Notes: generated by a model not told the origin, from the sequence alone. 42,556 nt of DNA from Candidatus Aminicenantota bacterium (GCA_030610885.1 JAUWQW010000008.1:1-42556), one strand, 5' to 3'. Shown: positions 1-42,556, counted from the first letter of the stretch. Made by a program: numbers and translations.

Positions 1-387
1 CTCAAAATCCGTAAGAATTGATAGGGGTAATTTAGCTGTATAAGCATATCTTCTTAATTGAAAAGCAGGTTCAATATCGTGTTTTATATTAACTGAAGGT
101 TTTTTAGCCTCTACAAAAAATTTTCTCACCCCACCAATACGAAAACTATAATCAGGAGCTTTAACTTTCCCTTTTATTTCAACTCTGTCTTCGCGTACAA
201 CATCACGATACTGTTCTGAATAATCCTTTTCATTGTACACATCCCAGCCAAGTAACATAAAAAATTTATCAATAAAATCTGCACGTGCTTTTGCCTCATC
301 ATAGTGTTTTCCCTTATATTGTTTGATATTGTGTTCAAAAAGATCAATTAATTCTTTTAAATTTTTGATATTTCCCTTCTCAAATAT
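1..387 (-). CDS. Type IIG-like restriction endonuclease/methylase, N-terminal fragment (runs off left edge; no canonical start codon)
   Basis: Reverse strand reads NLKELIDLFEHNIKQYKGKHYDEAKARADFIDKFFMLLGWDVYNEKDYSEQYRDVVREDRVEIKGKVKAPDYSFRIGGVRKFFVEAKKPSVNIKHDIEPAFQLRRYAYTAKLPLSILTDFE, with the FVEAKKP...QLRRYA..A.LPLSILTDFE motif typical of Type IIG/Eco57I-like N-termini. In-frame stop TAA at 396-394; the best start position is ATA at 387-385. Not in the supplied ORF track. Confidence 0.7.
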   Translation of the reverse strand, partial: MFEKGNIKNLKELIDLFEHNIKQYKGKHYDEAKARADFIDKFFMLLGWDVYNEKDYSEQYRDVVREDRVEIKGKVKAPDYSFRIGGVRKFFVEAKKPSVNIKHDIEPAFQLRRYAYTAKLPLSILTDFE

Positions 388-541
388 TTTATGTTATCTT
401 CCTTCTTTATAAATCCAATAATAAAGAACCATAAAGGCTTTGTCAAGAAAAAATGTAGGGAAGAATGACAATTCGCCCTATTTTTGATATGTTGCGCGCT
501 TCTACAGTTTTTGAATCTTCAATGAACAATGCAAAATATTC

Positions 542-570
542 TTGTATTTGCAAGAAAAATGCCTTATAAT
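542..570 (+). promoter_or_regulatory. Putative sigma70 promoter TTGTAT-N17-TATAAT upstream of the histidine kinase gene
   Basis: TTGTAT at 542-547, 17-nt spacer, TATAAT at 565-570. Confidence 0.5.
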
Positions 571-593
571 AATTTGATTAATCTTGAAAAAAA

Positions 594-1373
594 ATGAATC
601 CAGAAAAGAATTTAGAAAATGAAAGTATAAGCAAAAAAAAATTGGAAGAGGAACTCTTAAAAGCTAGAAAAGAGATTGATGAGTTGAAAAAGGATCTTTA
701 TGAGCTTGAAAAGAAAGAAATTGTTGTGGAGATTTTACCTGTACTTTTCCATAAACTCAAAAATAAGCTCACTCCTATTTTAGGTTATTGTCAGATTTTA
801 TATAAAAAGACAGAGGATAATTTTTTTAAAGAGAAATTAAAGAAAATAGAAAGAAGTACAAATAATTTGACACATTTGATAAATATTTTAAGAGAGTATT
901 TCAATAACGATACAATTATAAAACAAAGGGGAAACTTAAACAATATTATTTATGGGTTAGAGGATTATTTTGCTAATATTGAGAAAACTAATAATATAAA
1001 AATCTATATTGATACTGACAAAAAAATCCTGGATGATTTTTTAAGTGTGGGACAGATTGAGACTTTGATAACAAATATTATCAATAACTCTATAAATGCT
1101 ATAAGAGCAAAGCACATACAACATGGAGTTATTAATATTAAAACAGAATTAAAAGAGAATATGTACAAATTAATTGTTAGAGATAATGGCATTGGCATAA
1201 GTAAAGAAAACATTTTTGATATATGGACTCCATTTTATTCTGATTTTCCAGGGAATCATGGAATAGGTCTCTCAATATGTGAAAAGATTCTTGAAAATCA
1301 TAGAGCTGTCTGTAGTGTGAATTCAGTACAAGGTGAACACACTGTGTTTGAAATTATTTTTAAAGATAGATAA
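594..1373 (+). CDS. Histidine kinase-like protein (coiled coil + HisKA-like + HATPase_c), no obvious sensor domain
   Basis: H-box-like LFHKLKNKLTPILGY, N-box NIINNSINAI, G-boxes DNGIGIS and GNHGIGLSICEKI. Confidence 0.8.
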   Translation: MNPEKNLENESISKKKLEEELLKARKEIDELKKDLYELEKKEIVVEILPVLFHKLKNKLTPILGYCQILYKKTEDNFFKEKLKKIERSTNNLTHLINILREYFNNDTIIKQRGNLNNIIYGLEDYFANIEKTNNIKIYIDTDKKILDDFLSVGQIETLITNIINNSINAIRAKHIQHGVINIKTELKENMYKLIVRDNGIGISKENIFDIWTPFYSDFPGNHGIGLSICEKILENHRAVCSVNSVQGEHTVFEIIFKDR

Positions 1374-1406
1374 AAAAAATTGAAAAATATCTTGAAGGAG
1401 GAATGA

Positions 1407-4040
1407 ATGTATAAAAAGTATGTATACTTTTTTTCAAAAGATTTTACTGAAGGAAAAAAGGAATTAAAAGACTTGCTGGGCGGAAAAGGAGCAAACCTTG
1501 CTGAGATGAGTAATTTAGGACTTCCAATACCCCCGGGTTTTACAATTACAAGTGATGTGTGTGATTGGTTTTATAAAAATAATGGTAATTACCCTGAAGG
1601 TCTTAAAAAAGAGGTGCAAGATAAACTTGAAAAATTGGAAGAATTAATGGGGAAAAAACTTGGTAACAGCAATGATCCATTACTTGTTTCTGTTCGTTCA
1701 GGCGCAGCTGTTTCTATGCCCGGTATGATGGATTCAATACTTAATCTTGGATTAAATGATAAATCTGCTGAAGGTCTTGCAAAATGCTCAAATAATCAAA
1801 GATATGCTTATGATTCATATAGAAGGTTTATTCAGATGTTTGGAGATGTTGTGCTTGGTGTTGAGCGTGATAAATTTGAAGATGCATTAAATGATCAAAA
1901 AATCAAAAAGGGTGTGAAAGATGATGTTGGTTTAGATGTTGAAGATTTCAAGCAAATTTTAGCTAAATTTAAAGAAATAATAAAAACTGAGACTGGAGAA
2001 GATTTCCCTCAGGATCCAAAAGTTCAATTATGGAAAGCAATTGACGCAGTATTTGGATCCTGGAATAATGATAGAGCTATAAAATATAGAGAAATAAATA
2101 ATATCAAAGGATTGCTTGGAACTGCAGTTAATGTTCAATCAATGGTATATGGCAATCTCGGAGAGACTTCAGGAACTGGTGTTGCTTTTACAAGGGACGC
2201 TTCAACTGGAGAAAATATATTTTATGGTGAATATTTGATGAATGCTCAGGGGGAAGATGTAGTTGCTGGTATCAGAACTCCTAAACAAGTTGAAGAATTA
2301 AGAAAACAGAACCCAGAGATATATGAAGAACTTCTTTCTATACGAGATCGTTTAGAAAAACACTATAGAGATATGCAGGATATTGAATTTACCATAGAAG
2401 ATGGAAAATTATTTATTCTTCAAACAAGAAATGGAAAACGTACAGCCTTTGCTGCAATCAAAATTGCTCTGGATATGGTTGAGGAAGGCTTGATTTCAAA
2501 GAGAGAAGCTGTTATGAGAATTTCACCAGAGAGTCTGGACCAACTTCTTCATCCAAAGATAGATCCCAATGAAAAATATAAGGTGATTGCAAAAGGACTC
2601 CCAGCATCACCGGGAGCAGCTGTGGGGAAAATAGTCTTTTCAGCTGATAAGGCAGAAAAGATGGCATCAAAAGGTGAAAAAGTAATTCTTGTTAGAAAAG
2701 AGACTTCCCCTGAGGATATTGGTGGCATGAATGTGGCTCAAGGAATTTTAACCGCAACTGGTGGAATGACTTCACACGCTGCTGTTGTTGCAAGAGGCAT
2801 GGGAAAGTGCTGTATTGCTGGATGTGGAGATTTGGTTATAAAATCTAACAATAATTGCGAAATAGGAGAAAAAAGCTTTATAGAAGGAGATTACATTACA
2901 TTAGATGGAACTAAAGGAGAAGTTATTGATGGAAGATTAAAACTAGTTATACCTGAAACTTCAGGAGATTTTCAGAAATTCATGGAATTTGTAAATGAGG
3001 AAAGAACAATGGGTGTACGAACAAACGCTGATACTCCTCAAGATAGTTTGATTGCAAGAAAATTTGGAGCAGAAGGTATAGGACTTTGTAGAACAGAACA
3101 TATGTTTTTTGAAGGAGAGCGTATTGATGCTGTAAGAGAAATGATACTTGCTGAAGATAAAGATGGTAGAGAAAAAGCATTAAATAAGATTTTGCCTATG
3201 CAAATGAATGATTTTATTGGACTTTTTGAAGCTATGGACGGCTATCCTGTAACAATAAGACTCCTTGACCCGCCACTTCATGAATTTTTGCCTCACAAAG
3301 ATGAGGAGTTGAGAGAATTATCAAAGACAATGGGTGTGAGTTTCACCCAGCTTAAGGAAAAAACTGAAAGCCTTAAGGAATTTAATCCAATGTTAGGTCA
3401 CCGTGGATGTAGATTAGCTATAACTTTCCCCGAAATCGCAGTAATGCAGACAGAAGCAATAATTAAAGCTGCTTTAACAGTTAAGAATAAGGGGATTAAG
3501 GTATTCCCAGAAATAATGATACCTTTAACAGGTATTGAAAAGGAGTTTGAGTTTTTAAAAGAGGTTGTTGATGATAGGGCTGAAGCAATTTTCAAGCAAG
3601 AGAATGATAGAGTGGATTACAAGGTTGGAACAATGATTGAAATCCCACGAGCTTGCCTTATTGCTGATAAAATTGCCAAAAAAGCTGAATTCTTCTCATT
3701 TGGAACAAATGATTTGACTCAAATGACATTTGGTTTTTCTAGAGATGATGCTGGAGTTTTTCTTTCTGACTATATAGAAAAAAGAGTATTACCAAATGAC
3801 CCATTTCAAAAGCTTGATATTACAGGTGTTGGAAAATTGATAGAAATAGGAATAAATAAGGGTAGAAAAACAAGACCTGATTTAAAAGTTGGGATCTGTG
3901 GAGAGCATGGAGGTGAACCCAGTTCTGTTGAATTCTGTTATAATGTTGGGATGAATTATGTTTCCTGTTCACCGTATAGAGTTCCAATCGCACATCTTGC
4001 TGCTGCTCAGGCAAAAATAAAGAAAGAGGAGATTGAATAA
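1407..4040 (+). CDS. ppdK: Pyruvate, phosphate dikinase
   Basis: LLGGKGANLAEM, GGMTSHAAVVARGMGKCCIAGC catalytic-His motif, C-terminal PEP-binding domain (SFGTNDLTQMTFGFSRDD); 877 aa; SD GAAGGAGG upstream. Confidence 0.96.
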   Translation: MYKKYVYFFSKDFTEGKKELKDLLGGKGANLAEMSNLGLPIPPGFTITSDVCDWFYKNNGNYPEGLKKEVQDKLEKLEELMGKKLGNSNDPLLVSVRSGAAVSMPGMMDSILNLGLNDKSAEGLAKCSNNQRYAYDSYRRFIQMFGDVVLGVERDKFEDALNDQKIKKGVKDDVGLDVEDFKQILAKFKEIIKTETGEDFPQDPKVQLWKAIDAVFGSWNNDRAIKYREINNIKGLLGTAVNVQSMVYGNLGETSGTGVAFTRDASTGENIFYGEYLMNAQGEDVVAGIRTPKQVEELRKQNPEIYEELLSIRDRLEKHYRDMQDIEFTIEDGKLFILQTRNGKRTAFAAIKIALDMVEEGLISKREAVMRISPESLDQLLHPKIDPNEKYKVIAKGLPASPGAAVGKIVFSADKAEKMASKGEKVILVRKETSPEDIGGMNVAQGILTATGGMTSHAAVVARGMGKCCIAGCGDLVIKSNNNCEIGEKSFIEGDYITLDGTKGEVIDGRLKLVIPETSGDFQKFMEFVNEERTMGVRTNADTPQDSLIARKFGAEGIGLCRTEHMFFEGERIDAVREMILAEDKDGREKALNKILPMQMNDFIGLFEAMDGYPVTIRLLDPPLHEFLPHKDEELRELSKTMGVSFTQLKEKTESLKEFNPMLGHRGCRLAITFPEIAVMQTEAIIKAALTVKNKGIKVFPEIMIPLTGIEKEFEFLKEVVDDRAEAIFKQENDRVDYKVGTMIEIPRACLIADKIAKKAEFFSFGTNDLTQMTFGFSRDDAGVFLSDYIEKRVLPNDPFQKLDITGVGKLIEIGINKGRKTRPDLKVGICGEHGGEPSSVEFCYNVGMNYVSCSPYRVPIAHLAAAQAKIKKEEIE

Positions 4041-4102
4041 CCCTTTTTCTTATAAAAAATTTAAGCTGGATATTTTTTTTTAAATGGTATAAAATTAAAA
4101 TA

Positions 4103-5014
4103 ATGAAGGCAATAGAGATAAAAGGTTTGGAAAAGACCTTTACTTCAAATTTTTTATTGAAAAAATATAAGGTTTTGAAGGATATTAATATAAGTATTGA
4201 AAAAGGGGAAATTTATGGCTTTTTGGGGCCAAATGGAGCTGGTAAAACAACAACAATAAAATGTATGCTTGGATTGATATCTTTTGATTCAGGAGAAAGT
4301 CTTATCTATGGTAAGGATTCCAAATCTATTGAAGGGAGAGAAAAAATAGGTTTTTTACCTGAACATCCATATTTTTATGATTATTTAACAGCAAAAGAAT
4401 TGCTCATTTTTTCTGGTATGCTTTTTTCCATTCCTATAAAAAAAGTAATGAATAAGGCTAAATATTTATTAGAATTGGTTGGGTTAGAGGGTAAAGAGGA
4501 TCTAAAATTAAAAAAATTCTCTAAAGGAATGATCCAAAGACTTGGGTTTGCTCAGACATTAATTAATGATCCTGAGATAATCATACTTGATGAGCCTTTT
4601 TCAGGGTTAGATCCAATTGGAAGAAAAGAATTGAGGGATTTAATAATATCATTAAAAAAATCTGGAAAAACCATATTTTTCTCATCTCATATATTGCAAG
4701 ATATGGAAATGATTGTTGATACAGTTGGAATAATATTGGAAGGGAAGACTATTAAACAGGGAAAACTTTCTGATTTAATATCTCATAGTGTTCAATATCA
4801 TGAAGTTGTTTTTAGGGGTGTTGATGAATCTTTATTAAAAAGTAATAATATAGGTTTTGAATTAAAGGATAATAATTATATTACCAAATCAAAAGATTTT
4901 GAAAAGGTTAATCATATCATTGAATTTATCATTATGAATCATGGAAAAATCATTTCAGTCACACCTTTTAAAATGACTCTTGAAGATATCTTTTTAGAGG
5001 AAATAAATAGATGA
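4103..5014 (+). CDS. ABC transporter ATP-binding protein
   Basis: Walker A GPNGAGKTT, signature KFSKGMIQRLGFA, Walker B IIILDEPFSGLDP. Confidence 0.93.
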   Translation: MKAIEIKGLEKTFTSNFLLKKYKVLKDINISIEKGEIYGFLGPNGAGKTTTIKCMLGLISFDSGESLIYGKDSKSIEGREKIGFLPEHPYFYDYLTAKELLIFSGMLFSIPIKKVMNKAKYLLELVGLEGKEDLKLKKFSKGMIQRLGFAQTLINDPEIIILDEPFSGLDPIGRKELRDLIISLKKSGKTIFFSSHILQDMEMIVDTVGIILEGKTIKQGKLSDLISHSVQYHEVVFRGVDESLLKSNNIGFELKDNNYITKSKDFEKVNHIIEFIIMNHGKIISVTPFKMTLEDIFLEEINR

Positions 5015-5775
5015 AAATTCGTGCTATTGCTTTAAACACATTTAAAGAGGCTACAAGAAATAAAATCTATTATTTATTGATCTTCTTTGGTATATTTTTT
5101 GTTTTAAGTTCAAAATTAGTGACTCTTTTAACAATTGGGGATCATGTTAAAGTATTGAAAGATCTAGGATTGGCTTCTATTAATTTTTTCAGTGTTTTGA
5201 TCGCTATTTTTACTGGAATAGATCTTGTTTATAAAGAGATCGAAAGAAAAACAATTTATAATATTTTGAGCAAACCCATTTCTAGGAGCTGTTTTATAAT
5301 AGGGAAATTTTTTGGACTTGCATTAACTTTATTTGTTGCATTAATTTCAATGGTTGTAATGTTTTTTTTATTTATGCTTTTATTTTCAGGAGAACTTGAT
5401 GTTAGAATCCTGGTTTATTTTATTTTATTGTACTTTGAACTTTTAATAATTACTTCAATTTCTCTACTTTTTTCTTCTATTTCAACTCCCATTTTATCTT
5501 CAGTTTTTACGATTTCTCTATATTTGATTGGTCATGTTATTTGGACTTTTAATGAATTTAAAGATAAAATAGTAAATCCAATTATAAAAATAATTTCATA
5601 TATTTTGTATTATACACTTCCTAACTTAGAAAAATTCAATATAAAAAATTCTATTGTAATGAATATTGATATAGATATTGGTATGATTTTAAGTTCAATT
5701 TGTTATGCTATTTTTTATATTGCTGCATTATTAATTCTTACTATTTTAATCTTTAATAAAAGAGAATTTCAATAA
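5011..5775 (+). CDS. ABC-2 type transporter permease
   Basis: Multi-TM protein overlapping the ATPase gene by 4 nt; MKIRAIALNTFKEATRNKIYYLL start typical of ABC-2 permeases. Confidence 0.82.
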   Translation: MKIRAIALNTFKEATRNKIYYLLIFFGIFFVLSSKLVTLLTIGDHVKVLKDLGLASINFFSVLIAIFTGIDLVYKEIERKTIYNILSKPISRSCFIIGKFFGLALTLFVALISMVVMFFLFMLLFSGELDVRILVYFILLYFELLIITSISLLFSSISTPILSSVFTISLYLIGHVIWTFNEFKDKIVNPIIKIISYILYYTLPNLEKFNIKNSIVMNIDIDIGMILSSICYAIFYIAALLILTILIFNKREFQ

Positions 5776-6617
5776 TGAAGTCAAAACTTTTTATTTTTAT
5801 TATTGTGTCACTTATTTTAGCAGGGGTATTTCAATATGATTATGATTCACATACCAATTACTTTGCTGAAAAAAATATTTTTGTTACTTTACCTAAGGGA
5901 AAAACTTTAGAGATATTATCTTTTGGTTTTAAAAATTTTGTGGCTGATATGATTTTTATATGGTCTATCCAATTCTATTCCAATTATAATTTGAATAACA
6001 GATTTGAATACATTGAAGACATTTATAATATAATAACTGATCTAAACCCAAGATACAGAGCGCCATACTATGTTGGTTCATGGATAATGGCATTGGAATT
6101 GAATAATTATAAAATGGCAATAAGACTCCTTCAAAAGGCATCAAAAAATTTAAAAGATGATTGGGATTTTGATTTTGAATCAGGGTATTATGCATATAAG
6201 TACCTTAAAGATTATAAACTGGCAGAGAAATACTATAAAAAGGCTGCAGAAAAACCAGATGCACCTTCATTTGTAAAGAGGTGGCAAGCACATACTATTT
6301 ATATGAAAGATAATTTGACATATGCACTAAAAATGTGGCTGGAGATTAAAGAAAATGCAAAGAATAAATTGGAAAAAAATTCTGCATTAAATCACCTTTA
6401 TCAAATTAAATTTGAAATTGATAAAAAGAACCTTGAAGAAAAGATAAAACTCTTTGAACAAAGATTTAGAAGAAAGCCTGTTAATTTAAAAGAATTAAAG
6501 AGAAAGGGAATTATAAATATGATTCCTAAGGATTTTAAAGGTGAAGATTATATATATGATTTTAAAACAGGTAAAATTAAAGCAAAGAAGGTATTTCGAT
6601 GGAAGAAATTTTATTAA
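5775..6617 (+). CDS. TPR-like repeat protein with N-terminal membrane/signal segment
   Basis: N-terminal hydrophobic segment; helical repeats (YKMAIRLLQKASKN, YKLAEKYYKKAAEKP). Confidence 0.65.
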   Translation: MKSKLFIFIIVSLILAGVFQYDYDSHTNYFAEKNIFVTLPKGKTLEILSFGFKNFVADMIFIWSIQFYSNYNLNNRFEYIEDIYNIITDLNPRYRAPYYVGSWIMALELNNYKMAIRLLQKASKNLKDDWDFDFESGYYAYKYLKDYKLAEKYYKKAAEKPDAPSFVKRWQAHTIYMKDNLTYALKMWLEIKENAKNKLEKNSALNHLYQIKFEIDKKNLEEKIKLFEQRFRRKPVNLKELKRKGIINMIPKDFKGEDYIYDFKTGKIKAKKVFRWKKFY

Positions 6618-7366
6618 TATTGTTCGGACTTATTATAGGCAGTTTTTTAAATGTTGTTATTTACAGGCTACCTATTGAGAAAAGTATAGTTAAACCTCGC
6701 TCTTATTGCCCTCAATGTAATCAAAATATAAAATTTTATGATAATATTCCAGTCATAAGTTTTATTATTTTAGGTGGAAAATGTAGAAACTGTAAAGCAA
6801 AAATATCATTACAATATCCTTTAGTGGAAATATTTACTGCTTTGACTTTCTGGCTTTCATATAGCTTTTATTTTTCAATCTCTCCGGTTTATACTGTTTT
6901 TACAATTATATTTCTGTGCATAATTGTGGTTCTTGCAATAATTGATTTTAAGCATATGATCCTTCCTGATGAATTTACAATTGGCGGTGGCGTTCTGTTC
7001 TTAATATATTCTTTTTTTAACCCTATAATTACATATAAAAGCGCATTTATTTCTGCTTTTGGTTCAGCTTTAATTTTTGCTTTTTTATATTTTTTTTATT
7101 TAAAGGTTAGAAAAATTGAAGGCCTTGGCTTTGGAGATGTAAAGATGATGATTCTTCTTGGTGCATTTCTTGGCATACATAAATTATTAATTGCTGTTTT
7201 TTTAGCCTCTTTATCGGGCGTAATTATTGGGTTTATATTTATTATATTCAAAGGTAAAGATTTAAAGACTAAATTGCCTTTTGGTACATTCCTTGGTTTT
7301 GGAACTTATATTTCTGTTTTTTGGGGAGATAATATTTGGAGATTTATTCAATCTCTTTCACATTAA
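6599..7366 (+). CDS. Prepilin peptidase (A24 family)
   Basis: GSFLNVVIYRLP, CPQC...CRNC zinc motif, IDFKHMILPDE and GFGDVKMM catalytic Asp motifs. Confidence 0.92.
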   Translation: MEEILLILFGLIIGSFLNVVIYRLPIEKSIVKPRSYCPQCNQNIKFYDNIPVISFIILGGKCRNCKAKISLQYPLVEIFTALTFWLSYSFYFSISPVYTVFTIIFLCIIVVLAIIDFKHMILPDEFTIGGGVLFLIYSFFNPIITYKSAFISAFGSALIFAFLYFFYLKVRKIEGLGFGDVKMMILLGAFLGIHKLLIAVFLASLSGVIIGFIFIIFKGKDLKTKLPFGTFLGFGTYISVFWGDNIWRFIQSLSH

Positions 7367-7397
7367 AATTTATATAATGAGGTATGTAAAAATTTAA

Positions 7398-8894
7398 ATG
7401 AAAAAAAATAACCTAATATTATTTCTGATAATTCAAGTTTTTTTAATATTTATCTTTGAAAATATTTATTCAATATTAAAAGAAATGGAAAGAAGAGAGA
7501 TTGTTGAAATTAAAACAAAGTGTGATTTGATGTCAGATTTGTTTGTAGAAAAATTTAAATTTAATATTAATAAAATGAGAGAAAAGGGCTATTTTGATCG
7601 CATTTCTATTTATTCAAATTTGAAATCTGTAACTGCTATATCTGGAATTAAGAAAGGATTGATTTATTTTATAAAATCTCCAAAAGGTGATAACAGGAGT
7701 ATTGTTTTTGAAAAAAATATTGCCTCATCTACACTTAAGGTTATAAGAAAGCTAAAAAGCATTTTCTTGGGTTTTTTGATTATACTTGGTGCTTTTATTG
7801 TTTTTACAGGATTTTACCTGGTTTTTTTGATAAAGAAAATTAAAAGTGATGTTAAAATAAAAAGCATATCTCCACTTCAGAATTATCTAAAAGAACTAAA
7901 AGATAGTGAAGTAGAGTTAAAGGATATTGTAGAAAAACAACAGGCGAAAGTAGTTGAAGAGGAAGAATTAAATAAAAACATCATAAATAAAATTAACAGT
8001 GGAATAATATTTGTGAATAGATTTGACAAAATTGATAGGTTTAATTCAGTAGCAGAAGTAATGTTTTCCCAAAGTTATGCAAATGCAAAGAATAATAGCT
8101 TGGAGAATATATTAAAAGAATTCCCTGAAATTTTAGGTTTTATAAAAGAAAAAAAGGATCAAAGAATCTCCTCACAGATAATTGAAAAAAGTAAAATATT
8201 CAATATTGACTTGATTCCTATAGGAGATACTGGGAACCTGATTTTAGTAAAAGATATTACTGAAGAGAAAATGAGGGAAGAGATAGATGGAAGAAATAAG
8301 AATTTTATAATGCTTGGAGAGATGACTACATTTCTTGCACATGAAGTTAAAAATTCTCTTGGCGTTGTCTATGGATATACAAAAACAATGAAATCTAAAG
8401 AAATAAAATTAGATAAAGTAAATAATGAGATAAAATTTATATCAAATATGATGGAGAGTTTCCTGAATTTTTCAAAACCAATCATAGGTGAGAAAAGAGA
8501 AAAGGTTAATTTAGTCGAATTACTAAATAAACTTGCATGCGAAAACGAACTTGAGACTAAACTTTCTAAAAAAGAAATTTTTATCAATATTGAAAAGACT
8601 CTCATAAGTTCTGTGTTCTCAAATCTTATAAAGAACTCCAAAGAAGCAGGAGCTGATATGTTGGAAGTTGAGTTCTATGATGCAGATAATATAGAAATTA
8701 TTTTAAAAGATAATGGGAAAGGTGTTGATAAGAAGAATGTTGAAAAAATTTGGTATCCATTTTTTACAACTAAAGATAAAGGAACTGGTATGGGACTTGC
8801 AATTGTCAAAAAGATTGTAAATTCTTTGGATGGAGAGATATTTGTTTTAGATTCAAAAAAGGGCACTACTTTTAAAATTGTTTTTTATAAATAA
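7398..8894 (+). CDS. Sensor histidine kinase (TM domain, PAS-like, HisKA, HATPase_c)
   Basis: H-box FLAHEVKNSLGVVYGY; N-box NLIKNSKEAGAD; G-boxes DNGKGVD and GTGMGLAIVKKIV. Confidence 0.9.
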   Translation: MKKNNLILFLIIQVFLIFIFENIYSILKEMERREIVEIKTKCDLMSDLFVEKFKFNINKMREKGYFDRISIYSNLKSVTAISGIKKGLIYFIKSPKGDNRSIVFEKNIASSTLKVIRKLKSIFLGFLIILGAFIVFTGFYLVFLIKKIKSDVKIKSISPLQNYLKELKDSEVELKDIVEKQQAKVVEEEELNKNIINKINSGIIFVNRFDKIDRFNSVAEVMFSQSYANAKNNSLENILKEFPEILGFIKEKKDQRISSQIIEKSKIFNIDLIPIGDTGNLILVKDITEEKMREEIDGRNKNFIMLGEMTTFLAHEVKNSLGVVYGYTKTMKSKEIKLDKVNNEIKFISNMMESFLNFSKPIIGEKREKVNLVELLNKLACENELETKLSKKEIFINIEKTLISSVFSNLIKNSKEAGADMLEVEFYDADNIEIILKDNGKGVDKKNVEKIWYPFFTTKDKGTGMGLAIVKKIVNSLDGEIFVLDSKKGTTFKIVFYK

Positions 8895-8934
8895 GCTTGA
8901 TTTATTTGTTAAATTTCATTAAAATTAACAATAT

Positions 8935-9291
8935 ATGAGAAAAAGAAAAGTGTTAGTTGTAGATGATGAAAATTTTATAAGAGAGTTAATTTATGATTTT
9001 CTTGAATTTGAGAATATTGAATGTGATAAAGCTGAAAGTCAGGAGGTTGCTTTAGAATTGATATCAAAAAATGATTATGATTTAATATTATTAGACAGGA
9101 ATCTAAAAGATTTTAAATCAGAGAATATGATTGAAAAAATAAAAAAGGATATTCCAATTGTATTGCTAACAGGAGAAGATGGTGCTTGTGAAGATTATTT
9201 TAGAGAATTAGGTATAAGTGAAATTATCTTTAAACCTTTTCAATATGATGATTTTATGAATAAAATAAATCCCTATTTAAGGTTCAAATGA
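8935..9291 (+). CDS. Single-domain response regulator (REC only)
   Basis: VLVVDDENFIRE, LILLDRNL phospho-acceptor Asp, LLTGED, KPF lysine; directly follows the histidine kinase gene. Confidence 0.9.
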   Translation: MRKRKVLVVDDENFIRELIYDFLEFENIECDKAESQEVALELISKNDYDLILLDRNLKDFKSENMIEKIKKDIPIVLLTGEDGACEDYFRELGISEIIFKPFQYDDFMNKINPYLRFK

Positions 9292-11054
9292 AAAAAACAT
9301 TAATTTTTTTATTCATTATTTTTCTTTGTGTGAGTAGTTCACATTCTGAAATAATGAAATTAGCCGACATACAACCTGGAATGCAAGGTGAAGGTAAAAC
9401 AATATTCAAAGGCACAAAAATTGAAACTTTTAAGTTCAAAGTGCTTGGGTTTATTGAAAAATTTGTTCCTGACAAAAATTTAATTATTGTTGAAATAGAA
9501 TCTCCAGTTCTTGAAGGAGGGGGGATTTTAGAAGGTATGAGCGGAAGTCCTTTGTATATTAATGGAAAAATAATAGGGGCTGTATCTTACGGATTTAGCT
9601 TTTCAAAAAAACCAATTGCAGGAGTTACCCCAATTGAAAATATTATAGAGACTTCAGATTATAATAATCAGACATTTTTTATTGATATTTCGAATATTAA
9701 GGTTGAATTTGATAAAAAAAGCATAAAAAATGTTGTACATTTAATCCAAAAAGAATTAACAAAAAGAACAAATTTTTCTCCTGTTAGTAGTATCTCACCT
9801 ATAAAACTCATTTCAACAAATAAGGGGATAAATCCTTCTGTCCTTTCCTATTTAAAACCAATGTTTACTCCTTTAAGTAATATTAAATTTTCAAAAAATA
9901 TAAAAAAGAATGTTATCAATAGTAATTTATTTAAAATATCTGAAGGAGATGCTGCTTCAATTCCTCTAATAAAAGGTGATTTTGAATATTCTGCTTCAGG
10001 TACAGTTACTTATGTTGATGGTAAAAAAATATATTTGTTTGGTCACCCTTTTTTTAATTTGGGCACTGTTGATTTTCCCTTACATAAAGCAGAAATAATT
10101 TCAGTTGTCCCATCTTACCAAAGTGGTTTTAAACTTGCAGCCTCAAAGAACATGATAGGAACTGTACTTCAGGACAGGTTTTCCGGTGTTCAGGGAGAAT
10201 TAGGTGCAAAGCCCTATATGATTCCCTTAAAGGTTTTTCTGAAGAACAGAAATAGAAAATTTGATATTGAGATAGTGAATCACCCTCTATTAACTCCTTC
10301 TCTTTCTGCAATTTCCTTAATGAACATACTTTCATCTGAATACCAACAGTATGGTTTTCAATCATTAAGGATAAAGGGGAAAATATTTATAGAAAATGAA
10401 AAAAATATAGTTTTAGATGATCTTTTTAGTGGCTTGGATTCTTCTTATGAATTTACAAATTTAATTCTTGCTATAAATTTTTTTCTTATGAATAATAGAG
10501 ACAAAAGAATAAAAATTCAGAAGATAGATTTTGAAATAAGTAGCTCAGAGATAATAAAAAGAGCAAATATTGAAAATGTGATCATCAATAAGAATTCCTT
10601 TATGCCTGGTGAAATTGTGAGTATCAAACTCATTTTTAAAAATGAAAGAGGAAACAGAACAGTGGAAAAAATAAATGTGAAAGCCCCAAATTTAAAGTCA
10701 GGCTCAGATTTTTACTTAATGGTAGCAGATAAAGATGAAATGGCGAAATTTGATTCAAAAAACATTAAATCTGCATATTTTCCTATAAAATTGAGCTCAT
10801 TAATAAGAGCAATTAATAATCTAAGAAAGAACAACAGAGTCTATTTTAAAATATTGGCCCCAGTTAAAAGTTTGTTTATTAAAGGGTATGAATACTCAAA
10901 CCTTCCACAGAGTTTAAGAAATGTATTTGTTTTTAATTCTTCTTCAAATGTTCAATCAGAAATGACATATTCCACGTTAATGGAATATCAAATGAAGGTT
11001 CCAGCTGTTGTAAGAGGTAAGAAGCTATTTAAGTTGAAAATAAAAGAGAGGTAA
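9288..11054 (+). CDS. SpoIVB peptidase S55-like domain protein, exported
   Basis: Signal peptide; GMSGSPLYINGKIIGAVSYGF Ser motif; LFGHPFFNLGTVDFPLHKAEIISVVPS His motif. Confidence 0.78.
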   Translation: MKKTLIFLFIIFLCVSSSHSEIMKLADIQPGMQGEGKTIFKGTKIETFKFKVLGFIEKFVPDKNLIIVEIESPVLEGGGILEGMSGSPLYINGKIIGAVSYGFSFSKKPIAGVTPIENIIETSDYNNQTFFIDISNIKVEFDKKSIKNVVHLIQKELTKRTNFSPVSSISPIKLISTNKGINPSVLSYLKPMFTPLSNIKFSKNIKKNVINSNLFKISEGDAASIPLIKGDFEYSASGTVTYVDGKKIYLFGHPFFNLGTVDFPLHKAEIISVVPSYQSGFKLAASKNMIGTVLQDRFSGVQGELGAKPYMIPLKVFLKNRNRKFDIEIVNHPLLTPSLSAISLMNILSSEYQQYGFQSLRIKGKIFIENEKNIVLDDLFSGLDSSYEFTNLILAINFFLMNNRDKRIKIQKIDFEISSSEIIKRANIENVIINKNSFMPGEIVSIKLIFKNERGNRTVEKINVKAPNLKSGSDFYLMVADKDEMAKFDSKNIKSAYFPIKLSSLIRAINNLRKNNRVYFKILAPVKSLFIKGYEYSNLPQSLRNVFVFNSSSNVQSEMTYSTLMEYQMKVPAVVRGKKLFKLKIKER

Positions 11055-11055
11055 C

Positions 11056-13092
11056 ATGAGAAAAACCAAGGTTGCTTTTTTTGTTTTATTTTTGTTAGCA
11101 TATTGTCTTTGCAGGATATACCCTGTTCAAGTAAAGAAAATAGAATTAAAAAGTTATGAAGATTTTCAAAAAGGAGATTTGAAAGGAACAAGCATTGACA
11201 GTAGAGGTAGATTATCTATTGGACCTGAGATAAAATATTTAAAAGGACCGGAGAAAGAATACTATCTGTCACTTGATTTTATAGATGATAAGGAAATTTT
11301 TGTTGGCGTAGGGCATAACGCTGCAATCTATAAAATATTACCAGCAACAGGTAAGGTTGAAGAAATTTTTAAGACAGATCAACTCGATGTATATGCTATT
11401 CTAGTTAAAGATAATGGAGAGGTTTATGCAGGAACTTCTCCGAGTGGAAAAATTTATAAAATAGGAAAAGATAAAAAGGTTGTTGAATTTTATGATATTG
11501 ATGAAAAATTTATTTGGGATATAAAGGAAGACAAAGATGGGAACATCATTTGTGCAGTAGGGAATAATGGTGGCGTGTATAACATTAAAGGTCCTGGAGA
11601 TGGATATAAGGTTTTTGCACCAGAGGATTCTCATATTGTTGTTCTTTATATTACAAAAGATAACTCAATACTTGCTGGTAGCGGAGATCGGGGGATCCTG
11701 TATAAGATTAATAATGGAAAAGTTAAGGTATTATTTGATTCTCCTTTTGAAGAAATAAAAGGAATTTGTGAAGACATTAATGGAAATATTTTCTTTTCTG
11801 CTACAAAGGGAATAACTACCTATAAAGAGATAAGCAAAAATGGAATTGAACCCTTTTTTAATGATAAAAAAAACAAAAAAACCACAGGGATAAGTAATGA
11901 AAAAAGTGCCCTTTATTGCGTACATACAAATGGGATGGTTGAAAAAATTTGGTCATCTGAAAAAGAATATATATATTCAGTTTTTTATGATAAAAGAGAT
12001 GATGGAGTGTTTGTATGCACTGGAAATTCTGGAAGGTTGTATAAAATAAAAAAAGATAGAAGCTTTAATTTAATATTTGAGAGTGAATCAGCTCAATTAT
12101 TCAAAATAAAGGGAAATAGAAATGGGTTAATATTAATAACCAATAATTCAGCATCTATAATAAAAATTGAAGATAGATTAAATCCGAAAGGTACATATTT
12201 TTCAAAAATATTTGATTTACAAGTAAAATCAAGATTAGGGAAAATTTACTGGGATAGTTTAACACAAAGTAATTCAGGAATTTCTTTTTTTGTAAGAGCG
12301 GGAAATTCTAATATTCCGGATAAAACATGGTCTGAATGGTCACCTCCGTTTTATGATAAGGAAAATTCAAATTTGAATATTTCTGGATTTAGATATATAC
12401 AAGTCAAAGTTTTACTAAACTCATCAAATATGACTAAAAATCCCAATTTAGATAATTTTAGATTGTTTTATGTCCAGACAAATTTAAAACCTCTTATAGA
12501 AAAGATAGAAATCAGTAAACCTGATCATATGAAAATTAAAGATAAAGAAGAGAATAAAAAATTAAAAAACGAAAAGTATCTAAATATTAAATGGGAAGCA
12601 AATGACCCTAACGATGATTTATTAAAATACAATGTTTTTATTAAAAAGTTTATAAACAAAAATTGGATTATTTTAAAAAAAGATATAACTAAAAAAGAAT
12701 TAATCCTCTGGACTGAACTTTTTGAAGATGGAAAATATTTAATAAAAGTTGTTGCTGATGATAGTTTTGCCAATCCACATTCACAATCACAGTCACACAC
12801 AAAGATATCCCAGCCATTTTTCATTGATTCAACTGCCCCGCTCTTAAGTGATTTTATAATAAAAAATAACAGAATAAGCTTTAAAGCTATTGATACAATT
12901 TCTACCATTTCTGAGGTGTGTTATTCTTTTGATGGAAATGTATGGTTCCCTGTTTTTCCGAAAGATATGATAAATGATTCAAAATCTGAGGAATATGAAT
13001 TTGATATAATAAAACAAAATTCACAAACAATTGTTTTCATTAAGGTATCAGATGAATTCAAGAATTATAAAGTTTTTCAAAAAGAATTTTAA
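11056..13092 (+). CDS. Exported beta-propeller-like protein with C-terminal Ig/Fn3-like region
   Basis: Repeated blade-like segments (GEVYAGTSPSGKIYKIGKD, GNIICAVGNNGGVYNIKG, NSILAGSGDRGILYKINNG, GVFVCTGNSGRLYKIKKD); N-terminal signal-like segment. Confidence 0.72.
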   Translation: MRKTKVAFFVLFLLAYCLCRIYPVQVKKIELKSYEDFQKGDLKGTSIDSRGRLSIGPEIKYLKGPEKEYYLSLDFIDDKEIFVGVGHNAAIYKILPATGKVEEIFKTDQLDVYAILVKDNGEVYAGTSPSGKIYKIGKDKKVVEFYDIDEKFIWDIKEDKDGNIICAVGNNGGVYNIKGPGDGYKVFAPEDSHIVVLYITKDNSILAGSGDRGILYKINNGKVKVLFDSPFEEIKGICEDINGNIFFSATKGITTYKEISKNGIEPFFNDKKNKKTTGISNEKSALYCVHTNGMVEKIWSSEKEYIYSVFYDKRDDGVFVCTGNSGRLYKIKKDRSFNLIFESESAQLFKIKGNRNGLILITNNSASIIKIEDRLNPKGTYFSKIFDLQVKSRLGKIYWDSLTQSNSGISFFVRAGNSNIPDKTWSEWSPPFYDKENSNLNISGFRYIQVKVLLNSSNMTKNPNLDNFRLFYVQTNLKPLIEKIEISKPDHMKIKDKEENKKLKNEKYLNIKWEANDPNDDLLKYNVFIKKFINKNWIILKKDITKKELILWTELFEDGKYLIKVVADDSFANPHSQSQSHTKISQPFFIDSTAPLLSDFIIKNNRISFKAIDTISTISEVCYSFDGNVWFPVFPKDMINDSKSEEYEFDIIKQNSQTIVFIKVSDEFKNYKVFQKEF

Positions 13093-13139
13093 GATGACTG
13101 AACTATGCTTAGTTGGCAAATATAAGGAGATTTGAAAAT

Positions 13140-13514
13140 ATGAAGCAAAATGGAAAAATTACATTTGCAGGATTTATCTTTTTATTATTACTAGCATATG
13201 GAGGGTTTGTTGGAGTAAAATTAATAGGTGCAAAATATACGCAAGCTCAAATTAAAAATGAAGTGTCTGATAAGATTGGGTTTTTAAGAGGTACTGGTTT
13301 TACATCAGAAATGGGTGAACAAGCAATCGTAGAAATCTTATTGAAACATAAAAACGTTATATTTGACAAAGAACAAGGTGTTGTAGAACTGACCATTGAT
13401 AAGGGAAAAATGAAAATAAAATATTATTTTGAATATAAAATCGATATTGATCTCATTTTATTTAAAAAAATCAAATCTATTAAACATAATAACGAAATAA
13501 GAAGCTATGATTAA
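13140..13514 (+). CDS. Small single-pass membrane protein of unknown function (ORF track starts at TTG 13113; ATG 13140 preferred)
   Basis: AAGGAG at 13124-13129 precedes ATG 13140; one N-terminal TM helix. Confidence 0.65.
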   Translation: MKQNGKITFAGFIFLLLLAYGGFVGVKLIGAKYTQAQIKNEVSDKIGFLRGTGFTSEMGEQAIVEILLKHKNVIFDKEQGVVELTIDKGKMKIKYYFEYKIDIDLILFKKIKSIKHNNEIRSYD

Positions 13515-14547
13515 CGAAAATAGAGATCTGTTTTACATAAAAATTTTTTTAGGTTTTATAGCTTCTGTAATTTTCGTTATGATTTTAAAGGAGCTAAAAA
13601 CTGTTTTTATCCCATTAAGTATGTCTCTTTTATTGTATTTTCTATTTAATGGGGTTGTAAAGAAATTACTGACTTTGAAATTCCCTAAAGTTTTTATCCT
13701 AGCTTTTTTATTGATATTTATATTTATAATTTTTTATTTTTTGGGAGTATTGATTTTTACTGGAGTGTCATCTTTTATAAATAAATTCCCCATGTATAGT
13801 GATCGTATTACAGAATTGTTAAAGAGCCTTTCAACACAGTTAAAAATCCCTATAAGTGATGTAAACGATTATATAAATAATTTTGATTGGACAAAATCAG
13901 TAAATACAATAACTTCATTTGTATCTACAGCTTTTGGCTCTTTTGCTACTTTTGTTGGAAATTTGATATTAGTTATTATATTCTTGATTTTTATGCTATC
14001 TGGAAGAAATGTACTGACAGGGAGAGTATATAGAGCATTTAATGGCAATAAAGCAGATAAAATGATTTTTATTGTAAATTCAATAGAAAATCAAGTACAG
14101 CATTATCTTTTAATGAAAACATTTATAAGCCTGCTGACTGGAATTATTAGTGGATTAATTATTTGGATTGGGGGCATAGATTTTGTGATTTTTTCTGCTT
14201 TATTAATCTTTATTCTAAATTTTATCCCAAATTTTGGCTCGATTGTAGCAACATCATTTCCTATAATTATAGGATTAATAAAATATGGTCTTTCAATAAG
14301 AATTCTTATTATTGCAGGAGCTCTGACTTTAACTCAAATGATAATAGGAAATCTTTTTGAACCAAAAATAATGGGTGAGAGATTAAATTTATCACCTATA
14401 GTTATTTTGGTCTCTTTAATTTTCTGGGGATGGATATGGGGAATTATTGGAATGATATTGGCTGTACCCATTACTTCTGCTTTAAAAATCATATTTGCTA
14501 ATATAGGGTCTTTAAAACCAATTTCTGATTTAATAAGTGCAGAATAG
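13507..14547 (+). CDS. AI-2E family transporter (PerM-like)
   Basis: Multi-TM; LNFIPNFGSIVATSFPIIIGL and NLFEPKIMGERLNLSPIVILVSLIFWGWIWGIIGMILAVP motifs. Confidence 0.9.
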   Translation: MINENRDLFYIKIFLGFIASVIFVMILKELKTVFIPLSMSLLLYFLFNGVVKKLLTLKFPKVFILAFLLIFIFIIFYFLGVLIFTGVSSFINKFPMYSDRITELLKSLSTQLKIPISDVNDYINNFDWTKSVNTITSFVSTAFGSFATFVGNLILVIIFLIFMLSGRNVLTGRVYRAFNGNKADKMIFIVNSIENQVQHYLLMKTFISLLTGIISGLIIWIGGIDFVIFSALLIFILNFIPNFGSIVATSFPIIIGLIKYGLSIRILIIAGALTLTQMIIGNLFEPKIMGERLNLSPIVILVSLIFWGWIWGIIGMILAVPITSALKIIFANIGSLKPISDLISAE

Positions 14548-14573
14548 ATTGAAAATTTATTTATAAGTTCCTT

Positions 14574-17500
14574 TTAGTATAAAATATCAACTGTGCTCTT
14601 ACCGGTTAGTTTTTCTATGTCTTTTTTCATCGAAACAGTTGGCTTTAACCCTTCTTTTTTTGAGGATTTTATTGTTGTTTTATAGCCATTTTCATGCTTT
14701 ATTATAATAATATATGGGATAGAATCTTTGTTATTTTTTATTATATTATTTAATTTTTCATTAAAGGATTTTGTTAGTTGATTACAGTTTATTTTTATCA
14801 CAATTTTTCTTGCCTTTTTTTTTAGAAAAGTTTCAAGCTCAGTTATATTTTCCAGGTAAACATTAAGAGTTGTGTCATCATTGTCAGGTAAGACGCCTTG
14901 CAAAAAGTATGGAAAATCCAATCTTATATCATTTTTTATATCATTCCATTTATTTTTTTTATTAAATACCAAAACTTTGATTCTTCCTGTTAAATCTTCA
15001 AAAAACAATTCGCCGTAAAAATCACCTTTTTTTGATTTTTTCTGTTTAAATTCAGTAATAACACCACCCAACCTTATTTTTTCACCTTTTAATTCTTTTA
15101 TGTGGGAGATATTTATATTTGACACCTTTTCTATTTCATTTCTGTATTTTTCGATTGGATTGTGAGTTATATATATTCCAGTGATTTCTTTTTCACCTTT
15201 TATTATTTCATTTTCTGTCCACTCATTTTTTTCATGGTATCTTTTTGGGATAATTATATGAGAAGGATTTTCATGTTTTGAGAATAAAGATAGTTGGTTT
15301 TCATCTCTATTTTTATCAATAATTGAAGCATTCTTTATAACCTCTTCAACACTTTCAAAGAGTACTCTGCGTTTTATGTTAAAGCAATCCATAGCTCCTG
15401 ATTTAATCAAGCTTTCAATAACTGCTTTGTTAACTTTACTTAAATCTATCATTGTAACAAAATCAAAATAATTCTGAAAACTTCCCTCTTCTTTTCTTGT
15501 TTTTAGAATACTCTTAATAGCTGCATTTCCTACATTCTTTAAACCTTTCAATCCAAATCTTATTGAATTTGAAGTTTCAACTCTGAAATTCTCATAACTT
15601 TTGTTTATATTCGGTGCCAATATTTTGATCTCCATTTTTTTACATTCAGATATATATTGAATAATTTTGGATGAGGTAGATGTTTTTTCTGATTCGGAAG
15701 TTAGATGTGCTGACATAAAATATACTGGGAAATGAGCTTTTAAATATGCTGTTTGATAAGCAAGATAAGCATATGCAGTAGAATGAGATTTGTTAAAACC
15801 ATATTTAGCAAAGGTTTTTATCTGTGAAAAAATTTGATTGGTTTTATTTTTATTATAGCCTTTTTTTATAGCTCCTGTGATGAATTTATCTTCTATGTTT
15901 GGGATTTTATTTATCTGCTTCTTACCCATTATTTTGCGCATCTCATCTGCTTTGCCCATTGAAAAACCAGCAATTTTTACTGAAATTTGCATAACCTGTT
16001 CCTGAAAGACAATTATTCCATAAGTATCTTTTAAAATTCCTTCAAGTTCAGGAAAAATGTAAGTAACTTCTTCTTTACCTAATTTCCTTCTCACATAGGA
16101 ATTAGCCATTCCAGATTCCAGGGGGCCAGGTCTATAAAGTGCATTTAGGACAATCAGATCTTCTATTTTTTGTGGCTTAGTTCTTTTTAGATAGTCACGC
16201 ATTCCAGAACTCTCAAATTGAAAAACTCCATCAGTATTTCCATTTTGAAATATTTTAAATGTTTTTTTGTCATTAAACTTAATATTCTCAAGATCAATAT
16301 CAATATCCTCTATTTCTTTTACTTCATTTATTATGTTTTTTATTATTGTCAGGGTTTTAAGGCCAAGGATATCCATTTTTAAAAGGCCAATGTCTTCAAC
16401 CTCTTCTTTTTCAAATTGTGTGACAATTTCATCTTTTGTTTTATATAAAGGCATGAAGTTAGTCAATTTTTGGGGAGCTATTACAACTCCTGCAGCGTGC
16501 ATTGATGTGTGTCTGATATTATTTTCAAGTTTTAAGGCAAAATCTATAAGCTTAGGAACATCTTTTATTCTTTTTATCTCTTTCATTAAGTCTTTATTGG
16601 TTTTAATCTCATTTTTTAGGCTTACTTTGGGTCCTTCAGGTATCATTTTTGCAAGTTTATTTACATTACTAAGTGGAATCTCAAGTACTCTTCCTATATC
16701 GCGTATTGCCATTTTTGCTTTCATTCTTCCGAAAGTAACGATTTGTGCAACACTTTCTTTACCATATTTATCTCTTATATATTCAATAACATCATTTCTT
16801 CTTTCACGGTCAAAATCAATGTCAATATCAGGCAATGAAATCCTTTCTGGATTCAAAAATCGTTCAAATATTAAATCATACTCTAAAGGATCAATGCTTG
16901 TGACACCCATTACATATGCAACAAAACTTCCCACAACAGATCCTCTACCAGGTCCTATTGAAATATTATTTTCTTTTGAAAATCTTATTATGTCCCAAAC
17001 AATAAGGAAATAGCTTGGGAATCCCATTTCTCTTATTTTCTCTATTTCATAATCAAGACGTATTTTATATTCTTGTAAACTTTTTTTTTTATTTTTTAAT
17101 TTATTTTCAATTTTTTCAAAACCTTTTCTACATATCTGTTCAAAATAACCATCAACTGTTGTACCATCAGGGACTTTAAATTCTGGTAGATAATATGTTC
17201 CTAGTTTATAATCAAAATTACATTTAGCAGCTATATCTAATGTTGTTTCAATGGCTTCAGGTACCTCGGAAAATAACTCACGCATTTCATCAGGTGATTT
17301 AAAATACATCTCATCAGTTTGTTTTTTCATCGGTCTTTCTGGGTTTGACAGAACATCATTTGTTTGTAAACATATCAGTATTTCTCTTGCATCTGAGTCT
17401 TCTTTATACAGATAGTGAACATCATTTGTAGCTACAATAGGGATTGATAAATCTTTTGAAAGTTTAATTAATTTTGGTAAAACTTCAATTTGTTTTTCTA

Positions 17501-18041
17501 AAAAATGGTTTTGTATCTCTAAATAATAATCATCTTTAAATAATTCTCTGTACCACTTTGCAGCTTCATATGCTTTATCTTCTCTGTTACACAATAGATA
17601 ATATGGAACTTCTCCCTGTATACAGGATGAAAGAACAACCAAACCATCTTTATATTTCTTTAAAATGTCCTTATCAATTCTAGGCTTTCTGTAAAAACCT
17701 TCTTTATATGAGAATGTTATTATTTCAGAAAGATTTCTGTAGCCCTGCTCGTTTTTAACTAGAACGATTAGATGAAAATAATTCATTTCATGTTTGTTTT
17801 TATTAGGTTTAATAAATCTTGATTCAGGGGCTATGTATAACTCTGAGCCTATAATTGGCTTTATGTCGTTTTGTCTGGCTTTTTTGTAAAAGTTAACAGA
17901 ACCAAGGACATTCCCATGATCAGTGAGTGCTACAGCTGGCATATTTAGTTCTTTGGCTCTTTGAATCAATGAATCGATTTTTAAAGATGAATCAAGAAGA
18001 CTGTACTCTGAATGAACATGTAGATGAATAAAACTTTTCAT
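14574..18041 (-). CDS. dnaE: DNA polymerase III subunit alpha (track start 18071; MKSFIHLHVHSEYSLLD start at 18041 preferred)
   Basis: PHP motif HLHVHSEYSLLDS; IGPGRGSVVGSFVAYVMGVTSIDPLEYDLIFERFLNPER; PDIDIDFDRERR; KYGFNKSHSTAYAYLAYQTAYLKAHFP. Confidence 0.96.
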   Translation of the reverse strand: MKSFIHLHVHSEYSLLDSSLKIDSLIQRAKELNMPAVALTDHGNVLGSVNFYKKARQNDIKPIIGSELYIAPESRFIKPNKNKHEMNYFHLIVLVKNEQGYRNLSEIITFSYKEGFYRKPRIDKDILKKYKDGLVVLSSCIQGEVPYYLLCNREDKAYEAAKWYRELFKDDYYLEIQNHFLEKQIEVLPKLIKLSKDLSIPIVATNDVHYLYKEDSDAREILICLQTNDVLSNPERPMKKQTDEMYFKSPDEMRELFSEVPEAIETTLDIAAKCNFDYKLGTYYLPEFKVPDGTTVDGYFEQICRKGFEKIENKLKNKKKSLQEYKIRLDYEIEKIREMGFPSYFLIVWDIIRFSKENNISIGPGRGSVVGSFVAYVMGVTSIDPLEYDLIFERFLNPERISLPDIDIDFDRERRNDVIEYIRDKYGKESVAQIVTFGRMKAKMAIRDIGRVLEIPLSNVNKLAKMIPEGPKVSLKNEIKTNKDLMKEIKRIKDVPKLIDFALKLENNIRHTSMHAAGVVIAPQKLTNFMPLYKTKDEIVTQFEKEEVEDIGLLKMDILGLKTLTIIKNIINEVKEIEDIDIDLENIKFNDKKTFKIFQNGNTDGVFQFESSGMRDYLKRTKPQKIEDLIVLNALYRPGPLESGMANSYVRRKLGKEEVTYIFPELEGILKDTYGIIVFQEQVMQISVKIAGFSMGKADEMRKIMGKKQINKIPNIEDKFITGAIKKGYNKNKTNQIFSQIKTFAKYGFNKSHSTAYAYLAYQTAYLKAHFPVYFMSAHLTSESEKTSTSSKIIQYISECKKMEIKILAPNINKSYENFRVETSNSIRFGLKGLKNVGNAAIKSILKTRKEEGSFQNYFDFVTMIDLSKVNKAVIESLIKSGAMDCFNIKRRVLFESVEEVIKNASIIDKNRDENQLSLFSKHENPSHIIIPKRYHEKNEWTENEIIKGEKEITGIYITHNPIEKYRNEIEKVSNINISHIKELKGEKIRLGGVITEFKQKKSKKGDFYGELFFEDLTGRIKVLVFNKKNKWNDIKNDIRLDFPYFLQGVLPDNDDTTLNVYLENITELETFLKKKARKIVIKINCNQLTKSFNEKLNNIIKNNKDSIPYIIIIKHENGYKTTIKSSKKEGLKPTVSMKKDIEKLTGKSTVDILY

Positions 18042-18057
18042 CTGTTTTCTCTTAATT

Positions 18058-19593
18058 TTATTCCCATTCAATTGTTCCTGGTGGTTTTGAGGTTAAATCA
18101 TATGTCACTCTATTTATACCTTTAACTTCATTTACAACTCTGTTAGCAACTTTTTTTAAAAAATCATATGGAGCAGGATACCAATCAGCAGTCATTCCAT
18201 CAATGCTTTCAACCATTCTAACTACAGCTACATTTTCATATGTCCTAACATCTCCCATAACTCCAACGCTTTTAACTGGTAAAAGAATAACAAATGCCTG
18301 CCATACCTTATTATAGATTTTAAAATTATTTAATTCTTCTATTAATATTTCATCAGCAGATTGTAATTTTTTCACTTTATCTTCTGTTACTTCTCCAATT
18401 ATTCTCACTGCTAAACCGGGTCCTGGGAAAGGATGGCGATTAACAAATATTTCACTAAGACCAAGCTTTCTTCCAACCTCTCTTACTTCATCTTTGAATA
18501 ATTCCCTAAACGGCTCAATGATTTTCCATTCTATATTTTCAGGAAGACCACCAACATTGTGATGGCTTTTTATTTTCGCAGAAGGTCCGCTAACGGGATT
18601 TGATTCAATAACATCTGTATATAGTGTACCTTGAGCAAAAAAATCGGTTTTCCCAATTTTTCTTTCTACTGTTTTAAATGTATCGATAAATGTTTTGCCT
18701 ATTATTTTTCTTTTTTTTTCAGGAGACCTGATTTTTTTTAAATTTTTCAGAAAGATCTTAGAAGCATCTATTCCATAGACTTTAAGATTGAGCTGATTTC
18801 TAAATTTATTCATTAAATCTTTATGCTCATTTTTTCTAAGAAGTCCTGTATCAATAAAAACTGGTATTAATTGATTACCAATTGATTTTCTTAGTAATAA
18901 GGCAAGAACTGTAGAATCAACCCCTCCACTTAATCCGAGTATAACTTTTTGAGTTCCAACGCTTTTTCTGATTTTTAACATAGATGATTTAATAAAATCC
19001 TCCATATTCCAATCAGATTTTAGATTTGAAATTTCAAATAAAAAATTATAAATGATTTTTTTTCCTTCCTGAGTATGAGCAACCTCAGGATGAAATTGAA
19101 CTCCAAATATATTTCTTTTATTTGATTCAATAACAGAGATTTCTGTATTTTTTGTTTTACCAGTTACAATGAAATCTTTAGGGTATTGAGATATTTTGTC
19201 TCCGTGACTCATCCAGATCTTTGAATTGTTCTTTATATTTTTAAGAAGTTTACTTGTTCTTACGATTTCTAAGTTTGCTAGACCATATTCTCTGTTTTTT
19301 GCAGATTCAACTTTCATATTAAAAAGATATGCTATTAATTGAAGACCATAACAGATTCCTAAAATTGGTATTCCTAATTCCAGAACAGCAGGTTCTATTT
19401 TAGGGGAATTTTTCTCATAAACACTTGAAGGCCCTCCTGAAAGGATAATTGCACCTGGCTGAAAGTTCTTTATCTTTTCTATGTTTACATTGAATGGCAT
19501 GATTTCAGAGTAGATCTTTAATTCCCTTACTCTTCTTGCAATCAGTTTAGTATATTGAGATCCAAAATCTAAAATCAAAACACTATTTTTCAT
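18058..19593 (-). CDS. guaA: GMP synthase (glutamine-hydrolysing)
   Basis: GATase GICYGLQLIAY; PP-loop LGLSGGVDSTVLALLL; C-terminus TSKPPGTIEWE. Confidence 0.97.
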   Translation of the reverse strand: MKNSVLILDFGSQYTKLIARRVRELKIYSEIMPFNVNIEKIKNFQPGAIILSGGPSSVYEKNSPKIEPAVLELGIPILGICYGLQLIAYLFNMKVESAKNREYGLANLEIVRTSKLLKNIKNNSKIWMSHGDKISQYPKDFIVTGKTKNTEISVIESNKRNIFGVQFHPEVAHTQEGKKIIYNFLFEISNLKSDWNMEDFIKSSMLKIRKSVGTQKVILGLSGGVDSTVLALLLRKSIGNQLIPVFIDTGLLRKNEHKDLMNKFRNQLNLKVYGIDASKIFLKNLKKIRSPEKKRKIIGKTFIDTFKTVERKIGKTDFFAQGTLYTDVIESNPVSGPSAKIKSHHNVGGLPENIEWKIIEPFRELFKDEVREVGRKLGLSEIFVNRHPFPGPGLAVRIIGEVTEDKVKKLQSADEILIEELNNFKIYNKVWQAFVILLPVKSVGVMGDVRTYENVAVVRMVESIDGMTADWYPAPYDFLKKVANRVVNEVKGINRVTYDLTSKPPGTIEWE

Positions 19594-19642
19594 AACGTAT
19601 GTTCCCGATTTGAGACATATGAAACAACACTTTTATTGTTTC

Positions 19643-20185
19643 TTATTTTTTAAGTTTTAAGAGTTTGGATGCCATCATTCCAAAAATCATTCTTGATACA
19701 TCGAATATATTAATTCCTGCTTCTTTAGAAATTTCATTTATACTCTTTCTACCATCAATTTTTGAAATTACCATCCATTCTAAAGTTGATAATGAAATTT
19801 TTCTCCTTTCATTCCTATCAACTTCACTGAAAACTGGTATTGAATCCATTGAGCCAACTTTTTTTCTTAACAATTTCCATTCATCAATTCTTTTAGCAGA
19901 TTCCATAAGTAGTGAAGTTACTGATCTTTCTATTGATGCTTTTGTATTAAAACGTCCTTCTTCAAAAACAAATTCACCTTCTTCCCATGAAGTTAATGTA
20001 AACACAGCATCTTCTCCATTGAAATTTTCAACCTCAGCATGATTGATCTCACCTTTATCAATAAATATAAAACCTTTTTCGCCAGTGTTTTTTGTGATAA
20101 TAAATCTACCAGTCTGTTTTGAGTTAGAAACCAGCTGCATAATATCAGCTAAATTCACAGATTTAAGTGACCCACTTAAGCTCAT
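19643..20185 (-). CDS. DUF4388 (PATAN-like) domain protein
   Basis: MSLSGSLKSVNLADIMQLVSNSKQTGRFIITKNTGEKGFIFIDKGEINHAEVENFNGEDAVFTLTSWEEGEFVFE pattern. Confidence 0.75.
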   Translation of the reverse strand: MSLSGSLKSVNLADIMQLVSNSKQTGRFIITKNTGEKGFIFIDKGEINHAEVENFNGEDAVFTLTSWEEGEFVFEEGRFNTKASIERSVTSLLMESAKRIDEWKLLRKKVGSMDSIPVFSEVDRNERRKISLSTLEWMVISKIDGRKSINEISKEAGINIFDVSRMIFGMMASKLLKLKK

Positions 20186-20358
20186 TTTTTTAATTTTTGT
20201 TCTTAGTATAGAATATTATAGGTTTATTACTATTTTGTCAAGGAATTAATTTGCAATTAAAGATTTTTTTATTTTATTTCTTACAATAAAGTAATTAGAT
20301 TAGAATTCAAAAAAACCGCTCCGTTTTAATCTGCAAATAACAAAATCAACCAATCTAA

Positions 20359-20387
20359 TTGACTAAATATGATTAATATATTAGTAT
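20359..20387 (+). promoter_or_regulatory. Putative sigma70 promoter TTGACT-N17-TAGTAT for mobB (predicted leaderless)
   Basis: TTGACT 20359-20364, TAGTAT 20382-20387; ATG at 20394 is 7 nt after the -10; no SD. Confidence 0.5.
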
Positions 20388-20393
20388 ATTAAG

Positions 20394-20876
20394 ATGAAAA
20401 TATTTTGTTTTGCAGGCTGGTCTAAAAGCGGAAAAACAACTTTGATTATACAATTGATTGAAGAATTAAAAAAAAAAAATAAGAAGGTTTTAGCAGTAAA
20501 AAATATCCCAAATAAATATAGTTTAGAACCTGAATCAAAAGATACTTTCAAATTTCTTGAATCAGGAGCTGATAAAGTTTATCTCATTGCAAAACAGGAA
20601 ATTTTAAGCATGAAAAAGATAAAAAACGAAAATGAAGCAATAGATATTTTAAAATCAGATTTTAAAAACTTTGATTTTTTAATTCTAGAGGGTTTATATA
20701 TAGAAAACATCCCTTTAATCGAAGTGTTTGATTCAAAAACAAACAATAACCTTAAATTTCCAATTGATAGATTATCAGCAATTGCATCAGATAGAAAATT
20801 AACAAACAAAATCCCATGTTATAAAAGAGATGATATAAATGAGATCATAAAATTTATGGAGAACTATAATGGATAA
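20394..20876 (+). CDS. mobB: Molybdopterin-guanine dinucleotide biosynthesis protein MobB-like
   Basis: FAGWSKSGKTTLIIQLIEELKKKNKKVLAVKN P-loop and following strand; 160 aa. Confidence 0.87.
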   Translation: MKIFCFAGWSKSGKTTLIIQLIEELKKKNKKVLAVKNIPNKYSLEPESKDTFKFLESGADKVYLIAKQEILSMKKIKNENEAIDILKSDFKNFDFLILEGLYIENIPLIEVFDSKTNNNLKFPIDRLSAIASDRKLTNKIPCYKRDDINEIIKFMENYNG

Positions 20877-21027
20877 AAATATTATTTTAAAAATCAATGA
20901 TAAAGAAATATCTTTGAATTTTTTTGTCAAAAACGTATTTATAAATGTTAATGAGGGCTTAATTGAGTCTCTTGATAAATTACCTGAAAATATAGAAAAA
21001 ATTGAGATAAAAATTGAAAAAAAATAA
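20869..21027 (+). CDS. Small 52-aa protein between mobB and AOR (below ORF-track cutoff)
   Basis: ATG overlaps mobB stop by 8 nt; MDKNIILKINDKEISLNFFVKNVFINVNEGLIESLDKLPENIEKIEIKIEKK*; followed by the AOR gene on the same strand. Confidence 0.6.
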   Translation: MDKNIILKINDKEISLNFFVKNVFINVNEGLIESLDKLPENIEKIEIKIEKK

Positions 21028-21058
21028 AGGAGATATAAATAAAAAAGGAGAATGAAAC

Positions 21059-23227
21059 ATGGCTAAAAATTATGATATTAATCAATTAAAATCAAAGCAC
21101 AAATTATTGAAAGAATTCAAGTACACACTAAAACCTGTTGAAAGAGGTTATAACAACAGAACTTTATATATTAACCTTTCAAATAATGAGATCAAAGAAA
21201 AACCTGTTTCAGACGAAATGAAGAAAAAATTCATCGGAGGAAAGGGCTTTGCTCTTAAATTATTGTGGGATGCAGTTAATGAAAATACAAAATGGGATTC
21301 TCCTGAAAATGAAATAAATATTGCGGTTGGACCAATTGGAGGAAACACCTCTTATGCAGGAAGTGGAAAATCAATTGTAACTTCAATATCTCCTCTAACC
21401 AATATACCCATTGATAGTAATGTTGGCGGATTTTTTGGACCATATTTTAAATTTTCAGGTTTTGATGCTATTGAAATCCAGGGAAAAGCAAAAAATGAAG
21501 TGATCATTCATATAGATGGTGATAAAGGGATCATTCAGATTTTTGAAGCTCCGGAAGAAGCAATTAACAGTCATATTTTAGCAGAACAGATGATTGATAT
21601 GTTTGCAGAAAATGAGAAGGATAAAATTCATATTTCATCTGTAAGTGCTGGTAAGGGCTCAGACCACTCACATATAGGATGTTTGAATTTTTCATTTTAT
21701 GATGTAAAGAAAAAAGCAGTACGTGTAAAACAAGCAGGAAGAGGGGGTACTGGCACGGTCTTTAGAGATAAAAAATTAAAAGCCCTTGTTGTAAAGTATT
21801 CAAGTTTAAATGCTAATTCAAATAATGTTTTTGATTTATCGAAATTAAAACAAGCTGGACTTAAAATACGAAAGGAATTAAACGAACTTGATGACCAGCA
21901 GTGTAAAATGAGAAAGGTTGGGACATCCCATTTAGCAGAATTAATGAATGAATATGATTTGTTACCTACAATGAATTATAAATTCGGAAGCCACAAACAT
22001 GCTTCAAATATATCTTCTGATGAATTTTACAAATATTACACGCATGGTTATGCTACTGATGGATGTTGGATCGGTTGTGCCATGGCATGTTGTAAAGCTG
22101 TTGAAAATTTCAAACTAAAAACAGGACCATACAAAAACGATAAAGTTATTGTTGATGGACCTGAATATGAAACAATAGGAGGATGCGGTTCAAATTTAGG
22201 AATATTTGATGCTGAAGCTGTGCTTGAAATCAATTTCTATTGTGATACTTATGGTGTTGATACTATATCATTTGGTACAATGACTGCATTTATTATGGAA
22301 TGCTGGGAAAACGGTATACTTGATAAAGATAAAACCGGAGGCCTTGAATTCACATGGGGCAATTCAAAAGACGTTTTTGAACTTCTTCATCAAATTGCAA
22401 GAGGAGAGGGATTTGGTTTAATTGCAGGAAAAGGCATAAGAAAGATGAAAGATCATTTCGAAAAGAATTTCGGAGCAAATAGAAAATTTATGGATGATAT
22501 TGGTATGGAAGCAAAGGGTCTTGAATATTCTGAATATGTGACAAAAGAATCACTCGCAATGCAGGGTGGGTATGGACTTGCTTTAAAAGGACCTCAACAT
22601 GATGAGGCATGGCTTATATTTATGGATATGGTCAACAACCAGATACCTACATTTGAAGATAAAGCCGAAGCCTTGCACTATTTTCCCATGTTCAGAACAT
22701 GGTTCTCATTGCAAGGGTTGTGTAAACTCCCATGGAATGATGTAGAACCAGCTAACAATGCTGAAACAGACGAACCAGCAAAGGTCCCAGAACATGTTCA
22801 AAACTATGTTGATATTTTCAATGCAGTTACTGGAGAGAATATAGACAAAGAAGAATTGATCCTTCAATCAGAAAGGGTCTATAATTTTCAGAGGGTTTTT
22901 AATATAAGGATGGGTTATGGTGATAGAAATCATGATAAAATCCCTTACAGATCAGTTGGTCCGGTTACAGTTGAAGAATATGAATCAAGACAGGAGAGGT
23001 ATGATAAACAATTAAAAGAAAAAATTGGAATTGATCCTAAATATAAAAACACAACAGAAAAAGTAAAAATACTAAGAGAATTCAGGGGACAACAATATGA
23101 ACTATTAACTGATGCAGCTTATAAAAAGAAAGGATGGACAAAAAATGGAACACCAACAATAGAATATCTCAAAAAAATCGGTATGGATCTTCACGAAGTG
23201 ATAGAAGTTGTAAAAAAACATATATAA
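21059..23227 (+). CDS. Aldehyde:ferredoxin oxidoreductase superfamily tungstoenzyme
   Basis: GGKGFALKLLWD, VGPIGGNTSYAGSGKSIVTSISPLTN, GRGGTGTVFRDKKLKALVV, Fe-S motif DGCWIGCAMACC, FNIRMGYG near the C-terminus; next to mobB. Confidence 0.92.
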   Translation: MAKNYDINQLKSKHKLLKEFKYTLKPVERGYNNRTLYINLSNNEIKEKPVSDEMKKKFIGGKGFALKLLWDAVNENTKWDSPENEINIAVGPIGGNTSYAGSGKSIVTSISPLTNIPIDSNVGGFFGPYFKFSGFDAIEIQGKAKNEVIIHIDGDKGIIQIFEAPEEAINSHILAEQMIDMFAENEKDKIHISSVSAGKGSDHSHIGCLNFSFYDVKKKAVRVKQAGRGGTGTVFRDKKLKALVVKYSSLNANSNNVFDLSKLKQAGLKIRKELNELDDQQCKMRKVGTSHLAELMNEYDLLPTMNYKFGSHKHASNISSDEFYKYYTHGYATDGCWIGCAMACCKAVENFKLKTGPYKNDKVIVDGPEYETIGGCGSNLGIFDAEAVLEINFYCDTYGVDTISFGTMTAFIMECWENGILDKDKTGGLEFTWGNSKDVFELLHQIARGEGFGLIAGKGIRKMKDHFEKNFGANRKFMDDIGMEAKGLEYSEYVTKESLAMQGGYGLALKGPQHDEAWLIFMDMVNNQIPTFEDKAEALHYFPMFRTWFSLQGLCKLPWNDVEPANNAETDEPAKVPEHVQNYVDIFNAVTGENIDKEELILQSERVYNFQRVFNIRMGYGDRNHDKIPYRSVGPVTVEEYESRQERYDKQLKEKIGIDPKYKNTTEKVKILREFRGQQYELLTDAAYKKKGWTKNGTPTIEYLKKIGMDLHEVIEVVKKHI

Positions 23228-23254
23228 ACTAAATATAACTACGATTTTTTAATC

Positions 23255-23917
23255 TTATTTTTTAAAGAAACTTGTTAATTTGGAAATAAAAGAAGTTTTA
23301 GGAACATAACCCGTTTCTTCATTAATTCTCTCTTCTATCTCTTTGATTTTAAAAGCAGTTGCTGTTTTTAAAGGATTTAAATTCTTTGATATCTCAAACA
23401 TAGTAATAGCTTTTTCAAGCTTTCCCGCTCTATAATAATTTTCCCCAAGATAAAAATATGCATCATCATTATCTTTATCAATTTTTATAGCATTAAGAAA
23501 ATATTTTTCAGCAGCATAATAATTTTTTCTTTTCATTAATAAAAAGCCAAGATAAATTAATAATAAAACATTTCTATTATTCATTTTAAATGCATCATCC
23601 AATTTCTCACCAGCTTTTAAATATTCGCGTTTTATAAGAAAATAAATTCCTTGATTGAATATAAATTTAAAAGTAAGATCAGAGGAGTAGTTTGTAAAAT
23701 ATTTTTCATTTCCTATTTTTGAATAATGTTTTATTAAAATTAAATATGATTCATGATACTTAAAAAATTCCTTTTCCAGGTGTTGATCTGATAAAATAAT
23801 TCTTTTAAACTGTTTTTGATCTATTTTTTCAAAATATGCATGGCGTACTTCCTCTACTTTTACACCTTCCCTTAAATTAAAAATACTCAATGCTTTTAGT
23901 ATTAATTCTCTTTCCAT
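23255..23917 (-). CDS. TPR repeat protein
   Basis: YLGENYYRAGKLEKAITMFEISKNLNP and YYAAEKYFLNAIKIDKDNDDAYF repeats. Confidence 0.75.
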   Translation of the reverse strand: MERELILKALSIFNLREGVKVEEVRHAYFEKIDQKQFKRIILSDQHLEKEFFKYHESYLILIKHYSKIGNEKYFTNYSSDLTFKFIFNQGIYFLIKREYLKAGEKLDDAFKMNNRNVLLLIYLGFLLMKRKNYYAAEKYFLNAIKIDKDNDDAYFYLGENYYRAGKLEKAITMFEISKNLNPLKTATAFKIKEIEERINEETGYVPKTSFISKLTSFFKK

Positions 23918-23939
23918 TTGAAAATCATCTTATCATATC

Positions 23940-24554
23940 TTATTTAATATTCAAATCTTTTTTCATTAAATGGAAAGTTTCCAAAGTTTTTGCCCTTGCA
24001 TTTTCAAAACCTCCAGTTGTATCAATTATATAATTGGCAATCTTTAACTTTTCACTTAAAGGAAACTGAGATTTAATTCTCTTTTCAGCATCTTCGTGGC
24101 TTATCTTGTCTCTTTCCATAAGACGCTTATATTGTTCCTCAGAATTTGTGTAAACTACAATTGTTTTATCGAAATTTTTATAATTCCCAGATTCAACCAA
24201 AAGTGCTGATTCATATATAAAAAAATCATAAATCTCTGTTTCTGCCAAATCCTTAAAAATCATATCCAGTTCTTTAAGTACACGCGGATGAACTATCTTA
24301 TTTATGAAATTTCTTTTCTCTATATCCTCAAATAATATTTTTGCAAACTTATCCTTTTTTATTCCCTTTTTTTCATCATATATATCTTCCCCAAAAACTT
24401 TAATGATTTTCTCTACAAACTCAGAATCAGGAAGGAATATAATTTTTTTTGCAATATCATCAGCACGTAATGTATAACATCCAAGTTCCTTGAAAATATT
24501 GAGTGCAAAAGTCTTCCCAGAACATATTCCGCCGGTTAACCCTATTTTAAACAT
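23940..24554 (-). CDS. coaE: Dephospho-CoA kinase
   Basis: IGLTGGICSGKTFALNIFKELG P-loop, ADDIAKKI, HPRVLKEL. Confidence 0.93.
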   Translation of the reverse strand: MFKIGLTGGICSGKTFALNIFKELGCYTLRADDIAKKIIFLPDSEFVEKIIKVFGEDIYDEKKGIKKDKFAKILFEDIEKRNFINKIVHPRVLKELDMIFKDLAETEIYDFFIYESALLVESGNYKNFDKTIVVYTNSEEQYKRLMERDKISHEDAEKRIKSQFPLSEKLKIANYIIDTTGGFENARAKTLETFHLMKKDLNIK

Positions 24555-24623
24555 TTTCCTATTCTCTTAAATTTTAAAGGATGTGAAAATTGTTGTCAAG
24601 TCAGATTGAATCACATTAATTAA

Positions 24624-25598
24624 TTAAATAATCTCTTTTTCTTCAAAGAAGCGTATAATTCGGTAAACACCCTTTGCATCAATCAACCCTTTCCCAATAT
24701 TTCCCATTTTTGCTCTTTTTTCAAAGGTTAATGAATCTATATATTTAACTAAATCTTTTTTTTTAAAATCTATATTTTTTTTATATTTCAAACCTGCCCC
24801 ATGTTTTTCAAAACTTTCTGCAATAAACTTCTGTTTTTTATCAGAAAATAGACAAACAAATGGAGTACCTGTACTTGCTGCTTTATATGCTGCCATATCC
24901 TCATACAGCAAGGCAATGTCAGATTCAAAAAAAGATCTGGCAATACTTTCTGCTTTTCCAGCAAACTTAATAGAAGGATAAATTCTCTTAAGTACTTTTT
25001 TGTTTGATTTTCTTATACAAATCCCGGGAAATATCTTGATTTCATAATTATAACTGAAAAAAAGATCAACAATCTCTCTTAATTCTCTATATTCGGTGCT
25101 TTCTCCCATAAGTATAAAAATTTTTTTGATTTTTTTTCTGTATTCTCTTTTAATCTTATTGAAATGTCTATATTTGTTGTGAAGAATTGCATAATCTGGT
25201 CCACTCAGAATATGTTTTTCTTTAGCATAAGGAAACAGTTTTTCAATTGATGCATCTATTGTAAAATCAACATCCTGCTGATTTAATCCAAGATCTGTTA
25301 TCTGTATTGTATTGATTCCATTTTTTTTTGCCCATTTCAAAAATTTGATGTCTTCTTTTGCAAAATGTTTTAAGTCAAGTACTATACTTTTAATTTTTTT
25401 TTTGTCTAAGTTTTCAAAATTTTCAAACAAACAAAAATGAAATCTTCTCTCTTTTAAAAAATTTATAATGCTCTTATCATTATTAATACAAAATAAAATT
25501 TCTGTTTTCTTTTTAAGTAAAGATGCAAGATAATAACTTCTATTTAAACGCCAGAAATTTTTTTGAGGAGATGAATCTATTCGAAAAATAAGCATCAA
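24624..25598 (-). CDS. PseG/SpsG-like nucleotide-sugar hydrolase or glycosyltransferase-fold protein
   Basis: IDSSPQKNFWRLNRSYYLASLL N-terminus, VLDLKHFA.., KIFILMGESTEYRELREIV, AAYKAASTGTPFVCL; resembles the PseG family but divergent. Confidence 0.6.
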   Translation of the reverse strand: MMLIFRIDSSPQKNFWRLNRSYYLASLLKKKTEILFCINNDKSIINFLKERRFHFCLFENFENLDKKKIKSIVLDLKHFAKEDIKFLKWAKKNGINTIQITDLGLNQQDVDFTIDASIEKLFPYAKEKHILSGPDYAILHNKYRHFNKIKREYRKKIKKIFILMGESTEYRELREIVDLFFSYNYEIKIFPGICIRKSNKKVLKRIYPSIKFAGKAESIARSFFESDIALLYEDMAAYKAASTGTPFVCLFSDKKQKFIAESFEKHGAGLKYKKNIDFKKKDLVKYIDSLTFEKRAKMGNIGKGLIDAKGVYRIIRFFEEKEII

Positions 25599-26800
25599 GC
25601 AAACACTTCTCTTATCCTCTCAATAGCCCAATCAAGTTCTTCTCTTTTAATAACTAAAGGAGGAGCAAAGCGAATGATCCAGTCATGTGTCTCTTTTGCA
25701 AGAATACCTTTTTCTTTAAGAGCAGTTGTATATTTTCTTGCTTTACCTGCTTCCTTTTTAAGAACCACAGCATTTAAAAGCCCTTTTCCTCTTATAATTT
25801 CTATCTTCTCAGAATTCATATCAATTAACTGTTTTCTAAAGTAAGCACCAAGTGTTTCAGCATTATAAGCAAGATTTTCATCAATAAGAACATCCAGAGC
25901 TGCAATTGCGCATGCGCATGCTAATGGATTTCCACCAAATGTTGAGCCATGTGTTCCTGGTGTAAACACATCCATTATATCTCTATTTGCGGCAATACCG
26001 CTCACTGGGAAAACGCCTCCTCCAAGCGCTTTACCCATAATAATAACATCAGGTTCTACACCCTCATGCATAAAAGCAAAAAGTTTCCCAGTTCGACAAA
26101 GACCTGTTTGAATTTCATCAAACGTAAGAAGCATATTGTTTTTGTCACAAATTTCTCTCAAACCTCTCAAATAACCATCGTCAGGAACAACCACACCAGC
26201 CTCACCCTGTATTGGTTCAACCATAATTCCAACAGTATCCGGGCAAACTGCCTTTTCAACAGCTTTTACATTATTAAAGGGGACAATCTTGAAACCAGGT
26301 GCAAAAGGGCCATAATTTGTATTTGCAACAGGGTCAGTTGAGAAGCCTACAATAGTGCTTGTCCTTCCATGAAAATTATTTTCCATTACAATTATCTCAG
26401 CCTTGTTTTTTCTTACACCCTTTTTCTCATATCCCCACTTTCTCATTACCTTTATTGCTGTTTCAACAGCCTCAGCTCCTGTATTCATTGGAAGTATCAT
26501 ATCTTTACCTGTTAATTTTGCAAGCTTTTCTGCAAAAATAGGCCATTTGTCATTATAAAAAGCCCTTGAAGTAAGGGTCAAAATATCTGCCTGGTCTTTT
26601 AAGGCTTTTATAATCTTAGGATGACAATGCCCCTGATTTACTGCTGAATATGCTGCAAGGCAATCCAAATATCTTTTACCTTCTGGGTCCCATACCCAAA
26701 CGCCTTTAGCCCTTGATATCACAACTTCTAAGGGATGGTAATTGTGAGCTCCATATTTGTGCTCAATTTCCATTAATTCTTTTGAACTATATTTATCCAT
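25595..26800 (-). CDS. rocD: Ornithine--oxo-acid aminotransferase
   Basis: GAHNYHPLEVVISRAKGVWVWDPEGKRYLDCLAAYSAVNQGHCHPKI; GTHGSTFGGNPLACACA; 401 aa class-III PLP enzyme. Confidence 0.92.
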   Translation of the reverse strand: MDKYSSKELMEIEHKYGAHNYHPLEVVISRAKGVWVWDPEGKRYLDCLAAYSAVNQGHCHPKIIKALKDQADILTLTSRAFYNDKWPIFAEKLAKLTGKDMILPMNTGAEAVETAIKVMRKWGYEKKGVRKNKAEIIVMENNFHGRTSTIVGFSTDPVANTNYGPFAPGFKIVPFNNVKAVEKAVCPDTVGIMVEPIQGEAGVVVPDDGYLRGLREICDKNNMLLTFDEIQTGLCRTGKLFAFMHEGVEPDVIIMGKALGGGVFPVSGIAANRDIMDVFTPGTHGSTFGGNPLACACAIAALDVLIDENLAYNAETLGAYFRKQLIDMNSEKIEIIRGKGLLNAVVLKKEAGKARKYTTALKEKGILAKETHDWIIRFAPPLVIKREELDWAIERIREVFA

Positions 26801-27102
26801 ATTTCACCTCTTTATTATTAAACTCTCAGTTAAATATAAGAGTAAACTCTATTTTATCAATTTAAATCTATTCGTCAACCCATATAAAAATATTTATGCA
26901 TGAGGTCAGAGCAATATAAAAATATATTTATTTTTTTAAAAAAACACTGTCTAATACTATCAAATTGCTTTATATATTTGGTTTTTTATTAAATTTAAAG
27001 TTGACAGCTAACTCAAAATATGTTAAAAAAAATAGATTAAATAGAAGAAAGATGAACTTAAATTTAACAAAAAATTCACACTAAATATAAAAGGAGGGTG
27101 TA

Positions 27103-27369
27103 ATGAAAATACAACCATTAGATGACAGAGTATTAGTTGAACCAGTGGAAGAGGAAGAGAAAAAAAGCTCTATTATTCTTCCTGACTCTGCAAAAGAAAA
27201 ACCAATTATTGGTAAAGTAATAGCTGTTGGAACTGACGAGGAGACCAAAAAGCTAATTAAAGTCGGAGACAAGGTGATTTTTGGCAAATATGTTGGTGAA
27301 GAAATTAAAAACGAAGGCAAAAAACAACTTATTATCTCAAAAGCTGACCTTCTTGCAACAGTTAAGTGA
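27103..27369 (+). CDS. groES: Co-chaperonin GroES
   Basis: [51 protein letters not shown] upstream. Confidence 0.96.
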
Positions 27370-28075
27370 TTTTCTGTCTTAATGCCTCAAAAAGTAATAT
27401 AGCCACAGAATTTGAAACATTTAATGATTCAATCTGTGATGAATGAGGTATTGAAATTAACTGATCTGAGTTTTTCTTTAGTAATGGGGATATGCCTTTA
27501 TTTTCATTGCCAACAATAAGTGCAGTTTTATATTTAAAATCATATTTGTAGTATTCTAACCCTTCTTTTACATGTGTACCAATAATCCAAAAGTCATTTT
27601 TTTTCAAAGCAATAATATCATTTGTAAGATTTTTAGATAGAACAATTTTTGCTTTTGTTAGACTACCTGCTGAGGTTTTCAAAACAGTTTCATTAATAGG
27701 AGCTGACTTCCTGCAAGGAATTAATATACCATCAACACAAGCTGCAACTGCTGTTCTAATAATTGCTCCCAAATTTCCAGTATCATTAATGCTATCTAAA
27801 ATCAAAATTAGACCATTCTTTTGCTCTTTTAAAATTTCTTCTAATTTATAAAAACGAACAGGAGATATCTCTGCAAATATCCCCTGATTGCTAGAACCAG
27901 CTTTTCTGTCAATTGCATTCTGTGGAATAATTTGAAAAGTTACTCCTTTCTCTCTACACAATTGTTTTATAATATCAAACTTTCTACCTCTCTTTAAATT
28001 ACTTATAAAAACATTATTAAGGGGTGCATCTGAATTCAAAACTTCTATTAGCGCATTTAATGAATAAACTTTCAT
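27362..28075 (-). CDS. TrmH/SpoU family RNA 2'-O-methyltransferase (RlmB-like)
   Basis: [88 protein letters not shown]. Confidence 0.92.
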
Positions 28076-29538
28076 TTTAGAAAAGCAATTAATCTATACT
28101 TTATGTTTTTTACACAAGGTTCTATGTTCAAAACAGAACCTCTCTCTATTGTTGGAATATAATCTTTAAGCTCAATTCCGGATTCTTTGCCAGTTAAAGC
28201 AATTCTTAATGGATGATAAAGCTCTTTTCCCTTAATTTTTGTTTGAGCTTGAATCCTTCTTAGAATTTCAGCAACTTTTGAAAATTCAATTGGTGAATCC
28301 AGCACGCTTATTTCTTTAAAAAACATAGATATTACTTTAATAGAGGTTTCACAATCTTTTGTTTTTTTTATTAAATCTTTACTATAATTTATTGAAATAA
28401 ACTCTTTAAAGCCTTCTGATATTTCTGTTAAAAGGTGATTATAATTACACAATACTTTTGAAGCCTGACCTATCCATTTGAAATTTTCTTTTTCAGGATT
28501 AAATTTAATTCCCCTTTTTTCCAAAAATGGAGTCATAACATTGCCAAGTTCTTCATCATTTATAAGTCTTATATGTTCTCTATTCACCCATTGTAATTTT
28601 TTATAGTCAAAAATTGCAGAAGACTTTGATACTTTATTCAAATCAAAAGCAGAAATCAACTCCTGTTTTAATAAAATCTCTTTTCCATTATCAGGCGACC
28701 ACCCAAGTAAAGCAAGATAATTGAATAATGCCTGCGGAAGATAACCATCCTCTCTAAACTGAGAGATTGAAGTTGAGCCATGACGTTTTGAAAGTTTTGT
28801 ATTATCAGGTCCCATAACCATTGAAAGGTGAGCAAATTCTGGGGGTTCAATTTTAAGGGATTTATATGTTAAGATTTGTCGTGCTGTATTTGACAGATGA
28901 TCCTCACCCCTTATTACAAGATTTATTTTCATTATAGAATCATCAATGACAACTGAAAAATTATAGGCTGGTATACCACTTGACCTTAAAATTACTGGAT
29001 CTATTAAAAGATTTGAATCAAACTTAATGTTGCCCCTGATTATATCTTTAAATTCAACATAAATATTTCTTGGGATTTTAAATCTCACTGCTGCTTTTTC
29101 ACCCTTTTTTATTCTTATATTCGACTCTTCAACATCAAGGTCTCTACATTTTTCAATATATACAGGAGAGTTTCCCTGTTTCATTGCTTCTTCTTTCTGT
29201 TTTTCCAACTCCTCTTTAGAGCAAAAGCAGTAGTATGCTTTATTCTCGTCAATTAATCTTTGGGCATACTTTGTGTAAATTTCAACCCTTTCTGACTGGC
29301 GATACGGGCCAAACTTCCCACCAATGTCAGGGCCCTCATCCCATTCGATACCAATCCATTTCAGATCATTTACCAAATTTATCTCATATTCTTTTTTAGA
29401 ACGTTCTACATCAGTATCTTCAATTCTTAAAACAAATATACCATTATTTTTTTTCGAATGAAGATAGTTAAACAAAGCAGTTCTAACATTTCCAACATGA
29501 ACAAAGCCTGTGGGTGAAGGAGCAAATCTAAGTCTCAT
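28072..29538 (-). CDS. gltX: Glutamate--tRNA ligase (track start 29583; MRLRFAPSPTG start preferred)
   Basis: RFAPSPTGFVHVGNVRTALFNYL HIGH-like motif; KLSKRHGSTSI KMSKS-like motif. Confidence 0.95.
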   Translation of the reverse strand: MRLRFAPSPTGFVHVGNVRTALFNYLHSKKNNGIFVLRIEDTDVERSKKEYEINLVNDLKWIGIEWDEGPDIGGKFGPYRQSERVEIYTKYAQRLIDENKAYYCFCSKEELEKQKEEAMKQGNSPVYIEKCRDLDVEESNIRIKKGEKAAVRFKIPRNIYVEFKDIIRGNIKFDSNLLIDPVILRSSGIPAYNFSVVIDDSIMKINLVIRGEDHLSNTARQILTYKSLKIEPPEFAHLSMVMGPDNTKLSKRHGSTSISQFREDGYLPQALFNYLALLGWSPDNGKEILLKQELISAFDLNKVSKSSAIFDYKKLQWVNREHIRLINDEELGNVMTPFLEKRGIKFNPEKENFKWIGQASKVLCNYNHLLTEISEGFKEFISINYSKDLIKKTKDCETSIKVISMFFKEISVLDSPIEFSKVAEILRRIQAQTKIKGKELYHPLRIALTGKESGIELKDYIPTIERGSVLNIEPCVKNIKYRLIAFLK

Positions 29539-29548
29539 CATAATAATC

Positions 29549-30586
29549 TCATTTAATCTTTTTTTTATATTTAAAAAAAGCACGCGAATAAGAATTTAAA
29601 AGAAAGTCAAATGAATCAAGATTTGGAAATTTCATATATTTCTCGTATCCCAACCATGCTATCATAGAAGCATTATCAGTACAATATCGTGAAGAAGGTA
29701 AATACAACATAATATTGTTGTTTTTAAATTCCTCTTTAAATTTTTCTCTTAATAAAGAATTGCGACTTACACCTCCTGCAACAACAACTGATTTTATTTT
29801 AAAACCTATTGCTGTTAATTTAGTTTTTTTCAAGAGGTAATCAGTAACAGAATTTAAAAAAGATGACATTAAATCGTAAAAAATTTGAGTGTTAACCTTA
29901 ATTTTAAATTCTTTTGAATATTTCAACACTGCTGTTTTATAGCCAGAAAAAGAAAAATCATTTGAGCCATCACTCATTTTGGGGAACGTAAAAGAAAATC
30001 TATTTTTATCTCCCTGTTTATAAATTCTGTCAAATATTGGTCCACCCGGATAACCAAAATTATAAAATTTAGCAATCTTATCCAGCACTTCCCCTACAGC
30101 ATCATCCCTTGTTTTAGAAACAACTTCTGTATCAAATTTTGACCTTTGATAAAATATAGATGTATGCCCACCTGATACAACAAGTGCAATTAGAGGATAT
30201 TGAATATTCTGATTATCAATAAAAACAGATTCAATATGAGAATTGATATGGTCTACAGGAACAATCGGTATTTTCCTGGAAAAAGATAATCCTTTAGCAA
30301 AGCAAAGCCCAATAAGTAAAGAACCAATCAAACCAGGCCCTTGAGTTAATGAAATTAAGCCAATATCGTCTATTTTTAAATTAGATTTTTTTAAAACCTT
30401 TAATGTAAGATAATCAATAACCTCATAATGATTTCTAGATGCAATTTCTGGAACAATACCACCATATTTTGAATGCAAAGGGATTTGTGATTTTATCTGC
30501 TCATTTATCACCCAGTTTTTTTCTCCTCTTTCAATAATTGAAACCGCTGTTTCATCACAGGATGATTCAATACCCATTATATACAT
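29549..30586 (-). CDS. tsaD: tRNA N6-adenosine threonylcarbamoyltransferase
   Basis: MGIESSCDETAVSIIE; VDHINSHIESVF metal motif; VVSGGHTSIF; VVAGGVSRNSLLREKF. Confidence 0.96.
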   Translation of the reverse strand: MYIMGIESSCDETAVSIIERGEKNWVINEQIKSQIPLHSKYGGIVPEIASRNHYEVIDYLTLKVLKKSNLKIDDIGLISLTQGPGLIGSLLIGLCFAKGLSFSRKIPIVPVDHINSHIESVFIDNQNIQYPLIALVVSGGHTSIFYQRSKFDTEVVSKTRDDAVGEVLDKIAKFYNFGYPGGPIFDRIYKQGDKNRFSFTFPKMSDGSNDFSFSGYKTAVLKYSKEFKIKVNTQIFYDLMSSFLNSVTDYLLKKTKLTAIGFKIKSVVVAGGVSRNSLLREKFKEEFKNNNIMLYLPSSRYCTDNASMIAWLGYEKYMKFPNLDSFDFLLNSYSRAFFKYKKKIK

Positions 30587-30592
30587 ATGCTT

Positions 30593-30621
30593 ATATTATC
30601 AAAATTCTTTGAAATTAACAA
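30593..30621 (-). promoter_or_regulatory. Putative sigma70 promoter TTGTTA-N17-TAATAT for tsaD (predicted leaderless)
   Basis: -10 at 30598-30593; ATG at 30586, 7 nt downstream; no SD. Confidence 0.4.
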
Positions 30622-30663
30622 ATAATGAGGTTATATGTTAGATTGCTTTTCTTGTTAATTTTT

Positions 30664-30690
30664 CTGATGATGCGGTTTATTATGCACTTA
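30664..30690. repeat. Left member of an imperfect direct repeat flanking the lipoprotein/FHA-activator module
   Basis: gatgatgcggtttattatgcacttaca versus gaagatgtggtttattttacgcttaca at 34579-34605; 22 of 27 identical by eye. Confidence 0.5.
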
Positions 30691-30912
30691 CAAACTTTAA
30701 AATAATTTTTTGATTTAGTATAATAGAGTTTCACCTGTAAATAATTAAAAAATTTGATTGGTCATATAAAATAACTGATGAAATTTATCATTTGGTTAAA
30801 ATTAAAAGGTTTGAAAATGCTAAAACAATGCATCCGGTTTTAAATAAAGTGCCATTCCGTTTGGTTTGACGATGGATACGTTCAATTCAGAATAAGGGAA
30901 GATGTTTGTTAC

Positions 30913-32562
30913 TTACTTATTCAAATCGGCTCGGATTTTTTTTGCACTCAGAGTGTTATTATCATTATCATAAGTACCTTCAGCTTTAAGCATTCTATAG
31001 CGGCCGCTATTGATACCAGCTGCCAGACTTTCTGCATCAATCATTGTGGTGGTGTTTTTGTATTTTTCAAATATAATGGTCCCAGAATCGGTAACTACGG
31101 TAACTGTTCTATTCTCAATATTGCCTCCTTCTCCACCTCTTGTCAGACTGATCTGCAAGGGGGAGGTGGAAATTACGGAGAATATTTTACCCACCCATGT
31201 GGAACCGTCACCAGCCTCTTCTCCATCCGGGTCGGTTTCTGAAACCAATTCGCAATCGATAGCAGTAAATACACCCATGGTTTTGCGGTTAAAGTGTCCT
31301 TCAAGTTCAACAACCGAACCCACTTTAATGTCTATGGGGAACTCATTTACAAAATCTACGGTCAGTGGATTGTTAAATCCAGGAATGTTCTCAACGGAAA
31401 TGCCCTCAATCTTTGCCACATTAACACTGATTTGCTCGAGCAAAGAATTTACAGCCACAACTGTGCCAATTATTTTAGTCTCCTTTAATTTGACCTTCTG
31501 GGCAACTGTTGCATCAGCAGGCATACCTGTTACCCTGACATCCTGACCTAAAGCGAGTTGATCTGCACACGCTGACATACAGGGATCAGTATACAGGAAG
31601 AAGGTGTTATCATCATAGGTGATAGTCTGGACGGAACCAGGTTCAAAACCGGAATCTCTGGATCCAAGCACCAGCAGGTTAAAACTTGATGTATTCAGAC
31701 CTACCACAATCCCCTGGGATTCCAGGCCGTGATTTTCAAATTTCCGTTCGATCCTGGTGGCTGTCACCGTATTGGTATCAACATTCAGTATCCCGTCTAC
31801 CTCCACTGTGTTGCCAACAGAAATCAGTTCTGTAAGATCAAAATCAGGAGAGGTTGGTAAAACAATAATTTCATCCACTTCCACAACAGTTTCATTTGTG
31901 AGTGCGATATTCATTGTGCTATCGTTGTGCGTAATCACCAGTGACATGGATTGTACAGACTGAACCACTCCCTTGAACTCGGTAATTTCTGGGTCTGAAT
32001 CAGTTGTAACCTTAACGATCAGAGTGGGCATCAGCAGTAGGTTGCCGTGAGGGCCGGACACAACATTAAAGACCGAATTATTCAAGTCAAAATCGATTTG
32101 AATGAATGCATTGTCAGAATCCACCTTGAGGTAGGGATTTAGCAGCACCTTAGCAGTACCAAAATGTTGGGGAAGAACTGTTAACCTATTGCAGTTGTCA
32201 TCAAGTGCCAGAGCATTCTTGTAAGATAGGGTGAGCTCTTTATAAAGCCCAGAAGCCAGGGGCACAGACGCCAGCAGCATATTGATGTCCTGGAGACTCA
32301 GCAGGTTGAGAATAAAAGTTTCTCCCTGGTTTTCTGAAAAAATCACCGTTACATTTCTTAAAGTGTCTATGATTTTTAATTCTGTTAGTTCTACCTGGAG
32401 TACGGAGAGCTCATCATGAACTGCATCAGTTATGACAAAGAGTCCCCGCGATAAACCTGATTCAGGCGTGTTCTGGGTCTGGGAATCATCTATTTTGTTG
32501 CGTTGGCATCCCGCAAAGAAGATAAGTAAAAGTGATATTAAGATAATTGTTATTTTTTTCAT
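30913..32562 (-). CDS. Lipoprotein with DUF4382-like N-terminus and DUF5666-like repeats
   Basis: Lipobox LLIFFAGC; GLFVITDAVHDELSVLQVELTELKI DUF4382-like; repeated OB-like segments (EFKGVVQSV..., ESQGIVVGL..., KIIGTVVAV..., TWVGKIFSV...). Visibly more GC-rich than its neighbours. Confidence 0.75.
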   Translation of the reverse strand: MKKITIILISLLLIFFAGCQRNKIDDSQTQNTPESGLSRGLFVITDAVHDELSVLQVELTELKIIDTLRNVTVIFSENQGETFILNLLSLQDINMLLASVPLASGLYKELTLSYKNALALDDNCNRLTVLPQHFGTAKVLLNPYLKVDSDNAFIQIDFDLNNSVFNVVSGPHGNLLLMPTLIVKVTTDSDPEITEFKGVVQSVQSMSLVITHNDSTMNIALTNETVVEVDEIIVLPTSPDFDLTELISVGNTVEVDGILNVDTNTVTATRIERKFENHGLESQGIVVGLNTSSFNLLVLGSRDSGFEPGSVQTITYDDNTFFLYTDPCMSACADQLALGQDVRVTGMPADATVAQKVKLKETKIIGTVVAVNSLLEQISVNVAKIEGISVENIPGFNNPLTVDFVNEFPIDIKVGSVVELEGHFNRKTMGVFTAIDCELVSETDPDGEEAGDGSTWVGKIFSVISTSPLQISLTRGGEGGNIENRTVTVVTDSGTIIFEKYKNTTTMIDAESLAAGINSGRYRMLKAEGTYDNDNNTLSAKKIRADLNK

Positions 32563-32583
32563 TATAAGTCTCCATTGTTTATA

Positions 32584-32599
32584 TGCAATTTTCTTTCCA
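32584..32599 (-). promoter_or_regulatory. Putative sigma54 (-24/-12) promoter for the lipoprotein gene
   Basis: Reverse strand TGGAAAGAAAATTGCA: 10 of 12 non-N positions of TGGCACG-N4-TTGCW, GG-N10-GC spacing exact; predicted TSS about 12 nt upstream of ATG with GGAG in the short leader. Confidence 0.7.
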
Positions 32600-32600
32600 C

Positions 32601-32607
32601 CTTAACA
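32601..32607 (+). promoter_or_regulatory. CTTAACA heptamer site 1
   Basis: CTTAACA directly upstream of the sigma54 -24 element. Confidence 0.45.
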
Positions 32608-32647
32608 ATCATTGGTTAACGGGCATTTTGGAAACTTATATGCCTTT

Positions 32648-32681
32648 ACTTAACAAAAAATGGGTTTACAAGTTGTTAAGT
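32648..32681. promoter_or_regulatory. Inverted repeat ACTTAACAA-N16-TTGTTAAGT (heptamer sites 2 and 3), candidate upstream activating sequence
   Basis: Perfect 9-bp arms at 32648-32656 and 32673-32681; about 75-110 bp upstream of the predicted sigma54 TSS. Confidence 0.6.
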
Positions 32682-32774
32682 TGTAAAGAAGGATAATTTT
32701 TTTCATTTGGAAGAAATTTCAAATCCGTTGAATACAAGCAGGTTTTAGAAATAAAATTCAAATTTTAAATTACA

Positions 32775-32803
32775 TTGACAAGTGTTAAGCTGTTGTATAT
32801 AAT
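32775..32803 (+). promoter_or_regulatory. Perfect-consensus sigma70 promoter TTGACA-N17-TATAAT for the FHA activator; spacer contains TGTTAAG (32783-32789)
   Basis: TTGACA 32775-32780; TATAAT 32798-32803; GTG start codon at 32810, at the expected +1. Confidence 0.8.
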
Positions 32804-32809
32804 TTAATA

Positions 32810-34564
32810 GTGCTTTATCTTTTATATTTAAGAAGCGGGTTTATAAAAAAATTTCCCTTAACCAAAAAGATAGTTTTCCTAGGAAGTTCATCCAAAAATG
32901 ATTTCAGCCTCGATGACACTTTTGTTTCCCAGAAGCATGCCAAAATAAATGTTTTTGAAAATCATATAACTATCGAGGATTTAGGTTCTACCAATGGTAT
33001 CTTTATTGAAACCAAAAGAATCCAAAAAGCAAAGATAGAAATAAACCAATACTTTCGTGTTGGATATTTAAACTTTTTTCTAAAAGAAGGAAATTCTCAG
33101 GATTTTATTATATCAGAAAAGGTACAACCGGTTTTAAACAAAATCTCAAATATGTTTGCCGATAAAGGAGATAAAACTCAGGAGGCTATCAATCTTTTAT
33201 ACACTGAATCTCTGATCGGAATGCTGCAAATTTGTTTTAAACTGGATGACTTTGTTGACATATTTAAATATACAAAAAAATTATTAGATCAATCATTAAA
33301 AAAAGGTAGTTTGGTTTTGGTTTCCAGAGAAAACAATAATAACATTATTGAATCTAAATGGAATTATAATAAAAAATATTATTCCAACCTATTTGAGATA
33401 CTACAATTTGAAGATATTTTTCAAAAAACATACATAAATAAAAAAATTGCAGATTCACTTTTTTTTTGTTCTTTTCCTTTTATTTTAAGTACTCGAACCT
33501 TGATTTTAATTTATTTGTTAGAAACAGTAAAGGCCATTCCAACAGGAACCATCAACTTTCTAAAAAATTTATCTGTTGAAATCTCTCTCGTCTATTCCTT
33601 AATAGAACAGAATAAAATAACTATCGAAAAAAAAGGAGGAAAAGCACCAGAAATCATTACCAACAATCAAATCATGTTAAATTTCCTGTCAAAGTGCAAG
33701 AAAATTGCTGATGGTGACCTATTTGTGATAATTGAAGGCGAGACCGGAACAGGAAAGGAATTGGTTGCGAGATTTATTCACAGCCAATCTAAACGAAGTT
33801 CAGGAAATTTTGTGGGATTAAATTGTTCAGCAGTTCCTGAAAATCTCATGGAAGATGAATTATTTGGCCATGAAAAAGGAGCTTTCACCGATGCAAAGAA
33901 TCAAAGGAAAGGAAAATTAGAACTCTCCTCTGGAGGAACACTGGTTCTGGATGAAATTAGTGATATGCCTTTAAGCCTGCAAAAAAAGTTATTGCGAGCC
34001 ATTCAGGAGAAGCAGTTTTATCGGATTGGGGGAAATCAGCTAGTGAAAGTGGATCTAAGAATTGTCTGCTTAACTCACAGTAACATTTTGGAATTGATGA
34101 AGGAAGGGAAGTTCAGGGAGGATTTATTCTATCGGTTAAACCATGTTACGTTAAATATATTGCCATTAAGAGAAAGGAAAGAAGATATTATTCCCCTGAT
34201 TAACCACTTTGTTAAAATCTTTTCCAATGAAAAGCGAATCACCATCAAAGGCTTTTCTAGGAAAGCAATAAAAGCTCTGGAAATGTATGATTGGCCAGGC
34301 AATGTTCGAGAACTCCAAAATGAAATTAAAAAAATTATATTCCTGTCAGAAGGCGGTGACCTCATTGACTCATCTCTGTTAAAAACTGAAATCATTCATT
34401 TTTTTAAAGAACATATATCTTCAGGAAAATTTAATGCAACTGAGAAGGAGAAAATTTTGAAATTATTAAAAAAACATAAGTGGAACAAAACCGTTGTTTC
34501 AATGGAAATGAAAATAAGCCGTACCGCTCTTTATGAAAAACTAAAAAAATACAATATAAGGTAA
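32810..34564 (+). CDS. FHA-domain sigma54-dependent transcriptional activator (FHA, GAF-like, AAA+, Fis-type HTH)
   Basis: FHA core VFLGSSSKNDFSLDDTFVSQKHAKI...IEDLGSTNGIFI; Walker A GETGTGKE; GAFTDA (GAFTGA variant); LFYRLNHVTLNILPLRER; C-terminal HTH. Confidence 0.93.
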   Translation: MLYLLYLRSGFIKKFPLTKKIVFLGSSSKNDFSLDDTFVSQKHAKINVFENHITIEDLGSTNGIFIETKRIQKAKIEINQYFRVGYLNFFLKEGNSQDFIISEKVQPVLNKISNMFADKGDKTQEAINLLYTESLIGMLQICFKLDDFVDIFKYTKKLLDQSLKKGSLVLVSRENNNNIIESKWNYNKKYYSNLFEILQFEDIFQKTYINKKIADSLFFCSFPFILSTRTLILIYLLETVKAIPTGTINFLKNLSVEISLVYSLIEQNKITIEKKGGKAPEIITNNQIMLNFLSKCKKIADGDLFVIIEGETGTGKELVARFIHSQSKRSSGNFVGLNCSAVPENLMEDELFGHEKGAFTDAKNQRKGKLELSSGGTLVLDEISDMPLSLQKKLLRAIQEKQFYRIGGNQLVKVDLRIVCLTHSNILELMKEGKFREDLFYRLNHVTLNILPLRERKEDIIPLINHFVKIFSNEKRITIKGFSRKAIKALEMYDWPGNVRELQNEIKKIIFLSEGGDLIDSSLLKTEIIHFFKEHISSGKFNATEKEKILKLLKKHKWNKTVVSMEMKISRTALYEKLKKYNIR

Positions 34565-34578
34565 TTTTTAAATCAATG

Positions 34579-34605
34579 GAAGATGTGGTTTATTTTACGC
34601 TTACA
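34579..34605. repeat. Right member of the imperfect direct repeat flanking the module
   Basis: gaagatgtggtttattttacgcttaca; see left copy at 30664-30690. Confidence 0.5.
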
Positions 34606-34619
34606 TTTAATCTTAAAAT

Positions 34620-35153
34620 TTAAATCAGGTCACTTTTTTTGAAAATTGAAATAAATTTATATCCTGCAGCTTCTATTTTTTCTCTTGCTCCTTCCTCTCT
34701 ATCAATAAGTCCCATTATAATTTCAACTTTGCAACCTTGAGATTCCACCTGTTTTGCTCCTTTTAGAATTGATGCTCCTGATGTCACAACATCATCAAAA
34801 ATTGCTACTCTTCCGTTTTTAGGGAAATTGCCCTCAATAATTTTTCTTGTGCCATACGATTTCCCCTCTTTCCTTATTATAAAAGCAGGAATAGGATTAT
34901 TTTCCAAAAAACTAAGTAGAGAAATCGAAGAAACAATCGGATCTGCACCTATTGAATACCCACCAACAGCATGTACATTGAAATCTTTAAGCATCTTTAA
35001 GAACAATTTCCCACACAAGAAAGCTCCTTCAGGGTCTAAAGTAGAAACTCTTGCATCAACATAAAAATTACTGATTTTTCCAGATGAAAGTTTAAACTCT
35101 TTTCCTGTTATAACAGACTTTTCTAATAATATCTCTCTTAATCTATTTTTCAC
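34620..35153 (-). CDS. pyrE: Orotate phosphoribosyltransferase
   Basis: SGKISNFYVDARV; VAIFDDVVTSGASILKGA PRPP-binding motif. Confidence 0.95.
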   Translation of the reverse strand: MKNRLREILLEKSVITGKEFKLSSGKISNFYVDARVSTLDPEGAFLCGKLFLKMLKDFNVHAVGGYSIGADPIVSSISLLSFLENNPIPAFIIRKEGKSYGTRKIIEGNFPKNGRVAIFDDVVTSGASILKGAKQVESQGCKVEIIMGLIDREEGAREKIEAAGYKFISIFKKSDLI

Positions 35154-35704
35154 GAAATCTTCACAGTTAAATTACTTGGCATTGCTTTTTTTATAAAAGG
35201 TGCAAATTTAAACATTGTTTTTTCTAAAAAATCCAAATCTCTTGACGAAAAATCCTCCCCAGCTTCTGAAAAGACTAAACTTCTTCTTGAAATTTCAATA
35301 ACTCCAAGTTTTTCATCATTCACATAAATTAAAGCTCCGATCATTTTCCATATTGGTTTTATCTTATTATCAGGGGTTGGGATAATTTCAAATATACTCA
35401 GATGTTTTTGTGCTTGAAGATTATTTTCAAGTAAAGGTCTACCTGTTTTGAAAATTTTCGAAGCAAGGGCGTCATCAGAACTTACTGGAATCATCCCTGA
35501 ATCTATAAGAAACGAAGGGCATACAAATGATAATATTGTCTTATCATTATTTACTAACAATATTGAAATCTCCTCTTCTTTTACGTTTAAATTTTCTGTA
35601 TAAAATTTTGAAATTCCACAAATAACATTTCCAAAAGCCTCTTTTGAGTCTTCAATTTCAACATCTTTTTTTAATTTTTCTATCAACAGGTTTATATCTT
35701 TCAT
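35150..35704 (-). CDS. GAF-like domain protein
   Basis: ASKIFKTGRPLLENNLQAQKHLS...MIGALIYVNDEKLGVIEISRR; overlaps pyrE start by 4 nt. Confidence 0.65.
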   Translation of the reverse strand: MKDINLLIEKLKKDVEIEDSKEAFGNVICGISKFYTENLNVKEEEISILLVNNDKTILSFVCPSFLIDSGMIPVSSDDALASKIFKTGRPLLENNLQAQKHLSIFEIIPTPDNKIKPIWKMIGALIYVNDEKLGVIEISRRSLVFSEAGEDFSSRDLDFLEKTMFKFAPFIKKAMPSNLTVKIS

Positions 35705-35772
35705 CTTTATACTCCTTGTTATAATAATAATAAATTAAATAGAAAAAAACAAGGTTTTTTCTCTAAAATTAC

Positions 35773-35784
35773 ACTCTTAAGAGT
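35773..35784. promoter_or_regulatory. Perfect 12-bp palindrome ACTCTTAAGAGT between divergent genes
   Basis: Self-complementary sequence in the GAF gene / glycosyltransferase intergenic region. Confidence 0.3.
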
Positions 35785-35823
35785 ATATTGCAAATTTTAA
35801 ACTATTGTAAAGAATTTGAAAAT

Positions 35824-36816
35824 ATGTTAAAAAACTTTATGAAGGAAATTTTTGTATCAATTATTGTCCCGGTATTCAACGAAGAAGAGAATGTCATTCC
35901 TCTATATGATGAAATTATCTCTTCTGTTGATAACAAATATAAAGATTTTGAGATTATTTTCGCAAATGATGGGAGCACAGATAACTCGTTTTCGAAATTA
36001 TTAGAATTAAATAAAAAAGATAATAGGGTTAAAATTATTAATTTCAGGAAAAATTTCGGCCAAACCTCTGCAATTGCTGCAGGTTTTGATCTTTGTAAAG
36101 GAGATATGGTTGTTACATTAGATGCTGATTTACAAAATGATCCAGCCGATATCCCTGTTATTATAGACAAATTATTAGATGGTTATGATATTGTCAATGG
36201 ATGGCGAAAGAATAGAAAAGATAAATTTATTACAAAAAAAATACCCTCTTTTTTTGGAAACAAATTGATCTCTTTCATTACTAAGGTCAAACTTCATGAT
36301 TATGGATGTACTTTAAGAGGATTCAGAAGAGAGGTTGTAAAAAATCTAACCCTATATGGTGAAATGCACAGATATATACCTGCAATTGCTTCAAAATTCG
36401 GAATCAAATCAATTGAAATCCCTGTTAATCACAGAAAAAGAAAATTCGGGAAATCAAATTATGGTATAGGAAGGACATTTAGAGTAATACTCGATCTTAT
36501 ATCCATTAAATATTTACTCTCTTTCTCTCATAGACCTTTAAAAATTTTTGGTAGCCTGGGCATATTAATGATAGGAACCGGATTTTTAAGCGGTATTTCC
36601 CTGAGTTATGAAAAATTTGTTTTAAGACACTCAATAGCTGACAGACCACTTTTGTTTCTTACAATCCTTTTGATCTTTCTCGGATTCCAGGTCATTACTC
36701 TTGGATTAATAGCAGAAATGCTTACAAGAATATATCATGAAGGGCTTCACCAAAATACATATTCAATAAGAGAGACAATTGGATTTAAAAATGAAAATAT
36801 TGATGATAGCACCTGA
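35824..36816 (+). CDS. Family 2 glycosyltransferase (dolichol/undecaprenyl-phosphate sugar transferase-like) with C-terminal TM helices
   Basis: VSIIVPVFNEEENVIPLYDEI; FANDGSTDNS; DADLQNDPADIP; two C-terminal TM segments. Track start is TTG 35788; a later ATG is preferred. Confidence 0.9.
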   Translation: MLKNFMKEIFVSIIVPVFNEEENVIPLYDEIISSVDNKYKDFEIIFANDGSTDNSFSKLLELNKKDNRVKIINFRKNFGQTSAIAAGFDLCKGDMVVTLDADLQNDPADIPVIIDKLLDGYDIVNGWRKNRKDKFITKKIPSFFGNKLISFITKVKLHDYGCTLRGFRREVVKNLTLYGEMHRYIPAIASKFGIKSIEIPVNHRKRKFGKSNYGIGRTFRVILDLISIKYLLSFSHRPLKIFGSLGILMIGTGFLSGISLSYEKFVLRHSIADRPLLFLTILLIFLGFQVITLGLIAEMLTRIYHEGLHQNTYSIRETIGFKNENIDDST

Positions 36817-37942
36817 GCCCTTTTTTGAGCCAAGGGGCACTCCATTTTCCGAGTATTATAGAATTAAGGGTTTAATTGATCTCGGGCATTCAATAGACCT
36901 TGTAACCTACCCATTTGGTGAGGATAAAAAAATTCAAAGCCTTAAAATTATTAGATGTGCTAAACCTCCATTTATAAACAGGGTTAAAACAGGACCATCT
37001 TTTTCAAAAATCATTCTTGATATTTTTCTTATCATTAAAGTTATTGGAATGTTTATAAAAAATAAATATGATTTAATTCATACTCATGAAGAAGCAAATA
37101 TTATTGGAGCTATTCTCAACAAAATAACAAAAATACCCCATTTGTATGACATGCACTCCTCTCTTGTTCAACAGATGAACAATTTCCAATTTACGAAATC
37201 AAAAATAATCATCTCTTTTTTTAAGATGATTGAAAAAATCTCTTTAGAAAACGCTAAATCTACAATTGTGATCTGTAAATCTTTATTTCAATATGCTTCA
37301 ACAATAACTGATAAGAAAAAATTAACTGTTATTGAAAATTTTATTGATGATACTCCTGAATTATTAGATAAAAATAAGCTAAATAATATAAGAAATAAAT
37401 TGGGAATTCAAAATAAAAAGGTAATTATGTATACTGGAACCTTTGAAAAATACCAGGGTCTACCATTATTGATTGAAAGTATGAAATATCTTGATGAGAA
37501 ATATTGCCTGGTGTTAGTGGGTGGAAAAGAGGAACAGATAAAAGAGATAAAAAAGATATTAAAAAAAAAAGCATTAGAGCAAAGAGTAATTCTTCTTGGA
37601 ACAAAACAGCCTCACGAAATTCCTTACTTTCTAAAAATCTCAGATGTACTTGTATCACCAAGAATTCTTGGAACAAATATCCCCTTAAAAATTTATTCAT
37701 ATTTAAAATCAGGGGTTCCTACTGTTGCTACAAATCTACACACACACACTCAATCATTAGATAATAGCATAGCAATACTAACTGAGCCAGAACCTGAGAA
37801 ATTTGCAATAGGAATAAAAGAAGCAGTATCAGAAAAAGGTAAAATAATCTCAAAAAATGCTGTAGAATTTTATAATAAATATTACACTTATGATAAGTAT
37901 CTTGAGCTTGTAAATATTGCAGTAAACAAGGCACTCAAATAA
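36791..37942 (+). CDS. Family 4-type glycosyltransferase (GT-B fold)
   Basis: MKILMIAPEPFFEPRGTPFSEYYRIKGL; VIMYTGTFEKYQGLPLLIESMKYL; LVSPRILGTNIPLKIYSYLKSGVPTVAT. Confidence 0.9.
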   Translation: MKILMIAPEPFFEPRGTPFSEYYRIKGLIDLGHSIDLVTYPFGEDKKIQSLKIIRCAKPPFINRVKTGPSFSKIILDIFLIIKVIGMFIKNKYDLIHTHEEANIIGAILNKITKIPHLYDMHSSLVQQMNNFQFTKSKIIISFFKMIEKISLENAKSTIVICKSLFQYASTITDKKKLTVIENFIDDTPELLDKNKLNNIRNKLGIQNKKVIMYTGTFEKYQGLPLLIESMKYLDEKYCLVLVGGKEEQIKEIKKILKKKALEQRVILLGTKQPHEIPYFLKISDVLVSPRILGTNIPLKIYSYLKSGVPTVATNLHTHTQSLDNSIAILTEPEPEKFAIGIKEAVSEKGKIISKNAVEFYNKYYTYDKYLELVNIAVNKALK

Positions 37943-37972
37943 AGATTGTTTGCTTAAAATTAAGGAGCTAAT

Positions 37973-39277
37973 ATGACAGAAAGGTATGAAATTGAAGAGA
38001 TTTCAAAAATATGGGATAGAGAAAATAAATATAGAAAATGGCTTGAAGTAGAACTCGCAATAGTTGAAACATGGTATGAATTTGGGAAAATTCCAAAAGC
38101 AAGCTTAGAAAATATCAAAAAAAAGGCTAATTTTAATATAAAAAGGATCAATGAGATAGAAAAAAAGGTAAAACACGATGTTATTGCATTTTTAACCTCA
38201 ATTGAAGAATATGTTGGAAAAGATTCCGCTTATATTCATATGGGGATTACTTCATATGATATTGTTGATACTGCTCTTTCTCTGATGATTAACGAATCAC
38301 TTAAAATAATCATTAATAAAGCAAATAGATTAAAAAACATCTTAATTCAAGAGGCATTTAAATATAAAGATTTACAATCTATTGGTAGAACTCATGGAAT
38401 TCATGCTGAGCCCATTACATTTGGCATTAAATATCTTATATGGTATGAAGAAATAAAAAGAAATATATATAGATTAATCAATGCAAAGGAGATAATCTCA
38501 GTTGGAAAGATTTCCGGCTCTGTTGGAACATATATTCATTTCCCCTCTGAAGGAGAAGAAATAGCTTTAAAGAAGTTAAATCTAAAGCCATGCAAGGTCT
38601 CCTCACAAATAATCCAAAGAGACAGACATATGCAAGTTATATATGCACTAGCAAGTATAACATCTGGAATAGAAAAAATAGCTATTGAAATAAGACATCT
38701 TCAAAGAACAGAAGTTCTTGAGGTTGAAGAGCCATTTACAAAAGGACAAAAGGGTTCTTCATCAATGCCTCATAAAAAGAATCCAGTAAAATGTGAGAGA
38801 ATCTCTGGATTGGCCAGACTATTGAGAGGAAATTTGTCAGTAGCATTTGAAAATAACCTTTTATGGCATGAGAGGGACATTTCTCATTCTTCCTCAGAAC
38901 GAATAATTTTTCCGGATTCATTTCATATAACAGCATTTATTTTAGATGAAATGTCATATATTATTAAAAACATTAATATTTACCCAGAAAACATAAAGAA
39001 AAACCTTGATATGACAAATGAAGTATATTATTCTCAAAAAGTGTTAACTTTACTTGTAAATAAAAAAATTCCAAGACAAAAAGCCTATGAATTAGTACAA
39101 AAGAATGCTCTTGAATCCTGGACAAAAAAGAAAAGTTTTAGAAAGTTAATTTTAAAAGATAAAAAAATAAACTCTATATGTACAGAATCAGAACTCAACA
39201 AAGCCTTTTCTGAAAAAGATCTATTAGCAGGCATAAGTAAAATTTTTAAGAAGTTCGAGTATGAAAAAAAGAGTTAA
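37973..39277 (+). CDS. purB: Adenylosuccinate lyase
   Basis: RTHGIHAEPITFGIK; GQKGSSSMPHKKNPVKCERI signature. Confidence 0.96.
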   Translation: MTERYEIEEISKIWDRENKYRKWLEVELAIVETWYEFGKIPKASLENIKKKANFNIKRINEIEKKVKHDVIAFLTSIEEYVGKDSAYIHMGITSYDIVDTALSLMINESLKIIINKANRLKNILIQEAFKYKDLQSIGRTHGIHAEPITFGIKYLIWYEEIKRNIYRLINAKEIISVGKISGSVGTYIHFPSEGEEIALKKLNLKPCKVSSQIIQRDRHMQVIYALASITSGIEKIAIEIRHLQRTEVLEVEEPFTKGQKGSSSMPHKKNPVKCERISGLARLLRGNLSVAFENNLLWHERDISHSSSERIIFPDSFHITAFILDEMSYIIKNINIYPENIKKNLDMTNEVYYSQKVLTLLVNKKIPRQKAYELVQKNALESWTKKKSFRKLILKDKKINSICTESELNKAFSEKDLLAGISKIFKKFEYEKKS

Positions 39278-39292
39278 TCTGGAGGTAAAATA

Positions 39293-40312
39293 ATGTCTGA
39301 AAGCATGTATTCTAAGGCTGGTGTTAACATTGATAAGGGGAATCAGGCTGTAAATAAGATAAAGGAAATGGTTAAAAATTTAGGAATTCATGAGATTGGT
39401 AAATTTAGTGGATTTTTCCCACTTAAACAAAAAATAAACAACCCTGTTTTAGTCTCTTCTGCTGATGGAGTTGGAACAAAATTAAAAATAGCATTTATGA
39501 TGGGAAAACATGACACTATTGGCAAAGACATTGTAAATCACTGTGTTAATGATATCCTGGTGTACGGAGCAAAACCATTGTTTTTTCTTGATTATATTGG
39601 CATGTGTAAAGTAGATCCTGATGTAGTCTCTGATATTGTTAAAGGAATTTTAAACGCATGTATAGAAAACGATTTTATACTTCTTGGAGGCGAAACTGCT
39701 GAAATGCCAGGATTTTATAACAATAAAGAATATGACCTTGCTGGTTTTATTGTTGGTATAGTTGAAGGAAACAAAATAATTGATGGTAAAAAAATAAAAA
39801 ATGGAGATCTGTTAATTGGATTACCCTCAACTGGCCTTCATACTAATGGTTATTCTCTTGCAAGGCATATTGTATTTGAAAAATTAAAATTAAAAGTTGA
39901 TACAATTGTTCAAGGATTTTCAAGAACAATAGGTGAAGAACTACTTGAGATTCACAGATCATATCTTAATCCTGTAATGCACTTAATTAAGAAGAATTTA
40001 ATTAAAGGGATTGCACATATTACGGGTGGAGGGTTTATTGATAATATCCCTAGAATTTTACCTAAAGATAAGAGTGCTCAGATTGAAAAAGTATGGGAAA
40101 TTCCCCAAATTTTTCAATTTTTAATTGATGCTGGGAAAATAGATGAAGCAGAGAGATATAGAGTATTTAATATGGGAATAGGAATGGTTTTGGTTATAGA
40201 TAAAAATGATCTAACAAAAGTTGAGAACACTCTAAACTCCTTGGATGAAAAATTCTACTTAATAGGCCAAATAACAGAAAATAAGAATAAGAGTAGAATC
40301 ATTATAAAATGA
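39293..40312 (+). CDS. purM: Phosphoribosylformylglycinamidine cyclo-ligase
   Basis: YSKAGVNIDKGNQAV; SSADGVGTKLKIAF; GGETAEMPGFY; AHITGGGFIDNIPRILP. Confidence 0.96.
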   Translation: MSESMYSKAGVNIDKGNQAVNKIKEMVKNLGIHEIGKFSGFFPLKQKINNPVLVSSADGVGTKLKIAFMMGKHDTIGKDIVNHCVNDILVYGAKPLFFLDYIGMCKVDPDVVSDIVKGILNACIENDFILLGGETAEMPGFYNNKEYDLAGFIVGIVEGNKIIDGKKIKNGDLLIGLPSTGLHTNGYSLARHIVFEKLKLKVDTIVQGFSRTIGEELLEIHRSYLNPVMHLIKKNLIKGIAHITGGGFIDNIPRILPKDKSAQIEKVWEIPQIFQFLIDAGKIDEAERYRVFNMGIGMVLVIDKNDLTKVENTLNSLDEKFYLIGQITENKNKSRIIIK

Positions 40313-40893
40313 ACATTTTTTCAGAAAGATTACAAAAATACTGTGTAGGCATTGCTGGTGCGGGTGGGCTTGGTTCTAATTGTGCAGTTAGTTTAGCCAG
40401 AATTGGAATTGGTAAAATCGTAATTGTTGATTATGATATTGTTTCAAAGGGTGATTTAAACAGACAATGTTATTTTTTAGATCAAATTGGAGAAAAAAAA
40501 GTATTAGCTCTAAAGAAAAATATATCAAAAATAAATCAAGATGTGGAGATATATGCATATGACCTGAAATTAAATTCAGATAAAATCATTAAGATTTTTA
40601 AAGATTGTGATGTTATTGTTGAAGCAGTTGATCTTGCTGAGACAAAACAAATGGTAATTGAAACAATTCTCTCACAAATGCCTGACAAATATATAGTTTC
40701 AGGTTTAGGCATAGCCGGGTATGGTAAAAATATAGAGATAAAAACAAGAAAGATCGATAAATTATATATTTGCGGTGATGAAAAAACAGAGATCTCTGAA
40801 ATTAATCCTCCTCTTGCTCCAAAAGTTGGGATAGTTGCAAATATGCAGGCTAATCAGGTTATTGAAATATTGCTTGATATATTAAAAAAATAA
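40309..40893 (+). CDS. ThiF/MoeB/HesA-type E1-like adenylyltransferase (short form)
   Basis: VGIAGAGGLGSNCAVSLARIGIGKIVIVDYDIVSKGDLNRQ; no CxxC zinc pairs. Confidence 0.9.
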   Translation: MNIFSERLQKYCVGIAGAGGLGSNCAVSLARIGIGKIVIVDYDIVSKGDLNRQCYFLDQIGEKKVLALKKNISKINQDVEIYAYDLKLNSDKIIKIFKDCDVIVEAVDLAETKQMVIETILSQMPDKYIVSGLGIAGYGKNIEIKTRKIDKLYICGDEKTEISEINPPLAPKVGIVANMQANQVIEILLDILKK

Positions 40894-40914
40894 TAGAACA
40901 TAGAGGTTAGTAAA

Positions 40915-41121
40915 ATGAAGATTGTATTGAACAACAGAGAAAAGGAAATCACAGAAAAAAATGAACTGAATGTTATAGAGTTATTTGAAATAATGAGATT
41001 TACATTCCCAAATATAGTTGTAAAGATAAATGGTAATTTAATTCAAAAACAGAATTATAAAACCGCTTTAATAAGAAATGGAGATATGGTTGATGCAATT
41101 CATATGATAAGCGGAGGTTAA
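40915..41121 (+). CDS. ThiS/MoaD-like ubiquitin-fold sulfur carrier ending in GG
   Basis: 68 aa; INGNLIQKQNYKTALIRNGDMVDAIHMISGG C-terminal diglycine. Confidence 0.88.
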   Translation: MKIVLNNREKEITEKNELNVIELFEIMRFTFPNIVVKINGNLIQKQNYKTALIRNGDMVDAIHMISGG

Positions 41122-41158
41122 AGATAGCAAAAATAGGTGTTTGTCCCTGTTTTTTTTA

Positions 41159-41353
41159 TTATCTTTTTTTATAAATAATATATTCAACAAGTAAGAAAAA
41201 TAATGGGAAAGAAATACTTAGTAAGATTTGAGTATCTAAACCAATAACGCTTTCTCCTTTAATTAAATTTAGCGATCTAAATAACAGGAATACTATTACT
41301 CCCAATGAGAAGCTTTGAAGTATCCCAAAAATCCAAAATATTTTCGTGTTCAT
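41159..41353 (-). CDS. Small two-TM membrane protein (track start 41377; ATG 41353 with AAGGAG preferred)
   Basis: MNTKIFWIFGILQSFSLGVIVFLLFRSL...ILLSISFPLFFLLVEYIIYKKR; SD upstream of 41353. Confidence 0.55.
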   Translation of the reverse strand: MNTKIFWIFGILQSFSLGVIVFLLFRSLNLIKGESVIGLDTQILLSISFPLFFLLVEYIIYKKR

Positions 41354-41399
41354 AAATAACTCCTTTATATTAATCAAACATTTATTTAGTACTTAAAAT

Positions 41400-41423
41400 G
41401 TCAGGTGCAACGATTTGTTAGGC
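41400..41423 (-). other. attC-like half site GCCTAACAAATCGTTGCACCTGAC
   Basis: Reverse strand has an R''-like box (GCCTAAC, fits RYYYAAC), 5-nt spacer, then an L''-like GTTGCACC; the stop codon TAA of the upstream ORF lies inside GCCTAAC. The complementary second half was not found. Confidence 0.45.
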
Positions 41424-42068
41424 ACCAGCTAAACCTATTATGTTATTTGTACTCTCTACTAAAACACCTATATTCACCAACTCTTTTTTTCCTTGTTCAT
41501 ATAGTCCAGATATAGCGTCTTCAGCTAATGCTATTTTATAATCCCTTTCGCTAGCTTCATAGATTGAAGTTCTTGGGCAATTAGGGAAGTTGCAACCAGA
41601 AAAAACTAAAGTATTAACACCCAACCTCTTCAAGTGATCTTCTAAAGGAGTGTTATAAAATGCTCCCCATCTAGGCTTATAAATGATTACTTCATTATCA
41701 GATATCTTCTGAACACCACCGTTTAAAAGCAGGTTTGTATCGTACCTTACTGAATCATTATCAAATAGCTCTTGCGCAAGTTCTACACCTAACCTGTTTT
41801 CTGTCAATATTTCTGCGCCACATTCAACTAATTTCCTTCTGCATAAATCAACATTTGATCCGTCAGCTTTGTATATCCGAATAATATGAACTATTGGTTT
41901 ATTATTGTCTCTATAAAAATCCAACAGTAGTTTCATTTGTGGCAAAGCAGCAGAAGTACCCGGAATCTCTAAAGGTTGTTCATCTAAAGTATCCCTCAGA
42001 ACATCAATTGTAATAAGTGCAGAGCTACTAAAATCCGGTCGTGTGTAGTTATCCATTTTTGATCTCAA
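41418..42068 (-). CDS. Isochorismatase-family cysteine hydrolase
   Basis: SSALITIDVLRDTLD catalytic Asp; YKPRWGAFYNTPLEDHLKRLGVNTLVFSGCNFPNCPRTSIYEASERDYKIALAEDAIS catalytic Cys region. Confidence 0.9.
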   Translation of the reverse strand: MRSKMDNYTRPDFSSSALITIDVLRDTLDEQPLEIPGTSAALPQMKLLLDFYRDNNKPIVHIIRIYKADGSNVDLCRRKLVECGAEILTENRLGVELAQELFDNDSVRYDTNLLLNGGVQKISDNEVIIYKPRWGAFYNTPLEDHLKRLGVNTLVFSGCNFPNCPRTSIYEASERDYKIALAEDAISGLYEQGKKELVNIGVLVESTNNIIGLAGA

Positions 42069-42078
42069 CTTTTTATAT

Positions 42079-42085
42079 GCCTAAC
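42079..42085 (-). other. GTTAGGC core-site-like heptamer upstream of the isochorismatase gene
   Basis: Fits GTTRRRY in the gene orientation, 11 nt before ATG 42068; complementary to GCCTAAC at the gene's 3' end. Confidence 0.35.
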
Positions 42086-42121
42086 TCTTATTTATATTGT
42101 TTTACATGGCAAGCTTTTTTT

Positions 42122-42556
42122 TTACTTCTTCTGCCCGCTATAAGCAATAAGTTTCAACGGAGACATACCTTTGCTTTCAACCATGCCGCCTTTTACTTCT
42201 TTAAAGATATCGATCCACGGCATCCAACCCATAGCAATTTGCATAGACAGTAACTTTGGCACATCCTTGTTAAAGTAAAGCTTGGGTTCATTTTTAGATA
42301 TTTCCGCATCTATTTCCGCATCAGACTTACCCTGTTTTTGCATTTGTTTTACATAATTTTCAATTTGTTTTTTATGCTGCTCAGAATATTCAGGTTTTAT
42401 GTAAACACATGCAAAAGAACCTGCTGGAACATCTACTTTTTTTGTTTTTTCACCCTTTTTCCAGGAAATAAATTGAGAATAAGCCCCTTGCTGTTTCATT
42501 TTATTTTTAAACATTGCTATTACTTCAGTAAGTTTTTTGTCATCTATAGGATTCAT
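42122..42556 (-). CDS. Hypothetical protein, possibly 5'-truncated by window edge
   Basis: ORF runs exactly to the window end; IAMGWMPWIDIFKEVKGGMVESKGMSPLKLIAYSGQKK C-terminus; no family recognised. Confidence 0.5.
   Translation of the reverse strand: MNPIDDKKLTEVIAMFKNKMKQQGAYSQFISWKKGEKTKKVDVPAGSFACVYIKPEYSEQHKKQIENYVKQMQKQGKSDAEIDAEISKNEPKLYFNKDVPKLLSMQIAMGWMPWIDIFKEVKGGMVESKGMSPLKLIAYSGQKK

Follow-up and report, generated by a model that had tools for sequence, protein, structure and literature searches.

The window analysed here, a stretch of 42,556 nucleotides from Candidatus Aminicenantota bacterium, was contig C24 of a draft assembly (2.5 Mb, 128 contigs). Gene calls and domain searches confirmed the proposal of a first-pass annotation that two divergent genes lie between tsaD and pyrE. 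One encodes a lipoprotein and the other an FHA-type sigma54 activator. The features of the locus are listed in Table 1.

Table 1. Features of the tsaD-pyrE interval (positions counted from the first nucleotide of the window)
Feature	Position	Strand	Description
tsaD	29549-30586		Flank on the lipoprotein side of the gene pair
Left junction	30658..30661		ATTT, last bases common to the empty site, present again at the right junction (BLASTN against G001 and G002)
Terminal direct repeat, left copy	30666..30692	+	27 bp, imperfect (22/27)
Insert tail	30693..30912		AT-rich, downstream of the lipoprotein gene, without intact gene (six-frame reading)
Lipoprotein gene	30913..32562	-	549 aa; signal peptide with lipobox, DUF4382-like N-terminal domain, OB-fold-like repeats including DUF5666
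Predicted sigma54 promoter (-24/-12)	32583..32599	-	TGGAAAGAAAATTGCAT; begins 37 nt upstream of the lipoprotein ATG
Candidate activator-binding site (UAS)	32664..32688		GTTTACAAGTTGTTAAGTTGTAAAG, 25 bp; inverted repeat TTTACAA-N9-TTGTAAA
Predicted sigma70 promoter	32775..32803	+	TTGACA-17-TATAAT, consensus; -10 ends 6 nt before the activator GTG
Sigma54 activator gene	32810..34564	+	584 aa, GTG start
FHA domain	32876..33049	+	Gly-Ser at residue 26 where other FHA domains have Gly-Arg
Terminal direct repeat, right copy	34579..34605	+	27 bp; ends at the right junction
Right junction	34605..34608		ATTT common to the empty site (BLASTN against congeners)
pyrE	34620-35153		Flank on the activator side of the gene pair

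The lipoprotein gene had been described as richer in GC than the rest of the window, and its GC content was indeed 42.5%, compared to 29.1 ± 3.4% in the 33 other window genes (z 3.9). With the genes of the window as the reference set for codon statistics, its GC3 (z 6.8) and codon score (z -7.6) deviated as well. The activator gene, at 31.3% GC, likewise displayed atypical codon usage (GC3 z 2.9, codon score z -3.7). The per-gene comparison of GC and codon usage suggested by the first-pass annotation therefore upheld the deviation of the lipoprotein gene and added that of the activator gene, which had been overlooked.

The window genome (G000, genus g1) was compared with two congeners, G001 and G002, and both contained an empty site. 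pyrE and tsaD were 90 bp apart in G001, with tsaD and flanks 96% identical to the window, and 88 bp apart in G002, with 88% identity. In BLASTN, the window flanks aligned with both genomes up to 30661 and again from 34605; thus, about 3.94 kb is extra in the window, with boundaries close to the limits previously drawn around the gene pair (30664-34605). G000 and G001 were sisters in the tree with G002 outside, so a gain on the G000 branch requires one event. The comparison shows an insertion, and the ~3.94 kb cassette appears to be a recent one. The claim of horizontal acquisition was supported, as far as acquisition goes, by the empty sites in two congeners and by the atypical codon usage.

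An alternative without insertion would be ancestral presence at pyrE-tsaD, followed by loss in G001 and G002. In genus g8 (G009, G019), the activator gene is indeed found some 5 kb away from the GAF-pyrE gene pair, but it flanks that pair on the other side and has different neighbours. Furthermore, the spacer in the nearest congener (G001) is a clean 90 bp between closely similar flanks, and the codon usage of the insert genes is atypical. We regard this alternative as very improbable, and an ancestral linkage to pyrE as unlikely.

No integrase, transposase or recombinase gene was found in the insert, and no clear target duplication was seen. The ends displayed imperfect 27-bp direct repeats and ATTT alone, which do not define an autonomous mobile element. 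When up to three mismatches were allowed, the 27-bp repeat had two copies in the whole genome, both at the insert ends, and no convincing copy in the loci compared. The likeness of the two repeats was reached by chance in about 11 of 5000 cases in a post hoc test. A search of plasmid sequences gave no match. The AT-rich tail was considered as a gene remnant and rejected, as no homologue beyond the query itself was present in 35 genomes.

The activator consists of an FHA domain (residues 23-80), a middle domain (96-280), a Sigma54_activat AAA+ domain (282-448; E 1.5e-64; Walker A GETGTGKE) and an HTH_8 domain (544-581). Its L1 loop is GAFTDA, not GAFTGA; GAFTDA is a natural functional variant present in FlgR (PMC3162934). 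The genome also encodes sigma54 (rpoN; TIGR02395, E 1.8e-101). By these tests on the sequence, the protein is a predicted sigma54 enhancer-binding protein. The middle domain was conserved among orthologues. Profile searches gave no GAF match to it, and single-sequence folding was of low confidence (pLDDT 35, no usable model); therefore, a GAF-like domain is not claimed.

The closest activator relatives were in genus g9 (75 and 67% identical), followed by g3 and g8. Among 142 genomes of the class, relatives at E <= 1e-100 were confined to one family, and none were found in the congeners G001 and G002. The activator tree alone does not force horizontal transfer. Further FHA activators (L054, L056, L058, L062 and L066), with about 40% identity, formed a second clade that exhibited recurring ClpB-like, RlpA-like or kinase-like neighbours.

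The other product has the marks of a bacterial lipoprotein, namely a signal peptide, the lipobox FAGC and a Cys19 that was invariant in six aligned homologues. DUF5666 was detected at residues 197-272 (E 5e-13; 49.6 bits against a cut-off of 27). The DUF4382 region, at about residues 40-185, gave no significant Pfam match in the window copy but was significant in homologues 54-63% identical. The structural model was of moderate confidence (pLDDT 62, highest in the region of about 195-440), and its weak PDB matches were to OB folds (cold-shock, S1, CusF), which indicate fold and not function; ligand binding in the envelope is a guess. The window protein is of a longer DUF4382-DUF5666 type, and this long multi-repeat form was found here in Aminicenantes only. 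Homologues in named records all belonged to Candidatus Aminicenantes. No literature naming DUF4382 or DUF5666 in this setting was found by title or abstract, and the papers retrieved on these domains gave no account of their function.

The window lipoprotein was 63% identical to the copy of G006 (genus g5) and 52% identical to that of the congener G002. The tree path between G000 and G002 was 1.38 for the lipoprotein and 0.14 for tsaD; thus, these two lipoproteins are not simple orthologues. In G005 (C671, L074) a lipoprotein homologue lies directly before gltX, and in the window gltX is two genes from the lipoprotein gene; this proximity is probably a coincidence.

The divergent intergenic region was then read for promoters and binding sites. 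Of the 12 positions scored, the predicted sigma54 promoter of the lipoprotein gene matched 11, with a shuffling probability of about 0.001; between this promoter and the ATG lies the ribosome site GGAG. A strict pattern (TGGYRYRN4TTGCW, one mismatch) missed this promoter, which is off at two degenerate positions. The palindrome GTTTACAANTTGTTAAGTTGTAAAG had a single copy each in G000 and G016, in both cases in the intergenic region of the activator, and 0 copies in the genomes of G001, G002 and G010. Related TTACA..TGTAA sites were found in G009, G019 and g3. By sequence alone, the region thus has the two parts of a target promoter, a -24/-12 element and an upstream site.

Across 11 activator orthologues, the window included, a sigma54 site with at least 10 of 12 matches faced the divergent side in nine and the activator in none. 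Most of these sites face genes for exported products, which vary from one orthologue to the next. Besides the window, such divergent-facing sites were found in G016, G010, G017, G004, G011, G009, G019 and G012, and a good divergent sigma54 promoter was absent at both G021 activator copies. Upstream of the activator at 5860 in G009 (C575, L048), the sigma54 promoter and palindrome were kept with no divergent lipoprotein gene. A strong hairpin and its T run lie a short way downstream, as would be expected had the partner gene been lost and a short RNA remained.

On the activator side, the -10 box ends so close to the start codon that the mRNA is predicted to be leaderless. The 6-nt gap was exact in all nine orthologues that could be placed by script, with a poor -35 in G021b. 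Other genes of the window lack this arrangement at such a promoter, so the layout is not typical of window genes. In the orthologues L045-L052 and at window positions 32775-32812, the leaderless layout was base-exact over several genera.

The two genes appear to have different origins. Upstream of the activator, G000 and G016 (genus g9) were homologous over the 148 bp that separate the start codon from the far end of the UAS palindrome (z 12.3), and had no recognisable relation beyond the palindrome (z 0.5). Because homology ends at the palindrome, the activator, its promoter and the binding site form one block, which is joined to different genes in G000 and G016. The nearest copies of the lipoprotein are in genus g5, where they are not beside such an activator. 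As compared here, the pair is evidently composite, with the nearest relatives of its two genes in different genera.

Divergent partners of the activator were DUF4382 lipoproteins in G016 and three g3 genomes. In the same position, G019 has a different lipoprotein, G012 an exported Kelch protein and G010 a large exported protein. A DUF4382 lipoprotein is thus divergent from the activator in three genera, the window's included. DUF4382 genes numbered 0-2 per genome in 14 relatives, and one was divergent to an activator orthologue in 4 of the 14. Recurrent divergent pairing, which the first-pass annotation had named as support for its reading, was therefore found in g9 and g3 for the FHA activator with a DUF4382 lipoprotein. 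It was not found for the window's lipoprotein type, since none of five full-length copies in four genomes had an FHA activator beside it. Lipoproteins of the window type in G006, G012 and G005 have their own predicted sigma54 promoters and palindromes such as TGACAAATTTTGTCA. Palindromes of this type lie, mostly in tandem, upstream of the homologues L072, L073, L074 and L076, and are probably the site of another activator, differing from the window UAS.

These differences could also mean that two foreign genes came separately to an insertion-tolerant spot and that the activator controls another target. The genes differ in GC content (42.5 vs 31.3%) and in nearest relatives, and the lipoproteins of G006, G012 and G005 do without an adjacent FHA activator. 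However, the single UAS copy of the genome sits between these two genes, the sigma54 promoter is aimed at the lipoprotein gene, and activator orthologues are repeatedly found opposite envelope genes with sigma54 promoters. Chance neighbours are thus improbable, and the activator most likely drives the sigma54 promoter of the lipoprotein gene. Most simply, a lipoprotein gene that was already driven by sigma54 would have come under a new, adjacent activator. The cassette looks self-contained because of the single UAS copy. The proposal of an acquired activator-lipoprotein unit was thus largely upheld, although the pair is composite and the phospho-signal step is weak.

The FHA domain of the window activator is unusual among its relatives. 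A phosphothreonine-reading surface combines Gly-Arg, SxxH and NG; here SxxH and NG were kept and Gly-Ser was present. Serine replaced the phosphothreonine-contacting arginine in this copy alone among 20 FHA activators, the other 19 having Gly-Arg, and the change is a single-base call from a draft assembly. This arginine is one of the conserved phosphothreonine-binding residues, and in Agrobacterium Fha R30A alone lowered output and R30A/S46A abolished it (PMC3953482). Direct phosphothreonine reading is therefore probably weakened in the window copy.

The lipoprotein had been proposed to be induced by a phospho-signal. In such a phospho-dependent unit, a Hanks kinase encoded elsewhere would phosphorylate a partner or the activator, and the FHA domain would read the phosphothreonine. 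The genome has 11 matches to Hanks-type kinases, a kinase-like gene (read from the sequence) lies directly beside activator relatives in G012, G014 and G002, and part of the FHA surface is retained. Phospho-control is thus plausible for the activator family and uncertain here. The lost arginine, the Agrobacterium mutants and the insert, which contains no kinase gene, argue against it, and no kinase was co-inherited with the pair. The phospho-signal step is therefore doubtful for this copy, and we consider the phospho-dependent unit a possible, less favoured account.

Taken together, the locus is probably a regulatory cassette that is composite in origin and about 3.94 kb long, with a divergent lipoprotein gene under an FHA-type sigma54 activator. 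It would have been inserted between pyrE and tsaD after the split from the nearest congener compared. A strong sigma70 promoter would produce the activator as a leaderless mRNA. Bound to the palindrome between the two divergent genes, the activator would act together with sigma54 RNA polymerase to switch on the -24/-12 promoter of the lipoprotein gene, and the output would be a single envelope lipoprotein with a DUF4382 domain and OB-fold-like repeats. Across the bacterial family, the conserved part would be the activator with its promoter layout, the divergent envelope gene being exchanged; the binding site appears clearly conserved at least between g1 and g9. The cassette is thus most likely a sigma54 regulator of one target, in which the surface-protein partner is exchangeable. 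More tentatively, the activator, UAS and leaderless promoter might be a transplantable expression site for envelope proteins. Within one family of Aminicenantes, this site would move from locus to locus and from species to species and capture different sigma54-driven surface genes, and this copy would have been freed of phospho-control through loss of the FHA arginine.

In Myxococcus, FHA-type sigma54 activators join an FHA domain to an AAA+ activator and are often encoded near Hanks kinases. The window activator shares the FHA-AAA+ fusion, and its relatives have kinase-like neighbours; it differs in lacking the FHA arginine and a kinase neighbour, in its middle domain and in belonging to another phylum. 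The lipoprotein shares domain content and a signal peptide with lipobox with DUF4382/DUF5666 lipoproteins (Pfam PF14321, PF18914), and differs in its predicted sigma54 control and long multi-repeat form. Type Ib sigma54 enhancer-binding proteins, with a non-receiver N-terminal sensor (Francke et al. 2011, PMC3162934), have in common with the window system the Sigma54_activat and HTH_8 domains, a -24/-12 target promoter and a link to envelope genes including lipoproteins. In contrast to these, the window activator has a sensor of FHA and middle domain, a GAFTDA loop and a leaderless gene, and its divergent target gene is exchanged between relatives.

Control of the bacterial exterior, lipoproteins included, has been named as the common theme of sigma54 (PMC3162934), so this principle was already known. 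What appears new from our comparisons is the exact pairing, the conserved activator block with its exchanged partner, and the loss of the arginine from the FHA domain. With its empty sites and sharp homology boundary, the locus offers a clean natural example of a putative one-target sigma54 switch acquired with, or capturing, a surface lipoprotein, and it would extend the proposed sigma54-exterior link to uncultured Aminicenantes. It also cautions that a gene named for its FHA domain does not necessarily encode a reader of phosphothreonine.

Elsewhere in the window, pyrE, a weakly GAF-like gene upstream of it and the adjoining glycosyltransferase genes (34620-39277) were kept in several genera of the family, unlike the 3' side of pyrE, which varied. 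The last two genes of the contig (41418-42556), one isochorismatase-like and the second without assignment, had codon scores of z -1.7 and -2.9, and are perhaps another foreign stretch.
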